From Streptomyces davaonensis JCM 4913 (GTDB lineage: Bacteria; Actinomycetota; Actinomycetes; Streptomycetales; Streptomycetaceae), in assembly GCF_000349325.1 (NCBI RefSeq), contig NC_020504.1, positions 4,808,053 through 4,872,052 on the forward strand: DNA of 64,000 nucleotides. The letters run 5' to 3'. Within the stretch, counting starts at the first letter, position 1; the number at the start of each line of letters is the position of its first letter. Under the pieces are notes generated by a model. It was not told where the DNA came from. It saw only the letters and a list, made by a program, of their open reading frames with translations, and searched no databases. The position numbers were made by a program, and so were the translations under genes. Positions 1 through 64,000 of this stretch are shown piece after piece.

Positions 1-1096
1 AGAACAGGGGTACGGGGCGCAGGAAGGGGATCACGTAGATCGTGATGATCGCGAAGAGGTTGTAGATCAGGTGGACGAAGGCTGCCTGGAGGCCGATCTT
101 CGCGTCCTGGCCGACCCCCGCGAACGCCGCGAAGACCACCGTGAACGTGGTGCCGAGGTTGGAGCCGACGACCACGGGATGCACCTGTGCCGGTGTCAGG
201 ATGCCCGTTCCGGCGAAGGGGACCAGGACGGACGTGGTGATGGTCGAGGACTGGGTGACGACGGTCACTCCCATGCCCGACGCCATGGCGAGGTAGGCGT
301 TGCGGCCGACCGCCTTGATCAGGATGTCGCGGGCCCTGCCGACCATGAGGAGTTTGAGGAGGGTTCCGAGGTAGCGGACGGCGACCAGGATCAGCAGGGC
401 GCCGATCAGGATCGTGAACAGCGGACCCAGTGCGCTGCTGACGTGCGAGGTCAACTGGATCACTCCGTGTTCCACCGGTCTGGTGGCCGCCCTGATGAAG
501 TTGAAGTGGGCCGGGTTCGGCAGCCAGTCCGTGTCGTACAGCGCATCGGTCAGCGTCCCGCTGATGTGTTTCAGCGGATACCAGAGCAGCTCGATCGGGA
601 AGAAGATCAGCAGCGCGAGCCAGTTGTAGAAGTCGTGGACCGTCGAGGCGCCCAGCGCCCTGCGGAACTCCGTGCGGTCGCCGATGAAGGTCAGGGCGAC
701 CAGGCTCGTCGTCACGGTGGTGCCGACGTTCGCGCCCAGGATGATGGGGATCGCGCCCTCGATGGGCAGCGCGCCCGACCCCACGGCGGTGACGGCGATG
801 GCCGTCGTCGTGGTCGACGACTGGATCAGGACCGTACCGAGAATGCCGACGCTCAGCCCGACCCACGGGTGCGCGGCGAAGGCGAACATGGTGTGCGCCG
901 CGTCGCTGCCCAGCCCCGCGAAGCCGCGACTGATGATGCTCACGGCGCAGATCAGCAGGTAGATCAGGCCTGCGACACCGCACCGGCCGAGGGCCTTGGT
1001 CCAGGCGGGGAGGTGAAGGGCTTCGGTGTCGCCGGAAGGAGTTCGCCCGGGTTCGTCTCCCTTTTCGTGCCCGTCGCGCGCGGTCTCTGCGGAGGC
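1..1096 (-). CDS. Na/phosphate cotransporter family protein (partial, start unclear)
   Basis: Integral membrane protein of the Na/Pi cotransporter family, expected to import phosphate with sodium. The two family hallmark repeats are visible: a QSSTTTT segment near 805-825 and a QSSTITTS segment near 245-265, each followed by a GANVGTT or GSNLGTT loop. The gene runs off the left edge. The reading frame is open up to a TGA at 1097-1099, but no ATG, GTG or TTG lies in frame before the GTG at 943, which falls inside the first membrane helix. Residues such as LPAWTKALGRCGVAGLIYLL upstream of that GTG look like genuine protein, so the coordinates cover the whole open frame. A CTG start, an indel or readthrough of the preceding gene are all possible. 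Family assignment is secure; the 5' end is not. Confidence 0.8.
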
Positions 1097-1393
1097 TCAA
1101 TGAGCTTCGCAATGCGTTCGGTCCTGACGACCGGGCTCGCTTTCCTGTCGGGTGGCGTCACGGTCGACGGCGCCGAGCAGGATCCGGGCCCGGCGCTCGA
1201 CCAGGATCGGGATGAAGGCCCTGATCCTCGCCTCGTGGAACGCCTCGTGCGCCGAGGCGACGGCCGCGTCCACGGCCTCCGGGGGGAGCGCGGGGTAGGC
1301 GGTCTTCAGCCCCTCCGCCACCCGGAGCAGGGCAACCGCCTCCTGCGCCGGGGCACTGTCGTCGTCCAGGGATGCCAGTTCGTCGGTCGTCAT
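1097..1393 (-). CDS. Small helical protein, three-helix-bundle type
   Basis: A 98-residue protein. Its core (residues about 8-75) is an amphipathic helical stretch containing AYPALPPEAVDAAV and VERRARILL, as in small actinobacterial proteins annotated as three-helix bundle dimerization domains. The function is unknown. I start at ATG 1393 because the frame upstream (to 1471) is Arg-rich, non-conserved-looking sequence. No strong ribosome-binding site is visible. It is the sixth gene of a same-strand series, and its TGA is in the same frame as the downstream Na/Pi transporter frame with no start codon soon after it. The two could therefore be translationally linked, or the stop could be an error. 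Confidence 0.6.
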   Translation of the reverse strand: MTTDELASLDDDSAPAQEAVALLRVAEGLKTAYPALPPEAVDAAVASAHEAFHEARIRAFIPILVERRARILLGAVDRDATRQESEPGRQDRTHCEAH

Positions 1394-1487
1394 CTCACAA
1401 CCCCGGGAAGCTCGACGCTCGGCGCGGACCGCCTCCCTCATTCTCGGTTGAATCGCCCTGAACCGCCTCATGGGCGAACGGGCGACG

Positions 1488-2030
1488 TCACCACGAGGTC
1501 TTGAGGCCGAGCCCGCAGGTGCCGGACCACGTCGCGCCGTCCTGGCCGGTCAGTTCCACGACCACCTGGCCGCCCGGGTCCTGGCTGTAGGCGATCGTGC
1601 AGATCAGCTGGCGCCGAGCGGTGCTGCTCAGGCCCTTCACCGCCAGGGGCAGGCGGGTGCCGACCTTGCCGTCCGCGGAGGGGTCGACCTCGATCGTCGG
1701 GGTGGAGCCGGCCTCCGGAAGGGCGGTGGACAGGTCGACGGCCCGGTCCTCGTCGTTCGGGCCGTCGAGCAGCGCCAGGACGGCCCGCTCCGTCGGCACC
1801 GGTTCCGTCGCCTCCACGGAGCCGACCGTCCGCACCACGGGGCTCAGCCGTCCGTCGGGGGCACGGAAGAAGAGCAGGACGTCGTAGTCCCGGTTGAAGA
1901 AGGCCTGGAAGCTGGCGGGACCGCCCGCCTCGATGACGTCGGTCTCCTGGATGCCGCAGCCGCCGAGCAGCGGCATCGCCACCGCGAGGGCGACGGCCGC
2001 CGCTCTCCGGCGCCTCCGCGCACGCCTCAT
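1488..2030 (-). CDS. GerMN-type lipoprotein
   Basis: A 180-residue predicted lipoprotein. It has an Arg-rich n-region, a hydrophobic core and a lipobox ending in LLGGC with Cys at residue 25. The mature part (DVLLFFRAPDGRLSPVVR, then TERAVLALLDGP) resembles the GerMN domain found in LpqB and related lipoproteins. The ATG overlaps the TGA of the upstream histidine kinase gene by 4 nt (ATGA), so translation is probably coupled. The order response regulator, sensor kinase, lipoprotein recalls Streptomyces envelope-stress and AfsQ-type systems in which a lipoprotein modulates the sensor. That role here is inference from context. Confidence 0.8.
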   Translation of the reverse strand: MRRARRRRRAAAVALAVAMPLLGGCGIQETDVIEAGGPASFQAFFNRDYDVLLFFRAPDGRLSPVVRTVGSVEATEPVPTERAVLALLDGPNDEDRAVDLSTALPEAGSTPTIEVDPSADGKVGTRLPLAVKGLSSTARRQLICTIAYSQDPGGQVVVELTGQDGATWSGTCGLGLKTSW

Positions 2031-3502
2031 CCCCCGGCCTCCTCCGCGTGAAGCGGTATTTCCACGGTGAAGACGGCACCGCCCCCGGGCAGGTTCCCGG
2101 CATGGATCGTGCCGCCGTGCAGCCGTACGTTCTCCAGGGTGATCGCCAGGCCCAGGCCGCTGCCCGCCGAGCGGGTACGGGCCGCGTCGGCCTTGTAGAA
2201 GCGATCGAAGATGTGCGGGAGCGTCTCGGGGCGGATGCCGGGGCCGCTGTCCATGACCTCGATGATCAGTACCGGCGGGCCCTCGGGGAGGGCCACGGTA
2301 CGCAGCCGTACCGTCACCGGCGCGGCGCCGTGCCGCAGGGCGTTGCCGACCAGGTTGGCCATCACCAGGTCGAAGCGGCGCGGGTCGAGCCGGGCCCGGA
2401 TGCCGTCGGGCAGGTCGGCGCCGACCCGGTCGTCGGTCCAGTGCCGGCTCTCCAGGCTCTTGCGGATGGCCTCGGCGACGTCGACCTCGTCGGTGTTCAG
2501 CTCGGCCGCGCGGGCGTCGAAGCGGGAGATCTCCATCAGGTCCTCGACGAGCACGGCGAGCTTCCCGGTCTCGGCGCTGACCAGGCGGACGGCCCGCGCG
2601 GTGTCGGCGTCCAGACGATCGGCGTCCTCGTCGAGGACCTCGGTGACGGCGAGCATTCCGGCGAGGGGGGTGCGCAGTTCGTGCGAGACGTCGGAGGCGA
2701 AGCGGCGGGCGCGTTCCCCGGCCTCGCGCAATTGCTGTACGGAGAGCTCCAGTTGGCCCGCCGACTCGTTGAAGGTGCGGGCCAGGTCCGCCAGTTCGTC
2801 GCTGCCGCGTACCCGGATCCGGGTGTCGAGCTGTCCGCTGCCCATGCTGTGGGCCGCGTGGCGCAGTTCGCGGACCGGGCGCAGCACGCTGCGGGCGGCG
2901 ATCAGGCCCGGGATCAGCGCGACGACGAGGCCGGGCAGGGCGCCGTCCCGGGCGGCCATGAGGAGGGCGTCGACGTTGGTCTGCTCGTCGGTCAGCGGCA
3001 TGACGGCGTACAGGACGAGTCCGCTGGGCAGCAGGTCGTCCGGGCCGGTCTTGAAGACCATGGGCATGGCGATGGTCAGGTAGGGGACGCCGTCCTTGAC
3101 GACCCGCTCGAAACTGCCGTTGGGGTTGGCCCGCGCGGTGCGGCGCAGTTCGGGTGTGATGACGGTGGAGACGGGATTCTCGCCCGAGGAGGCACGCAGC
3201 GAGCCGTACTCGGCGAACACCACCCAGGGGTGCGGCTTGCCCTTGCGGGCGATGCCGCGCAGGAGTTCCTCCAGGCCCGCCCCGCCGTGCAGGGGCAGCC
3301 CGAAGGCACTCTGCTGCACCTGATCGCGGAACGAGGAGACGGCCGTGTCCTGGGCAGTCTCCAGCAGCGCGTTGCGGGCCTCGCGGTAGGTCAGCGCGGC
3401 CGTCGTGCCCGCGCTGACTGCGGCGACCAGCAGGAAGGCCAGCAGGAGCCGGGTGCGCAGGCCGAACGCCCGGAACCGGCGGGGGCGTGGGCCGCCGATC
3501 AC
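2027..3502 (-). CDS. Sensor histidine kinase (OmpR-system partner)
   Basis: A 491-residue membrane sensor kinase. One N-terminal membrane helix (about 16-36) is followed by an extracellular region to about residue 187. A second helix (about 188-205) leads into a HAMP linker, the HisKA domain with phospho-acceptor His274 in SDVSHELRTPL, and a HATPase domain with N-box NLVGNALRH, then DSGPGI and GSGLGLAI. The GTG start at 3502 overlaps the response regulator stop by 4 nt, and its own stop overlaps the lipoprotein start. The three genes therefore form a coupled unit. The stimulus is unknown; the cell-wall genes upstream suggest an envelope signal (inference). Confidence 0.9.
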   Translation of the reverse strand: MIGGPRPRRFRAFGLRTRLLLAFLLVAAVSAGTTAALTYREARNALLETAQDTAVSSFRDQVQQSAFGLPLHGGAGLEELLRGIARKGKPHPWVVFAEYGSLRASSGENPVSTVITPELRRTARANPNGSFERVVKDGVPYLTIAMPMVFKTGPDDLLPSGLVLYAVMPLTDEQTNVDALLMAARDGALPGLVVALIPGLIAARSVLRPVRELRHAAHSMGSGQLDTRIRVRGSDELADLARTFNESAGQLELSVQQLREAGERARRFASDVSHELRTPLAGMLAVTEVLDEDADRLDADTARAVRLVSAETGKLAVLVEDLMEISRFDARAAELNTDEVDVAEAIRKSLESRHWTDDRVGADLPDGIRARLDPRRFDLVMANLVGNALRHGAAPVTVRLRTVALPEGPPVLIIEVMDSGPGIRPETLPHIFDRFYKADAARTRSAGSGLGLAITLENVRLHGGTIHAGNLPGGGAVFTVEIPLHAEEAGG

Positions 3503-4182
3503 AGCGGTCCGAAGCGGTAGCCGAAGCCCCGCAGCGTCTGGACGTAACGGGGGCTGCCGGCCTCCTCCTCGATCTTGCCGCGCAGCCGGGCGACACAGGC
3601 GTCGACCAGCCGGGCGTCGGCGTGGAAGCTGTGCTCCCAGACGTGCTCCAGCAGTTGCTGCCGGCTGAAGACCTGCTCGGGGGCGGCGGAGAGGTACAGC
3701 AGGAGCTTGAGTTCCGAGGGGGCGAGCGCGAGCCGTCGGCCGGCCTTGGTGACGGTCAGTCCGACCCGGTCGATGGTGAGTTCGCCGTAGAGCTCGATGG
3801 CCGGGCGGCCGGGGCCGCTGTCGTCCAGGCGGCGCAGGACGGCGCGGATGCGGGCCTCGATCACCTCGGGGCGGGCGGGCTTGACGATGTAGTCGTCGGC
3901 GCCCGCCTCCAGGCCGATGACCACGTCGAAGTCGTCGCCGCGCGCGGTGAGCATGATGATCGGCAGCTGGCTGTGCTCGCGGACCTGGCGGCAGACCTGG
4001 ACGCCGTTCATCCCGGGGAGCATCAGGTCGAGCAGCAGCAGATCGGGGCGGAACTCGGCCATGGCGGCGAGTCCGGCCTCGCCGGTCGCGGCCGCCCGTA
4101 CCTCGTGGCCGCGGCGGCGCAGACCGAGTTCGACCCCCTCGCGCACGGAAGGGTCGTCCTCGATGAGGAGCACGCGGGACAT
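3499..4182 (-). CDS. OmpR/AfsQ1-like response regulator
   Basis: A 227-residue DNA-binding response regulator. The receiver domain has the acidic pair ED (8-10), phospho-acceptor Asp52 in LLLLDLMLPGMNG, Thr79 and Lys101 in DDYIVKP. The C-terminal winged helix includes LAPSELKLLLYLS and RLVDACVARLRGKIE, and ends with TLRGFGYRF. The sequence pattern is closest, from memory, to AfsQ1 and CseB of Streptomyces, but not close enough to name it. Its gene lies 57 nt downstream of the MurJ-like gene and overlaps the kinase gene. It probably regulates its own operon and envelope genes (inference). Confidence 0.92.
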   Translation of the reverse strand: MSRVLLIEDDPSVREGVELGLRRRGHEVRAAATGEAGLAAMAEFRPDLLLLDLMLPGMNGVQVCRQVREHSQLPIIMLTARGDDFDVVIGLEAGADDYIVKPARPEVIEARIRAVLRRLDDSGPGRPAIELYGELTIDRVGLTVTKAGRRLALAPSELKLLLYLSAAPEQVFSRQQLLEHVWEHSFHADARLVDACVARLRGKIEEEAGSPRYVQTLRGFGYRFGPL

Positions 4183-4239
4183 CGGCGGTTCTCCCTCGGT
4201 GGTGGTCAGGGCCCGGGATCGGGTGGGATCGGATGCGGT

Positions 4240-5859
4240 TCAGGTCCGGGCCCGGGCCGCTCTGCGGCGCAGACCGGAGAGCAGCGCGTCGAGTTCGGCC
4301 AGGCGCAGTGGGCGGGCGAGCAGGGCGAAGGTGAGGATGACGGCGGTAGCACCGGCAAGCGTGGAGACCACCGGCCCCGCCGACTCGGTTCCCACGGCTG
4401 CGAGGTGGCCGAGCGCGGTGGCGGGGACGGCGGCGAGCAGCAGCCGGGCGTGCGCGCCGACGGGGGACGAGCGCAAGGGCCGTACGACGGCGAGGCGGCG
4501 GCTCAGCACCCGGGCGGTCAGCGCCCAGCCCGCGCACAGCGCCAGGGAGTACGCCGCCGCCATGCCCGTCACGGCCCAGCGGGCGGAAAGCAGGTGTGCG
4601 GCGACCAGGGACAGTCCCGCGTTGAGGGTGACGATCACCAGGTTGAGCAGGAACGGCGTACGGGTGTCGGAGAGCGCGTAGAAGGCGCGGGACAGCACGT
4701 ACTGGCCCGACAGGGCGACGAGTCCGGGCGCGAACGCCATCAGGATCCCGGCCATGGCGGCGGTGTCGTCGGCGCCGGTCCTGCCGTAGCCGAAGACCAG
4801 GGCCATCACCGGGTGGGCGAGGGCGAACAGCAGGCAGGCGGCGGGGATGACGGCCGCGGCGCAGGTGCGCAGGCCGTGGGAGACGTCGCGGCGTACGGCG
4901 GCGGTGTCCCCGTCGGCGGCGGCCGCGCTCATCCGGGGCATCAGCGCGGTCACCACGGAGACGGTGACGATGCCGTGCGGGACGACCCACAGGGCGTAGG
5001 CGTTGTTGTAGGCGCCGTATCCGGGGCCGCCGTCGAGGCCCGCGGTGGTGGCGAGGCGGGTGGTGACCCAGTAGGCGGCCTGGTTGGCCAGGACCAGCAG
5101 CACCAGCCAGCCCGCCGAGCGCATCGGGCGGGTCAGTCCGCTGCCGCGCCAGTCGAAGCGGGGCCGCCAGCGGAAGCGGGCCGCGCGCAGGGCGGGGACG
5201 AGGGCGAGGGCCTGGGCGGCGATTCCGGCGGTGGTGCCCCAGCCGAGTACGGCGGTCTCGGTCGCGGTGAGGGTGTCCCCGCCGCCCATGGCCAGCGCCA
5301 GGTACAGGCCGAACACGCTCATGACAACAAGGTTGTTGAGGACCGGCGCCCACATCATCGCGCCGAACCTGCCGCGTGCGTTGAGCACTTGGCCGAGCAG
5401 GGTGAACAGCCCGAGGAAGAAGATCTGGGGCAGGCAGTAGCGGGCGAGGGCGGTGGTCATGGCCGCCTGTTCGCCGCTGTAGTCGGTGTACGCGTCGATG
5501 ATCGCGGGCGCCGCCCAGACCGCGGCCGCGGTGATCGCCAGCAAGGCGACGACGCAGACCGTGACGAGCCGGTCGGTGTACGAGGTGCCCCCGTCGGCGT
5601 GCTCCTTGGCGGCCTTGACCAGCTCGGGCACGAAGACGGCGTTGAGCGCGCCGCCGAGGAGCAGCATGTAGACGATGGTGGGCAGGGCGTTGCCGACCGC
5701 GTAGCCGTCGGCGGTCGGCCCGATGGTGCCGATCGCGGCCGCGACGACGGCGGAGCGGGCGAAGCCGGTGGCGCGGGAGACGATGGATCCGGCGGCCATG
5801 ACGGCGCTGCCGCGGGCGGCGGAGGCAGGCTTCGCGGCCGCCTGCGTCGTTTGCGTCAT
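4240..5859 (-). CDS. MurJ/MviN-family lipid II flippase homologue
   Basis: A 539-residue polytopic membrane protein of the MurJ (MviN) branch of the MOP exporter superfamily, which flips lipid-linked peptidoglycan precursors across the membrane. About 14 hydrophobic helices are visible. The N-terminal signature VSRATGFARSAVVAAAIG and the LLLGGALNAVFVPEL segment are typical of the family. The ATG at 5859 overlaps the stop of the upstream FemA/B-like gene by 4 nt, so the two are coupled. Streptomyces carry more than one MurJ-like protein, and this copy sits with a bridge-forming enzyme and a two-component system rather than in the division cluster. Whether it is the essential flippase or an accessory paralogue cannot be told from the sequence. 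Confidence 0.88.
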   Translation of the reverse strand: MTQTTQAAAKPASAARGSAVMAAGSIVSRATGFARSAVVAAAIGTIGPTADGYAVGNALPTIVYMLLLGGALNAVFVPELVKAAKEHADGGTSYTDRLVTVCVVALLAITAAAVWAAPAIIDAYTDYSGEQAAMTTALARYCLPQIFFLGLFTLLGQVLNARGRFGAMMWAPVLNNLVVMSVFGLYLALAMGGGDTLTATETAVLGWGTTAGIAAQALALVPALRAARFRWRPRFDWRGSGLTRPMRSAGWLVLLVLANQAAYWVTTRLATTAGLDGGPGYGAYNNAYALWVVPHGIVTVSVVTALMPRMSAAAADGDTAAVRRDVSHGLRTCAAAVIPAACLLFALAHPVMALVFGYGRTGADDTAAMAGILMAFAPGLVALSGQYVLSRAFYALSDTRTPFLLNLVIVTLNAGLSLVAAHLLSARWAVTGMAAAYSLALCAGWALTARVLSRRLAVVRPLRSSPVGAHARLLLAAVPATALGHLAAVGTESAGPVVSTLAGATAVILTFALLARPLRLAELDALLSGLRRRAARART

Positions 5860-7043
5860 CGGCGGTTCAGGTACGCCTGGAAGGCGCGGTAGAGCGTGTG
5901 GTTGGCGCTGCCGCTCAAGGGCCTCTCCCATTCCCCCAACGTCTCGACGACCTGTCCCCCGGTGCCGAGCTTCCACCGCAGCAGTCCGTACGCACGTTCG
6001 TCTGGATCGAGAGTGGAGGGTACCCCGCGCATGTCGTAGACGTCGGCGCCGAGGGCGTGGGCGTCCTGGAGCATGCGCCACTGAAGGGCGTTGGAGGGCC
6101 GGACCTCGCGGCGGTGGTCGGCGGAGGCGCCGGTCTGGTACCAGGCTCGGCGGCCCACGGTGATCATCGTGTGGGCGGCGAGGATCTCGCCCCGGTGCCG
6201 GGCGAGGTACAGCTTCATCCGGCCCGGTTCCTCGGCGTTGAGGGCCGCGTACTGGCGCTCGTAGTAGGCCAGCGAGCGGCCGAGCCGGAAACCGTCGCGG
6301 CGCTCGGTGATGCCCAACAGGCGGTAGAACTCGGGGAGTTCGGCCGCACTGCCGACCACAACCTCCACGCCCTCCTTCTCGGCTCGGCGGACATTGCGCC
6401 GCCACTCCTGGTTGAGCCCGGACCACAGGTCCTCGCGGGTGCGTCCGGCCAGCGGTACGTGGAAGACGTGCCGGGGCTGGGCGTCCCCGTCCTTGTCGTC
6501 CCCGCAACGGTGCCAGCCACGGGACCGCAGCCGATCCGCCACGGCGGTCCCGAGCGGGTCGACCTCGCTGGCGAGCACGTCGCCGAGGCGCAGGCCCGGC
6601 CCGGTGAGCGGCTTCAGGTGGGCGGCGTTCCAGCGCCGGTAGGCGGGCGAGGGGCCGATGCGTACGGCGAAGGCGCCCGCGCGGCGCAGGTGTTCCAGCA
6701 GGGGGTCGAGCCAGCCGTCGACGTCGGGGTCGCTCCAGTCGGCGACGGGGCCCTCGGGGAGGTAGGCGAAGTACTTACGGGTGCCGGGGAACTGCCGTAG
6801 CAACACCAACGCCACACCCGTCAGTTGGCCCGCCTCCGGCTCAGGGCCCCAGCCGAGGAGCTGGGCCCGCCAGCCCTCCTTGACCTCGGCCCAGGACGGG
6901 CATTGCAGGAACCCGGCGCCGAGGGCGGCGCCGGCGGGGGACGCGAGGAAGGCGCGGTAGGTCTCCGCGGTGATGGGGCGCAGGGCGGAGCCACGGTCCC
7001 CCGCTCGGCGTGAGCGGCTGGGCGGAACGAGCAGCGCTGACAC
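5856..7043 (-). CDS. FemA/FemB-family peptidoglycan bridge aminoacyltransferase
   Basis: A 395-residue GNAT-fold enzyme of the FemABX family, which uses aminoacyl-tRNA to add the cross-bridge residue to lipid II. Characteristic segments are AYLPEGPVADW, LNQEWRRNVRRAEKEGVEV, the substrate-proximal HTMITVGRRAWYQTGAS and YDMRGVPSTLDPDERAYGLLRWKLG. The GTG at 7043 is preferred because AAGGAGAGG lies about 8 nt upstream. An ATG at 7085 would add 14 unsupported residues. It heads the minus-strand envelope series and is directly coupled to the MurJ-like gene, so the bridge enzyme and flippase would be made together. The aminoacyl substrate (Gly in most Streptomyces) is inferred from the genus. Confidence 0.88.
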   Translation of the reverse strand: MSALLVPPSRSRRAGDRGSALRPITAETYRAFLASPAGAALGAGFLQCPSWAEVKEGWRAQLLGWGPEPEAGQLTGVALVLLRQFPGTRKYFAYLPEGPVADWSDPDVDGWLDPLLEHLRRAGAFAVRIGPSPAYRRWNAAHLKPLTGPGLRLGDVLASEVDPLGTAVADRLRSRGWHRCGDDKDGDAQPRHVFHVPLAGRTREDLWSGLNQEWRRNVRRAEKEGVEVVVGSAAELPEFYRLLGITERRDGFRLGRSLAYYERQYAALNAEEPGRMKLYLARHRGEILAAHTMITVGRRAWYQTGASADHRREVRPSNALQWRMLQDAHALGADVYDMRGVPSTLDPDERAYGLLRWKLGTGGQVVETLGEWERPLSGSANHTLYRAFQAYLNRR

Positions 7044-7251
7044 GGTCTGGGCCTCTCCTTCTCCCCGGGCCTGTCGCGGGGACACTCAGGAGATTCACAG
7101 CGGCCCATGACGGCCCCGTCCGGCGAATGTGACCGGACCATGACCGTTCCGCACCAGTCGCCGTCATGTTGCTCCACAACGGCTGACCTCGGGTTTTCCG
7201 GCTCTACAGTCACGACATCCACCACCTCGCCGCCCCTCCCGGAGGCCCCTG

Positions 7252-8445
7252 TTGTCACGCATCCGTGTACGCACCCACGTCCGGGCCGCCGTTGTGGCCG
7301 CCCTGCTGACACCGCTCGCCGCCTGTTCGTCGAACGGCTCGCCCGGCGACTCGGGCGCCGATAAGGAGAAGCCCGACGACCGCCCGGTCACGGTCACCGT
7401 CACGCCCGAGGGGAAGCAGGTCCCGGCGGGCGAGCCGGTCCGGGTCAAGGCCTCGGGCGGCAAGCTCACTTCAGTGACGGTCACCGACGGCAAGGGCCAC
7501 CGGCTCGCCGGGAAGGTCGCCGCCGACGGCCGCTCCTGGGTCTCCGACCGCAAGGCCGTGCCCGGCGCCTCGTACCAGGTGACGGCGGCGACCAGAAGCG
7601 AGGGCGGCACCGCGAAAACGACCGAGGCCGCCTTCACCACGGCACCGGCTGCCAAGGTCAACAAGGTCGACTGGCGGCCGGGCGCCGACGCCACCGTCGG
7701 CGTCGCCCAGCCGATCTCGCTGGTCTTCGACCATCCGGTGAAGAACAAGGCCGAGGTCGAGAAGCAGTTGAGGATCACCACCTCGAACGACACCGAGGGC
7801 TCCTGGGGCTGGATCCGCGACTGGTCGGGCCGGGACCGAGTGGACTGGCGGCCCAAGGAGTACTGGAAGCCCGGCACCGAGGTCACGCTCGACGCCGAGC
7901 TGAACGGCACCGATTCGGGCCCGGACGGCGGCTGGTTCGTCCGCGACTACACGACGGAGTTCACCATCGGCGCCGAGCAGATCGTCAAGGTCGACCTCGA
8001 CAGCCACCAACTCACCCTGGAGCGCGACGGGAAGACGGTGCGGCGCATACCGGTCTCCGGCGGCACCCCCGGCGGCGACAAGCGCTCCTGGCACGGCACC
8101 GCCGTGCTCATGGCCAAGGAGGGCACGATCAACATGAACTCCGAGACGGTGGGCCTCGGTGACGCCTACGACAAGATGGTCGACTACTCGATGCGGCTGA
8201 CCTGGTCGGGCATGTACGCGCACGCCGCACCGTGGAACGCCGCCTACTTCGGCAACTCCAACCGGAGTTCCGGCTGCATAGGGATGAGCGACGCGAACGC
8301 GGCCTGGTTCTACGAGCAGGTACGGCCCGGCGACCCCTTCGAGATCTCCGGGAAGGAGACCAAGGGCGTGGTCGAGCCCGGGAACGGCTTCGGCGCGTGG
8401 AACCTGTCGTGGGACGCGTGGCAGGAGAAGAGCGCGATGCGCTGA
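7252..8445 (+). CDS. L,D-transpeptidase lipoprotein (Ig-like + YkuD)
   Basis: A 397-residue lipoprotein with a lipobox at LAAC (Cys25), an Ig-like region (about 45-125), a second beta-rich domain (about 135-240) and a C-terminal YkuD catalytic domain. The catalytic pair is His324 (MYAHAAPW) and Cys342 in the motif SSGCIGMS, where many family members have SHGC. It would form 3-3 cross-links in peptidoglycan outside the membrane. The start is a TTG at 7252, supported by a GGAGG 6 nt upstream. The gene is divergent from the FemA/B-like gene, adding to the local cell-wall theme. Confidence 0.9.
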   Translation: MSRIRVRTHVRAAVVAALLTPLAACSSNGSPGDSGADKEKPDDRPVTVTVTPEGKQVPAGEPVRVKASGGKLTSVTVTDGKGHRLAGKVAADGRSWVSDRKAVPGASYQVTAATRSEGGTAKTTEAAFTTAPAAKVNKVDWRPGADATVGVAQPISLVFDHPVKNKAEVEKQLRITTSNDTEGSWGWIRDWSGRDRVDWRPKEYWKPGTEVTLDAELNGTDSGPDGGWFVRDYTTEFTIGAEQIVKVDLDSHQLTLERDGKTVRRIPVSGGTPGGDKRSWHGTAVLMAKEGTINMNSETVGLGDAYDKMVDYSMRLTWSGMYAHAAPWNAAYFGNSNRSSGCIGMSDANAAWFYEQVRPGDPFEISGKETKGVVEPGNGFGAWNLSWDAWQEKSAMR

Positions 8446-9007
8446 CGGAGCGCCAGAGCCGTTGCAACAGGGCAGCCCCGAGGCGCCAGTCCACGTCGGG
8501 AGTGTGCAGATGCATCCGCTTGAAGGATGTCTTGAATTCCAGCGGAGTCCTGCCGTCCTGGCGCCGGATGATGCGGGAGAAGAGCCACCACACACACCAC
8601 CAGACGATCCGCCCCTTGTACCCCACGGCGTCGGCCTGACCGACCTGGCTGACGGTCCAGCGGACGCGAAGGCCCCGGCGGAACTTCCCACGGCGCACGA
8701 TCGCGCCGAGGGGCTCACCCTGGGCGCCGATCACCTGGTAGGTCGTGGCGCCCTTGGCGGATGATGCCGTGAAGACGGTGGCGACCCGGGCGGTGCGGTG
8801 CTCGTCCGCCCACAGAACGAAGGAACGGACACCACCGCGCCTGGCCGCGAGATAGGCGGACGCGCCTTCGGGCGGCAACTCCCGCTCCAGCCAGGCGACT
8901 TTCGGAGACGTGGTCGCTTCCTCCTGGTAGCCGACCGCTCGGGCCACCCGCGAACGAGTGTGCGCAAGCGGGGACTTGAAGGGGACGCGCGATGGGTCGC
9001 ACGTCAC
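8129..9007 (-). CDS. Hypothetical protein with long antisense overlap
   Basis: The frame begins with a GTG whose G is the last base of the kinase stop (TAGTG), suggesting coupling to the kinase gene. Residues 1 to about 185 look like real protein: RSFVLWADEHRTARVATVF, then TTYQVIGAQGEPLGAIVRRGK and the aromatic patch GRIVWWCVWWLFSRII, recalling a tubby/LURP-type fold. The last 106 residues lie antisense to the L,D-transpeptidase gene and are Arg/Ser-rich, as expected of a shadow frame. The true protein may therefore end near 8450 through an unseen frame change, or carry a non-conserved tail. Function is unknown. Confidence 0.45.
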   Translation of the reverse strand: MTCDPSRVPFKSPLAHTRSRVARAVGYQEEATTSPKVAWLERELPPEGASAYLAARRGGVRSFVLWADEHRTARVATVFTASSAKGATTYQVIGAQGEPLGAIVRRGKFRRGLRVRWTVSQVGQADAVGYKGRIVWWCVWWLFSRIIRRQDGRTPLEFKTSFKRMHLHTPDVDWRLGAALLQRLWRSVSASRSSPATRPTTGSTRRSRSRARPRPWSPSRRSRRGRRAVPARRTRPRSRRSSLCSRNSGWSCRSRRRSTVRRARTCPTRSAASSSRPSCRRRHRGPPSRSSC

Positions 9008-10545
9008 TATTCGACGGGCCGCGTGCACCGTCCGGTCGGGCTGGTCGCCGGGGGCAGGCACTGGAGGGAGAAATCGGCCGCGTTCTTGCTGAGATAGCGG
9101 CCGATGCAGGTGTTGGCCGTGGTGCGGCCCCGCTCGGCGCAGAACCTGAGGGCCGCGCGGCCGTCGGCGAAGGGGCCCGGGGCGTAGATGACCCAGTAAC
9201 CCGGCCGGAGCGAGGCGAAGTTGTTGCTCCGGACGTACACCGCACCGGGCACCGTCTTCCGGATGCGGGCGAGGCGTTCGTCCCGGGCCGCCGTGCCGGA
9301 GGAGAAGGGCTCGGAGTAGAGCTGGGCGATCCACTGGCCACCGGCTGCCGGAGGTTTGGGGCGTACGGATCTGGACGGGGTCACTGTTGTCGGGCTCGGG
9401 CTCCGCGTCGGTTCCGCCGATGCACTCGACGAAGGTGAAGGTGACGGTGTCGGCGAGGCCACCTGTGTCGCGGAGGCACCAGGAGATGTGCCGCTCCGGG
9501 CGTCGTCGGTGGTTCCGGTTTCGTTCGATGCGCGGAGCGCCAGGACCACGGCCGCCGTCGTCGCCAGCACCGCCAGGGTCGCCGCGGCGGCGACCAGGGC
9601 AGTGGTGCGTGGTCGGGTGGCGCCTCGCCCCTGCCCACGTGTGGCATCCGGTCGCGTCGGCGGATCCGTGGGGCCGGGTACCCCCTGCGGCAGAGGTGGC
9701 ATCGGCGCCGCGGTCACCGTGGGCGCCACCCACCCCGGCGTCGCCCCCGATTCCACCACCGCCAGCATGCCGTCCAGCTGCGCCGCGTCCGGGCGAGCCG
9801 ACGGGTCGCGGACGAGCAGGGCCTGGAGTACGGGGGACAGGGGCCCCGAGCGGACCGGCGGTGGCACCGGGTCGTCCAGCACCGCCGCCAGCGTGGCCAG
9901 CGTGTTCGCGCGGCGCAGTGGGCTCACGCCCTCCGTGCACACGTACAGGACCAGACCGAGCGCCCACAGGTCGGACGCCGGTGCGTCACTGTGGCCGCGG
10001 ATGCGTTCCGGCGCCATGTACTCGGGGGAACCCACGAGTTGACCCGTGACCGTCAGCGATGTCGTGCCCTGGAGGGCGGCGATGCCGAAGTCGGTGAGTA
10101 CGGCCGTACCGTCGGGACGGAGCAGGATGTTCGCCGGCTTCACGTCCCGGTGCCGGATGCCCGCGTCGTGCGCGACCCGCAGTGCCGTCAACACCTGGCG
10201 GCCGATCCGCGCCGCTTCCGCCGGGTTCAACGTGCCGCCGTCCAGCCGCTGTTGCAGGGAGACGCCGGGCACCAGCTCCATCACGATCCACGGGTGCGGG
10301 TCCGCCTCGACGATCTGGTGGATCGCCACCACGTGCGGGTTGCTGAGCCGCGCCAGCGCCCGCGCCTCGCGCAGCACCCGCTCCCGCACCGTGTCCGTGG
10401 CCTCCGCGTCGGGGCGTACGGCCTTCAGCGCCACCTCGCGTTGCAGCACGGTGTCCCAGGCCCGCCAGACCGTACCCATGCCGCCGCTGCCGAGCCGCTC
10501 GATCAGCTCGAAGCGTCCACCGACCACGTCCCCCGCTGCGTCCAT
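9007..10545 (-). CDS. Ser/Thr protein kinase with extracellular C-terminal domain
   Basis: A 512-residue membrane kinase of the Hanks type. It has the glycine loop GSGGMGTVW (19-27), Lys41 in VALKAV, catalytic Asp134 in HRDVKPAN, Asp152 in TDFG and GSPEYMAPE. A Pro-rich juxtamembrane part and one membrane helix (about residues 295-318) lead to a Ser/Thr/Pro linker and a C-terminal SPOR-like extracellular domain (YVRSNNFASLRPGYWVIYAPG). There are no PASTA repeats, so it is not PknB itself. The ATG at 10545 is chosen because it lies ten residues before the kinase domain. The downstream small gene starts at its stop codon. Confidence 0.9.
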   Translation of the reverse strand: MDAAGDVVGGRFELIERLGSGGMGTVWRAWDTVLQREVALKAVRPDAEATDTVRERVLREARALARLSNPHVVAIHQIVEADPHPWIVMELVPGVSLQQRLDGGTLNPAEAARIGRQVLTALRVAHDAGIRHRDVKPANILLRPDGTAVLTDFGIAALQGTTSLTVTGQLVGSPEYMAPERIRGHSDAPASDLWALGLVLYVCTEGVSPLRRANTLATLAAVLDDPVPPPVRSGPLSPVLQALLVRDPSARPDAAQLDGMLAVVESGATPGWVAPTVTAAPMPPLPQGVPGPTDPPTRPDATRGQGRGATRPRTTALVAAAATLAVLATTAAVVLALRASNETGTTDDARSGTSPGASATQVASPTPSPSPSSSASAEPTRSPSPTTVTPSRSVRPKPPAAGGQWIAQLYSEPFSSGTAARDERLARIRKTVPGAVYVRSNNFASLRPGYWVIYAPGPFADGRAALRFCAERGRTTANTCIGRYLSKNAADFSLQCLPPATSPTGRCTRPVE

Positions 10546-10758
10546 GCGCGACAGGTTAGGGCAGGACGAACCCGGCCGACGCCCCCTGTCCTGCCCTGCC
10601 GGGCTGTGACGCCGGTGGCTGCTGAGTTGTCCGGGAACTCCCCCGGAATTGTCCGTGATCGGCAACAGAGGGATCCCCGGGGCGCCGTTTCTCGTCCTGC
10701 CAGGTGGTCGCGAGGCGGCTCGGGGGCGGGCGAGTAACTACGGGAAAGCGGGGCGGAC

Positions 10759-11520
10759 ATGGCGCGGCACGGTGCGGGGCGTGGCTGGTACACCAAGGTG
10801 ATCGGGGCGGCGCTCGGGGTGATGGTGCTGGCCACCGGGGCCTCGGTGTGGTCGGCGCAGGCGGATGCCGTGGACTCGGCGCCGAAGGCGGTCTCCCCGG
10901 AACGCAAGGTCAAGGCGGTCGAGAAGAGCATCGCGCACGCCTCGGACGCGGGCGCCCGCGGCGTCAACATCACCATCGACGACGGCCCCGACCCCAACTG
11001 GACCCCCCAGGTCCTGGACGTGCTGCGGGAGAACGGCGTGAAGGCCACGTTCTGCATCGTGGGCACGCAGGCCGAGGCCCACCCCGACCTGGTGAAGAAG
11101 GTGGTCGCCGAGGGGCACCGCCTGTGCAACCACTCCGTCTCCCACGACACGACCATGGACCGGCAGTCCAAGGCCTACCAGCGCTCGCAGATCCTCGACG
11201 CCGAGCGCATGATCACCGAGGCGTCCGGTGGCGTACGGCCGATGTACTACCGGGCGCCGGGCGGCGCCTTCACCCCGTACAGCCGTGAGCTGGCCGCCTC
11301 CCGGGGCATGCGTCCGCTGGGCTGGAACGTGGACACCAAGGACTTCGAGCAGCCCGGCGCGGACGCCATCGTCGCCACCGTCGAGCGGGAGCTGCCCAAC
11401 GGTCCGACGCTCCTCTTCCACGACGCGGGCGGCGACCGCGCCCAGACCGTCGAGGCCCTGCGCCGGATCCTGCCCTCGCTCAAGGAGCAGGGCTACTCCT
11501 ACGGGTTCCCGGTGCGCTGA
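10759..11520 (+). CDS. Polysaccharide deacetylase (CE4, NodB domain)
   Basis: A 253-residue enzyme with an N-terminal membrane helix or uncleaved signal (about 13-33) and a NodB domain. Motif 1 is TIDDGPD (Asp74 and Asp75), where most family members have TFDDG. Motif 2 is NHSVSH (His125 and His129), motif 3 RAPGG, and LLFHD lies near the C-terminus. It should remove N- or O-acetyl groups from a cell-surface or environmental polysaccharide; the substrate is unknown. It is a single gene, divergent from the Ser/Thr kinase gene, and its 3' end overlaps the convergent AhpD-like gene by about 40 nt. Confidence 0.88.
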   Translation: MARHGAGRGWYTKVIGAALGVMVLATGASVWSAQADAVDSAPKAVSPERKVKAVEKSIAHASDAGARGVNITIDDGPDPNWTPQVLDVLRENGVKATFCIVGTQAEAHPDLVKKVVAEGHRLCNHSVSHDTTMDRQSKAYQRSQILDAERMITEASGGVRPMYYRAPGGAFTPYSRELAASRGMRPLGWNVDTKDFEQPGADAIVATVERELPNGPTLLFHDAGGDRAQTVEALRRILPSLKEQGYSYGFPVR

Positions 11521-11986
11521 GCACGCACGTGCTGTCCAGCCCCAGCACATGGTTGAGCCGGCCGAACGCCAGCCATGAGCCGACGCACATGGTCAGCTCG
11601 ACGATCTCCGCCTGGCTGTAGTGCGCCGTCATCCGGTCCCAGAAGGCGTCGTCCAGGTGGTGGTGGTCGAGCGCGTAGCGCTCCGCGTACTCCGCGGCGA
11701 GCCTGGTCCGCTCGTCGAAGGAGTCCGTCGTACGCCAGTCGGCGACCGCGTCGAGGAAGCCGTCCTCGACCTTCTCCCCGTCGCGTTCGGTGCGCCAGTC
11801 CAGGCAGAACAGGCATCCGTTGAGCTGCGCGATCCGCAGCCGGGCGGCCTCGAACTCGCGCAGGCCGAGGGTCGTGTGCTCGTAGACGGCGAGGGAGAGC
11901 GCGGCTGCCGCCGGGCCGATCCCGGGCACCAGCTCCCCCCACACATACGCGAGGGGATCGGCGCCCTGAGGAATGTCGATCCGCAT
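11480..11986 (-). CDS. Carboxymuconolactone decarboxylase / AhpD-like protein
   Basis: A 168-residue all-helical protein of the CMD/AhpD family. The redox motif is NGCLFCLDWRTE (CxxC), followed by a helix rich in acidic residues and the C-terminal YSQAEIVELTMCVGSWLAFGRLNH. Members act as thiol-dependent peroxidase partners or decarboxylases; the exact reaction is unknown. The ATG at 11986 has GAGG 6 nt upstream, which favours it over the GTG at 11992. The gene starts 2 nt after the stop of the upstream dehydrogenase gene, so the pair is a probable operon. Confidence 0.8.
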   Translation of the reverse strand: MRIDIPQGADPLAYVWGELVPGIGPAAAALSLAVYEHTTLGLREFEAARLRIAQLNGCLFCLDWRTERDGEKVEDGFLDAVADWRTTDSFDERTRLAAEYAERYALDHHHLDDAFWDRMTAHYSQAEIVELTMCVGSWLAFGRLNHVLGLDSTCVLSAPGTRRSSPAP

Positions 11987-11988
11987 GA

Positions 11989-13065
11989 TCACCTCTTTCC
12001 CAGCCGTCCCGCCGCGGGCCGCAGCGGAACGTCGAGTGCGTCATAAAGTCCCGGTTCGGCCTCGACCAGCCAGTCGACGGCATTGACGAGCCGCCCGGCC
12101 GCCGTCGCGTTGCCCCCGGCGGCCCGGTTCTCCCCCTCGTCCGTCGCCTCGACCGTGACCTCGATCCGGGGCCGCCCCTCGATGATCACGCGATGCGCCC
12201 CGGCCCCGCCGCCCGGCGGTACGGGCCAGTCCGGGGCGCAGTCGGGATGAATACGGGTGACGTGCTCGACGACGATGCGGGGTTCGCCCGCGACCAGACC
12301 CCGCACCTCAAGCCGTATCGCCCCCTGGGTACCGGCCGCGAACTCCCCCATGATGTCGGTGACCACGTCTGTTTCGAGGGTCCGGCGTTCGAGGGCCTCC
12401 TCGATACCGTCCAGCTCGGCGCCGAGGGCCCGCGCCATCATCCGCAGCTGTCCGCCCCAGATCATCGTCGGAATGCCCTCGGCGAGCATCAGCGGCTGAT
12501 GGTCGAGCGGATGCCCCATACCGATCAGCCCGCGGACCGCTTCCTCCTGGTCGTACGTCGAGTAGTCGAAGATCTCCTGGCAGCGGACGGTGTCGATGTC
12601 CGAGCCGAGCCCGCTGACCAGGAGCGGGAGCACGTCGTTGGCCCACCCCGGGTCCACGCCCGAGACGAACAGCGCGCCGCCCCCGTCCGCGGCGGCGGCG
12701 AGCAGCGGGGCGCGGATCTCGTCCGGGGCGTTCGTGCAGTCGTACATGCCGTACAGGGACGGCGTGACGACGACCGCGCCCGCGCGGAGGGCACGGCTGA
12801 TGTCCTCGATCGCACCGTCGGGACGGACATCGCCGGAGGCGGCGTAAACGAGCGCGCGGGGACCTGCGGCGAGCACGGCATCCACATCACCGGTCGCCGT
12901 CACCCCGAGGCGCCGGCCGAGTCCGGCGAGCTCGCCCGCGTCCTTGCCGACCTTGGCGGGGCTGGACACCAGCACGGCCGCCAGGCTGAGCAGCGGGTGC
13001 GCGGCGACGGCCCTGATGGCCGCGCGCCCGACGTTCCCCGTGCCCCAAACCACCGTGGGAATCAT
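11989..13065 (-). CDS. NAD(P)H-dependent amine dehydrogenase / DapB-like
   Basis: A 358-residue oxidoreductase. The N-terminus MIPTVVWGTGNVGRAAIRAV is a Rossmann dinucleotide-binding motif (GTGNVG). The middle part (LYGMYDCTNAPDEIRAPLL, then SGVDPGWANDVLPLL) matches proteins related to dihydrodipicolinate reductase and 2,4-diaminopentanoate dehydrogenase. The substrate is unknown. The start is at ATG 13065 because the 12 residues before it are not part of the fold. It forms a unit with the downstream AhpD-like gene (2 nt gap). Confidence 0.8.
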   Translation of the reverse strand: MIPTVVWGTGNVGRAAIRAVAAHPLLSLAAVLVSSPAKVGKDAGELAGLGRRLGVTATGDVDAVLAAGPRALVYAASGDVRPDGAIEDISRALRAGAVVVTPSLYGMYDCTNAPDEIRAPLLAAAADGGGALFVSGVDPGWANDVLPLLVSGLGSDIDTVRCQEIFDYSTYDQEEAVRGLIGMGHPLDHQPLMLAEGIPTMIWGGQLRMMARALGAELDGIEEALERRTLETDVVTDIMGEFAAGTQGAIRLEVRGLVAGEPRIVVEHVTRIHPDCAPDWPVPPGGGAGAHRVIIEGRPRIEVTVEATDEGENRAAGGNATAAGRLVNAVDWLVEAEPGLYDALDVPLRPAAGRLGKR

Positions 13066-13129
13066 GGCGGGAGGGTAACGACGCACCCCGGAACTTCCCA
13101 TAGCCGTGCACGAGGAAGAGCGGTGCGCG

Positions 13130-14581
13130 TCAGATGAGTTCGGGCTCCGGTTCCGGCTCGGGCTGCTTGACGGGAGCGGGGGTGCGCTCCCATGCCGCGA
13201 GCGTCTGTACGTATGCGTAGATCACGGACGCCATGGCCAGGAGCAGCAGCGGCCCGGACACCCAGGGATGCTCGGCCAGCTCCACGGACAGGAAGCGGTA
13301 CGACAGCAGCAGCGCGGTGAAGACGGTCGCTCCGTACGCGGTGAGCCGGAGCCCGGTCCGGTCCCGGCCACGGTCGTACGTGCGCAGGCCGGCCTCGATG
13401 GTGAGGGTGAAGACGACACCGGCGATGAGGTCGGCGCCGTAGTGGTAGCCGAATCCCAGGGTCGCGGCGAGGGTGGCGACCAGCCAGACGGTTCCGGCCC
13501 AGCGCAGGGCTCGGGGGCTCTTGCGGGTGTGGAGGAAGATCGCGGTGGCCCAGGCGGTGTGCAGGCTGGGCATGCAGTTGCGCGGGGTGATCTCGTCGAA
13601 GGAGAACGGCTGCGGCGTGCTGATCGACGGCATGGTGTCGGGCCAGATCGTGGCGACGGCCCACGGTGTGGTGGGGGGCGATTCGGGCGCCCAGAAGCTG
13701 ACGTCGGCCCAGTGCGCGTTGCCGGTGCCGTAGGCGTAGAGGGGGCCGACGACGGGATAGATCATGTAGATCGCCGGGCCGAGAAGGCCGATCACCAGGA
13801 ATGTGCGGACGAGGTGATGACGGGGGAATCGGCGCTCGGTCGCGACATTGCGCAGCTGGTACAGGGCGGCGATGACCGCGGCGACGGCCAGCTGGCCGTA
13901 GACGAAGTCCAGGAGGTTGAAGCCGACGGGGCCGCTGGCGGTGACGATGCGGCCGACGAGCCAGGAGGGGTTGCCGAGCGCGTGGTCGGCGGTGGCGACG
14001 TACTGGTCGAGGACCGTGGGCCGGGTCTTGGAGGTGATGAGCAGCCAGGTGTCCCCGGTCTTGCGCCCGGCAACGAGGAGGAGGGCGAGCCCGACGCCCT
14101 TGAGCAGCAGGACGCGCTCGCCGCCGGTGCGACGGGTGAAGGCGATGACGGCATGGGCCAGGATCACCCACAGGGCGCCGGTGCCGTAGGGATGGCCTTC
14201 GGTGATCTTGAGATCGAATACCCACCGGACCGCGACGATGACGAGATCGATACCGACTGCGACGCCGAGCGAGATGAACCGCTGCCGCCAGTTGAGCACG
14301 ACCATCATCAGTGCCATACCGGCATAAAGCAGGCCGCCCGATTTAGGGGCGAATATCACCTCTCGTGCCTGATTCGTGAGAGGCCCCGGCAGGCCGTACC
14401 GCCGCGCGGCGAATTCCAGCGCTATGAGGAATCCCAGAGCCACGACGCCCACCGCGGCCCAGAGTCTTGGTATTCGTCTCAATTTCAGCCAATTTAGTAG
14501 TCCCGAACCAAAGGCCGTCGCCCGACCAGCCAAGACGGAATAATCGCACCTCGGGTTCCGACCCTGTTCCCGATGTGGCAA
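13130..14581 (-). CDS. PAP2-type membrane phosphatase / lipid transferase
   Basis: A polytopic membrane protein, up to 483 residues, with about ten hydrophobic helices. The phosphatase motifs are PRNCMPSLHTAW and GFGYHYGADLIAG, typical of the PAP2 subfamily related to inositol phosphorylceramide synthase. It likely handles a phospholipid or polyprenyl-phosphate head group at the outer face of the membrane. The C-terminus ends in a Glu/Pro run. The start is uncertain: TTG 14581 is the most upstream codon, but the first 30 residues are poorly hydrophobic and less G+C-rich, and other TTG codons near 14500-14545 are possible. Confidence 0.8.
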   Translation of the reverse strand: MPHREQGRNPRCDYSVLAGRATAFGSGLLNWLKLRRIPRLWAAVGVVALGFLIALEFAARRYGLPGPLTNQAREVIFAPKSGGLLYAGMALMMVVLNWRQRFISLGVAVGIDLVIVAVRWVFDLKITEGHPYGTGALWVILAHAVIAFTRRTGGERVLLLKGVGLALLLVAGRKTGDTWLLITSKTRPTVLDQYVATADHALGNPSWLVGRIVTASGPVGFNLLDFVYGQLAVAAVIAALYQLRNVATERRFPRHHLVRTFLVIGLLGPAIYMIYPVVGPLYAYGTGNAHWADVSFWAPESPPTTPWAVATIWPDTMPSISTPQPFSFDEITPRNCMPSLHTAWATAIFLHTRKSPRALRWAGTVWLVATLAATLGFGYHYGADLIAGVVFTLTIEAGLRTYDRGRDRTGLRLTAYGATVFTALLLSYRFLSVELAEHPWVSGPLLLLAMASVIYAYVQTLAAWERTPAPVKQPEPEPEPELI

Positions 14582-14684
14582 AGAACGCGTCGCCGATTGT
14601 TGGCCCCACGCGAAACCCCGGGACAGGGATCCGGGGCATCCGCCGCGAGGTGCCTCCGAGCACCTGAAGAGTCGGCATCATCTT

Positions 14685-14820
14685 CGAAATGTTTCGCGAT
14701 CCAAGGTCCATAAATTGATCTTGCAATCGGCAGGCGCCGAAGCAGAAGGTCACACCAACCCGATCACCTGGCCTAATACTCGCCATCCATCTCCGAATGT
14801 TTCGTAACAGTTGCCGAAAC
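14685..14820 (+). promoter_or_regulatory. Candidate xylanase operator elements upstream of xlnB
   Basis: Three GAAA/TTTC-type elements stand out in an AT-richer stretch: CGAAA-TG-TTTCG at 14685-14696, CGAATGTTTCG at 14794-14804 and CCGAAAC at 14814-14820. Short GAAA/TTTC inverted repeats have been described upstream of Streptomyces xylanase genes. TTGACA at 14823-14828 could serve as part of a promoter but lies very close to the ATG. The assignment to a xylan-responsive repressor is inference. Confidence 0.4.
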
Positions 14821-14859
14821 TATTGACACTTGACGTGCCCCGGCCAACACTCCCACCCC

Positions 14860-15822
14860 ATGAAGAACTCACTCGCACGGTTACGACTACTCATCAGCGG
14901 CGCCTGTGCCGTGCTGCTGGTCTCCCTCGGTGCGGTCACTGCGCATGCCGACACCGTGGTCACCACGAATCAGACCGGGACCAACAACGGGTACTACTAC
15001 TCGTTCTGGACGGACTCCCAGGGCACCGTCTCGATGAACCTGGCGTCCGGGGGCAGTTACAGCACCCAGTGGAGCAACACCGGGAACTTCGTCGCCGGGA
15101 AGGGCTGGGCCAACGGGGCCCGGCGGACCGTCACCTACTCCGGCACCTTCAATCCGTCCGGCAATGCCTACCTGGCGCTGTACGGATGGACCGCGAACCC
15201 GCTCGTCGAGTACTACATCGTCGACAACTGGGGCACCTACCGGCCCACGGGGACCTTCAAGGGCACGGTCACCACCGACGGCGGGACGTACGACATCTAC
15301 AAGACGACCCGGTACAACGCCCCGTCCGTGGAAGGCAACAAGACCTTCGACCAGTACTGGAGCGTCCGGCAGTCCAAGCGGACCGGCGGCACCATCACCA
15401 CCGGCAACCACTTCGACGCCTGGGCCCGCGCCGGAATGCCCCTCGGCAGCTTCAACTACTACATGATCATGGCGACCGAGGGTTACCAGAGCAGTGGTAG
15501 CTCCAACATCACGGTCGGCGGCACCAGCGGTGGAGGTGGAGGTGGAGGAGGCGGCACCGGGTGTTCCGCGACTCTCTCCGCCGGGCAGCAGTGGAGCGAC
15601 CGGTACAACCTCAACGTCTCCGTCACCGGCTCCAGCAACTGGACCGTCACCATGAATGTGCCGAGTCCGGCCAAGGTTCTCTCCACCTGGAACGTCAGCG
15701 CCAGTTACCCCAGTTCACAAGTCCTGACCGCCAAACCCAACGGCAGTGGAAACAACTGGGGCGTCACCATCCAGCACAACGGCAACTACACATGGCCAAC
15801 GGTCTCCTGCACGGCGAGCTGA
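14860..15822 (+). CDS. xlnB: Endo-1,4-beta-xylanase, GH11 with CBM2 module
   Basis: A 320-residue secreted xylanase. The signal peptide ends near AHA-D (residue 30). The GH11 jelly-roll (about 33-219) contains the nucleophile Glu117 in [12 protein letters not shown] and the acid/base Glu207 in [13 protein letters not shown] glycine linker leads to a C-terminal CBM2-type binding module (about 235-320) with paired Cys and surface Trp. The layout and the downstream acetylxylan esterase match xlnB-axeA of Streptomyces lividans. The ATG at 14860 gives a normal signal peptide, although no Shine-Dalgarno sequence is obvious. It hydrolyses the xylan backbone outside the cell. Confidence 0.93.
15561..15822 (+). 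repeat. CBM2-coding direct repeat, copy 1
   Basis: Codes for the binding module at the end of the xylanase. It is nearly identical at DNA level to 16536-16797, with only scattered substitutions over about 260 nt. The flanking glycine linkers and catalytic domains are unrelated. Confidence 0.85.
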
Positions 15823-15840
15823 CGGGAGGGGGACCGATCG

Positions 15841-16797
15841 ATGAGACACCTACTCGCGAAAATGGCGGTCGTCCTCATGGCCGTAGCAGCCACGCTCAGC
15901 GTCAACTCCGCCCCGGCGCAGGCCGCGACCTGCAACGGCTACGTCGGCCTCACCTTCGACGACGGTCCGTCGGGCAACACCTCGGCCCTGCTCAGCGCGC
16001 TCACCCAGAACGGGCTGCGGGCCACGATGTTCAACCAGGGCCAGTACGCCGCCGCCAACCCGGCACAGGTCCGCGCCCAGGTGAACGCCGGTATGTGGGT
16101 GGCCAACCACAGCTACACCCACCCGCATCTGACCCAGCTCAGCCAGGCACAGATCGACTCCGAGCTGGCACGGACCCAGCAAGCCATCTCCGCCGCGGGC
16201 GGCGGTACGCCGGTGCTGTTCCGGCCGCCGTACGGCGAGACCAACGCGACCGTGCGCGCGGTGGAGGCCAAGTACGGGCTGCGGGAGGTGCTCTGGGACG
16301 TCGACTCGCAGGACTGGAACGGTGCGAGTACCGACGCGATCGTGGCGGCCGCCGGACGGCTCCAGAGCGGCCAGGTCATCCTGATGCACGACTGGTCCGC
16401 CAACACCCTCGCCGCGATCCCCCGCATCGCCCAGGGACTCGCGGCCCGCAACCTGTGCGCCGGGATGATCTCCCCGACGACGGGGCGGGCCGTGGCCCCG
16501 ACCGGCGGGGGCGGCGGTGGAGGCGGGGGCAGTAGTTGTACGGCGACTCTCTCCGCCGGGCAGCAGTGGAGCGACCGCTACAACCTCAACGTCTCCGTCA
16601 CCGGGTCCAGCAACTGGACCGTCACCATGACCCTGCCCAGCCCGGCCAGGGTCCTCTCCACCTGGAACGTCAGCGCCAGTTACCCCAGTTCACAAGTCCT
16701 CACCGCCAAACCCAACGGCAGCGGCAACAACTGGGGCGTCACCATCCAGCACAACGGCAACCACACCTGGCCAACAGTCTCCTGCGCGGCGAGCTGA
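15841..16797 (+). CDS. axeA: Acetylxylan esterase, CE4 deacetylase with CBM2 module
   Basis: A 318-residue secreted esterase. The signal peptide ends near AQA-A (residue 28-29). The NodB catalytic domain has TFDDGPS (Asp40/41), NHSYTH (His90 and His94), RPPYGE (128-133) and LMHDW (His183). A glycine-rich linker precedes a CBM2-type module almost identical to that of XlnB. It removes acetyl side groups from xylan so that the co-expressed xylanase can act. The gene starts 18 nt after xlnB with GGGAGGGGG as ribosome-binding site, so the two are one operon, as known for S. lividans xlnB-axeA. Confidence 0.92.
16536..16797 (+). repeat. CBM2-coding direct repeat, copy 2
   Basis: Second copy of the binding-module sequence, at the end of axeA. 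It matches 15561-15822 closely, including many synonymous positions, which points to recent duplication or gene conversion between the two operon genes. Confidence 0.85.
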
Positions 16798-16809
16798 CGG
16801 CCCCGGAGT

Positions 16810-16842
16810 CTGGGCCCCACCCCGTCACCACGTGGGGCCCAG
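16810..16842. terminator. Hairpin between axeA and the convergent LysR gene
   Basis: A perfect 11-bp inverted repeat CTGGGCCCCAC / GTGGGGCCCAG with an 11-nt loop. It lies just after the axeA stop and overlaps the last codons of the convergent LysR gene, so it can end transcripts from both sides. Confidence 0.75.
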
Positions 16843-17772
16843 GCTCAGCAGCAGGTCCCGTACCTGCCTGACATGCGGGTTCTCGGAGGTCCCCGGGCGT
16901 TGGACCAAGTACCCGGTGTTGATCGGCGCGTCCTCCGGCTCATGCAGGGGGACCAACACGCCTGCGGACAGCTCAGGTTCGCAGAGGTAGCGCGGCAGGA
17001 CCGAGAACCCCGCGCCCGCCGTCACCGCCGTCAGAACACCCCGCAGGTCCGGCATCGTCACGGCGGCCCGGCAGTTCAGGCGCTGCTCGAAGACGTGCCG
17101 CCAGTAGCGGCGGAGGATCGGGAGGTCCTCGGCGTAGGCGATCAGGGGGACGGTGTGCAGGACGCCGGGGCCCTCGGTCGTCACGCGGTCGCCGATCCGG
17201 TCCGCCCACACCGGCGCGGCGGCCAGCACGAACTCCTCGTCGAGCAGCGGGCTCGACATCAGGGCCCGGCCCCGGGGGCGGTGGGTGGCGACGACCAGGT
17301 CGTGGCGGCCCGCCCGCAACTCCTCCAGCAGCGGATCCGTCAGCCCGGGCGTCACCCGCAGCCGTACGCCCTCGGCGACCAGCGGGGCCAGCGCGGGCAG
17401 GATCCGCAGGCAGAGGACTTCGGCGGGGCCGGCCAGATGGACCGGGGCCGGCGGGCCCGCCTCCGCCGGGTCGTGGCCGGTCGCCGCGAGCAGCGCGTCG
17501 AGCGGGGCGGCGACCCTGGCGGCCAGGTCATGGGCGTACGAGGTGGGCGTGACGCCCCTGGGCAGCCGGGCGAACAGCTCGCGGCCCGACTGCCGCTCCA
17601 GGGCCTTCACCTGGGTGGTCACCGTGGGCTGGGAGATGCCCAGCAACTGCGCGGCGGCGGTGAAGGAGCCGGAGCGGTAGACGGCGAGGAACGTCCGGAC
17701 CAGGTTCAGGTCCTGGGTGACCGGGCCGGCACCCCGGGCACCCAGCGCTCCATCGGCATCCTTATGGCTCAC
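16825..17772 (-). CDS. LysR-family transcriptional regulator
   Basis: A LysR regulator of about 315 residues. The helix-turn-helix DLNLVRTFLAVYRSGSFTAA, then LGISQPTVTTQVKALE, is followed by an effector-binding domain (VHLAGPAEVLCLRILPAL, then AGAGFSVLPRYL). The start is either GTG 17772 or GTG 17721; the latter begins six residues before the helix-turn-helix and is equally plausible. It lies 32 nt downstream of the DJ-1/PfpI gene on the same strand and probably shares its transcript. The target is unknown; the inverted repeat at 18559-18583 is a candidate site. Confidence 0.88.
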   Translation of the reverse strand: MSHKDADGALGARGAGPVTQDLNLVRTFLAVYRSGSFTAAAQLLGISQPTVTTQVKALERQSGRELFARLPRGVTPTSYAHDLAARVAAPLDALLAATGHDPAEAGPPAPVHLAGPAEVLCLRILPALAPLVAEGVRLRVTPGLTDPLLEELRAGRHDLVVATHRPRGRALMSSPLLDEEFVLAAAPVWADRIGDRVTTEGPGVLHTVPLIAYAEDLPILRRYWRHVFEQRLNCRAAVTMPDLRGVLTAVTAGAGFSVLPRYLCEPELSAGVLVPLHEPEDAPINTGYLVQRPGTSENPHVRQVRDLLLSLGPTW

Positions 17773-17804
17773 ACCCGCGAGCCTAATGCGCCCGTATGGC
17801 CCGA

Positions 17805-18500
17805 TCAGGCCAGCTTCTTCAGCAGCTCGGCCGCCAGCGGGGCCGAGGAGGCGGGGTTCTGGCCGGTCACGAGGTTGCGGTCGACGACCACGTGCGGCGC
17901 CCACGGCTCGGCGGCCTGCACCTCGACGCCCGCCTCGACGAGCCGGGTCTCCAGCAGCCACTTCGCCTTGGGGGCGAGGCCGGCCTGGGTCTCCTCGGCG
18001 TTGGTGAAGGCGGCGACCTGGTATCCGGCGAAGGCGTTGGCGCCGTCCTCGCGGGTGGCGGCGAGCAGCGCGGCCGGTCCGTGGCAGACCACGCCGAGCG
18101 GCAGGCCGGAGTCGAGGGCGTCGACGAGGATCCGGCCGGAGACGGCGTCGACCGCCAGGTCCTCCATGGGGCCGTGGCCGCCGGGGTAGAGGACGGCGGC
18201 GTAGTCGCCGAGGTTCACGTCCTCCAGCCGGATGGGGCGCTGGAGCTCGGTCATCGCGGCGAGCCCCGCCGCGACCGCGTCCGCGTTCTCCTGACCGCCG
18301 TTGACCTCGGGAGCGAGGCTGCCCTGGTCGACGGTGGGAACGACGCCGCCGGGCGTGGCGACGACGATCTCGTGGCCCTCGGCGGTGAACCGCTGGTACG
18401 GGGCGACGACCTCCTCGGCCCAGAAGCCGGAGGGGTGGCGGGTGCCGTCGGCGAGGGTCCAGTAGTCGACGCCGGTCAGCACGAAGAGGATCTTCGACAT
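17805..18500 (-). CDS. DJ-1/PfpI-family (type 1 glutamine amidotransferase-like) protein
   Basis: A 231-residue protein of the DJ-1/PfpI superfamily. The nucleophile elbow is GVVCHGPAAL (Cys in CHG), preceded by AAVLYPGGHGPMEDLAVD and an acidic residue in the FWAEEVVAPY region, as in Hsp31-type glyoxalases and chaperones. It may detoxify methylglyoxal or act as a stress chaperone; the activity is unproven. The ATG at 18500 has a TCTGGAG about 10 nt upstream. It is the first gene of a probable pair with the LysR regulator. Confidence 0.88.
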   Translation of the reverse strand: MSKILFVLTGVDYWTLADGTRHPSGFWAEEVVAPYQRFTAEGHEIVVATPGGVVPTVDQGSLAPEVNGGQENADAVAAGLAAMTELQRPIRLEDVNLGDYAAVLYPGGHGPMEDLAVDAVSGRILVDALDSGLPLGVVCHGPAALLAATREDGANAFAGYQVAAFTNAEETQAGLAPKAKWLLETRLVEAGVEVQAAEPWAPHVVVDRNLVTGQNPASSAPLAAELLKKLA

Positions 18501-18558
18501 GGTGAGAACTCCAGAGAGTGCAAGTGGTTCAGGAGCTCGAACGTAAGCCCGCCGACCC

Positions 18559-18583
18559 ATTGGTTTCCAATGAGGAATCCAAT
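18559..18583. promoter_or_regulatory. Inverted-repeat operator candidate upstream of the DJ-1/PfpI gene
   Basis: ATTGGTTTCC (18559-18568) and GGAATCCAAT (18574-18583) form an inverted repeat with one mismatch and a 5-nt spacer in an AT-rich patch 59 nt upstream of the ATG. Binding by the linked LysR regulator is inference. Confidence 0.45.
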
Positions 18584-18600
18584 CCCATCCATTGATATCC

Positions 18601-19266
18601 CTATGGCTGCACGAGACCCGTCTGATACGCGATGACGACGAGCTGCGCCCGGTCCCGCGCGTTGAGCTTGGTCATCGCCCGGTGGATGTGGGTCCGTACC
18701 GTCAGCGGGCTCACCACCAGCAGCTCGGCGATCTCGGCGTTGGACTTGCCCTCCGCCGCCAGCGCCATCACCTCCCGCTCCCGGCCGGTCAGTTCGGCCA
18801 GCCGCTCCGGGGGCGCCAGCTGGGTGCCGGGCGCCGGGGAGGTGAGGAAGCGGGTGATGAGGGTGCGGGTGGCGCCGGGTGACAGCAGGGAGTCGCCGGA
18901 GGCCACCGTGCGGATCCCGGCCAGCAGGGCGTCCGCGGTGACGTCCTTGCCGAGGAAGCCGCTGGCCCCGGCCCGCAGCGCCTGGGCGACGTAGTCCTCG
19001 GTCTCGAAGGTGGTGAGGATCAGCACCCTCGTCGCGGCGAGCGCGGGGTCCGCGCAGATCGCGGACGTGCCGGACAGGCCGTCCGTGCCGGGCATCCGGA
19101 TGTCCATCAGCACCACGTCCGGATGGTGGGCGCGGGTCAGCTCCAGCGCCTCCGCGCCGTCGGACGCCTCCCCGACGACGTCCATGTCGGGATTGGAGTC
19201 GATCAGTATCCGGAAGGTGGCCCGCAACAGGGCCTGGTCGTCGGCGAGCAGGACCCTGATGGTCAT
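18601..19266 (-). CDS. NarL/FixJ-family response regulator
   Basis: A 221-residue two-component regulator. The receiver domain has the acidic pair in LLADDQALLR, phospho-acceptor Asp in DVVLMDIRMPG and Lys in FLGKD. The C-terminal LuxR-type helix-turn-helix is LTGREREVMALAAEGKSNAEIA, then SPLTVRTHIHRAMTKL. The ATG at 19266 overlaps the kinase stop by 4 nt, so the pair is coupled. It likely controls the MMPL exporter upstream on the same strand (inference from position). Confidence 0.92.
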   Translation of the reverse strand: MTIRVLLADDQALLRATFRILIDSNPDMDVVGEASDGAEALELTRAHHPDVVLMDIRMPGTDGLSGTSAICADPALAATRVLILTTFETEDYVAQALRAGASGFLGKDVTADALLAGIRTVASGDSLLSPGATRTLITRFLTSPAPGTQLAPPERLAELTGREREVMALAAEGKSNAEIAELLVVSPLTVRTHIHRAMTKLNARDRAQLVVIAYQTGLVQP

Positions 19267-20489
19267 GGGGTCTCTCTTTCTACGGCGGCGGACGGCTGGA
19301 GCGGCAGCGCGGTGGTGACCTCGAAACCGCCCTCGGGGCGTGGGCCCGCGCACAGCTCGCCGCCGATGGAATTGGCGCGCTCCCGCATGCCCATCAGCCC
19401 GAAGCCGCCGGAAGCGGCGGTGGTGGGGGCGGCCGGTCCGTCGTTGCTGACGGTGATGAGCAGCCGCGCGTCGGCGTAGGTGAAGCGGACGTGGGCGTGG
19501 GAGCTGGTGGCGTGCTTGGAGACGTTGGTGAGGGCCTCCTGCACGATCCGGTAGGCGGTCAGGTCCGCGCCCGGCGACAGGGGGCGGGGCTCGCCCTCCG
19601 TGGTGACGGTGACGCCGAGGCCCGCCGAGCGGTACGACGCGATCAGCTCGGGCAGCCGGGCCAGGCCGGGGGCGGGCTCCAGGCCCTCGCCCTGCGGGTG
19701 GTCGTCCGCGCGCAGCAGGCCCAGGGTGGCCTTGAGCTCGCGCAGCGCCGAGGAGGTCGTACCGGTGAGGTCGTTGAGGATCTTCTCGCTCTGCTCGGGG
19801 TTGCTGCGCGCGAGGTGGGCGGCGGTACCGGCCTGCGCGTTGGCCAGCGCCAGGTGGTGGGCGACGACGTCGTGCAGCTCACGGGCGATGCGCATGCGTT
19901 CCTCGGCGACCCGCAGCCTCGCCTCCTCCTCCCGGGTGCGCTCGGCGTGCTCGGCACGGGCCTGCACGGACTCCAGGTAGTCGCGCCGCAGCCGGGCCAT
20001 GTTGCCGGCGACGATCGGCAGGGCCAGCCAGAAGACGGGTCCGATCACCGTCAGGACGATGGAGAGATCGGGGATGTTCTCGCTGGCCACGTTCACGGTC
20101 AGCAGCGCCACCGCGACGACGGCGGCGTACGCGCGGACGGTCCTGCGGTCGCACAGGACGGCGAGCCAGTACATCGCCGCGAGCAGCGGGGCCAGCAGCA
20201 GCGGGGTGAGCAGATAGCCGCGCGCGATGGCGGCGACCGTGACCAGCGCGACCACGACGACGACCGTGCGCGTGTGGGTGCGGTACTTCAGCAGGACGAA
20301 GCAGGACAGGCCGAGCATGACCTCCAGGGGCTTGCCCGAGTCCGGGGTGCTGGTGCCGGGGAGGCTGAGCTGGGTGCCGAGGCTCGCGCAGCCGATCAGG
20401 GCCAGCACCATCACCACGTCGAGGGCGCGCGGCCAGCGCGCCGCGTAGCGCTCGATGCGGTCGGCGTAGCTCTCCATGTTGGTGATCAC
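19263..20489 (-). CDS. Sensor histidine kinase (HisKA_3 type)
   Basis: A 408-residue NarL-type sensor kinase. About four to six membrane helices occupy residues 20-165, with no large extracellular domain. A coiled coil then leads to the HisKA_3 motif MRIARELHDVVAHHLALA and a HATPase domain ending in GFGLMGMRERANSIGG. It phosphorylates the overlapping response regulator. The start is GTG 20489, with GAGAG upstream; ATG 20477 is an alternative four codons later. The signal is probably sensed at or in the membrane. Confidence 0.92.
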   Translation of the reverse strand: MITNMESYADRIERYAARWPRALDVVMVLALIGCASLGTQLSLPGTSTPDSGKPLEVMLGLSCFVLLKYRTHTRTVVVVVALVTVAAIARGYLLTPLLLAPLLAAMYWLAVLCDRRTVRAYAAVVAVALLTVNVASENIPDLSIVLTVIGPVFWLALPIVAGNMARLRRDYLESVQARAEHAERTREEEARLRVAEERMRIARELHDVVAHHLALANAQAGTAAHLARSNPEQSEKILNDLTGTTSSALRELKATLGLLRADDHPQGEGLEPAPGLARLPELIASYRSAGLGVTVTTEGEPRPLSPGADLTAYRIVQEALTNVSKHATSSHAHVRFTYADARLLITVSNDGPAAPTTAASGGFGLMGMRERANSIGGELCAGPRPEGGFEVTTALPLQPSAAVERETP

Positions 20490-20589
20490 GGGCGGCTCTC
20501 TCGGTCAGTGGTGCTGACATCCATGGTGGACGATGCGGGGCCGCCCGGGTCGGTGACGACGACCACGGGCGGCCCCTGCGCCGCACGCC

Positions 20590-22806
20590 TCAGGCGCGCG
20601 CGACCTCCTTCTCGGCCGGTACGGCGGACGGCTCGACCGGACGGTTCAGCGCCTCGCCCTCCACGTCGACCCGGGGCAGGATCCGGTCCAGCCACTTCGG
20701 CAGCCACCAGGCCTTGTCGCCGAGCAGGGCGAGGACGGCCGGGACGATCGCCATCCGGACCACGAAGGCGTCGAAGAGGACGGCCGCGGCGAGCCCGAAG
20801 CCAATCATCTTGATCATGGAGTCGCTCTCGCCGATGAACCCGGCGAACACCGCGATCATGATCAGCGCGGCCGCCACGACCACCCGGGCGCTGTGCCGGA
20901 AACCGGAGGTCACGGCCTGGGCGGGGCTCTCGCCGTGGACGTAGGCCTCGCGCATCCGCGAGACCAGGAAGACCTCGTAGTCCATCGCGAGTCCGAAGAC
21001 GATGCCCACCAGGAAGATCGGCATCAGGCTCATGATCGGGCCGGTGGTCTCCACGCCCAGGAGTTCGGCGCCGTGGCCCTGCTGGAAGACCACGACCACC
21101 GCGCCGAGGGAGGCGAGCACCGAGAGCAGGAAGCCGAGGGCCGCCTTCAGCGGGACCAGGATCGACCGGAAGACCACCAGCAGCAGGATCACGGCGAGGC
21201 CGACCACGAGGATCAGATACGGCACCAGCGCGGACTGCACCTTGTCGGCGATGTCGATGTTCATCGCGGTGGTGCCGGTGACGTCGAAGGTGGCCCCGGT
21301 CGCGGACTCCATGTCCGGCCGCTCGCCGCGGATGGAGGTGACCAGGTCCTTGGTCTTCTCGTCGGTCGGCGCGGTGGCCGGGACGACGGAGAAGACAGCG
21401 GTGTCACCGGCCTCGTTGAACTGGGCGGGGGACACCGACACCACGCCCTCGGTGCCGCCGATCTCCTTGGAGATCGTGTCCGCGGCGGCCTTCGGGTCCT
21501 CGGCGCCCTTGGCGTCCACGACCACGGTCAGCGGCCCGTTGAAGCCGGGCCCGAAGCCCTCGGCGAGCGCGTCGTAGGCCCGGCGCTCGGTCGTCGACGT
21601 CGACTTGGCCTCGTCGCCGGGCATGCCGAGCTGGAGGTCGGTCATCGGTATCGCCAGGGCGCCGAGGCCCACGACGCCGAGGAGCAGCACGGGCAGCGGG
21701 CGGCGCAGCACGAAGCGGGCCCAGCGGGTGCCGCCGTTGTCCTTCCTCGGGGTCTCCGCGGTCGTACGGCCGGCTCGGCGGGCCTTGCGGTCCTTGCGGG
21801 CCAGGACGGCGTTGGGCCAGAAGCCGAGCAGGGCCGGGACGAGGGTCAGCGCGATCAGTACGCCGACGACGACCGCGCCCGCGGCGGCCAGGCCCATCTT
21901 GGTCAGCATCGGGATGCCGACGACGGAGAGCCCGGCGAGCGCGATGACGACGGTGAGACCCGCGAAGACGACCGCGGAACCCGCGGTGCCGGTGGCGAGG
22001 GCGGTGGCCTCCTGGGGCGCCCGCCCCTTGGCGCGCTCCTCGCGGTAGCGGGAGACGACGAACAGGGCGTAGTCGATGCCGACGGCCAGGCCCAGCATCG
22101 TCGCCAGGGTGCCGGTGGTGCTGGACAGACCGAGGGCGGTGGACAGGGCCGTGATGGTGGCCATGCTGACGGCGACGCCGATGATGGCGGTGAGCAGCGG
22201 AAGTCCGGCGGCGGCCAGCGAGCCGAAGGTGATCAGCAGCACGACCGCGGCGATGGCGACGCCGATCATCTCGGCGGCGCCGCCCGGGCCGCCGGTGTCC
22301 TCCAGGGCGGTCCCGCCGGCCTCGACGGTGAGCCCGGAGCCCTGGGCGTGTTCGAGCGCCTCCTCCAGATGCGTCTTGCTCGCGTCGGTGAGATCGACGG
22401 CGCCGACCTTGTAGGTGACGGTCGTGTACGCCGTGGAGCCGTCCTTGCTGACCGCGCCGGCCTTGAAGGGGTCCACGGCGCTCGCGACCTGCGAGCCGTC
22501 CCCGAGTTCGGCGACCGCTGCCTCGACGGCCGCCTTGTTCTCGGTGGCCGTGACCTTCTCGCCGCCCGGCGCGACGAAGACGACCCGGGCGGTGGCGCTG
22601 TCGCCGGTGGTGCCGGGGAAGCGCTCCTCCAGCAGGTCGAACGCCTGCTGCGATTCGATCCCCGGCATGGAGAACTCCTCGTCGACGGCGCCCGAGGAAC
22701 TCATGGCGCCGAACCCGACGGCGGCCAGGACGGCGGCCCAGACCAGGGCGACGCGCCAGCGCCGCCGGAAGGCCAGGCGGCCCAGTCGATACAGGAAAGT
22801 AGCCAC
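20590..22806 (-). CDS. MMPL/RND-family membrane exporter
   Basis: A 738-residue transporter of the MMPL family. It has twelve predicted helices in two halves, each half opening with one helix followed by a large extracellular loop. Typical segments are IDYALFVVSRYREERAKG and AMDYEVFLVSRMREAY, the paired GxxxDY(A/E) proton-relay motifs. MMPL proteins export lipids, siderophores or drugs; the substrate here is unknown. The GTG start at 22806 has GGAGA upstream. It lies 100 nt upstream of the two-component genes on the same strand, so signal and export may be linked. Confidence 0.9.
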   Translation of the reverse strand: MATFLYRLGRLAFRRRWRVALVWAAVLAAVGFGAMSSSGAVDEEFSMPGIESQQAFDLLEERFPGTTGDSATARVVFVAPGGEKVTATENKAAVEAAVAELGDGSQVASAVDPFKAGAVSKDGSTAYTTVTYKVGAVDLTDASKTHLEEALEHAQGSGLTVEAGGTALEDTGGPGGAAEMIGVAIAAVVLLITFGSLAAAGLPLLTAIIGVAVSMATITALSTALGLSSTTGTLATMLGLAVGIDYALFVVSRYREERAKGRAPQEATALATGTAGSAVVFAGLTVVIALAGLSVVGIPMLTKMGLAAAGAVVVGVLIALTLVPALLGFWPNAVLARKDRKARRAGRTTAETPRKDNGGTRWARFVLRRPLPVLLLGVVGLGALAIPMTDLQLGMPGDEAKSTSTTERRAYDALAEGFGPGFNGPLTVVVDAKGAEDPKAAADTISKEIGGTEGVVSVSPAQFNEAGDTAVFSVVPATAPTDEKTKDLVTSIRGERPDMESATGATFDVTGTTAMNIDIADKVQSALVPYLILVVGLAVILLLVVFRSILVPLKAALGFLLSVLASLGAVVVVFQQGHGAELLGVETTGPIMSLMPIFLVGIVFGLAMDYEVFLVSRMREAYVHGESPAQAVTSGFRHSARVVVAAALIMIAVFAGFIGESDSMIKMIGFGLAAAVLFDAFVVRMAIVPAVLALLGDKAWWLPKWLDRILPRVDVEGEALNRPVEPSAVPAEKEVARA

Positions 22807-23095
22807 GAGGAGAGGTCTCCAGATCTGGATGTCGAAGGTTCCTCAAGGCTCCCGGGGCAAGGGGTCCCGTGTCGTCGTGCGGCTGCCGACACTGCGCGGT
22901 ACTGAATCCGCAGTACTGCCCCCTTCGGGGCTCCCACCGGGGGACGACGGCGCATCGCCCTCAGGTCGCGCCCCGCCCCCGACTGTCCACAACCTGTGAA
23001 TACCTCGTGCCGCCCCCGGTGGGGTGCCCAACTCCCCTAGGTTTTCCCGTGATTGGGCACGAAAGCCCTTCGAACACAAGAGCGCGGGAGCGGCC

Positions 23096-24022
23096 ATGAG
23101 TACGAAGACAGGACCCCAGCGATACCCGGGCGCGAGCCGGGCCAACTGGTACCAGGACGACTTCGGCGGCGACGCCATGCAGGTCAACGTCGTCGTCCTG
23201 CACACCACCGAGGGCCGCTCACTGCCCGGGTACGGCGGTGGCGGCTCCGCGCCGAACCTGACGGCGGTGCCGGACCTCGGGGCGAGGAAGCTGAAGTGGT
23301 ACCAGCACTTCGACATCGAGACCTCCTCCCGGGCGCTGGTCAACCTCAGCGGCGGCGTCGAGACCAACACCCTGAACGTCTGCCAGGTCGAGCTGGTCGG
23401 CACCTGCGACCCCAAGACCCACGCGAAGTGGAAGAAGGCCGGCGACGCACACCTGTACTGGCCGGAGGCCCCGGAGTGGGCACTGCTCGGCGTGGCCCGC
23501 TTCCTGTCCTGGATGCACGAGGAGCACGGCGTCCCACTGTCCGGCCCGAAGTCCTGGCCCGCCTACCCGACGTCGTTCGCCAACGGCGGCGGCCAGCGCA
23601 TGTCGGGCACGAGGTGGGAGGCGTTCAAGGGGGTGTGCGGGCACATGCATGTGCCGGAGAATCAGCACGGCGACCCTGGTGCCGTCGACTTCGCCCGGCT
23701 GCTGAAGCATGCCAAGGCCGATCTCGATCTCGGGGACGACGAGGAGCCGACGGAGACCAAGCCTGGGACCGCCAAGCCCGCGGTGCCTGCCTTCCCCGGA
23801 CGCAAGTTCTTCCGTGCGGGTGCCTCCAACGAGCATGTGCTCACGCTCGGCAGGCAGCTGGTCAAGCGGGGGTTCGGCGATCACTACAAGGTCGGGCCCA
23901 GCAAGGTGTGGGGCGAGGCGGATCGGCTGAATGTGCGGGACTTCCAGAAGTCGCGGCCGGAGCTGCGTGGGGACGCCGACGGGCATCCCGGGCCCCTCAC
24001 ATGGCGGCTGCTGTTCTCGTGA
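23096..24022 (+). CDS. Endolysin-like N-acetylmuramoyl-L-alanine amidase with PG-binding domain
   Basis: A 308-residue protein without a signal peptide. The N-terminal PGRP/amidase-like domain has VNVVVLHTTEG, LKWYQHFDIETSSRALVN and a third His in CGHMHVPENQHGDPG. After a Glu/Pro/Lys linker (about 210-228) a C-terminal peptidoglycan-binding-1 domain follows (LGRQLVKRGFGDHYKVGP, then LNVRDFQKSRPEL). It resembles actinophage endolysins that became chromosomal genes. No other phage gene is nearby. The ATG at 23096 follows a GGGAG. The substrate is inferred from the domains. Confidence 0.8.
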   Translation: MSTKTGPQRYPGASRANWYQDDFGGDAMQVNVVVLHTTEGRSLPGYGGGGSAPNLTAVPDLGARKLKWYQHFDIETSSRALVNLSGGVETNTLNVCQVELVGTCDPKTHAKWKKAGDAHLYWPEAPEWALLGVARFLSWMHEEHGVPLSGPKSWPAYPTSFANGGGQRMSGTRWEAFKGVCGHMHVPENQHGDPGAVDFARLLKHAKADLDLGDDEEPTETKPGTAKPAVPAFPGRKFFRAGASNEHVLTLGRQLVKRGFGDHYKVGPSKVWGEADRLNVRDFQKSRPELRGDADGHPGPLTWRLLFS

Positions 24023-24150
24023 ACACTTCAATGAGAACTTAAATTACTGAACCGTAACCTACCGACCAGTATTAACCCGGTTGTTACCGGCGGTACGGTC
24101 CTGGCGAACCAACCCGCACTCCTGCCAGCCGCTTCAACAGGAGGTTCGCC

Positions 24151-25476
24151 ATGCCCGTACGCAGACGGCTCCTGGCCGCAAGCGTCATCGCCGCTGCATG
24201 TCTCGGCGCCCAGGCCCTCTCCGGGACCGCCGCCACGGCCGCGGACGAGGTCGTGTCCCGGGGCGTCACCATCCCGGCGTTCTACAACCCGCCCAGCACC
24301 CTGCCCGACGCGGACGGCGCCCTCGTCCGCACCGAGCCGCTCAAGCTGGCCCTGAGCCTGCCCAGCCTGAACGGACCGCTGCCGGGCAAGGCCACCCGGC
24401 TCATGTACAAGTCCACCGACGCGTCCGGCAAGCCGGTCGCCGTCACCGGCGCCTACATCGAACCCTCGGCCGACTGGAAGGGCGAGGGCCCCCGGCCGCT
24501 GGTCGCACTCGCCCCTGGCACCATGGGCCAGGGCGACCAGTGCTCCGCGTCCCTGGGCCTGGAGCACCCGATCCGGTTCAACGGTGAGACGGTCTCCGTC
24601 GGCTACGAGGACCTGGCGATCTACCGGCTCCTCAGCAAGGGCGCGGCCGTCGTCGTCACCGACTACGCGGGCCTCGGCGCCACCGACCGCCTGCACACCT
24701 ACGTCAACCGGGTCGACGAGGGGCACGCCCTCCTCGACGCCGCCCGTGCCGCCCGCAAGGTCGCCGGGGCCTCGGTCACCGCCGAGTCCCGGGTGGGCCT
24801 GTTCGGCTACAGCCAGGGCGGCGGGGCCAGCGCCGCGGCCGCCGAACTCCAGCGCTCCTACGCCCCCGACGTCAACCTCGCCGGCGCCTACTCCGGTGCC
24901 CCGCCCGCCGACCTGACCGAGGTCACCCGGGCCATCGACGGCAGCGGACTCGCCGGTGCGCTGGGCTGGTCCCTGAACGGCTTCGTCCAGTCCGAACCGG
25001 CGCTGAAGCCGATCGCGGACGCCCATCTGAACGCGGCCGGCAAGGCGGCGCTGGCCGACCTGTCGACGATGTGCGTGGGCGACGCCCTGTTCAAGTACGG
25101 CGGCGCCGACAGCACGAAGTGGACCAACGACGGCCGCACGGTCAGCGACATCATCGCCGCCACCCCGGAGCTGACGGCCTACCTCGACACCCACCGCATC
25201 GGCACCATGAAGCCGGCCGCCCCGGTCCGCGTGGTCACCGGCATCAGCGACGACCTGGTCCCCCACGGCCAGGCCCGGAGGCTGGCGACCGACTGGTGCG
25301 CCAAGGGCGCGAACGTGACCTACGAGGCCGAGCTGATCCCGCCCCTGGGCAATTCGCTCCTCAACCACCTCACCCCCCTGCTCACCGACCAGGGCGACGC
25401 GGTGGACTGGATCACGGACCGGCTGAACGGCAGGTCCGCGCACTCCAACTGCTGGAGCATGCCGCTCCAGCCGTGA
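24151..25476 (+). CDS. Secreted lipase (secretory LIP family)
   Basis: A 441-residue alpha/beta-hydrolase with a signal peptide ending near ATA-A (about residue 30). The nucleophile elbow is FGYSQGGGAS, preceded by AVVVTDYAGLGATD, as in the secretory lipase family. The catalytic Asp likely lies in VVTGISDDLVPHG and the His in SLLNHLTPLL. It would hydrolyse acylglycerols or related esters outside the cell. AGGAGG lies 5 nt before the ATG. The upstream region 24040-24110 is AT-rich with a small palindrome (CCGGT-TGTT-ACCGG, 24077-24090) near the probable promoter. Confidence 0.9.
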   Translation: MPVRRRLLAASVIAAACLGAQALSGTAATAADEVVSRGVTIPAFYNPPSTLPDADGALVRTEPLKLALSLPSLNGPLPGKATRLMYKSTDASGKPVAVTGAYIEPSADWKGEGPRPLVALAPGTMGQGDQCSASLGLEHPIRFNGETVSVGYEDLAIYRLLSKGAAVVVTDYAGLGATDRLHTYVNRVDEGHALLDAARAARKVAGASVTAESRVGLFGYSQGGGASAAAAELQRSYAPDVNLAGAYSGAPPADLTEVTRAIDGSGLAGALGWSLNGFVQSEPALKPIADAHLNAAGKAALADLSTMCVGDALFKYGGADSTKWTNDGRTVSDIIAATPELTAYLDTHRIGTMKPAAPVRVVTGISDDLVPHGQARRLATDWCAKGANVTYEAELIPPLGNSLLNHLTPLLTDQGDAVDWITDRLNGRSAHSNCWSMPLQP

Positions 25477-25510
25477 CGGCCCCCCACGGCCCCGATGGCC
25501 CTGACGGGGC

Positions 25511-26269
25511 TCAGTCCAGGCGGTCGGCCAGCCCGGCCGCCTGGAACGCGGTCACCACGTCCTCGCGCCCTTCCGTGAAGTGGGCCCAGCTGTCGCAGTG
25601 GACCGGCACGACACGGCGGGCGCCGAGGATCCGCGCCGCCTCCGCCGCCTGGGCGCTGTCCAGGACGAGGGCCGCGTTGTCGAAGAGGACCGGGAAGCGG
25701 GGAGCGCCCGCGAAGAGTACGGCCGTGTCGACCGGCCCGAACCGGTCCGCGATCTCCTTCACCGCGTCCAGCGAGGCGTTGTCGCCGCTGACGTAGACCG
25801 AGGGCAGTCCTTCGCCGGTGAGCACGAACCCGACCACCTGGCCCGTGACGGGCTCGACGGTCTCGCGCGGGCCGGGGCCGTGGATGGCGGGTACGGCGGT
25901 GACCGTCACCGTGCCGCCGCCGGGCCGGTCGAGATCCAGCGTCTCCCAGTCCGCCAGTCCCTTTGCGGTGCCGCCGAGCCGGGCGCCCCCGCCGGGGGTG
26001 GTCAGGGTGAGCGGCACCTCGGCCAGCAGGGCGCGGCCCGCGCGGTCGAGGTTGTCCGCGTGCTCGTCGTGGGAGAGCAGGACCACGTCTATACGGCCCA
26101 GTTCCGCGGGAGCGGCCGAGGTCGGGGCCAGCTTGCGCAGGGTCGGACGGCCCGGGTTCGGGTACTCGCCGGGGGCGTCGAAGGTCGGGTCGGTGAGGAA
26201 GTTCAGGCCGCCGTACTCGAAGAAGGCGGTGGGGCCGCCGAGGACGCGGATGGGCAGGGTGCTGGACAT
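25511..26269 (-). CDS. MBL-fold metal-dependent hydrolase
   Basis: A 252-residue metallo-beta-lactamase-fold enzyme of the UlaG/L-ascorbate lactonase-like branch. The metal motif is SHDEHADN, with further ligands expected at AIHGPGP, VYVSGDNAS and VVPVHCDSW. The substrate is unknown. It is divergently transcribed from a CGNR regulator gene, and three copies of a 9-bp repeat lie between the two starts, so the regulator probably controls this gene. The ATG at 26269 is the only start fitting the fold. Confidence 0.88.
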   Translation of the reverse strand: MSSTLPIRVLGGPTAFFEYGGLNFLTDPTFDAPGEYPNPGRPTLRKLAPTSAAPAELGRIDVVLLSHDEHADNLDRAGRALLAEVPLTLTTPGGGARLGGTAKGLADWETLDLDRPGGGTVTVTAVPAIHGPGPRETVEPVTGQVVGFVLTGEGLPSVYVSGDNASLDAVKEIADRFGPVDTAVLFAGAPRFPVLFDNAALVLDSAQAAEAARILGARRVVPVHCDSWAHFTEGREDVVTAFQAAGLADRLD

Positions 26270-26281
26270 GGATCAGGGCTC

Positions 26282-26335
26282 CTCACGGATGAGAGATTAG
26301 CTATCCGTGAGAGACGGTAGCCCTTTCTCACGGAT
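26282..26335. promoter_or_regulatory. Operator-like triple repeat in the MBL/CGNR divergent promoter
   Basis: CTCACGGAT (26282-26290) and ATCCGTGAG (26303-26311) form a perfect 9-bp inverted repeat with a 12-nt spacer. A third copy CTCACGGAT lies at 26327-26335. They fill the gap between two divergent genes, the pattern expected of a site bound by the adjacent CGNR-type regulator. Confidence 0.65.
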
Positions 26336-26351
26336 GGGCGCAACACGTACC

Positions 26352-26954
26352 ATGAGAGTCATGAGAGAGACCGTGGCCGCCGACGGCAGCGCGCCGCCGC
26401 CCGCACCCGGCGCGGAGCAGTACCCGGCACTGGACTTCGCCAACAGCACCGTCGCCCTGCCCGGCGGGCACTACCTGGACTTCCTCGGTACGGCCGAGGC
26501 GGCCGGGCAGTGGCTCGCGGAGCGTGGGCTCGCGCCCGTCGACGCCGGGATCCGGGAGATGTGCGCGGCGCAGTTGCGGTCCCTGCGCGAACAGATCCGG
26601 GCACTGCTCGCGGCCCGCCTCGACGGCGCCCCCGCGCCCAAGGGTGCGCTGGCCGCGGTGAACGACGCGCTCACCCGGGCACCGGCCGCCTCACTCCTGC
26701 ACTGGAACGCCGACCGGGGCCTGTACCGGGCCGCCGCCCACCCCACCGACCAGATCCTCGACCACGCCCTGGCCGCGCTCGCCGCCGACGCCGCCGACCT
26801 GCTCACCGGCCCCGACGCCGACCGCCTCACGGCCTGCGGCTCCCCGCCCTGCAACCGCTACCTCCTGCGCCACGGCCGCCGCCACTGGTGCTCCACCCGC
26901 TGCGGCGACCGAGCCAGAGCGGCCCGCGCGTACGCCAGGAAGACCGCTCAGTAG
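26352..26954 (+). CDS. CGNR zinc-finger / ABATE-domain regulator
   Basis: A protein of about 200 residues with the ABATE domain (LDFANSTVALPGGHYLDFL onwards) and a C-terminal CGNR-type zinc finger. The metal motif is CGSPPCNRYLLRHGRRHWC followed by STRCGDRARAARAYARK. Members are putative stress-induced transcriptional regulators. Possible starts are ATG 26334, 26352 and 26361; the first overlaps the third operator copy, so 26352 or 26361 is preferred, possibly with a short leader. Its gene is divergent from an MBL hydrolase gene and it probably represses both (inference). The 3' end overlaps the next convergent gene by 7 nt. Confidence 0.85.
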   Translation: MRVMRETVAADGSAPPPAPGAEQYPALDFANSTVALPGGHYLDFLGTAEAAGQWLAERGLAPVDAGIREMCAAQLRSLREQIRALLAARLDGAPAPKGALAAVNDALTRAPAASLLHWNADRGLYRAAAHPTDQILDHALAALAADAADLLTGPDADRLTACGSPPCNRYLLRHGRRHWCSTRCGDRARAARAYARKTAQ

Positions 26955-27406
26955 CGCACCGCCCGCGCCACCTCCGCCTCGACCTCACCCGTGAGATCGC
27001 GGTTGCTGCGGGCCGTGGCCTCCTCGGACTCGCCGGACGCGACGTCGGAGATCGTCACGACGACCACGTCGAGGCGGTTGCCGCTGCTGTCGGTGAAGTC
27101 GACCTGTACGGCGAAGGACTTGGCCGAGTCGGCGGTGTTCTCCACGGTGACCGGGACCGTGGCGCGGCCGTCGGTGACGGGGTCGCCCAGCGTCACCGCG
27201 TCCTTGGCGTCGACGCCGTTCTTGATGTCGTCGATCTTCTTCTCCGCCTCGGCCGCCAGCGACTCGGCCGCCTCCGACACCCTGCTCGCCACACTCGACG
27301 CCACGCTCGACGGGGTGTCGTCGTCGGAGCACCCCGTCAGGGCCACCGACGCCGCGAGCGCGACAGCCGACAGCGCAGTCAGACAGCGGATCCGGTGGCC
27401 GGACAT
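26948..27406 (-). CDS. Small lipoprotein, FxLYD-like
   Basis: A 152-residue lipoprotein: hydrophobic signal with lipobox ALTGC, then an Ala/Ser/Glu-rich helical spacer (SSVASSVASRVSEAAESLAA) and a beta-rich domain (VPVTVENTADSAKSFAVQVD, then VVVTISDVASGES) of the FxLYD type. Its role is unknown. The ATG at 27406 has GGGAGG 5 nt upstream, which decides the start. It is a single gene. Confidence 0.8.
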   Translation of the reverse strand: MSGHRIRCLTALSAVALAASVALTGCSDDDTPSSVASSVASRVSEAAESLAAEAEKKIDDIKNGVDAKDAVTLGDPVTDGRATVPVTVENTADSAKSFAVQVDFTDSSGNRLDVVVVTISDVASGESEEATARSNRDLTGEVEAEVARAVRY

Positions 27407-27592
27407 GACGCCTCCCAGTGCGGCGGGTTCCTTCATTGAAGGCCCGCGAACCCGCTCCCGCACCTCGGCGCCCGCCTCACCCGAACGGCCCACTCCCGTG
27501 GTGGCCGCCCGCCCCCGGGCGGAGGGTGGACGCGACGATCGACCGGCGGCCCGTGCTCACGCGCCGACCGCCCCGGAAGAACGGGACGCCCC

Positions 27593-28129
27593 ATGACCCA
27601 GCAGCCGCAGCAGCAACCGCAGCCGACCGCCGAGGGGCAGCAGGAGCAGCAGGGCCAGCAGCCGCCCCCGGTCTGGGGTGAGACCAACCGGCCCGCCGGA
27701 CCGTACACCGGGACCAGCGGTTACGCCGGACCCGTCCCCGGCGCCACTCCCTGGCAGACCGGCGGCCTGGTCTTCGCCGGTGTCCTGATGATGGTCAACG
27801 GCGTGGTCGCGATCCTCCAGGGCATCTCCGCCATCGCCACGGACGACGTGTACGACCGCATCGGCGATTACGTATACAAGATCAGCCTCACCGGCTGGGG
27901 CGTCATCCTGCTCTGCCTCGGCGCCGTGGCCCTGGTGGTCGGCTGGGGCATCCTCCAGGGCGCCTGGTGGGCCCGGATCACCGGTATCTTCCTGGCCTCC
28001 CTGAGCCTGATCGCCAGCTTCCTCTTCCTGCCGTACCAGCCGGTCTGGTCGGTCCTCATGGTCGCGCTGGACTTCTTCGTGATCTGGGCCCTGGCCACGG
28101 CTCCCGACAGGGAGAAGGCGGCTTCCTAG
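27593..28129 (+). CDS. DUF7144-type membrane protein
   Basis: A 178-residue protein. A Gln/Pro-rich cytoplasmic N-terminus (residues 1-50) is followed by four membrane helices (about 55-80, 98-118, 122-142, 148-168). The GVLMMVNGVVAILQGISAIA and WWARITGIFLAS segments match a family of actinobacterial four-helix proteins of unknown function (DUF7144 type). It stands alone, about 65 nt before the LuxR-ATPase gene. Function unknown. Confidence 0.78.
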   Translation: MTQQPQQQPQPTAEGQQEQQGQQPPPVWGETNRPAGPYTGTSGYAGPVPGATPWQTGGLVFAGVLMMVNGVVAILQGISAIATDDVYDRIGDYVYKISLTGWGVILLCLGAVALVVGWGILQGAWWARITGIFLASLSLIASFLFLPYQPVWSVLMVALDFFVIWALATAPDREKAAS

Positions 28130-28194
28130 AACACTCTGTGGGGGTTTTCCACAGGGCACTCACGCTCGGCACCCGGCTGGCTACCCTTTGTCGC

Positions 28195-30480
28195 ATGGGA
28201 TTCGGCTTCGGGCAGCGGCGTGGCGGACAACTCCCGGTGGAGCTCACCAGTTTCGTGGGCCGGGCCGGTGAACTCGCCCTGATCCAGGGCGCCCTGGACC
28301 GGGCCCGGCTGATCACCCTGGTCGGCCCCGGCGGCGTCGGAAAGAGCCGTACGGCGTTACGCGCGGCCGGTGCGGCCGCCGGGCGGTTCGAGGACGGGGT
28401 GCGGCTCGTGGAGCTGTCCGCGCTGCACGACCCCGAGTTGATCCCGGCGACCGTGGCCGGAGTGCTGGAGCTGCCCGAGCAGTCCGGGATGAGCCCGCTG
28501 GACGCCGTGGTGGAACACCTGCGCCGGCGGCGGCTGTTGATCGTCCTGGACACCTGCGAGCACCTCGTGGACGCCTGCGCGATGCTCTGCGACATCCTGC
28601 TGCGCGAGGCCCCGGGCCTCGGCGTCCTCGCCACCAGCAGGCAGCCGCTGGACGTGCCCGGCGAGCACTGCGTGCCGATCCCGCCGCTGCCGGCCGAGGA
28701 CGCCGTCGACCTGTTCGTGCAGCGCGCCGCGGCGGTGACCGGCGGCGCCGCCCTCACCCCCTCCGACCGCGAGCGCGCCCTCGCCCTGGCGGACCGCCTC
28801 GACGGCATCCCGCTCGCCCTGGAACTGGCCGCCGTCCGCCTGCGCGCCGTCCCGCTCGCGGAGCTGGTCGCCCGCCTGGACCGCCGCTTCGAGGTGCTCA
28901 CCGGCGGCCGCCGCACCGCGCTCAGCCGCCACCAGACCCTGCGCACCGCCATCGGCTGGTCGCACGAACTGTGCACACCCCAGGAGCGGTTGCTGTGGGC
29001 GCGCCTGTCGGTCTTCGCGGGCTCCTTCGAGCTGTCCACCGCCGAGCGGGTCTGCGCGGACCCCGAACTGCCGCCCGAGCAGGTGGTGGAGGCGCTGATC
29101 GGGCTGGTCGACAAGTCGGTCGTGCAGCGCATCGGCGAGGGCGGCGGCCGCTACCGCCTGCTGGACACCATCCGCGAGTACGGCGCCGACATGCTCTCCG
29201 GCACGGGCGGCGCGGACGCCGTGCGACGGCGCCACTTCGCCTTCTACGACGATCTGGCGGACCGTTTCTGGGACGAGTTCGTGGGCCCCGCCCAGGTCCG
29301 GCTGCACCAGGCGGTGCGGGAGAACATCGCGGACGTGCGCGCGGCCCTGGAGTACGGCCTGGCCACCGAGGACCTGACCGCCGACGCCCTGTGGCTGGCG
29401 TCCCGGCTGGTGCCGCACTGGCGGGCCGCGGGCACCCTGTCCGAGGGCCGCTACTGGATGGACAAGGGCCTCGACCGCGTCCCGCAGGACTGCCCCGAGC
29501 GGGCCTGGGGCCTGTTCATGACCGGCGAGTGCGGGGTGTGGACCGGCGATCTGGAGACCGCCCTGGACCGTTTCCCGCAGGCCCTGGAGGTGGCCCGGCG
29601 GTCCGGTGAGAGCCGGGTGGAGCTGTTCGCGCAGGCGTATGTGGCCGCGCTGTCGGCGCTGGGCGGGGATGTCGAGGGCAGCCTGGCCGCCTTCGAGGAG
29701 GCCCGCGCCCGGATCGTCGCCACCGGCGACCTGCTCGGCATCGGCGTCGTGCACTACGAGGGCGCGCTGCTCAGGGCGATGCTCGGCGACACCGACGGCG
29801 CCATCGAGCTGTGCCGGGCGGGCCTGGCCCGTCTTGAGGGCACCGGCGACCGCCAGATGTACGGCTCCACGCTCGCCGCCCACGGCGTCGTGCTCGCGCT
29901 CACGGGCCGCCACGAGGAGGCCCTGGACCCGCTGCGCCGGGCCCTGGAGGCGGCGGGCGAGATCGGCGAGGTGCTGGTGGCGGCGCTGGCCTGCATGGGC
30001 CTGGCCTGGCACGCGGCCCACGAGGAACGCCCGGTGCGGGCCTCCTGGCTGCTGGGCTTCGCCGAGCACGCCCGGCGCCTGAACGGCGACCCGGTGGCTC
30101 TGCTGCCCCGGCTGCTGGAGGAGCAGGAGAAGGTCCGCGAGGAGGTGCGGGCCGCGCTCGGCGCCGCGGAGTTCGAGCGGTGGTGGGAGACGGGCGCGCG
30201 GATGTCGGGCCGCCAGGTCCTGGACGCCGTACGGGCGGACGCGGACGCGCCGCGGGGCGAGCGGGAGCCCTCGGCCGAGGTGCCGCGGCCCCGGCAGCTC
30301 GCGGATGTGCTGACCCGGCGGGAGCGGGAGGTGGCCGGTCTGGTCGCGGAGGGCATGTCGAACCGGGAGATCGCCGAGCGCCTGGTGATCTCCAAGCGCA
30401 CGGTGGACGCCCACGTCGAGCACATCCTCGCCAAGCTGGGGATCACCTCGCGTACGGAGATCCCGGCGGCGCGTACGTAG
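28195..30480 (+). CDS. LuxR-family regulator with NB-ARC-like ATPase and TPR repeats
   Basis: A 761-residue STAND-type regulator. The N-terminal ATPase has Walker A GPGGVGKS, Walker B LLIVLDTCEHL and the sensor LATSRQPL. A winged-helix part and TPR-like helices (about 350-660) follow. The C-terminal LuxR helix-turn-helix is LTRREREVAGLVAEGMSNREIA, then SKRTVDAHVEHILAKLG. It likely oligomerises on an inducer and activates transcription; the target is unknown. The ATG at 28195 begins just before the conserved LPVELTSFVGRAGE segment. Confidence 0.9.
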   Translation: MGFGFGQRRGGQLPVELTSFVGRAGELALIQGALDRARLITLVGPGGVGKSRTALRAAGAAAGRFEDGVRLVELSALHDPELIPATVAGVLELPEQSGMSPLDAVVEHLRRRRLLIVLDTCEHLVDACAMLCDILLREAPGLGVLATSRQPLDVPGEHCVPIPPLPAEDAVDLFVQRAAAVTGGAALTPSDRERALALADRLDGIPLALELAAVRLRAVPLAELVARLDRRFEVLTGGRRTALSRHQTLRTAIGWSHELCTPQERLLWARLSVFAGSFELSTAERVCADPELPPEQVVEALIGLVDKSVVQRIGEGGGRYRLLDTIREYGADMLSGTGGADAVRRRHFAFYDDLADRFWDEFVGPAQVRLHQAVRENIADVRAALEYGLATEDLTADALWLASRLVPHWRAAGTLSEGRYWMDKGLDRVPQDCPERAWGLFMTGECGVWTGDLETALDRFPQALEVARRSGESRVELFAQAYVAALSALGGDVEGSLAAFEEARARIVATGDLLGIGVVHYEGALLRAMLGDTDGAIELCRAGLARLEGTGDRQMYGSTLAAHGVVLALTGRHEEALDPLRRALEAAGEIGEVLVAALACMGLAWHAAHEERPVRASWLLGFAEHARRLNGDPVALLPRLLEEQEKVREEVRAALGAAEFERWWETGARMSGRQVLDAVRADADAPRGEREPSAEVPRPRQLADVLTRREREVAGLVAEGMSNREIAERLVISKRTVDAHVEHILAKLGITSRTEIPAART

Positions 30481-30667
30481 GTACCGGGGCCGGGCGTTTA
30501 GGTGTACGGATCTTCGCCGATCTGTGCCGGAGCACCCCTCGACAGGGGGCAAGCTGGAAGAGCCGTCGGGGACCGGAGGTGCGGTCACCGGCAGTGCTGG
30601 TCAATCCCCACGGCTGTCATGGCATGGGTGCCCGCGCGAGCCTCCCCGGCGGCGACTCCCCCCGGAG

Positions 30668-30701
30668 CGGGGGCTGCCCCTGGTCGGCGGGGCAGCCCCC
30701 G
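30668..30701. terminator. Strong hairpin between LuxR-ATPase and DUF6479 genes
   Basis: Perfect 13-bp inverted repeat CGGGGGCTGCCCC / GGGGCAGCCCCCG with an 8-nt loop. It lies between two convergent genes and can serve both. The rest of 30481-30667 shows nothing recognisable. Confidence 0.8.
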
Positions 30702-30709
30702 GTCATCGC

Positions 30710-31078
30710 TCAGGTGTGTCCGAGGCCACCACTGCCGAAGGACCCACTGGACCCCGGCAGCCAGCGCTTACGGTGCTGGTCCTTTCCTCTCCGGCTTCCC
30801 GCATGGTGGAGTTCGTACGGCATGAGCCGTTCGCCCCCCTCCGTCTGCGGCACCTCGTCGGGCTCCCGCATCTCCCGCATCTCGTGGACCGGCCCGCCCT
30901 CGGGCATCTTGGGGTGGTCCTCGGGGTTGGGATGCGGCAGCTCACGGTCCATGACCCGCATGCCGAACTGCACGGCCCACACCAGTGCGCCGGCAATGAC
31001 CAGGCCGCCGACAAACGCGGCGATCACGTTGAGTACCTCACTCGACGTGGCCGCAAGAACAACCGTCGTCGTACTCAT
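30710..31078 (-). CDS. DUF6479-type small membrane protein
   Basis: A 122-residue protein with one N-terminal membrane helix (VLNVIAAFVGGLVIAGALVW) and a cytoplasmic tail rich in Pro, Glu, His and Met (PHPNPEDHPKMPEGGP). This fits a Streptomyces family known only as DUF6479. The ATG at 31078 has TTGGAG upstream. The 3' part (from about residue 90) is Gly/Ser-rich. Function unknown. Confidence 0.7.
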   Translation of the reverse strand: MSTTTVVLAATSSEVLNVIAAFVGGLVIAGALVWAVQFGMRVMDRELPHPNPEDHPKMPEGGPVHEMREMREPDEVPQTEGGERLMPYELHHAGSRRGKDQHRKRWLPGSSGSFGSGGLGHT

Positions 31079-31191
31079 GCTCCAATTATCACTCAATCGG
31101 AGGATTAGGCTCCTCCTGTGCGTGCCGCCGCCCGCCGCCCGCCCCTCCAATGGACAGGTCAGAGCAGGTCGGCGCAGGCGAGGGGTTCGAC

Positions 31192-32316
31192 ATGACCGAG
31201 GCACCCTCGGGCTTCACCGAGCAGGACCACGCCGACCGGATGGACCGGGCCACCCGGGACGCCATCGGCGCGGGGCTCGCGGGGCTGCTGGTCACCCCGG
31301 GACCCGATCTGACCTGGCTGTGCGGCTACCGCCCGACCGCGATCACCGAACGGCTCACGCTCCTCGTCCTCACCCCCGAGTCGGAGCCCCGGCTGCTGGT
31401 CCCCGCGCTGGAGCGCCCGGACGCGGAGGCGGCGCCCGGCGCGGGCGCGACACGGATCTCCGAGTGGCGCGACGGCCAGGACCCCTACGCGGCGGCGGCC
31501 GGCCTCCTCCGCCCGCAGGGCCACTACGGCGTCTCCGACTCCACCTGGGCCCTGCACCTGCTGGGCCTCCAGGAAGCCTTCCCGCTGACCACGTACCGCG
31601 CGCTGACGACCGTGCTGCCGATGCTGCGCGCGGTGAAGGACGCGCACGAGGTCGCCCGGCTCGCGGCGGCGGGCGCGGCGGCCGATGCCGCGTACGAGGA
31701 GATCCTCGCCGTCCCGTTCGCCGGGCGCCGGGAGCGGGAGGTGGCCGAGGACCTGGCGCGACTGCTCAAGGAGCACGGCCACTCGCAGGTCGACTTCACG
31801 GTCGTCGGCTCCGGGCCGAACGGCGCCGACCCGCACCACGAGGCGGGTGACCGGGTCATCCGGCGCGGCGACATGGTGGTCCTGGACTTCGGCGGCCTCA
31901 AGGACGGCTACGGCTCAGACACCACCCGCACGGTCCACGTCGGCGAGCCCACCGAGGAGGAGCTGCGGGTCCACGAGATCGTGCGTACGGCCCAGCAGGC
32001 GGCCTTCGAGGCGGTGCGCCCCGGAGTGGCCTGCCAGGAGATCGACCACATGGCCCGCTCGGTCATCGCGGACGCCGGATACGGCGAGTACTTCATCCAC
32101 CGCACCGGGCACGGCATCGGCGTCACGACCCACGAGCCGCCGTACATGGTGGCGGGGGAGGAACTGCCGCTGGTCCCCGGCATGTGTTTCTCGATCGAGC
32201 CGGGCATCTACCTACCGGGCCGCTTCGGCGTAAGGATCGAGGACATCGTGACCTGCACGGAGGACGGCGGCCGCAGGCTGAACAACACGCCCCGGGAGAT
32301 GACGTTCGTGGAGTGA
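31192..32316 (+). CDS. M24-family aminopeptidase (Xaa-Pro peptidase type)
   Basis: A 374-residue metallopeptidase with a creatinase-like N-terminal domain and a C-terminal pita-bread domain. The five metal ligands are visible: Asp in VVLDFGGL, Asp in GSDTTRT, His in RTGHGIG, Glu in SIEPGIY and Glu in VRIEDIV. It should cleave an N-terminal residue before proline, or dipeptides, in the cytoplasm. The ATG at 31192 follows a GGCGAGGGG; an ATG at 31150 would add 14 residues. Confidence 0.9.
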   Translation: MTEAPSGFTEQDHADRMDRATRDAIGAGLAGLLVTPGPDLTWLCGYRPTAITERLTLLVLTPESEPRLLVPALERPDAEAAPGAGATRISEWRDGQDPYAAAAGLLRPQGHYGVSDSTWALHLLGLQEAFPLTTYRALTTVLPMLRAVKDAHEVARLAAAGAAADAAYEEILAVPFAGRREREVAEDLARLLKEHGHSQVDFTVVGSGPNGADPHHEAGDRVIRRGDMVVLDFGGLKDGYGSDTTRTVHVGEPTEEELRVHEIVRTAQQAAFEAVRPGVACQEIDHMARSVIADAGYGEYFIHRTGHGIGVTTHEPPYMVAGEELPLVPGMCFSIEPGIYLPGRFGVRIEDIVTCTEDGGRRLNNTPREMTFVE

Positions 32317-32331
32317 AGGTGGCCGTACCGC

Positions 32332-33996
32332 CTACGTCAGCCATGCCGTCGTGTCGGCGCCGAGCCGTCCGTCCGGTTCCAACGGCGCGCTGCTGAGGAC
32401 GACTTCGCCGGGCGGCAGCGGTACGGGCGCGCCGGACAGGTTGGCCACGCAGCGCCAGCCGTCGGACCGGGCGAACCCGAGCACCCCGGCCGGGGTCTCC
32501 TCGGCCCAGGTCAGGGTCTCCCCCTCCAGCAGCTTGCGCCGCAGTCGCAGCGCCCGCCGGTACAGCTCCAGGGTGGACTCCTCGACCCCTTCCTGTGCCT
32601 CGACGGAGTACGGGCCGAACCACTCCGGCTGCGGCAGCCAGGCGCCGCCCGCGCCGAAGCCGTACGAGGGTCCGTCGACCGTCCAGGGCAGCGGCACCCG
32701 GCAGCCGTCGCGGCCCTTGCGGACGTGGCCGGTCTGCTCCCAGATCGGGTCCTGGAGCACCGCCACGGATAGGTCGGCGACCTCGGGCAGTCCGAGTTCC
32801 TCGCCCTGGTAGAGGTACGACGAGCCGGGCAGCGCCAGCATCAGCAGGGTGGCGGCGCGGGCCCGACGCAGTCCGGCCGCGCGGTCCACCTCGGGGGCGT
32901 GGCCGCCGGACAGCAGCCAGGCGTTGTCCTCGGTGCCCGGGGGCAGCGTCAGCCGCGAGGCGTGCCGGACGACGTCGTGGTTGGAGAGCACCCAGGTGGC
33001 GGAGGCACCGGCGGCATATGCGTCGGCGAGCGAGTCGCCGATGATCCGGCGGAGCCGGTCCGCGTCCCAGGAGGCTTGCAGGTACTCGAAGTTGAAGGCC
33101 TGGCCGAGTTCCTCCGGGCGGGCGTACAGCACCCTGCGGGCGCCCGGGACCCAGGCCTCCGCGACGGCCATGCGGGGCGGGGAGTAGGCGTCGAGGATCG
33201 TGCGCCAGTCGCGGTAGATCTCGTGGACCTCGTCGCGGTCGTAGAAGGGGTGGCTGCCCGCGGGCATGGCGGCCAGGGCCTCCTCATCGCTCAGCACCGG
33301 GGCGCCGAGGTCGCGCAGGGGCTCGGTCAGGTCCTTGGCGAGGGCGTGGGCGACATCGACCCGGAAGCCGTCGACGCCCCGGTCGGACCAGAAGCGCAGG
33401 GTGGTGCGGAAGTCGGCGCGGACCTCGTCGTGGGACCAGTTCAGGTCGGGCTGCTCGGGAGCGAACAGGTGCAGGTACCACTGCCCGTCCGGAACCCGCC
33501 GCCAGGCGCTGCCACCGAACACGGACTGCCAGTCGGTGGGCGGGAGTTCACCGTGCGCCCCGCGCCCGTCCCGGAACACGTACCGCTCCCGCGCGGCGGA
33601 GCCCGGACCCGCCGCGAGCGCCTCCTGGAACCAACTGTGCCGGTGGGAGGTGTGGTTGGGCACGATGTCGACCATGACCTTCAGCCCGAGACGATGGGCC
33701 TCCTCGACCATGGCGTCGAAGTCGTCGAGGGTGCCCAGGCGCGGATCGACATCGCGGTGGTCGGCGACGTCGTAGCCGCCGTCGGCGAGTTCGGAGGGGT
33801 AGAAGGGGCTGAGCCACAGGGCGTCCACGCCGAGACCGGCGAGATGGGCGAGCCGTTCGGTGACACCCCGGATGTCACCGAGCCCGTCGCCGTCCGCGTC
33901 GGCGAAGCTGCGCGGATACACCTGGTAGACGACGGCCTGCCGCCACCAGTTCGGGTCCTTGAGGGAGAGGTCGGGCGCGGTGGGGCGAGCGGTCAC
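32332..33996 (-). CDS. Alpha-glucosidase, GH13
   Basis: A 554-residue cytoplasmic glycoside hydrolase of family 13. The barrel begins at WWRQAVVYQVYPRSFADADG, followed by DIVPNHTS, the nucleophile Asp in GFRVDVAHALA, the acid/base Glu in MAVAEAWV and the third acid in LSNHDVVRH. The pattern fits oligo-1,6-glucosidase or maltose/trehalose-type alpha-glucosidases of Streptomyces. The GTG at 33996 has GAGGAG 7 nt upstream. No sugar transporter is adjacent, so the substrate is unknown. Confidence 0.9.
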   Translation of the reverse strand: MTARPTAPDLSLKDPNWWRQAVVYQVYPRSFADADGDGLGDIRGVTERLAHLAGLGVDALWLSPFYPSELADGGYDVADHRDVDPRLGTLDDFDAMVEEAHRLGLKVMVDIVPNHTSHRHSWFQEALAAGPGSAARERYVFRDGRGAHGELPPTDWQSVFGGSAWRRVPDGQWYLHLFAPEQPDLNWSHDEVRADFRTTLRFWSDRGVDGFRVDVAHALAKDLTEPLRDLGAPVLSDEEALAAMPAGSHPFYDRDEVHEIYRDWRTILDAYSPPRMAVAEAWVPGARRVLYARPEELGQAFNFEYLQASWDADRLRRIIGDSLADAYAAGASATWVLSNHDVVRHASRLTLPPGTEDNAWLLSGGHAPEVDRAAGLRRARAATLLMLALPGSSYLYQGEELGLPEVADLSVAVLQDPIWEQTGHVRKGRDGCRVPLPWTVDGPSYGFGAGGAWLPQPEWFGPYSVEAQEGVEESTLELYRRALRLRRKLLEGETLTWAEETPAGVLGFARSDGWRCVANLSGAPVPLPPGEVVLSSAPLEPDGRLGADTTAWLT

Positions 33997-34070
33997 GCGG
34001 TCTCCTCTGCGAGAGGGGTCTGGAGCAATCCCTGCCACCGCTTCCCCGCCCTCAATCGGCGCACCGTGGC

Positions 34071-34862
34071 TCAGACCTCGACCCGCCCCTGCTTGTGCAC
34101 CTCCGCCAGGCGCCGCGCGCCGATCTCGGTGGCCGCCCAGGTCGCGTCGCCCGGGACGTCGCCGAGGCCGCCGTTGGTGAGGACGATGGCGTCGTCGCCC
34201 ACCCGAACCGCGGCGAGGTCCAGGGTGAGGGTGGTCGCGTCGTCGTCGGAGGTCGGGACGGTGAGCGTGATGCGCAGGCCCTGCCGGGCGTCCCCGGCCT
34301 CCTCCGGCAGCTCCGTCTCGGTGACCTCGGCGTACTCCTTCTCACCGGTCGCGGTGACCGCCGTGAACTCGCCGCACTTCCGAGGCAGCGACCTCAGCCA
34401 GTCCAGCGTCCGGTCCGCCTCCCTCGGCGGATGCGCCACGACCTGGTAGCGGATCTGCGCCCCGTCCCAGTCGTCGTCCAGGCCGGTCACCGCGCGCGTG
34501 CGGGCGTCCGGGCCGAAGAACTCCTCGGTGTACAGGGTGTCCAGCAGCCGTCGGCAGTCGGCCCGCTCGGTGCTCGCCTTGAGCATGCCGTCCCGCCAGG
34601 TCGCCGCGCCCTGGGTCGCCGCCCAGGGCTCCCCGAGGTCGGCCTCGGTGATCAGCGCCGCCTGCGCCTGCGCCTCGGTGAGCGCGGGAGCGGACGCCGG
34701 GGAGGGGGCGGCGCCGGTCCGGGCCGGGCCCGGCGAGGCGGACGCGGAAGCCGGCTCGGCGGCTGCGTCCGGCCCGTCGGACCCGCCACAGGCGGTCGCC
34801 GTCAGCAGCACGCCCAGCGCGAGAACCGGGACGGCGAGAACACGGACCGGGGGACGGGGCAT
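34071..34862 (-). CDS. Lipoprotein of unknown function
   Basis: A 263-residue lipoprotein with signal and lipobox TATAC (Cys25), then an Ala/Ser/Pro-rich linker (26-60) and a globular domain (LTEAQAQAALITEADLGEPW onward) seen in many actinobacterial lipoproteins related to the PknH sensor-like fold. Function unknown. GAGGAGG lies 5 nt before the ATG. It is divergent from the threonyl-tRNA synthetase leader region. Confidence 0.8.
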   Translation of the reverse strand: MPRPPVRVLAVPVLALGVLLTATACGGSDGPDAAAEPASASASPGPARTGAAPSPASAPALTEAQAQAALITEADLGEPWAATQGAATWRDGMLKASTERADCRRLLDTLYTEEFFGPDARTRAVTGLDDDWDGAQIRYQVVAHPPREADRTLDWLRSLPRKCGEFTAVTATGEKEYAEVTETELPEEAGDARQGLRITLTVPTSDDDATTLTLDLAAVRVGDDAIVLTNGGLGDVPGDATWAATEIGARRLAEVHKQGRVEV

Positions 34863-35000
34863 CGGGGCCTCCTCGGGCTTCCAAGATCGACGTACGTGCT
34901 TTCAAAGCACCACCCCGCACGCCCCTGCACCAGTGCGCCGGTCCGTCCGGGTGAGGAAAACCCGTTGGCCGAGCACCCGGCCCCTCGCTACGGTCCCTCC

Positions 35001-35057
35001 ATGAAGCGCGCCCACCCGTCGAGCACGACGACGCCGGACACGGTCCCGGCGCGCTGA
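35001..35057 (+). CDS. Thr-codon-containing leader peptide (attenuator)
   Basis: A small frame ATG...TGA coding for the 18-residue peptide MKRAHPSSTTTPDTVPAR. Three ACG threonine codons stand in a row with a fourth three codons later. It ends 17 nt before a strong hairpin and 93 nt before a threonyl-tRNA synthetase gene. This is the layout of ribosome-mediated transcription attenuation, where scarcity of charged tRNA-Thr would stall the ribosome and prevent the terminator. No strong Shine-Dalgarno sequence is visible; translation could be near-leaderless. The role is inferred from layout. Confidence 0.65.
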   Translation: MKRAHPSSTTTPDTVPAR

Positions 35058-35074
35058 CACCTGAGCAGTGACGA

Positions 35075-35100
35075 AGCCCCGGGGCGAGTGCCCCGGGGCT
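35075..35100 (+). terminator. Attenuator hairpin upstream of the threonyl-tRNA synthetase gene
   Basis: AGCCCCGGGGC (35075-35085) and GCCCCGGGGCT (35090-35100) form a perfect 11-bp stem with a 4-nt loop, followed by CTGTCG. It lies between the leader peptide stop and the synthetase start. Each arm is itself nearly palindromic, so alternative pairings are possible. Confidence 0.7.
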
Positions 35101-35150
35101 CTGTCGTTCGCACCCTCCGGCCGCTCGCCCTCCGAACGAGGGAGTACGAG

Positions 35151-36365
35151 ATGCACGACCACCGCCGGCTCGGCCGGGAACTGGAGCTGTTCGACACCGA
35201 TCCGCTGATGGGCGCGGGGCTGCCGTACTGGCTGCCGGACGGCGCCGTCGTACGGCACGAACTGGAGGAGTACGTCCGGGAGGTGGAACGGGCCGCCGGA
35301 TACCGGCATGTGTACTCACCCGTGCTCGGGAAACGAAAGCTGTACGAGACCTCCGGGCACTGGTCCCACTACAGCGACGACATGTTCCCACCGATGCCGC
35401 TGGGCGCGGAGGAGGTCGTCCTGCGCCCCAGCCTCTGCCCGCACCACGCGCTGATCTATCGCTCCCGCTCCCACAGCTACCGCGAACTGCCCCTGCGCAT
35501 GGCCGAGTTGGGCGACATGTACCGCTCCGAGCTGTGGGGCGCGCTGGGCGGGCTGACCAGGGTCCGCGCGATCCGCCTCAACGACGCGCACATCTTCTGC
35601 ACCCTGGAGCAGGCGGCCGAGGAGGCCCGCGCCGCCCTGGAGCTGATCGGCCGCGCCTACGCCGACCTCGGCATCCGCGCCGCCCGCTACCGCCTCTCCC
35701 TCCCCGGCGAGGGCGGCAAGTACGTCGCCGACCCGGAGCTGTGGCGCCGGGCGACCGCTCTGCTGCGGGAGGCTCTGGACGGCATCGAGTACGAGGCGGT
35801 CGAGGGCGAGGCCGCCTTCTACGGCCCCAAGATCGACGTGCAGATCACCGATCCCGTCGGCCGGGAGTCCACCCTCTCCACCGTCCAGATCGACTTCCAC
35901 CAGCCCGAACGCTTCGATCTGCACTACATCGGCCCCGACGGCGCGAAACACCGGCCGGTCATGGTGCACCGCAGCGTCATCGGCAGCGTGGAACGGGCCG
36001 TCGCCCACCTCATCGAGACCCACGGCGGCGCCTTCCCGGCCTGGCTGGCCCCCGTCCAGCTGATCGTCCTGCCGGTGGCGGACGCCCAGGTGGAGCAGGC
36101 CGCGGAGGTCGTACGGCGGGCCTGCGCACTCGGGCTCCGGGCCGAACTGGCCGCTCCGGCCGACGGTTCCCTGGGTGCCCGGATCCGGGCGGCGCGGCTG
36201 GTGCCGTACCAGGCGGTGATCGGGGAGCGGGAGGCGGGCGGCGACCTGGCGGCCGTACGGCTGAGGGACGGGCGGCGGCCCGGGGCGCTGCCCGTGGTCG
36301 AGTTGCTGCACCGGATCGGCGAGCGGGTGCGGGCTCGCGGGGCCGAACTGTGGGCGGCTGCGTAA
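35151..36365 (+). CDS. thrS: Short threonyl-tRNA synthetase without TGS/editing domains
   Basis: A 404-residue class II synthetase holding only the catalytic core and anticodon-binding domain. Full-length enzymes exceed 640 residues and carry N-terminal TGS and editing domains. The zinc ligands Cys96 (LRPSLCPHH), His147 (LNDAHIFC) and His273 (MVHRSVIGS) keep exactly the 51- and 126-residue spacing of E. coli Cys334, His385 and His511. Motif 2 is MYRSELWGALGGLTRVRA and motif 3 is RPVMVHRSVIGSVERA. The ATG at 35151 follows GAGGGAG. It is probably a second synthetase of the cell, induced by low charged tRNA-Thr through the upstream leader. It cannot clear Ser-tRNA-Thr in cis. Confidence 0.88.
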   Translation: MHDHRRLGRELELFDTDPLMGAGLPYWLPDGAVVRHELEEYVREVERAAGYRHVYSPVLGKRKLYETSGHWSHYSDDMFPPMPLGAEEVVLRPSLCPHHALIYRSRSHSYRELPLRMAELGDMYRSELWGALGGLTRVRAIRLNDAHIFCTLEQAAEEARAALELIGRAYADLGIRAARYRLSLPGEGGKYVADPELWRRATALLREALDGIEYEAVEGEAAFYGPKIDVQITDPVGRESTLSTVQIDFHQPERFDLHYIGPDGAKHRPVMVHRSVIGSVERAVAHLIETHGGAFPAWLAPVQLIVLPVADAQVEQAAEVVRRACALGLRAELAAPADGSLGARIRAARLVPYQAVIGEREAGGDLAAVRLRDGRRPGALPVVELLHRIGERVRARGAELWAAA

Positions 36366-36402
36366 GGTCGGTGAGAAGACGCTCGTCGAAGAGGGAGCCC
36401 CC

Positions 36403-37368
36403 GTGAACGGTCAGCCCATCCCGGTGATCATCGACTGCGACACCGGCGTCGACGACGCCCTGGCCCTGCTGTTCGCCGTACGGCATCCGGGTCTCGATGT
36501 GCGGGCGGTGACCTGCGTGGCCGGGAACACCGACGTCGAGGGCGTCGTCCGCAACACGCTCACCGTGCTGGAGCAGGCCGGGGCCGCGGACATCCCGGTC
36601 GCGCGGGGCGCCGAGCGGCCGCTGATCGAGCCGGTGCGTACCGCGAGCCATGTCCACGGCGCCGACGGCATGGGCGACCTGGGGCTGCCCGCGCCGACCC
36701 GGCGCCCGGTGGACGTGGACGCGGTGACGCTGCTGCGCCGCGAGATCCTGGCCTCGCCGAGGCCGGTCACGCTCATCCCGACGGCCCCCCTGACGAACAT
36801 CGCCCTGCTGCTCCGTACGCACCCCGAGGTGGTCCGGAACATCGAGCGGATCGTGTTCATGGGCGGGGCGGTGGAGGTCGGGAACGCCACGCCGGTCGCG
36901 GAGTTCAACGTCTGGCACGACCCGGAGGCCGCGGCGATCCTGCTCACCGCCGGGGTGCCGATCACGATGTACGGCCTGGACGTGTTCCAGCGGGTGCTGG
37001 TCCCGGCCGCCGATGTGCAGCGCCTGCGGGCGAGTTCCGAGCCGCGGCTGCGGCTGGCCGGTGAGCTCCTCGCCCACCGGCCCTCGGCGCCCGACCCCGA
37101 CGGCGACGACCCGTCCGGCGGGCTCGGTGACGCGGGTGCGGTGTGCGCGGTCGTCGACCCGGCCGGCATCACCACCAGCCTCCTTCCGGTCGAGGTCTCC
37201 CTCGCCCCCGGCCCCACCCGCGGCCAGACCATCGTCGACCGCCGCCCGCGCCCCGGTGAGGCGGAGATCCACCACGGGGAGCGCGAACTTCAGTTGGTGG
37301 ACGTGGCGTTGGACGTGGATGTGGACCGCTACGTGAAGCTGTGGCTGTCGGTGGTCGAGGGCGCCTGA
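36403..37368 (+). CDS. Nucleoside hydrolase
   Basis: A 321-residue inosine/uridine-preferring nucleoside hydrolase-like enzyme. The calcium-binding signature DCDTGVDDALAL is at residues 11-22. TLIPTAPLTNIALLLRTHPE and the FNVWHDPEAAAILLTAG segment, with a later ligand, complete the site. It cleaves the N-glycosidic bond of a nucleoside for base salvage. It starts at GTG 36403, 37 nt after the threonyl-tRNA synthetase gene, with GAGGGAG upstream, and may share its transcript. It would then also fall under the attenuator. Confidence 0.9.
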   Translation: MNGQPIPVIIDCDTGVDDALALLFAVRHPGLDVRAVTCVAGNTDVEGVVRNTLTVLEQAGAADIPVARGAERPLIEPVRTASHVHGADGMGDLGLPAPTRRPVDVDAVTLLRREILASPRPVTLIPTAPLTNIALLLRTHPEVVRNIERIVFMGGAVEVGNATPVAEFNVWHDPEAAAILLTAGVPITMYGLDVFQRVLVPAADVQRLRASSEPRLRLAGELLAHRPSAPDPDGDDPSGGLGDAGAVCAVVDPAGITTSLLPVEVSLAPGPTRGQTIVDRRPRPGEAEIHHGERELQLVDVALDVDVDRYVKLWLSVVEGA

Positions 37369-37389
37369 GCCTCAGGCACAGGCGCCCTC
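37357..37389. terminator. Hairpin between nucleoside hydrolase and LAETG protein genes
   Basis: Perfect 11-bp inverted repeat GAGGGCGCCTG / CAGGCGCCCTC with an 11-nt loop, covering the nucleoside hydrolase stop codon and the end of the intergenic gap. It serves two convergent genes. Confidence 0.65.
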
Positions 37390-37395
37390 AGGCAC

Positions 37396-38316
37396 CTACG
37401 CCCGCGAAGACGCGCGGCGCTTGCGCGACGCGACCACGATCGCGCCGCCGCCCGCCAGGAGCACGGCCGCGCCGATGGTGATCGGCAGGGTACTGCTGTC
37501 GGCGCCGGTCTCGGCGAGGTCGCCGCCGCCGTTCGGGGTGGGGGCCGGGGCGGTGGTGGAGTCGGCCGGGGTCGGCTCCGAGGGGGTCTCCGAGGCCGGG
37601 GGCTCGCTCGCCGGCGGCTCCGAGGCCGGGGTGGACTCCTCGGGCTCCGAGGGCGCCGGCTCGGTCGGCGTGGCCGGGGGCGTCGTCTCCGGGACCGTCG
37701 TGCAGTCCTTGGTGCCGCCGTTCCAGGCCGCGATCAGCTTGTCCTTGATGACCGGACGGTCCGGCCCCTTGGGCACGTCACCGTGCTCGAAGCCGTCGTT
37801 CGCGTCGAACTTGCCGTCGAACTTCACGGCACCGCGGTAGAGGTCGACCTGCGCGAAGCAGCCCGCGTCCGGCACGGCGATGTCGAGGGAGTCGGTGGCG
37901 CCCGGCTTGACCGTGACGGAGTCGAAGTCGACGAAGACCTGCTCGCCGGAGGTGGCGAAGGTCGCGCCGTGGGCGAGGTAGGAGGCGAGGGAGGCGGTGC
38001 AGGTGGTGGCGTCGCCCGCGGTGCGGACCTGGATGTGCACCTTGCCGTCGCCGGTCGGCTTCAGGCTCTGGTCGTCGACCTTGACCGAGTCGTAGAAGTC
38101 CGTGCCGTTCAGCGAGAACTGGCACCGGTCGGTGGCGGTCTCGGTACCCGCGCCGGTACCCGGCTGGTACGTGCCGCCCGACTTCCAGCCGTCGCCGCCC
38201 GGAGTACCGGTGGCGTGGGCGCCGGAGGCGGCGGCGACGGTGGCGGCGCACAGGGCGAGCGAAGCGGCGCCCGTCCCCAGCAGGCGTCGCGCGATGACAC
38301 GTCTCGCTATGGACAT
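37396..38316 (-). CDS. LAETG-anchored cell-wall surface protein
   Basis: A 306-residue secreted protein. The N-terminal signal ends near AHA (about residue 37). A beta-rich domain (about 45-200) is followed by a long Pro/Glu/Ser/Thr spacer (TPSEPTPADSTTAPAPTP). The C-terminal sorting signal is LAETG, then a membrane helix and the positive tail SRKRRASSRA. LAxTG is the site of Streptomyces class E sortases, so the protein is probably linked to the cell wall. The ATG at 38316 has GGGGA upstream; ATG 38328 is four codons earlier. Function unknown. Confidence 0.88.
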   Translation of the reverse strand: MSIARRVIARRLLGTGAASLALCAATVAAASGAHATGTPGGDGWKSGGTYQPGTGAGTETATDRCQFSLNGTDFYDSVKVDDQSLKPTGDGKVHIQVRTAGDATTCTASLASYLAHGATFATSGEQVFVDFDSVTVKPGATDSLDIAVPDAGCFAQVDLYRGAVKFDGKFDANDGFEHGDVPKGPDRPVIKDKLIAAWNGGTKDCTTVPETTPPATPTEPAPSEPEESTPASEPPASEPPASETPSEPTPADSTTAPAPTPNGGGDLAETGADSSTLPITIGAAVLLAGGGAIVVASRKRRASSRA

Positions 38317-38569
38317 GCGATTCCCCATCTTGACGTGAGCAGAACCCGGAAGACGGCAGGCGGGCAGCGCGCAGCGACGGCGGGCCGTGCCGTACCGGAG
38401 TGGTGGTCGAAGAAACACTGGGCTCATTGGTCACATGTGCCACAGCGCGAGGCCCATGGTGGTGTGGGCTCTGATCCCCTGTCAACCTGCAGGAACGGAT
38501 ACGGAGTTCACGCCTCCATCACTATTTCGCCACACAGGGAATCATCTGCTCCGCAATCGGTCCACGGCT

Positions 38570-39256
38570 TCAGTAGTCCCGTGGGAAGCGCAGCCGGTGC
38601 TCCACCACCGCCTGGGCCATCTCCGTCACCGTGCGGCTGTCGGCGAAGGCGCGGGCGCGCAGCAGCGCAAGCGCCTCCTCCGCGCCGACACCCCGCTGCG
38701 CCATGACCATGCCGATGGCCTGGTAGACGCCGTCATGGCCGTCGATCAGCCCGTCCAGCCAGTCGGAACGGTCCAGCTCCCCCTCCGAGGCCCGGTCCAC
38801 CGCGTCCCGAGCCATCGCCATCAGCGCCATCGTCACCGCCGCGGCCAGCGACCGCGCGGTGCGCAGCTGCCCGGCGGTGAGCGCGCCGGGGCGGTCGCGG
38901 TAGAGGTCGAACGTGCCCACGCACACCGTGTCGTCCCCCAGCGGCAGCGAGTACGCCGCCCGCACCCCCGCCCCCATGGCCTCCTCCGCGAAGACCGGCC
39001 AGCGCTCCGCGTCCCGCCCCGCCGCCAGATCACAGGCGAGCACGGGCCGCCCACTGCGCACCGCGCTCTGGCAGGGCCCCTCGCCGAGGGTGGCCTGGAT
39101 GTCGGTCACATACGCGGCCTGCGCGCCGCTCGCGCACAGCCGCACCGGCATGTCGTGATCGTGCAGCGAGACACTCGCGCCGGTCACGGGCAGCATCTCC
39201 ACCGCCACCGCACACAGCCGCCGCGGAATCTCGCCGGGCCCACCGCCCGAGGACCG
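38570..39256 (-). CDS. GAF and ANTAR domain protein
   Basis: A regulator of about 228 residues. The GAF domain (residues about 5-150) is followed by a C-terminal ANTAR RNA-binding domain (IDGHDGVYQAIGMVMAQRGV, then EALALLRARAFADSRTVTEMAQAVV). ANTAR proteins prevent transcription termination by binding paired hexanucleotide loops; the targets are unknown. The start is unclear: GTG 39340 overlaps the upstream stop by 4 nt, GTG 39262 is too close to the GAGGAGG, and GTG 39256 has the best spacing. The gene is coupled to or co-transcribed with the upstream XRE-TPR gene. Confidence 0.85.
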   Translation of the reverse strand, partial: RSSGGGPGEIPRRLCAVAVEMLPVTGASVSLHDHDMPVRLCASGAQAAYVTDIQATLGEGPCQSAVRSGRPVLACDLAAGRDAERWPVFAEEAMGAGVRAAYSLPLGDDTVCVGTFDLYRDRPGALTAGQLRTARSLAAAVTMALMAMARDAVDRASEGELDRSDWLDGLIDGHDGVYQAIGMVMAQRGVGAEEALALLRARAFADSRTVTEMAQAVVEHRLRFPRDY

Positions 39257-39336
39257 CACGGTCACCGCCTCCTCGTACCTGAGGGCGCGGCACCCGACTA
39301 CCCGGCGCCACGGCACCGAAACCCCGGGGCCGGAGG

Positions 39337-40680
39337 TCACAGAGGGGGCTGGGCGGGCGCCGGTCCGAGGGTGGTGGTGCCAGGGGCCGTACGGTGGCCG
39401 AGACCCGTCCGGTACGCGTCGAGCGCCGCCTCCACCCGCCCGGTGCGGCGCAGCAGATCCCCCAGCAGCCGGCACAGGTCGGCCAGGTCCCCGGCCGCGC
39501 CCGCCCGCTCCAGCAGGCTCAGCGCGCGGACGTAGTGCTCCTCGGCGGCCTCGGTGTCCCGGGTGTCCTCGGCGATGATGCCGAGCAGCCGGTGGGCCGC
39601 GGCGGAGTGCAGGGCGCCGCGCTCGGAACTGAGGTCGGTCAGCACCTCCTGGAGAAGCGCGGCGGCCTCCTCGGACTTGCCCCGCCGGTGCAGTACGTCG
39701 GCCAGCTCCACCGCGACCTGGCTGGTGTAGAGCGCGGCCCGCTTGGCGGACAGCATGGCCCGCGCCTCCCGCAGCTCGGCCTCGGCGCGGTCCAGCTCGC
39801 CGTTCTGCGCGCAGACGTACCCGCGCATCCAGTGGCAGTGGGCCAGTTCGGTACGGATCTGAAGGCCCCGGTACAACTCCGCCGCCTTCGCCAGCGACGC
39901 GTCCGCCTCCGCGATCCGCCCCTCGGCGAGCAGCGTCCGCGCGACGGACCGGTGCATACGGGCGACCAGTGCCGGATCCCCCGCCTGCGGCGCCAGCGCG
40001 AGGGCGAGTTCGGCGGCCTGGGCGGCGCGGGCGTGGGCGCCCATGTCCATGTACGGCCCGATGACACTGGCGTACAGCAGGAGCAACGCGTCCGGATCGT
40101 GTAATCCACCCCGGTTCAGCTCGTCGAGGGTGGACTCCAGCAGATAGACGGCGTACCGGAGTTCACCGGCGAGATAGTGCGCGGTGGCGCGTCCGCGCAG
40201 CGCCGGAACGCGAGCGGTCAGGGGAGCCCCGGCCAGCGCCTCCTCGGCCTGCTCGAACCGATGCCGGGCGGCGTCCAGGTCCCCGGTGTCGATCCCGCAC
40301 TCCCCGAGCCCGAGCAGCGCGGCGACCTTCTCCTCGACGAGCCCATGCCTCTCCGCCTCCGCGAGGACGGCCGCGAACAACTCGGCGGCTTCCTCGGTGG
40401 CGCAGGTCGCCAAAGTGCGCTGTGCGCCGGTGAGTTGCAACCGCAGCTCGGTAGCGAGCCGGGCGGACCGCCCGGTGACCAGCTCATCAAATGCCACCCC
40501 GAGCCGCTCCGCGATGTGCTTCAGCGCCTCGTCGGAGGCCCGCGCGCGGCCCGCCTCCAGGGTGGAGATGTAGGCGGGCGTGTACGCGGGCTCGGCCAGC
40601 TGTTTCTGCGTGAGCCCGCGCTCGGCCCGCCACTGTTGCACCCTGCGACCGATGGTCAACGGGTCGTCGCGCTCCGACAT
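39337..40680 (-). CDS. XRE-family helix-turn-helix regulator with TPR repeats
   Basis: A 447-residue regulator. The N-terminal XRE helix-turn-helix (QWRAERGLTQKQLAEPAYTP, then YISTLEAGRARASDEALKHI) is followed by about eight TPR-like helix pairs up to residue 425. Such proteins sense a ligand or peptide with the TPR part and bind DNA as dimers. The target is unknown. The CCCCTAG-type repeats at 40689-40730 and the AT-rich patch upstream (to 40800) mark a divergent promoter shared with the short secreted-peptide frame. Confidence 0.88.
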   Translation of the reverse strand: MSERDDPLTIGRRVQQWRAERGLTQKQLAEPAYTPAYISTLEAGRARASDEALKHIAERLGVAFDELVTGRSARLATELRLQLTGAQRTLATCATEEAAELFAAVLAEAERHGLVEEKVAALLGLGECGIDTGDLDAARHRFEQAEEALAGAPLTARVPALRGRATAHYLAGELRYAVYLLESTLDELNRGGLHDPDALLLLYASVIGPYMDMGAHARAAQAAELALALAPQAGDPALVARMHRSVARTLLAEGRIAEADASLAKAAELYRGLQIRTELAHCHWMRGYVCAQNGELDRAEAELREARAMLSAKRAALYTSQVAVELADVLHRRGKSEEAAALLQEVLTDLSSERGALHSAAAHRLLGIIAEDTRDTEAAEEHYVRALSLLERAGAAGDLADLCRLLGDLLRRTGRVEAALDAYRTGLGHRTAPGTTTLGPAPAQPPL

Positions 40681-40803
40681 GGCCCAACTCCCCTAGTGCC
40701 TCTTGCCGTTCGACTCCGACAGCCCCTAGGTTAAACCCGGAGTTAAGCCTGATTACCGAGCCCGCTTAATACATCGCGTCAATACACCGGTTGCGAGGTC
40801 GCC

Positions 40804-40962
40804 GTGCTCGAACGAACCAGCACCAGCGTGCGTTATGCCCGTGGTATCGCCGCCGCGATCGTGGCCGTGGCCACGCTGGTTCTGGCGGCCAACGCGGGCC
40901 CGGCGAGAGCGGCGGAGTCGGATCAGGAACCGAGAGCGACGGCCTTGATGAAGGCGGAGTAG
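40804..40962 (+). CDS. Very short secreted peptide, possibly a truncated gene
   Basis: A 52-residue frame starting at GTG with GAGG 8 nt upstream. It has a convincing signal peptide: positive n-region ending RYARG, hydrophobic core IAAAIVAVATLVLAANA and a site near ARA-A. Only about 15 residues follow. The last 40 nt lie antisense to the DUF397 gene. It is either a tiny secreted peptide or the 5' remnant of a longer secreted protein whose body was replaced by the XRE/DUF397 pair. Confidence 0.4.
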   Translation: MLERTSTSVRYARGIAAAIVAVATLVLAANAGPARAAESDQEPRATALMKAE

Positions 40963-41117
40963 GACTCCGGGGAGAGGGTCAGTACGCCGAGGTCGGGGTT
41001 CTTGGAGTCGCGGATCCCTATGTGGGGGTTGAGGGCGGCAACTTCAACGCACTCGCCGCCGCTGCTACCGCTGTACGAGGACTTACGCCACTCAGCACGG
41101 CTCAGGCTGCTCTCCAT
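40923..41117 (-). CDS. DUF397-family protein
   Basis: A 64-residue protein with the family core WRKSSYSGSSGGECVEVA, then IGIRDSKNPDLGVLTLSPESYSAFI. DUF397 proteins are nearly always encoded beside an XRE/DUF5753 regulator and act with it (BldB/WhiJ-type systems of Streptomyces). The ATG at 41117 lies inside the end of the upstream regulator gene (26-nt overlap), so translation is coupled. Confidence 0.9.
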   Translation of the reverse strand: MESSLSRAEWRKSSYSGSSGGECVEVAALNPHIGIRDSKNPDLGVLTLSPESYSAFIKAVALGS

Positions 41118-41925
41118 AGCGTTCCTCCATCACGCGAGTGATCAGGGCGACCGACTCCCTCGGGGAGAGAGCCTCGGCTTGTAGGCGAGCGTAACCGACC
41201 GAACGCTCCCTGATCACCTGAGGATTGGCCGTCATGTGCCCTGAGTCGTAGCTCTCGCAGTAGTGCAGGTCAGGGTGGTCGTTGAAGCGCAAGAGCGTGA
41301 ATGTCCCCATCATCCCGGCGTGCTCACCAGCCGAGAACGGCAGCACCTGAATCTGCATCCAGGGCTTCTCGAACAGCCCTCGCAGGTGCGCGAGTTGATC
41401 ACGCATGACGTCCCGGCCGCCGATCTGCCGGTACAGCGCCGCCTCGTCCAGCACCACCCACAGCACCGGAGGTTCGCCACGGCTCAGGATGCGCTGCCGT
41501 TCCATGCGAGCGGCCACCATCTCGTCCAGCCGCTCGTCCTGCTCCACGGAGAGCACGGCACGTGCGTACTCGGGCGTCTGGAGAAGTCCGTACACCAGCT
41601 GACACTGGTACGTGGAGATGTACGTCGCCGTCGCTTCCAGCTCCGCAAACGGCTGGAACCAGCTCGGCAGTTGGCTCCGTAACACCAACCCCACGAGCCT
41701 CGAAAACATCCCGTCCGTCAGCAGCGCCGCGTCCGCCCGTTCGGCGAACTCCCTCGTCGGCACCTTCAGAGTCGTCTCGATCTGGCCGACCAAGGACCCG
41801 GTGCAGTACATGATCGCGCCGAGTTCGTTCTGGGTCAGCCCCGCCGCCTCGCGCTTCCTCCGCAACTCGTAGCCGAAGTAGTCCAGAGGGGACGCACTGG
41901 GGTCCAGTTCACGGATGTTCACCAT
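41092..41925 (-). CDS. XRE regulator with DUF5753 domain
   Basis: A 277-residue WhiJ-like regulator. The N-terminal helix-turn-helix is DYFGYELRRKREAAGLTQNE, then LGAIMYCTGSLVGQIETTLK. The C-terminal DUF5753 domain includes QLVYGLLQTPEYARAVL, ARMERQRILSRGEPPVLWVV and FTLLRFNDHPDLHYCE. Paired with the overlapping DUF397 gene, it likely controls development or antibiotic functions; the target is unknown. The ATG at 41925 precedes the conserved part by a few residues, and no ribosome-binding site is visible. Confidence 0.9.
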   Translation of the reverse strand: MVNIRELDPSASPLDYFGYELRRKREAAGLTQNELGAIMYCTGSLVGQIETTLKVPTREFAERADAALLTDGMFSRLVGLVLRSQLPSWFQPFAELEATATYISTYQCQLVYGLLQTPEYARAVLSVEQDERLDEMVAARMERQRILSRGEPPVLWVVLDEAALYRQIGGRDVMRDQLAHLRGLFEKPWMQIQVLPFSAGEHAGMMGTFTLLRFNDHPDLHYCESYDSGHMTANPQVIRERSVGYARLQAEALSPRESVALITRVMEERYGEQPEPC

Positions 41926-41987
41926 ATAGCTGAGAGTAACCGTGCCATTACACGCCCGCACCGGAAATCACCAAATACTCTGCCCCC

Positions 41988-43181
41988 ATGACCTCCGACC
42001 TTGAGGACTTCTACCGGGACCTCCACCGGCACCCCGAACTCTCGTTCCAGGAACACCGCACGGCATCCCTGCTCGCGGCGCGGCTCGAAGCGGCGGGGTT
42101 CGCGACCACGGAAGGCGTCGGCCGTACCGGAGTCGTCGGGATACTGCGCAACGGCGACGGGCCGACCGTCCTGCTGCGGGCCGACATGGACGCACTGCCC
42201 GTGCAGGAGGAGACCGGGCTGCCGTACGCCTCCACCGTGCCCGGCGTGATGCACGCGTGCGGGCACGACATGCACGTCACGTGGCTCGTGGGCGCCGCCG
42301 AGGAGTTGGCGGCGCGGCGGGACGGCTGGGCAGGGACCCTGATCGTGCTGGGGCAGCCCTCGGAGGAGATCGGCGGCGGGGCCGAAGCCATGGTCGCGGA
42401 CGGGCTGTACGAACGGTTCCCGCGGCCGGACGTACTGCTGGCACAGCACGTGGCGCCGGGACCCCTCAACCGCATCGCCCACGTACCGGGGCTGATCATG
42501 TCGGCGACCACCGACGTCGACATCGTCGTGTACGGGCGCGGCGGACACGGCTCGCGGCCCGAGACCACCGTCGATCCCGTCGTCACCGCCGCCTTCCTCG
42601 TCACGCGGCTCCAGACCATCGTCAGCCGGGAACTGGCCGCCCGGGAGCAGGCCGTACTGACCGTGGGGCGGATCGAGGCCGGGACGGCGCCGAACATCAT
42701 CCCCTCAACCGCCCGTATCTCCCTCAACCTCCGTACGCACTCGGAGGCCGTCCGGGACCGGATGGTCGACGCGATCCGGCGGATGGCGAAGGGAGAGTGC
42801 CTGGCGGCAGGGTGTCCGCGGGAGCCAGACGTGACGCTGGGCGCCGGCTTCCCGGTGACCGTCAACGACGCCGACACCGACCACCGCGTCGCCGCCGCGC
42901 ACCGCGAGGAGTTCGGCGCCGACGCCGTCTTCGACCCGGGCCCCGCCATGGGCAGCGAGGACTTCTCCTACCTCGCCGACGGCAAGCTGCCGTACTCCTA
43001 CTGGTTCGTCACCAGCACCCCGCCCGCGACCTGGGACGCCGTACCGGGGGACGATCCGGTGCAACGCTCGGAGTCGGTGCCGAGCAACCACAGCCCGCAC
43101 TTCGCGCCGGACCTCGCCGTCGTGCCGACGGGCGTGCGGACACTGGTGTCGGGGGCGCTGACGTACTTGTTGAAGACATGA
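41988..43181 (+). CDS. M20-family amidohydrolase
   Basis: A 397-residue metal-dependent amidohydrolase of the M20D type (hippurate hydrolase / N-acyl-amino-acid amidohydrolase-like). The metal-binding motifs are HACGHDMH and GQPSEEIGGGAE, with RADMDALPVQEETGLP before them and the C-terminal GSEDFSYL. A dimerisation domain (YGRGGHGSRPETTVDPV) interrupts the catalytic fold. It hydrolyses N-acyl amino acids or indole conjugates; the substrate is unknown. It is divergent from the XRE/DUF397 pair, 62 nt away. Confidence 0.92.
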   Translation: MTSDLEDFYRDLHRHPELSFQEHRTASLLAARLEAAGFATTEGVGRTGVVGILRNGDGPTVLLRADMDALPVQEETGLPYASTVPGVMHACGHDMHVTWLVGAAEELAARRDGWAGTLIVLGQPSEEIGGGAEAMVADGLYERFPRPDVLLAQHVAPGPLNRIAHVPGLIMSATTDVDIVVYGRGGHGSRPETTVDPVVTAAFLVTRLQTIVSRELAAREQAVLTVGRIEAGTAPNIIPSTARISLNLRTHSEAVRDRMVDAIRRMAKGECLAAGCPREPDVTLGAGFPVTVNDADTDHRVAAAHREEFGADAVFDPGPAMGSEDFSYLADGKLPYSYWFVTSTPPATWDAVPGDDPVQRSESVPSNHSPHFAPDLAVVPTGVRTLVSGALTYLLKT

Positions 43182-43228
43182 CTTAATCTCTGCGCACATT
43201 CCATTCGTTCCGGGGGGTTCGAAACAGC

Positions 43229-45190
43229 GTGCGCAGACGCACTCTCACGACGGCCGCCACCGCACTGGCGGTCCTCATCAGCTCGGCGGCCCTGGCCGCC
43301 GTACCGGCCGCCGCCGACTCCGTCCAGCCCGTCGAGGCCCTGGAGGACGCGACGGACATGGTGGTGGACGGCGCCCACCAGCGGGTGTTCATCGCCGACC
43401 GGTACGGCGACCGGATCGCCGTCACGGACACCAAGGGCGCCCCCATCGGCACCCTCACCGGGCTGCCCCAGGTCGGGGACCTCGAACTCAGCCCGGACAG
43501 CGGCACGCTGTACGTCGCGGTGCGAGGCGCCGACAAGATCGTCGCGTTCGACACGGCGACGCTCACGCAGACCGCCGAGTACCCGACCGGCGACCAGACG
43601 ATTCCCTCCCAGGTGGCCTACGCCGACGGCCGGCTGTGGTTCGGCTACGGCGACCAGTGGGACTCCGGGCTCGGCGTGGTCGACCTGACCGCCGAGACCC
43701 CGACGGTCACCCTCGACCTGGCGGGCCACAACTTCTCCAGCCCGCCCGAGCTGTACGCCGACCCCGACAACCCCGGCACGCTGCTCGCCCTGGACGCGCA
43801 CATCAGCTCCGGCCCGATCCTCGTCTACGACATCTCCTCCGGCACCCCGGTGATCAGCGCCTCCGCCGAGAAGGGCGGCTTCTACCACGACGCCGCGCTC
43901 ACCCCCGACGGACTGAACGTCATCGTGGCCGGGCCCGGCACCCGCGCGCTCACCGAGTACCGGCTCTCCGACCTGGAGCAGGTGCGGACCTACCCGGTGC
44001 CCTCCGAGCCGGAGACGGTCTCCGTCGCCCCGGACGGCACGGTCGCGGCCACCGTCCTCGACACGGACAACGTCGGCGACACCTATGTCTTCCCGACCGA
44101 CCCCAGCCTGCCGGTCAACGTCCGCAACCTGTCGAACGAGTGGATGCCCTGGGGCGGCCACACGACGAACTGGTCGGCCGACGGAAGCAAGCTGTTCGTC
44201 ATCACGGACACCTACTACACACCCCAGTTCCGCGTCGTCGACGAGCCCCGCAAATACGCCGCGACGCTGAAGGTGACCGCGCCGACCACCGCGCCGCGGG
44301 CCCAGTCCCTCACCGTGACCGGCACCCTCACCACCGGTCTGGCGCTGCCCTCCGGCACCCCCGTCACGGTCACCCGCACCGACATGGAGTCGCCGGACGG
44401 CAAGTCGCTCGGCACCAAGTCCCTCGGTACCGGCGGCAAGTTCAGCTTCACCGACACCCCGCCGGCCGGCGGCAAGGTGACGTACAGGGTGACCTACCAG
44501 GGAGACGCCGCCCACACCTCGGCGACCGCCTCCGACACCGTCGAGGTCTCCCGCGCCAAGCCGACGCTGACGCTGAACAACAACGGCAAGGTGTACAGCT
44601 ACGGCGCCGATGTGAAGTTCACGGCGCACCTGGGCACGACCTACAAGAACCGCAAGGTCGAGATCTGGGCCAACCCCTTCGGCGCGGACAAGCCCAACAA
44701 GCTGGTGAGGTCCGGCACGGTCGACTCGAACGGCAACCTGTCGGTGGTCGTCGACCTCAAGCGCAAGACCACGCTCACCGCGAAGTTCGCGGGGGACGCC
44801 CGCTACCAGCCCCGGTCGGTGACCAGCACGGTCGGCGCCAAGGTGTCGATCTCGACGGTGCTCAGCGGGCACTACAAGACGAACTACACCTGGGGCCACA
44901 CCTACCACTGGTTCAGGGTGTCCAAGGACCCGGTCGTCACCGCGACCCTGCCGCCGTACGGGGGCCGCACGCAGAAGCTCCAGATCCAGTTGTACTCCGG
45001 GGGCGTCTGGCAGACCACGTACGCCGAGTACTTCAAGCTCGACTCCACGGGCCGGTCCGCCGTCCAGCTCACCGGCACGCCGCCCACCGGCTACCGCTTC
45101 CGGGTGCGCAACTCCTACATCAGCGGTTCCGGCGACAGCGTGAACACCACGACGTACGGCACCTGGAAGTACTTCACGTTCACGAGCTGA
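43229..45190 (+). CDS. Secreted beta-propeller protein with Ig-like repeats
   Basis: A 653-residue secreted protein. The signal peptide ends near AAA-D (about residue 30). A seven-bladed YVTN-like propeller (residues about 35-345: TDMVVDGAHQRVFIADRYGD, LELSPDSGTLYVAVRGADK) is followed by Ig-like repeats (350-450 and 455-540) and a beta-rich end (545-653). The role is unknown; such proteins bind ligands or cell surfaces. Start is GTG 43229. Its 3' end overlaps the convergent next gene by 11 nt. Confidence 0.82.
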   Translation: MRRRTLTTAATALAVLISSAALAAVPAAADSVQPVEALEDATDMVVDGAHQRVFIADRYGDRIAVTDTKGAPIGTLTGLPQVGDLELSPDSGTLYVAVRGADKIVAFDTATLTQTAEYPTGDQTIPSQVAYADGRLWFGYGDQWDSGLGVVDLTAETPTVTLDLAGHNFSSPPELYADPDNPGTLLALDAHISSGPILVYDISSGTPVISASAEKGGFYHDAALTPDGLNVIVAGPGTRALTEYRLSDLEQVRTYPVPSEPETVSVAPDGTVAATVLDTDNVGDTYVFPTDPSLPVNVRNLSNEWMPWGGHTTNWSADGSKLFVITDTYYTPQFRVVDEPRKYAATLKVTAPTTAPRAQSLTVTGTLTTGLALPSGTPVTVTRTDMESPDGKSLGTKSLGTGGKFSFTDTPPAGGKVTYRVTYQGDAAHTSATASDTVEVSRAKPTLTLNNNGKVYSYGADVKFTAHLGTTYKNRKVEIWANPFGADKPNKLVRSGTVDSNGNLSVVVDLKRKTTLTAKFAGDARYQPRSVTSTVGAKVSISTVLSGHYKTNYTWGHTYHWFRVSKDPVVTATLPPYGGRTQKLQIQLYSGGVWQTTYAEYFKLDSTGRSAVQLTGTPPTGYRFRVRNSYISGSGDSVNTTTYGTWKYFTFTS

Positions 45191-46232
45191 GGCGCTGGAG
45201 CTGCCGCTGGACATGGTCCAGCGCGCCCTGCCGCCGCCCCGGCACCCGTGTCCTCAAGTCGGCCAGCGCGAGCCCGAGTTCCTGGGCTCGCGCCGGTTCG
45301 GCGATCCGGCCCCACTGATGGTGGGCCCGGTCGACGGCGGACTCCACCGCCGGGTCCTGGGGCGGCTGCCCGGCGGCCAGCCGGGCCGAGGCCACCCCGA
45401 GCCACGCCCGGCAGCTCCGTACGGCATCCCCCGCGAACATCGCCAGATCGGCCCGCACTTCGGCCCAGTGCAGGGCCTCGGCCGAACCCGGCCCGTACGT
45501 CTGGAGGGCGATCCGCTCGTGGTGGGCGGCGAGCGCGTCGGCGTCGCCGTGCCGCCCGGAGTTCACGGCCTCGGTGATGGCGGAGTGCGGATCCACCAGG
45601 GCGGCACCCGGCGCCCCGAGCACGAGGTCCGCGCGCCCCTCGTCACCGACCCGCGCCAACGCCTGCTGATGCAACTCCGCAAGCTCGGGCCGCCGTCCGC
45701 TGCGCAGGATCGTCGCCACCGCCTTCATGTACGACGGCACCGCCACGGCACGCCTGCCCGGCGGCGGCGCGACACGGCCGTAGACGGCGGTGTCGCGGCC
45801 CGAGTCCAGCGGGCGGGTGCGCAGGTGTTCCCAGGTCTCCAGGTCCGCGTGCAGGTCGAGGACCAGGGAGGTCGTGCCCGGTGGGCGCAGCCGCAGTTCC
45901 TCCCGGACCCAGTGCCAGGGCAGGGCCGTGTAGCGCACCGTCGAGGGGGTCGTGCGGGCCAGCGCCAGGTGCACCAGCCGTTGCTTGCGGTCGAGTTGGA
46001 GCTGGCCGGTGATGAACACGGTGAGCGGTCCCGGGGCCGCCGCCGCGGCGCGCAGGCGGGTCAGGACGGCCTGCGGTTCGAGGGGGTCGGCGAGTTCGAC
46101 GACGTTCGCCGTGTCGGTGCCGGCAAGCACCGCGGGCGGCACCGCCGCGAGGACGGGGAGCACGGACGCCGCGTCCACCAGACAGCCCTTGCCCGCAGGC
46201 GAAGCGGCGAGCAGCAGCACGGTTCCGGGCAT
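45180..46232 (-). CDS. Uncharacterised Streptomyces protein
   Basis: A 350-residue protein I do not recognise. The N-terminal half is alpha/beta with GTVLLLAASPAGKGCLVDAA, VFITGQLQLDRKQRLVHLAL and SLVLDLHADLETWEHL, reminiscent of a caspase-like or hydrolase fold. The C-terminal half (from about 185) is helical and TPR-like (HGDADALAAHHERIALQTYG, then AEALHWAEVRADLAMFAGDA). There is no signal peptide. The ATG at 46232 has GGGAGGGACC upstream. It lies downstream of a PP2C gene on the same strand. Function unknown. Confidence 0.7.
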   Translation of the reverse strand: MPGTVLLLAASPAGKGCLVDAASVLPVLAAVPPAVLAGTDTANVVELADPLEPQAVLTRLRAAAAAPGPLTVFITGQLQLDRKQRLVHLALARTTPSTVRYTALPWHWVREELRLRPPGTTSLVLDLHADLETWEHLRTRPLDSGRDTAVYGRVAPPPGRRAVAVPSYMKAVATILRSGRRPELAELHQQALARVGDEGRADLVLGAPGAALVDPHSAITEAVNSGRHGDADALAAHHERIALQTYGPGSAEALHWAEVRADLAMFAGDAVRSCRAWLGVASARLAAGQPPQDPAVESAVDRAHHQWGRIAEPARAQELGLALADLRTRVPGRRQGALDHVQRQLQRLSS

Positions 46233-46323
46233 CGGTCCCTCCCCATCCCCCGTCGATCACGTACGTCAGCACCGTAACCGCTGCGGCTGCAAAGGGGGGC
46301 CTCCGGAGTGCAAACGCCCCCAT

Positions 46324-47502
46324 TCACCCGTCGGTCCGCCGTACCGCGAACACCGTGGTGTCGTCGGCCAGCCGCCCGCCGGAGTGGCGCAGGGTGCCGT
46401 CGCGGACGTAGGCGACCAGCCGGTGCGGGTCGGTGAGCCGGGGGTCGGCGGCCACGCCCCGGGCGACCTCCTCGGCGAGCGGGTAGAAGGCGCCGACGCC
46501 GTCCCGGGCCTCGGTGACGCCGTCGGTGGTCAGCAGCACCGTCTCGCCGGGGGCGAGGCGGGAGCAGAGCACCACGGGCGGTCCCGAGCCGCCGATCAGC
46601 TCGCCGAGGCCGAGCGGGAGCGCGCCGCCCGGCGGCAGCTGCCGTACCCCCGAGGGGCCGACCAGCAGGGGCGGCTCGTGGCCGAAGACGACCGACTCCA
46701 GGGCGGTGGAGTCGTTGGCCGGGAAGCTCAGCAGGACCGCGGTGGCGAAGCGGTCGTTGTCGTCCCGGCCGAGGGCGGACAGGTGCCCGGTGTGCCGGCG
46801 CATCCGCGTCTCCAGCCGCTCCGCGACGACCGCGAGGTCCGGCTCGTGGAAGGCGGCCTCCCGGAACGTGCCGAGCAGAGCCGCGGCCGCCTCCACCGCG
46901 CCGAGCCCCTTGCCCTGGACGTCACCGATGAGCACCCGGGTGCCCTGCGGGCCCGGCTGGACGTCGTAGAAGTCGCCGCCGACCGCCGCCTCGACGTCCG
47001 CGGTGAGATACACCGCGGCATGGTCGAGGCCGCCCCAGGGGGACGGCAGCGGGCGCAGCACGGTACGGCGGATGGTGTCGGCGACATCCCGCATGTGCAG
47101 CATCCGGGCCTCGCCGCGCACCCGGATCGCGCAGGCCAGCGTGGCGAGGACACCGCCGATCGCGGAGAGCATGAGGTCGGCGGAGCCCGCCTGGTACTCG
47201 TTGGGCAGAACGCTGTCCCCGACGACATAGGTGGTGGTCGAGAGCACGGCGAACGCGGCCGTGCCCCACACCCCGCAGATCGCGGCGGCTATACCGGGGA
47301 CGAGGACCAGCCAGGAGATGATCCGGAAGTCCCGGGCCGTGTTGTAGTCGATCGCCATGATGCCGATGAGCAGCACCAGCGGCGGCACCCAGGCCACGCT
47401 CCGGCCGCGCACCCGCAGCATCTGGTGGCGCTGGACCGGGTCCCCGGGCAGCAGACGGCGGGCCGGGCGACCGGTCACCGGTCTCAGTCCGCGCCCGCTC
47501 AT
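46324..47502 (-). CDS. Membrane PP2C/SpoIIE-type serine phosphatase
   Basis: A 392-residue phosphatase. The N-terminal region (about 30-135) has several membrane helices. The PP2C/SpoIIE domain (155-390) contains VGGDFYDV, GDVQGKGLGAVEAAA and TDGVTEARDG, the acidic metal-binding residues. Members dephosphorylate anti-anti-sigma factors, so it may free a sigma factor through an anti-sigma switch; no such partner is visible here. The ATG at 47502 lies close to a possible promoter shared with the divergent small membrane protein. Confidence 0.88.
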   Translation of the reverse strand: MSGRGLRPVTGRPARRLLPGDPVQRHQMLRVRGRSVAWVPPLVLLIGIMAIDYNTARDFRIISWLVLVPGIAAAICGVWGTAAFAVLSTTTYVVGDSVLPNEYQAGSADLMLSAIGGVLATLACAIRVRGEARMLHMRDVADTIRRTVLRPLPSPWGGLDHAAVYLTADVEAAVGGDFYDVQPGPQGTRVLIGDVQGKGLGAVEAAAALLGTFREAAFHEPDLAVVAERLETRMRRHTGHLSALGRDDNDRFATAVLLSFPANDSTALESVVFGHEPPLLVGPSGVRQLPPGGALPLGLGELIGGSGPPVVLCSRLAPGETVLLTTDGVTEARDGVGAFYPLAEEVARGVAADPRLTDPHRLVAYVRDGTLRHSGGRLADDTTVFAVRRTDG

Positions 47503-47607
47503 GCCGCCAGCGAAACACGGGGGTGTTCGGCCCGCATCTTCGACTTGCCAGGGCCCCCGCCCCGGGTGTGCTCTGGAGGTCGGGGGCGAGGAGGAAGGAG
47601 TCCTCTC

Positions 47608-48051
47608 ATGGCTCACGCGGCACCCACACCCGGCCGGATGGCCAGGACGCCCGACCCGTCGGACATCTTCAGCGAACGCACGCACACGATCGCGCGGTAC
47701 GGGATCCCGGTCGTGCTCGGGCTCGTCTACGGCTACTGGGCCGCGGCCAACCGGCGCGGCGGCGGCGAGATCACCGGCTGGAACATCCTGTTCGGCTTCG
47801 TCACCGCGATCGCCTTCATGGTGCTGTGCATCGCGGTGGCCACGCTGGCGCCCAGACTGAAGCGGGAACTGCACTCGCTGACGAAGTCGGCCTTCGCCGG
47901 CGCGGCCTTCGGTTTCCTCTACAGCCAGACCGGCGCGAGCGTTCTGCGGTCCGTGATGATGAGCGTGCTGATCACGGCGGCCATCTTCGCGGTGTTCTTC
48001 TACCGCTACTACACCCACGAGGACGCCGAGGGGAACAGGATCCGTCGCTAG
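47608..48051 (+). CDS. Small four-helix membrane protein
   Basis: A 147-residue protein with about four membrane helices (residues 31-47, 59-82, 95-110, 117-133) and a charged C-terminal tail. No known family motif is recognised. The ATG at 47608 has AAGGAG 7 nt upstream. It is divergent from the PP2C phosphatase gene and ends before a strong bidirectional hairpin. Function unknown. Confidence 0.75.
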   Translation: MAHAAPTPGRMARTPDPSDIFSERTHTIARYGIPVVLGLVYGYWAAANRRGGGEITGWNILFGFVTAIAFMVLCIAVATLAPRLKRELHSLTKSAFAGAAFGFLYSQTGASVLRSVMMSVLITAAIFAVFFYRYYTHEDAEGNRIRR

Positions 48052-48077
48052 CGCTGTCGCCCTGGCGCTGACATCAC

Positions 48078-48112
48078 GCGTGGGCCCCGGCGGCAGCCGC
48101 CGGGGCCCACGC
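48078..48112. terminator. Strong bidirectional terminator hairpin
   Basis: Perfect 16-bp inverted repeat GCGTGGGCCCCGGCGG / CCGCCGGGGCCCACGC with a 3-nt loop, between convergent genes ending at 48051 and 48130. It is one of the longest perfect stems in the window. Confidence 0.85.
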
Positions 48113-48129
48113 GCTCCCTCACCTTCCCC

Positions 48130-48693
48130 TCACCAGCCGCCCAGCCAGCTCCAGCTGCTGGACGACGATCCGGAGGCACTCCAGCTCCATGAGCCGGACG
48201 CGCTCCACGAACCGGACGAGGACGCGCTCCAGGACTCGCTGCTGGAGGCGCTGTTGGTGAACGGTTGCTCCCAGTTGGTCCAGGAGCCGTCCTTCCACTC
48301 CGGACACGGGTCCGAGCAGGTCGGCACGTGCCTTCCACCGGTGTCGATGAAGGCGGCGCTGGCCCAGCCCTGGGCGCCCACGAGCCAGTACCAGTCCGGG
48401 TTTCCGTTGACGCTCTGGCCGCGGACCTTGCAGTCCACGCGGTCCTGGCTGCCCGGAGCGAGCCAGGTGACGGCGGGCGCGTGGGTGGTCGGCGCCTGCC
48501 TGACGTTGAGCTTCGTGTGGGAAATGACGGTGCCCCAGATCGGACCGTGATGACCGCCGCCGCCTCCACCGCTTCCGTCGGCGATTGTCGGCGGGGCCGG
48601 CGCTGCCGCCGTCGCACCCGCCGTCGCGGCGACCAGGGAGCCGCCGGTGAGCAGGGCCACGGCCAGGGTCCGCAGGGCCGGAGTGGTGCGCAT
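48130..48693 (-). CDS. Secreted SH3-like protein with Ser/Trp-rich tail
   Basis: A 187-residue secreted protein. Signal peptide to about residue 30, a Gly/His-rich linker, then a bacterial SH3-like domain (ISHTKLNVRQAPTTHAPAVT, then VNGNPDWYWLVGAQGWASAA) ending at paired Cys residues. The last 45 residues are almost only Ser, Trp, Ala and Gly (SWSASGSWSWSASGSSSS), which is unusual. SH3 domains of this type bind peptidoglycan or proteins. AAGGAGG lies 6 nt before the ATG. Confidence 0.85.
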   Translation of the reverse strand: MRTTPALRTLAVALLTGGSLVAATAGATAAAPAPPTIADGSGGGGGGHHGPIWGTVISHTKLNVRQAPTTHAPAVTWLAPGSQDRVDCKVRGQSVNGNPDWYWLVGAQGWASAAFIDTGGRHVPTCSDPCPEWKDGSWTNWEQPFTNSASSSESWSASSSGSWSASGSWSWSASGSSSSSWSWLGGW

Positions 48694-48847
48694 GATCGGC
48701 CTCCTTCTCCCCAAACCCAGGAAACACCCGTTCGGGTGAACCCTCCACCGGAGAGCCGGGAGGCCAGTTCCCCCAAGGGGTGCGGCCTCTCGGCCATCCG
48801 GCCGCTCAGCGCTCGCGGGCCCGGTCCCGGCCGTCTTCCCTGAAACC

Positions 48848-49696
48848 GTGTCCTCCCGTCTGCGGAACGCCCTCTCGGCCGCGCTGATCGCGCTGGCCTG
48901 TCTGCTGGTGCCGTTCGGAGCGCTGGCGGTCTGGGCGTCGTACGGGCTCGCCGACACCGGGCGGTACGTCACCGCGATGGCTCCGCTGGCCGCCGATCCG
49001 GCCGTGCGGGAGGCGGTGGTGGACACGGTCGGGGACGGGATCGTGGCGGAGACGGACGCGGATCCGCCGCTGCGTCCCTTCGTGCGGGACGCGGTGCGGT
49101 CCTTCACCGGCACCGACGCCTTCCGCACCGCCTGGGACAGCGCCAACCGGGCCGTCCACGACGCGGTGCTGCGGGCCGTGCGGGACGGCGACGGGGGTGA
49201 GGTCACGGTCGATCTGGCGCCGGTGGCCGCGGAGGTGAAGGCACGCCTCGCCGCGGACAACGTGCCGTTCGCGAGCCGCATCCCCGTCGAGCACACCGAG
49301 GTGTCCGTCCTGCCCGCCGATGAACTGGAGCGGCTGCGCAGGGGGTTCCGCGCGCTGGAGGTCGCCGGGTTCTGGCTGCCCGTCTCGGCGGCGGTGCTGG
49401 CGGTCGGCGGGATCGCGGTGGCGGCGTGCCGCCGGCGGGCGGTGACCGCGATCGCGCTGGGTACCGCGCTGGGCGGCGCCTTCCTGGCCCTCGCGGTCGC
49501 CCTCGGCCGCCGGCTCACCCTTGCCGACCTCCCCGAAGACGTCCACCGCCCGGCCGCGGGAGCGGTGTACGACGCGCTCACGGAGACCCTGCGCACGGTG
49601 TCCTGGCTGCTGGTGGGGGTGGGGCTCGCGGTGGCCCTGGGTACATGGCTGCTGACGCGCCGACGGCAACCTTCGGCGGCGGGGACTCGTCCTTGA
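48848..49696 (+). CDS. Membrane protein of unknown function
   Basis: A 282-residue protein with one N-terminal helix (about 9-33), a large soluble loop (40-175; TGRYVTAMAPLAADPAVREA) and three C-terminal helices (about 176-275). This 1+3 layout recurs in uncharacterised actinobacterial proteins. Start is GTG 48848. The next gene follows at 37 nt, so the two may be co-transcribed. Function unknown. Confidence 0.78.
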   Translation: MSSRLRNALSAALIALACLLVPFGALAVWASYGLADTGRYVTAMAPLAADPAVREAVVDTVGDGIVAETDADPPLRPFVRDAVRSFTGTDAFRTAWDSANRAVHDAVLRAVRDGDGGEVTVDLAPVAAEVKARLAADNVPFASRIPVEHTEVSVLPADELERLRRGFRALEVAGFWLPVSAAVLAVGGIAVAACRRRAVTAIALGTALGGAFLALAVALGRRLTLADLPEDVHRPAAGAVYDALTETLRTVSWLLVGVGLAVALGTWLLTRRRQPSAAGTRP

Positions 49697-49732
49697 GGGA
49701 GGGGTCCTGTTCCTTCGGCGGGGAGCTGGAAG

Positions 49733-50716
49733 TTGGGCACTGCGGTCGAGGAGCGGGTGGAGACCCGGGCGGACGGACGACGGTTCCTGGCCTGGTGCGC
49801 GGGGCTTCTGTTCGCCGGGGTGAGCGTCGTGGTGGGCTGCCGGATCGCGGACACCGACGGAATCACGCCCGTACCGCAACTGCTCGCCTTCCTCCCGTGG
49901 CTGCTCGCACCCACCGCGCTGGGCCTGGCCTGCGCCCTGCTCGCCCGCTGGTGGACGGGGTTGGTGTGGGGCGTGGTCGCGCTGGGCCTGCTGGCCTGGT
50001 TCATCGAGCCGTACGGCAGGGCCGGGAACCCCGAGGGTCCTCCCCTCACCTCCTTCCGGGTGCTGACCTCGAACGTGGAGTTCGGCCAGGGCACGGACGC
50101 CCTGATCACCGCCGTACGCCGAGAGAAGCCGGACGTGGTCTTCGTCGCGGAGTGCGAACAGACCTGCGACACCCGCCTGAAGGAGACGCTCGGCGCCGAC
50201 TATCCCCACCGGGAGGGCGAGGCGGCGACCGGCTCCAAGGGCTCAATGATCCTCAGCCGCTTCCCCCTGCGGGGCACCGACGGCGTCCCCGGCACGATGC
50301 GGATGCCGGGCGCGATCGCCGACGTTCGCGGCCATGCGGTACGCGTCCAACTCGCGCACCCGATGCCTCCGATCCCCGGCCAGGTGGACGTCTGGCGCCG
50401 CGAACTGGGCGGCCTCCGGGACTTCGCCACGGCGGACGACTCGACGCCCACGATCCTCGCCGGCGACTTCAACGCCTCCCAGGACCACGCGGCCTTCCGC
50501 CACATCCTGGACGCGGGCCTGAGCGACGCGGCCCGCCTGGCGGACGCCTCCCGCACCCCGACCTGGCCGTCCCGCACCTCCCCGACCCTGGGCGTCCAGA
50601 TCGACCACGTCCTGCTGTCGAAGGACTTCTCCGCCCGCCAGGTGCGCTTCCTGGACCTGGCCGAGTCCGACCACCGAGCAGTCCTGGCGGACATCACCCT
50701 CCACGAACCGGAGTGA
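49733..50716 (+). CDS. Endonuclease/exonuclease/phosphatase-family protein
   Basis: A 327-residue protein. Two to three N-terminal membrane helices (about 20-95) precede an EEP-fold catalytic domain with LTSNVEFGQG, VFVAECEQTC, ILAGDFNASQDH, IDHVL and SDHRAVLADI. The catalytic Asp, Asn and His residues are present. It probably acts on a phosphodiester outside the membrane (lipid or nucleic acid). It starts at TTG 49733, after GGGGAG, and ends 22 nt before the FUSC gene. Confidence 0.85.
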   Translation: MGTAVEERVETRADGRRFLAWCAGLLFAGVSVVVGCRIADTDGITPVPQLLAFLPWLLAPTALGLACALLARWWTGLVWGVVALGLLAWFIEPYGRAGNPEGPPLTSFRVLTSNVEFGQGTDALITAVRREKPDVVFVAECEQTCDTRLKETLGADYPHREGEAATGSKGSMILSRFPLRGTDGVPGTMRMPGAIADVRGHAVRVQLAHPMPPIPGQVDVWRRELGGLRDFATADDSTPTILAGDFNASQDHAAFRHILDAGLSDAARLADASRTPTWPSRTSPTLGVQIDHVLLSKDFSARQVRFLDLAESDHRAVLADITLHEPE

Positions 50717-50738
50717 CCCACCTGCTCATAATGAGCGC

Positions 50739-52679
50739 ATGTCCCGCGAGTTCCCCGTAGGCCTCACGCCTCCCGATTGGCTGGTTCGGAATCTTCAGGC
50801 TCAGGCGGCGCCGGTGAACTGGGCGGCCGTGGGGCGGGCGGCCGTGGGGATGGCGTTGCCGTTGGCGGTGGGGCTGGCGGTCGGGGAGCCGGAGTACGGG
50901 GCCCTCGCGTCGATGGGGGCGCTGTCGGGGGTCATCGGGGACACCGCGGACGCGTATCGGATGCGGATCCTCAATATCGCGGTCCCTCAGCTCTTCGGTG
51001 CCATCGGGATCGCCCTCGGTTCGCTGGTGTTCGGGCACGGGTGGGTCGCGGTCGCCGTGGTGACCGTGGTCGCACTGGTCTCCGGGATGATCTCGACGAT
51101 CGGGGCGGTGGCCTCCGTATCGGGCCTGCTGTTGCTGCTGAACGCCGTTGTCGGCGCGGGCCTGCCGATGCCGGGCGAGTGGTGGCTGGCGCCGCTGCTG
51201 GTGTCCGGCGGCGGACTCCTGGTACTCCTCCTCGCGCTGCTCGCCTGGCCCCTGCGGGGAGGGGTCCCGGAGCGAGCCGCGGTCGCCGACACCTACCGCA
51301 CGGTGGCCGATCTGCTGGCCGCGACCGACCGCCCCGAGGCGTACGACGAGGCCCGGCACACCGTCACCCAGTCCCTGAACCAGTCGTACGACCTCATCCT
51401 CGCCCGGCGCACCCGCCACCACGGCCGCAGCCCCGAACTGACCCGGCTGCTCGCCCAGTTGAACGCGGTCATCCCGGTCGTGGAGGCCGCCCCCGCCGTC
51501 CACCTGAGCGGCAGGCCGCTGCCGCCCGAACTCCCCGAGGGCGTACGGCATCTCGCGCAGGCCGTGGAGACCGGGTACACCGGCCCGATAGGGCTGGACC
51601 TCCCGACGCCCACGACCGAGACGACCCGCGCCGTCGACCACGCCCTGCGCCACGCCGCCGACGTGGTCGCCGCCCCCGACGTGGACCCGCGCGGCATCGA
51701 CGACCGCCTCGGCCGCCCCGCCGCCCTCGGCATCCGCGCCGCACGGGCCGCCCGCAACGTCGCCCTGTCCGCCGCCTCCTGGCGCTACGGCCTGCGCCTG
51801 GCCCTGTGCATCGGCGTGGCCCAGGTCCTCGTCTCGATCGTGCCGGTGTCCCGCTCCTACTGGGTCGCGCTGACCATCACCTTCGTCATGAAGCCCGACT
51901 TCGGCTCGGTCTTCTCCCGCGCCCTGCTGCGTGCCCTCGGCACGGTCGCCGGTCTGGTCGTGGCGGCCGCGGTGCTGTCGCAGGTGCCGAGGGGCTGGTG
52001 GGACGTACCGGTGATGCTGGTGCTGGCCCCGCTGATCCCGGCGCTGACCCCGCGCGGCTACGGCTACCAGACCGCCGCCATCACGCCGGTGATCCTGCTC
52101 CTGTCCGACGTACTGAACCACGAGGGCACCGACCTCCTCCTGCCACGCCTCCTGGACTCCCTGATGGGCTGCGGGATCGCCCTGGTCGCCGGGTATCTGC
52201 TGTGGCCGGAGAGCTGGCACACGAGGGTCGGCGACCGGCTCGCGGACGCGGTCGCCGACACCGCGCGTTATGTGGAGGGCGCGTTCGGCGCGGAGGCAGT
52301 GGACCCCCCGGCCCGCGCCCGGATGCGCCGCCGCCTGTACCGCGACCTGTCCGTCATCCGTACGGAGTTCCAGCGCGCCCTGACCGAACCACCGCCCACC
52401 GGCAGCCGGGCCGCCGCTTGGTGGCCCCTGGTCGTGGCGGTGGAACGCATCGTCGACGCGACAACGGCGGCACGGGTCCGGGTCAGACACGGGGCAGCAC
52501 CGCCGTCCCAGGCGGAGGTCGGTCAAGTGATCCGACAGCTGAGGGAGTTGTCCGACGGCCTGCGCCAGGTGGACGTCCTGTACGCGGTCCGCACCGACCT
52601 CACGGGCCCTTCGGGCAGCGTCCTGGAGCCCTTGCGCCAGGAGGTGGCGGCGGCACGGGCCATCGCCTCCCCCCGCTGA
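50739..52679 (+). CDS. FUSC-family membrane protein
   Basis: A 646-residue protein of the FUSC (fusaric acid resistance / aromatic acid exporter-like) type. Two blocks of about six membrane helices (residues about 30-165 and 345-485) are each followed by a cytoplasmic helical domain. Typical is SRSYWVALTITFVMKPDFGSVFSRALLR. It may export small aromatic acids; the substrate is unknown. The ATG at 50739 precedes the conserved PPDWL start. A strong hairpin follows the stop. Confidence 0.88.
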   Translation: MSREFPVGLTPPDWLVRNLQAQAAPVNWAAVGRAAVGMALPLAVGLAVGEPEYGALASMGALSGVIGDTADAYRMRILNIAVPQLFGAIGIALGSLVFGHGWVAVAVVTVVALVSGMISTIGAVASVSGLLLLLNAVVGAGLPMPGEWWLAPLLVSGGGLLVLLLALLAWPLRGGVPERAAVADTYRTVADLLAATDRPEAYDEARHTVTQSLNQSYDLILARRTRHHGRSPELTRLLAQLNAVIPVVEAAPAVHLSGRPLPPELPEGVRHLAQAVETGYTGPIGLDLPTPTTETTRAVDHALRHAADVVAAPDVDPRGIDDRLGRPAALGIRAARAARNVALSAASWRYGLRLALCIGVAQVLVSIVPVSRSYWVALTITFVMKPDFGSVFSRALLRALGTVAGLVVAAAVLSQVPRGWWDVPVMLVLAPLIPALTPRGYGYQTAAITPVILLLSDVLNHEGTDLLLPRLLDSLMGCGIALVAGYLLWPESWHTRVGDRLADAVADTARYVEGAFGAEAVDPPARARMRRRLYRDLSVIRTEFQRALTEPPPTGSRAAAWWPLVVAVERIVDATTAARVRVRHGAAPPSQAEVGQVIRQLRELSDGLRQVDVLYAVRTDLTGPSGSVLEPLRQEVAAARAIASPR

Positions 52680-52695
52680 GCACTCAGCACACACA

Positions 52696-52730
52696 AGTGC
52701 GGCCGCCCTGTGCAGGAGGGCGGCCGCACT
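52696..52730. terminator. Hairpin after the FUSC gene, shared with the snapalysin remnant
   Basis: Perfect 14-bp inverted repeat AGTGCGGCCGCCCT / AGGGCGGCCGCACT with a 7-nt loop, between convergent genes ending at 52679 and 52745. Confidence 0.82.
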
Positions 52731-52744
52731 GGTGGGGGGTGGGA

Positions 52745-53110
52745 TCAGCGACCCGACTTCTCCAGGGCCTTGTCCATCGCGGCCGCGAGACCGTTCGCCC
52801 ACAGCTGGTTCACGCGGGCCCGCTCGTTCGCGTCCGGGTTGGCGTTGCGGCACGACGTGCCCGGGCCGCCGCCCGACATCAGCTCGCTGCACGGGCCCGA
52901 GTAGTGGTCGGGCAGACCGAGGACATGACCGGTCTCGTGGGCGGTGACGCGGGTGGAGTCGTACTGCTGGTTCTGCCGGTAGTCGAGGAAGATGTAGCCC
53001 CGCCCGTGCCCGTCCGTCGAGGCGTACGAGCCGCGCGAATCGTTGCCCTCGTAGTACCTGAAGTCGGCGTTGGAGCCCTGCTGGAGCCGGATGTTGGCGA
53101 CCGAGCTGTT
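52745..53110 (-). pseudogene. 5'-truncated snapalysin (M7 metalloprotease)
   Basis: The C-terminal 121 residues of a snapalysin-type zinc endopeptidase. The region starts abruptly at [20 protein letters not shown] and includes the metal site [12 protein letters not shown] (HExxHxxGxxD) and the [13 protein letters not shown] turn, ending at KALEKSGR. Snapalysins carry a signal peptide, a propeptide and about 25 further residues before this point; all are missing. Upstream of 53110 the frame continues into unrelated sequence (to about 53266) with no signal peptide. Secretion is therefore impossible as it stands. A LysR gene lies divergently, as is usual for snapalysin genes. Confidence 0.68.
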
Positions 53111-53574
53111 CCCTGATCGAGTGATAAGCGGCTCTCCAGCTTGCGTACTCGTAGTCACCGCGAGGTAACGTCTGGGGTGCGTTCCGGGACACCGGTGTGG
53201 TGTCAGCGTGCGGGGCCCCGCTCTCACCAGCGGATGGGTTCGGGCCTCTCCGCCGCCTCTGGCCACACTTCACAGGGCCGGATCGCCAGGGACTCCGCCC
53301 GCCTGGATCGGATCGTTCGCGTGACGAGCGCCGCCGCCCAGGATGCGAAAGTGGACGACCAGCCCGCCCAAGACCGTTCGGGGCGGCGCCGCCAAGGGGC
53401 TCGTGCCCGCTCGGTGCTCAGGAACGGTGAGTCGTCATCGGTGAGTTCCGGCACCTGTGAGCCGGTCGTGAACGACGAAGGGCAACGGGACAGCACCGTT
53501 GCCGCAAAGGGCGGCCCCTTCGCCTGTGCCAGCCGCGCAAGTTTCGGCTGCCGCAGGCGAAGGGGCCGCTCCTC
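53111..53574. other. Unrecognised segment between the truncated snapalysin and LysR genes
   Basis: A 464-nt stretch that joins the headless snapalysin gene on one side and the start-less LysR gene on the other. Normally these divergent genes are separated by a short promoter region. Frames through it give only Arg/Ser/Ala-rich shadow-like peptides. I see no transposase motif and no terminal inverted repeats. The right end holds a large hairpin (53511-53569). It is probably a replacement or remnant of mobile DNA, but its nature is unknown. Confidence 0.5.
53511..53569. repeat. Long imperfect hairpin at the LysR junction
   Basis: Arms 53511-53535 and 53545-53569 pair over 25 bp with two mismatches and a 9-nt loop; the outer GCGGCCCCTTCGCCTG / CAGGCGAAGGGGCCGC part is perfect. 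It lies directly before the first LysR-like codons and could be a terminator of the replaced segment or an element end. Confidence 0.6.
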
Positions 53575-54615
53575 GTAGACGAGCCGTCGGTCAGGCACCT
53601 CCGCGCGCTGTGCGCGATAGCCGACACCGGCAGTCTGCACCGGGCCGCGCGGCAACTCGGCGTCGCACAGCCGTCGTTGAGCACACAGTTGCGCCGGATC
53701 GAGCAGGAGCTGGGCGGCGCGCTGTTCCTGCGGACCCGCACCGGCTGCCGCCCTACCCCGCTGGGCCGCCTGGTACTCAGCCGGGCCCGCCCTTTGGTGG
53801 CCGAAATGCGCTCCCTGGTCACCGAGGCCCGCTCGGCCGCCACGGGCGGCCCGCGCCTGAGGGTCGGCTCCACCGCGAGCCGGGCCCTGGCGGGCTGGCT
53901 GCGCCGACTGCGCGGCGACGGCCGGGAGCCCACGCTCCGCATGGACGTCTCCGCCAACACCCTGCTGCGCATGGTCGCCGACGGCCAGCTCGACGTCGCC
54001 TTCGTGCACGAGGTGGAGGGCACCCCGCTGCACATACCCGGCGAACTGCGCCTACGCGTCCTGATGGAACGCGAACCGCAGTTCGTCTCCCTGCCCGCCG
54101 ACCATCCGGCCACCGCGAAGACCGAGGTCGAGGTGTACGACCTGGCCGGCGACCGGTGGATGATCGACCCGAGCGTGGACGGCGAGTGGGACGGGGTGCG
54201 CCGGATGTTCCGGGACGCCGGGGTCGCCCCGGACGTCCTGCACGGCGACTACCACACGGCCGCGGCCCTGGTCGCGATCGGCGAGGCCGTCACCGTCTGT
54301 CAGCCCACCGCCCTGCCCCGCCCCGACATGGCGGTACGCAGACTGCGCGGCGACCCCTTGGGAGTGCGGCTGCTGCTCGCGGCCCGCGCGGACGCCGACC
54401 TGAACGGGGCGTTCCCCGCTCTGGAGGAGGCGTACCGGGAGGCGGCGCGGAACGCCCCCGAGTACCGCAAGTGGCTGGAACGCGACGGCGCGGGAGGCCC
54501 GCCGGTTCCAGCCACTGCTCAGCCCACTGCGGCTGTCGAGCCCGTTGTCGAGACTCAGACGCCGATGTCGCAGCCGTCCTTGCGCCACACGGCCACGACG
54601 GCCGGGCGGACGTAG
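53575..54615 (+). CDS. LysR-family regulator, snapalysin-activator type, start codon missing
   Basis: A regulator of about 346 residues. The helix-turn-helix VRHLRALCAIADTGSLHRAA, then QLGVAQPSLSTQLRRIEQEL is intact, as is the effector domain (LRVGSTASRALAGWLRRLRG onward). In snapalysin loci the LysR activator is encoded divergently, as here. Homology begins near 53575, but the frame back to an in-frame TGA at 53458 contains no ATG, GTG or TTG; the first such codon is TTG 53677, inside the recognition helix. Either a CTG start is used or the gene lost its start with the snapalysin 5' end. The last 20 codons overlap the convergent PhoX gene. Confidence 0.6.
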   Translation, partial: VDEPSVRHLRALCAIADTGSLHRAARQLGVAQPSLSTQLRRIEQELGGALFLRTRTGCRPTPLGRLVLSRARPLVAEMRSLVTEARSAATGGPRLRVGSTASRALAGWLRRLRGDGREPTLRMDVSANTLLRMVADGQLDVAFVHEVEGTPLHIPGELRLRVLMEREPQFVSLPADHPATAKTEVEVYDLAGDRWMIDPSVDGEWDGVRRMFRDAGVAPDVLHGDYHTAAALVAIGEAVTVCQPTALPRPDMAVRRLRGDPLGVRLLLAARADADLNGAFPALEEAYREAARNAPEYRKWLERDGAGGPPVPATAQPTAAVEPVVETQTPMSQPSLRHTATTAGRT

Positions 54616-56624
54616 GTGCCGGGACCGTCGGGCCAGGTGGAGGCCGGGTTGTCGACGTCGGCGCCGTCGATCTCACCCGGGTGCTGCACGGCCACCACCA
54701 CCCGCCGGTCCTGGACGAGCGGGCCGCAGGTCTCGGCGCCCTTGGGCACGGTCAGGAACTGCTTCAGCTCACCACGCCGGTCACCGCGCGTAGCGACACC
54801 GAAGAGGCCGTCGTGCGAACCGAGCTGGGCACCGTCGGTGGAGATCCACAGGTTGCCGTGCGGGTCGAAGGCGACGTTGTCCGGGCAGGAGATGGGGCTG
54901 ACCTGGTCCTTCGGGAAGCCCGCGAAGTAGGTGGCCGGGTCGTTGGGGTCGCCCGCGACCAGGAACAGGCTCCAGGCGAACTTGGTGCTGTCGGCGCAGT
55001 TCCAGCGCTCGGTCAGCTCAAGGACCTGGCCGTGCTTGTTGAGGTTGCGCGGGTTGGCCTCGTCGACGCCGGCGTAGCCGGTCTTGCCGCGGTTGGAGTT
55101 GTTGGTGAGGGCGACGTACACCTTGCCGGTGTGCGGGTTGGGCTCGACGTCCTCGGGGCGGTCCATCTTCGTGGCGCCCACCTTGTCACCGGCGAGCCGC
55201 GTGAAGACGAACACCTCCTCGGCGCTCATGCCCTCGACGTGGCTGACGGCGCCCTTGGCGGTGGCGGTGGCCAGCGGGATCCACTCACCGGAGCCGTCGA
55301 ACTCGCCGTCGGCCGGGAGCTTGCCGGTGCCGTCGATCTCGATGGCGGGGGAGTCACCGGTGAGCTTGGCGACGTAGAGGGTGCCCTCGTCGAGCAGCGA
55401 GAGGTTGTGCTCACGGGCCGCGCGGGAGGTGCCCTTCATCATCCGCTTGCTGCCGACGAACTTGTAGAAGTAGTCGAACCGCTCGTCGTCACCGGTGTAG
55501 ACGACCGGACGCCCGTCGCTGGTGAGCCGCACGGTGGCACCCTCGTGCTTGAAGCGACCGAGAGCGGTGTGCTTGCGGGGCGTGGAGTGCGGGTCGTACG
55601 GGTCGAGCTCGACGACGTACCCGAACCGATGCACTTCATTGGGCTCCTGAGCGACGTCGAACCGCTTGTCGAAGAGCTCCCACTTGCGCTCGGTGGCGCC
55701 GGTGCCGATGCCGTACCGCTTGTCCGTGGCGCGGCTGCTGTTGGCGAAGTACTGGTTGAAGTTCTCCTCGCCGTGCAGCGTGGTGCCCCACGGGGTGGTG
55801 CCACCGGCGCAGTTGTTGAGCGTGCCGAGGGCCTTGGTGCCGGAGGGGTCGGCGGAGGTCTTGAGCAGGTCGGACCCGGCGGCGGGCCCGGTGATCCGGA
55901 ATTCCGTCGTGGCGGTGATACGCCGGTTGAGCGGGTGCCGGGAAACGGGCTTGAGCGCACCCGTCTTCCGCTCGCCCTCCACCACAACCGCGGAAAGGCC
56001 GTGCGCGGCCCAGGCAATCTCGACCTGCTCGCGCGTGGGGTTGGCGGCGTCATAGCCACGGAACATCAGAATCTCGTCGGTGTACTCGTGATTGGCGACG
56101 AGAATCTGCCGGTTGTACTCACCGGGAAGGGGCAGCAGGGCAAGGAAGTCACAGTTGTACCCGAACTGCTGGGCCTGCGCCTTGGCGGTCTGCTTCTCCG
56201 GGTCGAAGGCGGGCGCACCACGCAGAATGGGCTCGCCCCAGCGAATGACGACATTCTGGCCGTAACCGTCGGGCACGGTGACGGCGTCGTTGGTGTTGGG
56301 CGCAACGGCGGTGAACCGCAGACCACGGGCACCCTTGCTGCTGGGCTTGTGCTTGGTGGCGTCGGTCGCGGCCTCGGCGGCGGGCGCGGCGGCGACGGAG
56401 GCGGCGGTACCGGCGGCGGCAGCGGCGGTCACGACGGCGGCGGCACGCATGACGCTACGGCGGCTCAGGGCGCCGGCGATGATGTCGCCGACGTACGGGT
56501 TTGCGGTGGTGTTGGGCACCTCGTGGAAACAGGCGTCACCACACCGGAAACGGCAGGTCATGGCGGAACGGCCACCGGCGTGGGACCCGTCCGACGTTCT
56601 GATGAGCGGCAGCGGAATGCGCAC
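54555..56624 (-). CDS. PhoX-family alkaline phosphatase (Tat-exported)
   Basis: A 689-residue secreted phosphatase of the PhoX (DUF839) family, which releases phosphate from organic phosphomonoesters using calcium and iron. The N-terminus has the Cys-rich CRFRCGDACFHE typical of the family, then the twin-arginine signal LSRRSVMRAA and an Ala-rich helix. Domain segments include TPWGTTLHGEENFNQYF, FGYVVELDPYDPHSTP, DRPEDVEPNPHTGKVYVALT and SCPDNVAFDPHGNLWISTDG, the metal-binding acidic loops. The GTG at 56624 has GGGGAG upstream. A PHO box 75 nt upstream points to PhoP control under phosphate limitation. Confidence 0.9.
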   Translation of the reverse strand: MRIPLPLIRTSDGSHAGGRSAMTCRFRCGDACFHEVPNTTANPYVGDIIAGALSRRSVMRAAAVVTAAAAAGTAASVAAAPAAEAATDATKHKPSSKGARGLRFTAVAPNTNDAVTVPDGYGQNVVIRWGEPILRGAPAFDPEKQTAKAQAQQFGYNCDFLALLPLPGEYNRQILVANHEYTDEILMFRGYDAANPTREQVEIAWAAHGLSAVVVEGERKTGALKPVSRHPLNRRITATTEFRITGPAAGSDLLKTSADPSGTKALGTLNNCAGGTTPWGTTLHGEENFNQYFANSSRATDKRYGIGTGATERKWELFDKRFDVAQEPNEVHRFGYVVELDPYDPHSTPRKHTALGRFKHEGATVRLTSDGRPVVYTGDDERFDYFYKFVGSKRMMKGTSRAAREHNLSLLDEGTLYVAKLTGDSPAIEIDGTGKLPADGEFDGSGEWIPLATATAKGAVSHVEGMSAEEVFVFTRLAGDKVGATKMDRPEDVEPNPHTGKVYVALTNNSNRGKTGYAGVDEANPRNLNKHGQVLELTERWNCADSTKFAWSLFLVAGDPNDPATYFAGFPKDQVSPISCPDNVAFDPHGNLWISTDGAQLGSHDGLFGVATRGDRRGELKQFLTVPKGAETCGPLVQDRRVVVAVQHPGEIDGADVDNPASTWPDGPGTYVRPAVVAVWRKDGCDIGV

Positions 56625-56697
56625 TTTGTTCTCCCCTTGCTTCCCCTTGAATCCAGCCAGACGGACGGTAAAGGGACGGCTGTGCGAAAGCGGGGAC

Positions 56698-56719
56698 GCG
56701 TGATGAACGAAGGGTGAAC
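56698..56719 (-). promoter_or_regulatory. PHO box upstream of the PhoX gene
   Basis: On the minus strand two adjacent 11-nt direct-repeat units are visible: GTTCACCCTTC (56719-56709) and GTTCATCACGC (56708-56698), followed by a weaker GTCCCCG. This matches the known Streptomyces PhoP direct-repeat unit (GTTCACC-like, 11-nt period). Confidence 0.8.
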
Positions 56720-56849
56720 TAGAGGTATCGGAAGCCGAGTTGGTCCGACAGGCGATCCCGGCCCAAGATCACGCTCCGGGGCGGCTAACCTTACGTGTCC
56801 GTCCTGGCCAGGGATTGACGGGATACAACTCATGCGAAGGGTTGCGCAC

Positions 56850-58448
56850 ATGGGCATTCTCACTCTCCTGCGGAACGCATTCGGCCGCTCCCGAAAGGAG
56901 CGCACGGCCGAGGCAGAGGGTGCACCCAGCACGCCTTCCCTGGAACAGACGCCGGATCCGACCCCGACGCCCACCCCGGAAACCAGGGTTCCGGACCCCC
57001 GCCCGTCAACGGACGACGACGAACACGAACTGGTCTCAGCAGCCTTCGACAACGTCACGGTCCCGAAGCAGCAGGGCTCACCGGAGACGGAGCCGGCCGC
57101 AGAGCCGGTTGCGGAGCCGGTTGCGGAGACCAAGCCGGAGCCGGTGGCCGAGCCCGAGCCGGTAGTCGAGCCGGAGCCCGAGCCGGTCGCAGCGGCTGAG
57201 CCGGTGGCGGAGCCGGAGCCCGTGGTGGACGCGGTCGTGGAGCCGGTGGCGGATGCCGAGCCGGTCATCGAGCCGGAGCCGGTCGTGGAGCCGGTGGCCG
57301 AAACCGAGCCTGTGGTCGAGCCTGAGCCGGAGCCCGTGGCGGAGCCGACGGCAGAAGCCGAGCCGGTCGCGGAGCCCGAGTCGACAGTGGACCCCGAGCC
57401 CGTCGTAGAGGCCGAGCCCGAGCCGGTCGCAGCGGCAGAGCCCGTCGTCGAAGCCGAGCCTGAGCCGGTCGTGGAGGCCGAGCCCGTGGCGGAGGTTGAG
57501 CCGGAGCCCGTCGTGGAGCCCGAGCCCGTCGTAGAGGCCGAGCCCGAGCCGGTCGCAGCAGCCGAGCCCGTGGCTGAGGTCGCGCCCGAGCCCGTCGTGG
57601 AGGTTGTGGCGGAGCCCGTCGTGGAGCCGGTGGTTGCCGCCGTGGAGGAGGAGCCGCAGGCCGGCGAGCCCGCGGCCGCCGACGGCGAGGTCGCCCCACA
57701 GGGGCCACCCGCAGTCGACGACGAAAGTGTCACGGGTGGTGCGGGTGGGAACGACTCGGCCGAAGGCGAAGCCGAGGCCGGTCAGCCGGCCACCACACTC
57801 GCCGCGCTCAAGACCCGCGCCCCCGGCCTCGCCACCGCGTACAAGGCCGCAACCACCGCCCTCACGCAGCACAACCTCACCGGCACCCGAGCCAAGACCT
57901 ACCTCGTCCTCGACCGCTCCGCGAGCATGCGCCCGTACTACAAGGACGGCTCCGCCCAGGCCCTCGCCGAGCAGACCCTCGCCCTCGCCGCCCACCTCGA
58001 CGCCGACGCCACCGTCCACGTCACCTTCTTCTCCACCGAACTGGACGGCACCGGCGAGCTCACCCTCACCGAGCACGAGAACAAGATCGACGAGCTGCAC
58101 GCCGGCCTCGGCCGCATGGGCCGTACCAGCTACCACGTAGCCGTCGAGGAAGTCATCGCCACCCACCAGAAGACCGCGACCCCCGAAGCCCCCGCCCTCG
58201 TGATCTTCCAGACCGACGGCGCCCCGGACGCGAAGACCCCCGCCACCCAGGCCCTCTCCGACGCCGCGAAGAACCACCCCCACATCCACTTCGCCTTCGT
58301 CGCCTTCGGCGAGCACGACAACAAGGCCTTCGACTACCTCCGCAAACTGAAGACCGGCAACACGTCGTTCTTCCACGCGGGCCCGACCCCCCGAGAGCTC
58401 ACCGACACCGAGCTCTACACGGGCGTACTCGCGGACTGGCGCCCGTAA
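56850..58448 (+). CDS. VWA-domain protein with long Glu-Pro-Val repeat (TerF-like)
   Basis: A 532-residue protein. A short helix ([17 protein letters not shown]) leads to a very long low-complexity region (about residues 75-265) made of EPV, EPEPV and EAEPV units. The C-terminal von Willebrand A domain (about 320-530) has the metal site DRSAS (from Asp355), Thr in [12 protein letters not shown] and Asp in FQTDGAPD. The VWA part resembles TerF-like proteins of tellurite/stress gene sets. ATG 56850 is preferred (GAAGG upstream); ATG 56832 is an alternative. The function is unknown; the repeat may act as a rigid spacer. Confidence 0.85.
57086..57640 (+). repeat. Glu-Pro-Val coding repeat array
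   Basis: About 555 nt of irregular GAGCC(G/C)GT-type units coding for EPV/EPEPV/EAEPV. Longer blocks recur, for example the [13 protein letters not shown] block appears at about 57409-57447 and 57529-57567. Coding, not a CRISPR. Confidence 0.85.
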
Positions 58449-58480
58449 GAAACCGTAGGAAACCGCAAGAAACGCAAACC

Positions 58481-58521
58481 GGCCGCCCCTTCCCACCCCT
58501 TAAAACGGGAAGCGGGCGGCC
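58481..58521 (+). terminator. Hairpin after the VWA gene
   Basis: GGCCGCCCCTTCCC (58481-58494) pairs with GGGAAGCGGGCGGCC (58507-58521) with a single bulge and a 12-nt loop containing TTAAAA. Just before it, 58447-58480 holds a short run of AAACCG/AAACG repeats. Confidence 0.7.
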
Positions 58522-58581
58522 CACCCATGTCGGCTACGATTTCAAGGTTCGTAAATCGACCGACCCGGGAGCAGCCAAGCC

Positions 58582-60300
58582 ATGGCTCGACACCTCATCA
58601 CCAGCGCCCTTCCGTACATCAACGGGATCAAGCACCTGGGCAACATGGTGGGGTCCATGCTCCCGGCGGACGTGTACGCGAGGTACCTCCGTCAGCGCGG
58701 CCACGACGTCCTGTACATCTGCGCGACGGACGAGCACGGCACCCCCGCCGAACTGGCCGCGAAGGAGCAGGGCCTCCCGGTCGACGAGTTCTGCGCGCAG
58801 GCGCACGACGCGCAGAAGGCGGTCTACGACGGCTTCGCCCTGGCCTTCGACTACTTCGGCCGCAGCTCCAGCCCGGAGAACCGCGAGATCACCCAGCACT
58901 TCGCCCGCAAGCTCCACGAGAACGGCTTCATCGAAGAGCGCGCCATCCGCCAGGTGTACAGCCCCACCGACGGCCGCTTCCTCCCGGACCGCTACGTCGA
59001 GGGCACCTGCCCCCACTGCGGCTACGACAAGGCCCGCGGCGACCAGTGCGAGAACTGCACCCGCGTCCTGGACCCGACCGACCTGATCAACCCCCGCTCG
59101 GCGATCTCCGGCTCCACCGACCTGGAGGTCCGCGAGACCAAGCACCTCTTCCTCCTCCAGTCCAAGCTGGAGAACGAGGTCCGCGAATGGGTCGCCCGGC
59201 ACGACGGCCAGTGGCCGCACCTGGCCTCCTCGATCGCCCACAAGTGGCTCACCGAGGGCCTGCACGACCGCGCGATCACCCGCGACCTCGACTGGGGCGT
59301 CCCCGTCCCGGCCGACACATGGCCGGAGCTGGCGGCCGAGGGCAAGGTCTTCTACGTCTGGTTCGACGCCCCGATCGAGTACATCGGCGCGACGAAGGAG
59401 TGGGCGGACCAGGACCCGGAGAACCGCGACTGGAAGTCGTGGTGGTACGACGCCGACGACACCGTCCGCTACACCGAGTTCATGGCGAAGGACAACGTCC
59501 CGTTCCACACGGTGATGTTCCCGGCCACCGAACTCGGCGTGCGCGAGCCGTGGAAGAAGGTCGACTACGTCAAGGCCTTCAACTGGCTGACGTACTACGG
59601 CGGAAAGTTCTCCACGAGCCAGAAGCGCGGTGTCTTCACGGACCAGGCGCTCGCCATCCTCCCGGCCGACTACTGGCGCTACTTCCTGATCGCGAACGCC
59701 CCCGAGTCGGACGACTCCTCCTTCACCTGGGAGCACTTCACGGCGACGGTCAACAAGGACCTCGCCGACACCCTCGGCAACTTCGTCAACCGGGTGCTGT
59801 CCTTCTCCAAGAAGCGCTTCGGTGAGGAGGTCCCGGCGGGCGGCGAGCCCGGCGAGGCGGAGGCCCGGCTCGGCGAGGAGATCGCCCGGCTGCTCGCCGA
59901 GTACGAGGAGCACATGGAGGCCCTCCAGTTCCGTAAGGCCGCGGCCGCCCTGCGCGCGCTGTGGTCCGCGGGCAACTCCTACCTGGAGGAGAAGGCCCCC
60001 TGGCTGGAGATCAAGACCGACAAGGACGGCGCGGCCCTCACCCTGCGCACCGCGATGAACCTGATCCACCTGTACGCGGTCGTCTCGGAACCCTTCATCC
60101 CGGCGTCCGCTGCGGCGATGCGGCAGGCGTTCGCGCTCGCCGACGACACCGCGACCTGGGTCTCGGCGGACGAGGCGAAGTCCCTGACCTCGGTCCCGGC
60201 CGGCACCCCCTTCACCGTTCCGCCGGTGCTGTTCGCCAAGCTCACGGACGAGGACCTGGAAACGTACAAGGAGCGCTTCGGCGGGGAAACAGCGGCGTAA
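58582..60300 (+). CDS. metG: Methionyl-tRNA synthetase
   Basis: A 572-residue class I synthetase. The HIGH-type motif is HLGN (18-21) within [11 protein letters not shown]; the zinc knuckle has CPHCG and CENC; the KMSKS-type motif is KFSTSQKRG (Lys342). The anticodon domain is helical (about 390-530). It charges initiator and elongator tRNA-Met. Length and motifs are normal for the short form lacking the C-terminal EMAP domain. Start is ATG 58582. It is a single gene between two terminator-like regions. Confidence 0.96.
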
Positions 60301-60394
60301 CAGCCCTTCTCGGACCCCTCACTCACCAGGTATATCTGGCCAATGATCATGCGGTCGGTCAAGGCCGCACGACGTTCGAGTGGGGGGTCCTCTC

Positions 60395-60760
60395 ATGGCT
60401 CTTTTCGGCAACGCGCACCCGATCGACCCGGCGCAGGCGGCGCAGGACTACGCCAAGCTGCTCGGCCAGGGCGAGACGGTGCACACCGCCTACCTGCTGA
60501 TCCGCGACACCATCCTGTTCACCGACCGCCGGCTGATCCTGGTCGACAAGCAGGGCATCACCGGTAAGAAGACGGAGTACCACTCCATCCCCTACCGCAG
60601 CATCACCCACTTCGCCGTGGAGACGGCCGGCACCTTCGACCTCGACGCCGAGCTGAAGATCTGGGTCTCCGGCGCCCAGCTGCCGATCACCAAGACCTTC
60701 ACCAAGGGCGTGGACATCTACGAGGTCCAGGCGATCCTGACGCAGTACGTCGCACGGTAG
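60395..60760 (+). CDS. Bacterial PH-domain protein
   Basis: A 121-residue protein forming a single bacterial PH-like domain: LFTDRRLILVDKQGITGKKT, YHSIPYRSITHFAVETAGTF, then DAELKIWVSGAQLPITKTF and a C-terminal helix (IYEVQAILTQYV). Members are cytoplasmic and form ring-like oligomers; the function is unknown. The ATG at 60395 begins the fold. It lies about 95 nt after metG with its own likely promoter. Confidence 0.88.
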   Translation: MALFGNAHPIDPAQAAQDYAKLLGQGETVHTAYLLIRDTILFTDRRLILVDKQGITGKKTEYHSIPYRSITHFAVETAGTFDLDAELKIWVSGAQLPITKTFTKGVDIYEVQAILTQYVAR

Positions 60761-60790
60761 TCACCAGCGGTTCGGCGAGCGATGACAACT

Positions 60791-60820
60791 TCTTCACTAT
60801 TCATTTACTTCCGTATAGTG
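60791..60820 (+). promoter_or_regulatory. AT-rich promoter with inverted repeat before the pyruvyl-transferase-like gene
   Basis: TATAGT (60814-60819) is a good -10 candidate in an unusually AT-rich stretch. CACTAT (60795-60800) and ATAGTG (60815-60820) form a 6-bp inverted repeat spanning the promoter, which could be an operator. A weak -35 would lie near 60791. Confidence 0.4.
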
Positions 60821-60878
60821 TTCGATTTCAACATTCATCGCTCGCCTCGCAGGAGGCGCATCTGCCTCTAGGAACGTC

Positions 60879-62387
60879 GTGAAGCGCATCCTGATCCGAT
60901 CCGGGAAGAGTCCTCTCCGGGTCGCCAGTCCCACCGAGTTCATCCACCAGGACCTCATCGGGACGAACACGGGCAACCTGCTCTTCAGCGACTCCGCCCA
61001 CAAGATGCTGACGACCCCGGACACCGAGGTCACCTCCAACGGCATCCGCACCAACCACTCGGCCGAGCGCGCGGCGGAGATCAACGAGCAGTACGACGTC
61101 TTCGTCGTCCCCCTCGCCAACGCCTTCCGCCCCCAGTTCCAGGCCTCCCTGGACCGGCTCTCCAAGCTGATCGAGCAGCTCACCATCCCGGTGGTGGTGT
61201 TCGGCGTCGGCGCCCAGGCGACGGACGACTACGCGACCGACATGCTCAAGCCGATGGAAGCGTCCGTGAAGCGCTTCGCACGGGCCGTCCTCGACCGTTC
61301 CGCGTCCATCGGCGTCCGCGGCGAACTCACCGCCCGCTACCTCAGGGACCACGGCGTCCCAGACGACCGCATCGACATCATGGGCTGCCCGTCGATGTTC
61401 CTGTACGGCGACACCTTCCCCGCGATCCGCGCCACGGAGATCACCGCCGACTCGCGCATCGCCATCAACATGTCGCCGAACGCGCGCCCCGTCGGCCCCA
61501 TATCCGGCATCGCCGACCACGGCCACGCGCGCTACCCCAACTTCACCTACTACGCGCAGAACACCGTGGACGCGGAGCTGCTGCTGTGGGGCGACACCAC
61601 GCCCGAGTCCGGTGCCACGGACCCCTTCCCGCAGCTGCTGACCCACGACCTGCTGCGCGAGAACAAGGTGCGCATGCCGCTGGACCCGGCGACCTGGATC
61701 GACGAGCTGCGCGCCTACGACTTCGCCTACGGCACCCGGATCCACGGCAACATCGCCGCCCTCCTGGCCGGCACCCCCGCGGTCGTCCTCACCCACGACT
61801 CGCGCACCCTGGAGCTGTGCCGGTACTTCGACATCCCGCACCGCCAGCTCTCCGGGCTGACCGCCGACACCGACCCGCGTGACCTGTACGAGGCCGCCGA
61901 CTTCTCGGCCATGATCAAGGGTCACGGCGAGCGGTTCGAGCGCATCACCGCGTTCCTCACCCGCAACGGCCTGGACAACGCCTACCAGCACGGCGACGGC
62001 GGTGCGGCCTTCGACGCCCGGATGGCCGGCCTGGACCTGCCCCCGTCGATGCAGGTCTGGGACGGCACGGAGGACGGGCAGAACCGTTACCGCATGAGCC
62101 GCCTGCGCGAGCGCGTCACGCTCTCCGAGTCGAAGCTCACCACCAAGCTCACGGCGGCCACCAAGAAGAACGACGAACTCCGCGGCAAGCTCGCCTCCGC
62201 CGAGAAGCGCGCCGCGGCGACGGCCGACCGCCTCGACACGGCGATCAAGCAGCTGGAGGCCACGCGCAAGCAGCTCGCCGCCATGGAGCGCCGCGTCGCG
62301 GGCATCGAGAAGCGCGTCCTGGTCCGCCTCGGCCCGGCCCTGCGCCGCCGCAGCCGCAAGCTCTCCGGAACCGCCGACAAGGGCTGA
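60879..62387 (+). CDS. Polysaccharide pyruvyl-transferase-family protein with coiled-coil tail
   Basis: A 502-residue protein. The N-terminal domain (about 1-345) has GNLLFSDS, VVVFGVGAQATDDYATDM, RGELTARYLRDHGVPDDRI and YGTRIHGNIAALLAGTPAVV, characteristic of pyruvyl transferases that modify cell-surface glycans. The C-terminus (about 405-485) is a long charged coiled coil (SESKLTTKLTAATKKNDELR), ending in Arg/Lys-rich sequence. The tail could bind a partner, the membrane or an acidic polymer. Start is GTG 60879 in an otherwise G+C-rich region after an AT-rich promoter. The acceptor glycan is unknown. Confidence 0.85.
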   Translation: MKRILIRSGKSPLRVASPTEFIHQDLIGTNTGNLLFSDSAHKMLTTPDTEVTSNGIRTNHSAERAAEINEQYDVFVVPLANAFRPQFQASLDRLSKLIEQLTIPVVVFGVGAQATDDYATDMLKPMEASVKRFARAVLDRSASIGVRGELTARYLRDHGVPDDRIDIMGCPSMFLYGDTFPAIRATEITADSRIAINMSPNARPVGPISGIADHGHARYPNFTYYAQNTVDAELLLWGDTTPESGATDPFPQLLTHDLLRENKVRMPLDPATWIDELRAYDFAYGTRIHGNIAALLAGTPAVVLTHDSRTLELCRYFDIPHRQLSGLTADTDPRDLYEAADFSAMIKGHGERFERITAFLTRNGLDNAYQHGDGGAAFDARMAGLDLPPSMQVWDGTEDGQNRYRMSRLRERVTLSESKLTTKLTAATKKNDELRGKLASAEKRAAATADRLDTAIKQLEATRKQLAAMERRVAGIEKRVLVRLGPALRRRSRKLSGTADKG

Positions 62388-62474
62388 GGCCCGACGCCAC
62401 GACGGTGATCAACCGCTGGTAGCATCCGGCCACTTGTGCGAGGGCGGGGACCCTCGCGGGGGAGGGAACCTCAC

Positions 62475-64000
62475 GTGGGCAGACACGCCCTGAGACGGGG
62501 CGGTCTGGCCGCTGCCGTCTCCTCGCTGGTGGTCGCCGTCGCGGCCACGTCCGTGGTCGTCCTGTCGGACGGCGGCGACACCGCGGAGGCGGCCGAGGCC
62601 GCCACCACCCGGATCGCGCTGAGCGATCCGAGCTCCACCGAGCCGCGCGAGGACCGCCCGTTCGTCGCGGGCGAGAGCGGCTACCTGCACCGGGCGGACG
62701 GGCTGACCGGGCTGCTGTGGACGGACTACGCGAGCGGTGACACGGTCACCGTCGGGACCGCGGACGGCGTCTACACCCCGGTCAGCAGCTGCACCTACCT
62801 CTACTCCGCGTGCCGTACGGCCTGGTACGGGTCGGACAGCGACCTGGTCGCCCTGCCCTCGGCGCTGTCCGCCCCGTCCGTCACTCTCTGGGACCCGGCG
62901 ACGGCCACCTCCAAGGCCGTGACCTGGAGCGGCTCCAGCGAGGGCTACTACCGGGCCCTGGCCGGGGACACCATCGTCACCAACAACGCCCTGATCGACT
63001 TCGTCGACGGCGCCCAGCGCACCCGCCGCGTCACCGGCGAGACCACGAACATCCTGGACAACCAGATCGTCGCCGCGGACTCCAAGGGTGTGCTGTGGGC
63101 GCGCAACGGCGGGATCCACTACATCGACGTCGAGTCGGCCGTGAGCACCGAGGCGTTCGCGGGCGACACCGACGACTACGTGATGAGCGCGGACCGCATC
63201 GGCTGGTACGACGCCACCACGGGCGAACTGCACCTGAAGTCCCGTACCGACCTCGCCACCCCGGAGCAGGTCGTCACGCTGCCGTATCCCGACGAGATCA
63301 ACGGCGAGCCGGTCCTCGTCGGCGACTGGGTCCTGCTGCCGTCCGGCCTGGAGGTCGTCGCCCTCTCGCTCACCGACGGCTCCACGCGGACGGTGCTGTC
63401 GAACGCCGGCGACTACGTGCTCCCCGCCCCCGGCGACACCGCCCTGGTCACCGGCGGCACCGGCGCCGACGACTGGTGGCTCCAGCGGGTCAGCGAGGCC
63501 GCGGACGGCACCCCGGCCCTGGAGAAGCGCTACCAGGTCCCGGCGACGGAGAAGGCCAAGCGGGGCATCGCGCTCAGCCGGGGCAGCCTGCGCGTCGTCG
63601 ACTCCGGCCGCTACACGACCCTGCGCTCCCTGACGACCGACGGCTCCACCGAGCTGACCGCCGGCGCGGCCGTGGACAGCGCCCAGCTCTCGTCCAAGGC
63701 GGTCTGCCCGCAGGCGGGCAGCACCACGTGCATCCCGCTGTGGGGCAACACCGGCAGCGAGCCGGACGACGTCTACCTCAGCACGTTCTACGACGGTGAC
63801 GAAGGCGGCAGCGGTCTGGAGAACGCCGACCGGATCAACTCCGTCGCGGGCAGCGACCTGGAGTTCGGCACCGGGGGTGGCGCCATCGTCGACGTCTCCG
63901 ACGACTATGCCGTCTACAACTCCGGATCCACGCAGTACGTCGGCGAGTTCGGCCAGGGCCGGCGGCTGAAGCGGTCGGTCCGCGCCGCCGCCCTCAACGG
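62475..64000 (+). CDS. Secreted beta-propeller-like protein (partial)
   Basis: The first 508 residues of a secreted protein that runs off the right edge. The signal region (LAAAVSSLVVAVAATSVVVL) ends near residue 38. Repeating beta-strand units follow (TGLLWTDYASGDTVTVGTAD, SDSDLVALPSALSAPSVTLW, KGVLWARNGGIHYIDVESAV) with paired Cys residues. This resembles large extracellular propeller or FG-GAP proteins of Streptomyces. The GTG at 62475 follows GGGGGAGGG-type sequence. Function unknown. Confidence 0.78.
   Translation, partial: MGRHALRRGGLAAAVSSLVVAVAATSVVVLSDGGDTAEAAEAATTRIALSDPSSTEPREDRPFVAGESGYLHRADGLTGLLWTDYASGDTVTVGTADGVYTPVSSCTYLYSACRTAWYGSDSDLVALPSALSAPSVTLWDPATATSKAVTWSGSSEGYYRALAGDTIVTNNALIDFVDGAQRTRRVTGETTNILDNQIVAADSKGVLWARNGGIHYIDVESAVSTEAFAGDTDDYVMSADRIGWYDATTGELHLKSRTDLATPEQVVTLPYPDEINGEPVLVGDWVLLPSGLEVVALSLTDGSTRTVLSNAGDYVLPAPGDTALVTGGTGADDWWLQRVSEAADGTPALEKRYQVPATEKAKRGIALSRGSLRVVDSGRYTTLRSLTTDGSTELTAGAAVDSAQLSSKAVCPQAGSTTCIPLWGNTGSEPDDVYLSTFYDGDEGGSGLENADRINSVAGSDLEFGTGGGAIVDVSDDYAVYNSGSTQYVGEFGQGRRLKRSVRAAALN

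Follow-up and report, generated by a model that had tools for sequence, protein, structure and literature searches.

A candidate attenuator with threonine codons upstream of a short threonyl-tRNA synthetase gene in Streptomyces and other actinomycetes

Streptomyces davaonensis JCM 4913 carries a short threonyl-tRNA synthetase (ThrRS) gene, and elsewhere in the same genome a full-length thrS that is 43% identical to it. The short gene is preceded by a very small reading frame with several threonine codons and by a hairpin. What does this arrangement sense, and how could a synthetase be made under the shortage that would switch it on? The window analysed here is the whole stretch of 64,000 nucleotides (contig NC_020504.1, positions 4,808,053 to 4,872,052). 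A first-pass annotation of it had described a frame of 18 residues with four ACG codons, an 11-bp stem with a tetraloop, and the ThrRS ATG 50 nt further on, and all of these are present as described (Table 1). It proposed that ribosomes stalling at the Thr codons would favour an alternative structure and permit readthrough when charged tRNA-Thr is scarce, for example under a ThrRS inhibitor. Judged by comparison among genomes, many soil actinomycetes have a Thr-reading frame and a switchable fold before a spare ThrRS, and the sensor codon is nearly absent from the enzyme gene. Taken as a whole explanation, we consider it likely that the leader is a ribosome-mediated attenuator, which senses a shortage of charged tRNA-Thr and controls this backup ThrRS.

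Table 1. Features of the leader and synthetase locus in the window
Feature	Position	Strand	Remarks
WblC/WhiB7-type box (putative), GAAAAC	34956..34961	+	3 nt 5' of the -35 element; published consensus, exact spacing
Promoter, TTGGCC, 18-nt spacer, TACGGT	34965..34994	+	Ends 6 nt 5' of the leader ATG; start is leaderless
Leader peptide frame, MKRAHPSSTTTPDTVPAR	35001..35057	+	18 codons; ATG at 35001, TGA at 35055-35057
Region 1 (CGCCGG)	35032..35037	+	Pairs with 35046-35051; nearly invariant alignment columns
Region 2 (GTCCCGGCG)	35043..35051	+	Partner is region 1 or region 3
Region 3, 5' arm of the hairpin	35075..35085	+	11-bp stem, all pairs perfect; covariation
Region 4, 3' arm of the hairpin	35090..35100	+	Covariation in helix 3:4; loop GAGT at 35086-35089; 50 nt from hairpin end to ThrRS ATG
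Region 5 (CGCTCGCCC)	35122..35130	+	Pairs with the hairpin loop and arm, 35082-35090
Region 6, ThrRS Shine-Dalgarno	35138..35144	+	Partial pairing with region 5 possible; weak basis
Short ThrRS (thrS2 type)	35151..36365	+	Nine Thr codons, all ACC; no TGS or editing domain found

The leader frame and its promoter

Three of the four ACG codons of the window leader are consecutive (35025-35033) and the fourth stands at 35040-35042. A 27-base core pattern occurs once in the own genome and is present in 166 of 392 genomes of the genus; read in reverse, it matches none of the 392. There were 242 core-motif loci, from which ten were excluded (decayed: L174-L178, L180 and L208; no start by script: L109, L157 and L192), leaving 232 with an intact ThrRS start, 213 of them distinct. 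The first-pass annotation had tied its reading to the conservation of frame and Thr codons in close relatives, and both are conserved well beyond these. An in-frame start is found in 212 of the 213 distinct loci, which come from several actinomycete families, the exception being L027. Three consecutive Thr codons precede a Pro codon in 207 distinct loci and two do so in 5, and ACG accounts for 630 of the 631 codons of these Thr runs, in loci that were selected by the core motif. On this comparison, the conserved frame and Thr run are not a matter of chance.

The leader is selected as RNA, in addition to its selection for the peptide frame. A PAR ending is found in 198 peptides, coded as CCG (Pro), GCG (Ala) and CGC (Arg) every time. 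Another end is found in 14 of the 212 leaders, and in three of these, L132, L217 and L233, a frame shift alters the peptide end, yet CCCGGCGCGC is preserved. These fixed codons, together with the sequence retained under a shifted frame, argue that region 2 is preserved as RNA. Within the run, the first and second ACG codons fall outside helix 1:2, so this helix cannot account for the choice of codon there. The start of the frame at 35004-35012 (AAGCGCGCC; CAGCGCGC in relatives) is complementary to its end at 35049-35056 (GGCGCGCT), which is a possible extra pairing.

The short ThrRS, or a match of similar level (E up to 1e-100), occurs in 186 of the 392 genus genomes, about ten of which have E-values near the level of the main ThrRS and may not carry the short gene. 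At class level (E up to 1e-105) it is found in 48 of 296 genomes and 15 of 114 genera. Loci with a genus name, taken from the best 80 of 569 matches, include Streptomyces, Kitasatospora (L076) and Streptacidiphilus (L108); other loci, from the wider comparison, come from families labelled f1, f3, f19, f20, f21 and f39. Loci of other families, with a ThrRS about 62-79% identical to that of the window, retain the frame and a core that is almost unchanged, and the most distant ones (L257 and L258, about 55% identical) keep the Thr run and differ in the rest. As the loci were chosen by the core motif, this set says nothing on the frequency of short ThrRS genes without a leader. Five short-ThrRS loci lie outside the core-motif counts; by eye, L026, L182, L257 and L258 have frames with Thr codons and L144 has none. 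Additionally, some genomes of the genus have a clear short ThrRS and no exact match to the pattern; of these, thirteen were inspected (all but G103 and G368), and among the thirteen the leader is absent only in G041. At L144, which is the same gene as L359, unrelated sequence replaces the leader frame, and the hairpin and the downstream segment are kept. The ThrRS frame of this gene is open, with eight Thr codons, all ACC. By eye, the main thrS has no such leader in the 1.8 kb up to its core.

Seven leaders have no intact short ThrRS next to them: five lie in genomes without one, and two are second copies. Pieces of a ThrRS follow the leader in L174, L177 and L179, none follow in L175, L178 and L180, and L176 stops 167 bases after the core, at the end of the contig. 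The backup gene thus seems to have been lost repeatedly (L174-L180). Control of other genes by such a leader was considered and rejected, none of the seven stray leaders, whose following sequence was identified in part, being shown to control another gene.

The upstream sequence gives the leader its promoter context. In the window, the order is GAAAAC, CCG, TTGGCC, 18 nt, TACGGT, 6 nt and the ATG. The upstream sequence was long enough for comparison in 222 distinct loci. A TANNNT -10 box ends 6-7 nt 5' of the leader start in 217 of them, and GAAAWY stands at the exact WblC spacing in 91, including the window's own locus (L001); at 42 shifted positions per locus, GAAAWY was found zero times in the 222. 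The published WblC/WhiB7 promoter pattern is GAAAWY, 3 nt, a -35 element TKGMNN, 16-19 nt and TANNNT (PMC7157823). The window agrees with it in box, spacing and -10 element, and deviates at the fourth base of the -35 element TTGGCC. The promoter looks to be of the WblC (antibiotic stress) type, with a putative binding site, and S. coelicolor thrS2 is named among the WblC-activated genes (PMC7157823).

Judged by promoter geometry, the transcript should begin at the leader ATG in the window. We take SCO3778 to be thrS2. In cells under ethanol stress, a sigma-E site has been reported at SCO3778, which encodes a threonyl-tRNA synthetase (PMC10771440). A transcript start downstream of 35100, which would speak against the reading of the first-pass annotation, disagrees both with the promoter geometry and with RNA-seq of a leader of the same type, S. 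lividans TK24 thrL, which starts at its ATG and has one hairpin without a U-tract (PMC8079986).

The same promoter bears on a different possibility, namely that the leader senses slow translation in general. Any ribosome-targeting antibiotic that stalls ribosomes early would then switch the gene on, with the Thr codons adding specificity, much like the uORFs of antibiotic-resistance genes and of wblC. The WblC-dependent look of the promoter agrees with this, as do the membership of thrS2 in a regulon induced by ribosome-targeting antibiotics and the uORF attenuation of wblC itself (both PMC7157823). Such a sensor needs no Thr codon, yet Thr stands before region 1 in 212 of 212 frames, almost always as ACG at the core-motif loci, and the purge of ACG from the enzyme's own gene, described below, indicates tRNA-Thr. 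We regard a general sensor as improbable, and continue with a leader that senses tRNA-Thr.

Alternative helices between leader and synthetase

From the 232 loci, 126 representatives (at most 90% identical) were taken, and 122 of them were aligned. L093 and L106 (arm lost) and L196 and L242 (length) were left out of the alignment, so that the hairpin counts omit two counter-examples. In the window, the segment 34990-35150 has a minimum free energy of -78 kcal/mol (z -2.58 over 200 shuffles, 2 of which fold equally well). Helix 3:4, the hairpin itself, is paired in 94.7% of cells across the 122 sequences, with 7 of 13 pairs changed on both sides and 28 double-changed cells against 5.0 in shuffles. 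Helix 3:5, in which the loop and part of the arms pair with region 5, is paired in 93.7% of cells and in at most 62.6% when slid; here 7 of 9 pairs are double-changed, giving 36 such cells against 2.7 in shuffles. The first-pass annotation had not described helix 3:5. Both helices exceed all 500 shuffles in paired cells and double changes, and 3:5 does so in covariation score as well, in shuffles that ignore relatedness. In 39 loci with unusual loops, the pairing with the locus's own downstream segment is at least that of the consensus loop in 30 and weaker in 9. Helix 2:3 is paired in 98.5% of cells, in columns that are nearly invariant and too uniform to reveal covariation.

A few loci depart from this arrangement. 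No hairpin was found by pattern in L055, L093, L100 and L106, and in L093 and L106 one arm is deleted and a short palindrome remains. In L183 and L184, the stem of regions 1 and 2 is closed by a UUCG loop. A pairing of region 2 with region 4 can also be drawn. As for known RNAs, a T-box or another such element was rejected, since no Rfam family reaches the gathering threshold in the window.

Helix 3:5 could be an H-type pseudoknot that sits atop hairpin 3:4, a stable element and not an alternative to it. The loop and the pair that closes it do form the centre of the covarying columns, and the LEU element, a conserved pseudoknot before leuA in Actinobacteria, provides a precedent (PMC1262725). 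Against this, the complementarity extends three pairs into the stem, with 98.9% of cells paired, many of them as G-U. These three stem pairs are used by 3:5, and a pseudoknot could not use them while 3:4 is closed. A pseudoknot therefore seems unlikely to us, and we take 3:5 as an alternative to the hairpin.

The way in which the hairpin acts raises a further alternative. A run of at least five T in the 8 nt after the stem is present in just 12 of the 122 sequences, and no intrinsic terminator was called in the window. With no adequate U-tract, action of the hairpin by termination and readthrough is not supported as it was stated, and the terminator claim is unproven. The switch could thus be purely translational, with a hairpin that is no terminator: 3:4 would free region 5 to hide the Shine-Dalgarno sequence, and 3:5 would expose it. 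The missing U-tract agrees with this, as does the statement of the S. lividans authors that termination at the thrL hairpin is unclear (PMC8079986). The covariation of 3:5 agrees as well, and pairing of region 5 with the Shine-Dalgarno segment is possible in 77.7% of cells, a share that drops to 49.7% or less in slid positions. The covariation of 5:6, however, is weak. The Shine-Dalgarno sequence is more open in the 3:5 form in 110 of 119 cases (mean 0.26 rising to 0.47), but swapped controls are nearly equal (0.29 to 0.45), and the window shows no effect, with an openness of 0.48 in the 3:5 form and 0.49 in the 3:4 form. Hiding of the Shine-Dalgarno sequence as a general fact was dropped after a weak test against shuffles (0.26 against 0.31, in 89 of 145, with 56 of 145 not more hidden). 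The pairing of regions 5 and 6 is suggestive only. A purely translational switch is in our judgement somewhat doubtful, and an attenuator that may act on translation too is preferred.

Threonine codons in the synthetase gene

The window ThrRS has 404 aa and scores 431.7 bits against TIGR00418 (cut-off 383.65). Pfam finds in it a catalytic core and an anticodon-binding domain only, and no editing domain. Of the solved structures, the one that it matches best is 1nyq_A, which is likewise a threonyl-tRNA synthetase, presumably from Staphylococcus aureus. By eye, L119, L157, L161, L183 and L254 have ThrRS N-termini rich in His and Asp (HDHDHD-like in L119 and L183); such stretches in some short ThrRS are perhaps metal-binding.

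Across 143 distinct short ThrRS genes, ACG is used for 3 of 1308 Thr codons, compared with 118 of 507 in the core of the main ThrRS (30 genes) and 791 of 2318 in the downstream hydrolase (98 copies). The difference between short and main ThrRS has a Fisher p of about 1e-65, which overstates independence, as the genes are related. The 34 of the 143 genes that lie outside Streptomyces-labelled or Streptomyces-grouped loci have ACG in 2 of 307 Thr codons, and 17 more distant short ThrRS genes have it in 1 of 94, with a Thr content of 1.39%. The scarcity of ACG is present both in Streptomyces and in other groups. Threonine itself is rare in the short ThrRS, with a content of 2.27%; the main core has 4.26%, and genes picked by script in the window have 7.2%. 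The hydrolase is a nucleoside hydrolase gene at 36403-37368, 37 bp after the ThrRS; a by-eye lookalike persists in L175, where the ThrRS is missing.

Could this avoidance be general codon adaptation or composition, unrelated to the leader? ACC is indeed the commonest Thr codon of the window, at 64%, and the lost-leader locus L359 has 0 ACG in 8 Thr codons, which are too few to decide. Against composition, ACG makes up 31.7% of 1145 Thr codons in 40 script-picked window genes (ThrRS excluded), and none of the 39 genes with at least 5 Thr codons is without ACG. In the own genome, reading frames script-picked from PF00009 and PF00587 matches gave 18 genes for factors and synthetases, with ACG in 205 of 644 Thr codons and none ACG-free; in the 12 PF00009 (EF-Tu family) genes, the share is 20-48%. 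The short ThrRS does not avoid other G-ending codons either (shares of 0.57 for Pro, 0.45 for Val and 0.44 for Arg), and since these are used normally, the avoidance of ACG is specific to Thr. An origin in composition is very unlikely in our view, and we relate the avoidance to the leader. Among the tRNA genes read in this genome, 59 of 72 matches, those for Thr are GGT (two), CGT (one) and TGT (one).

An enzyme gene nearly without the sensor codon is what would be expected of an emergency gene that is needed when charged Thr tRNA is short. The reason for the partition, as we infer it, is that a synthetase nearly free of ACG and poor in Thr would be translatable in the very condition that switches the gene on.

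The proposed switch and related systems

The dependence of the helices on the ribosome was modelled in the 122 sequences by minimum-energy folds of the growing RNA, with the position of the ribosome varied. With the ribosome at the first Thr codon, 2:3 is predicted in 114 of 122 folds, at the third Thr codon in 110, and at the leader stop in 0. Without a ribosome, just after region 3 has been made, 2:3 is predicted in 57 and 1:2 in 64. These folds support mutually exclusive helices that depend on the position of the ribosome. Once region 4 has been made, 3:4 is favoured, and a stalled ribosome does not change this in 112 of 122 sequences. The mean difference in stability between the two states is 14 kcal/mol in favour of 3:4 over 3:5, and 3:5 is the more stable one in just 6 of 122. 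Since 3:4 wins at equilibrium and 3:5 is seldom the more stable, the ON form has to depend on kinetics, which is also how known attenuators work.

From the predicted folds and the comparison, we infer the direction of the switch, the order of folding and the role of 3:5 as follows. Transcription would start at the leader ATG from the WblC-type promoter. With ample Thr-tRNA, the ribosome would reach the leader stop and cover region 2, and hairpin 3:4 would form (OFF). The shortage would be sensed above all on the tRNAs that read ACG. A ribosome waiting at the ACG run would cover region 1, and the freed region 2 would pair with region 3, delaying hairpin 3:4, so that the gene is expressed (ON). 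Helix 3:5 probably locks the ON form by keeping region 3 off region 4, and may also keep region 5 off the Shine-Dalgarno sequence, for which the window's own fold gives no support. The earlier proposal thus probably stands as attenuation: its stalling-dependent alternative structures agree with the comparison and the predicted folds. Termination and readthrough at the hairpin do not fit as well, given the U-tract and a helix 3:5 that reaches toward the ribosome binding site.

This can be sharpened into an isoacceptor-specific alarm, in which loss of charge on the ACG-reading tRNA-Thr alone is sensed and the ACC-coded, low-Thr synthetase escapes the shortage. The third helix would lock the antiterminated transcript in a translatable form, and an antibiotic-stress promoter would be combined with control of both transcription and translation. 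We offer this version tentatively, and would sooner doubt than assert it.

T-boxes sense tRNA charging. The Bacillota thrS T-box likewise controls a ThrRS from upstream of its start (PMC12452182), and the window has no T-box match. Classical attenuators, namely the enterobacterial trp, his and thr and the Streptomyces trpE, trpS and leuS systems (PMC1262725), have regulatory codons and mutually exclusive helices 1:2, 2:3 and 3:4 in common with the window. Unlike them, the window has no U-tract and has an extra covarying helix, 3:5, toward the ribosome binding site. In the available text of PMC1262725, the conserved structures reported for Actinobacteria are limited to Trp, Cys, Leu and ileS. 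The E. coli thr leader uses ACC (PMC1183508), whereas the window leader uses ACG. In the E. coli theory of Elf and Ehrenberg, leaders use the synonymous codon whose tRNA first loses its charge (PMC1183508); here, beyond that theory, the target gene is also purged of the sensor codon, as seen in 143 genes.

The closest relative is the thrL-thrS region of S. lividans TK24, whose published 18-residue thrL peptide is identical to that of L183 and L184 (MKRVRPFLETTPGFVPAR). It shares with the window the leader type before thrS, the leaderless start and the hairpin after the stop. The part of that report available to us (PMC8079986) concerns one genome and two Thr codons, and in this part alternative helices, conservation, codon analysis or a remark on the short paralogue do not appear. 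In the open literature, subscription journals apart, this S. lividans leader is the only description found, a search for experiments on Thr or ThrRS inhibition turned up none, and the available parts of PMC4833913 and PMC12452182 hold nothing on this leader locus. As far as our searches go, what is new to the open literature is how widespread the leader is, a third helix with covariation, and the codon partition.

A second ThrRS reserved for stress is also known from Anabaena, where T2, without working editing, is made under stress beside a constitutive full-length ThrRS (PMC4787780). The window ThrRS resembles it in that no editing domain was found, and for S. coelicolor thrS2 activation by WblC is reported (PMC7157823). 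In contrast to the zinc-dependent Zur control of T2 (PMC4787780), the window ThrRS is preceded by a Thr-codon leader and a promoter that looks to be of the WblC type. The leader-bearing thrS, alaS and trpS of S. lividans (PMC8079986) share their names with the WblC-activated thrS2, alaS2 and trpS of S. coelicolor (PMC7157823). Going by gene names only, stress-driven backup synthetases under leader control are possibly a class.

This locus offers a natural and widely conserved case in which the sensor codons and the coding codons of one amino acid are separated within one transcript, and it makes the theory of selective charging directly testable beyond enterobacteria. It also hints at a way in which a spare synthetase can be produced while charge is lacking on the very tRNA that it serves, and ties the WblC antibiotic-stress programme to amino-acid-specific control.
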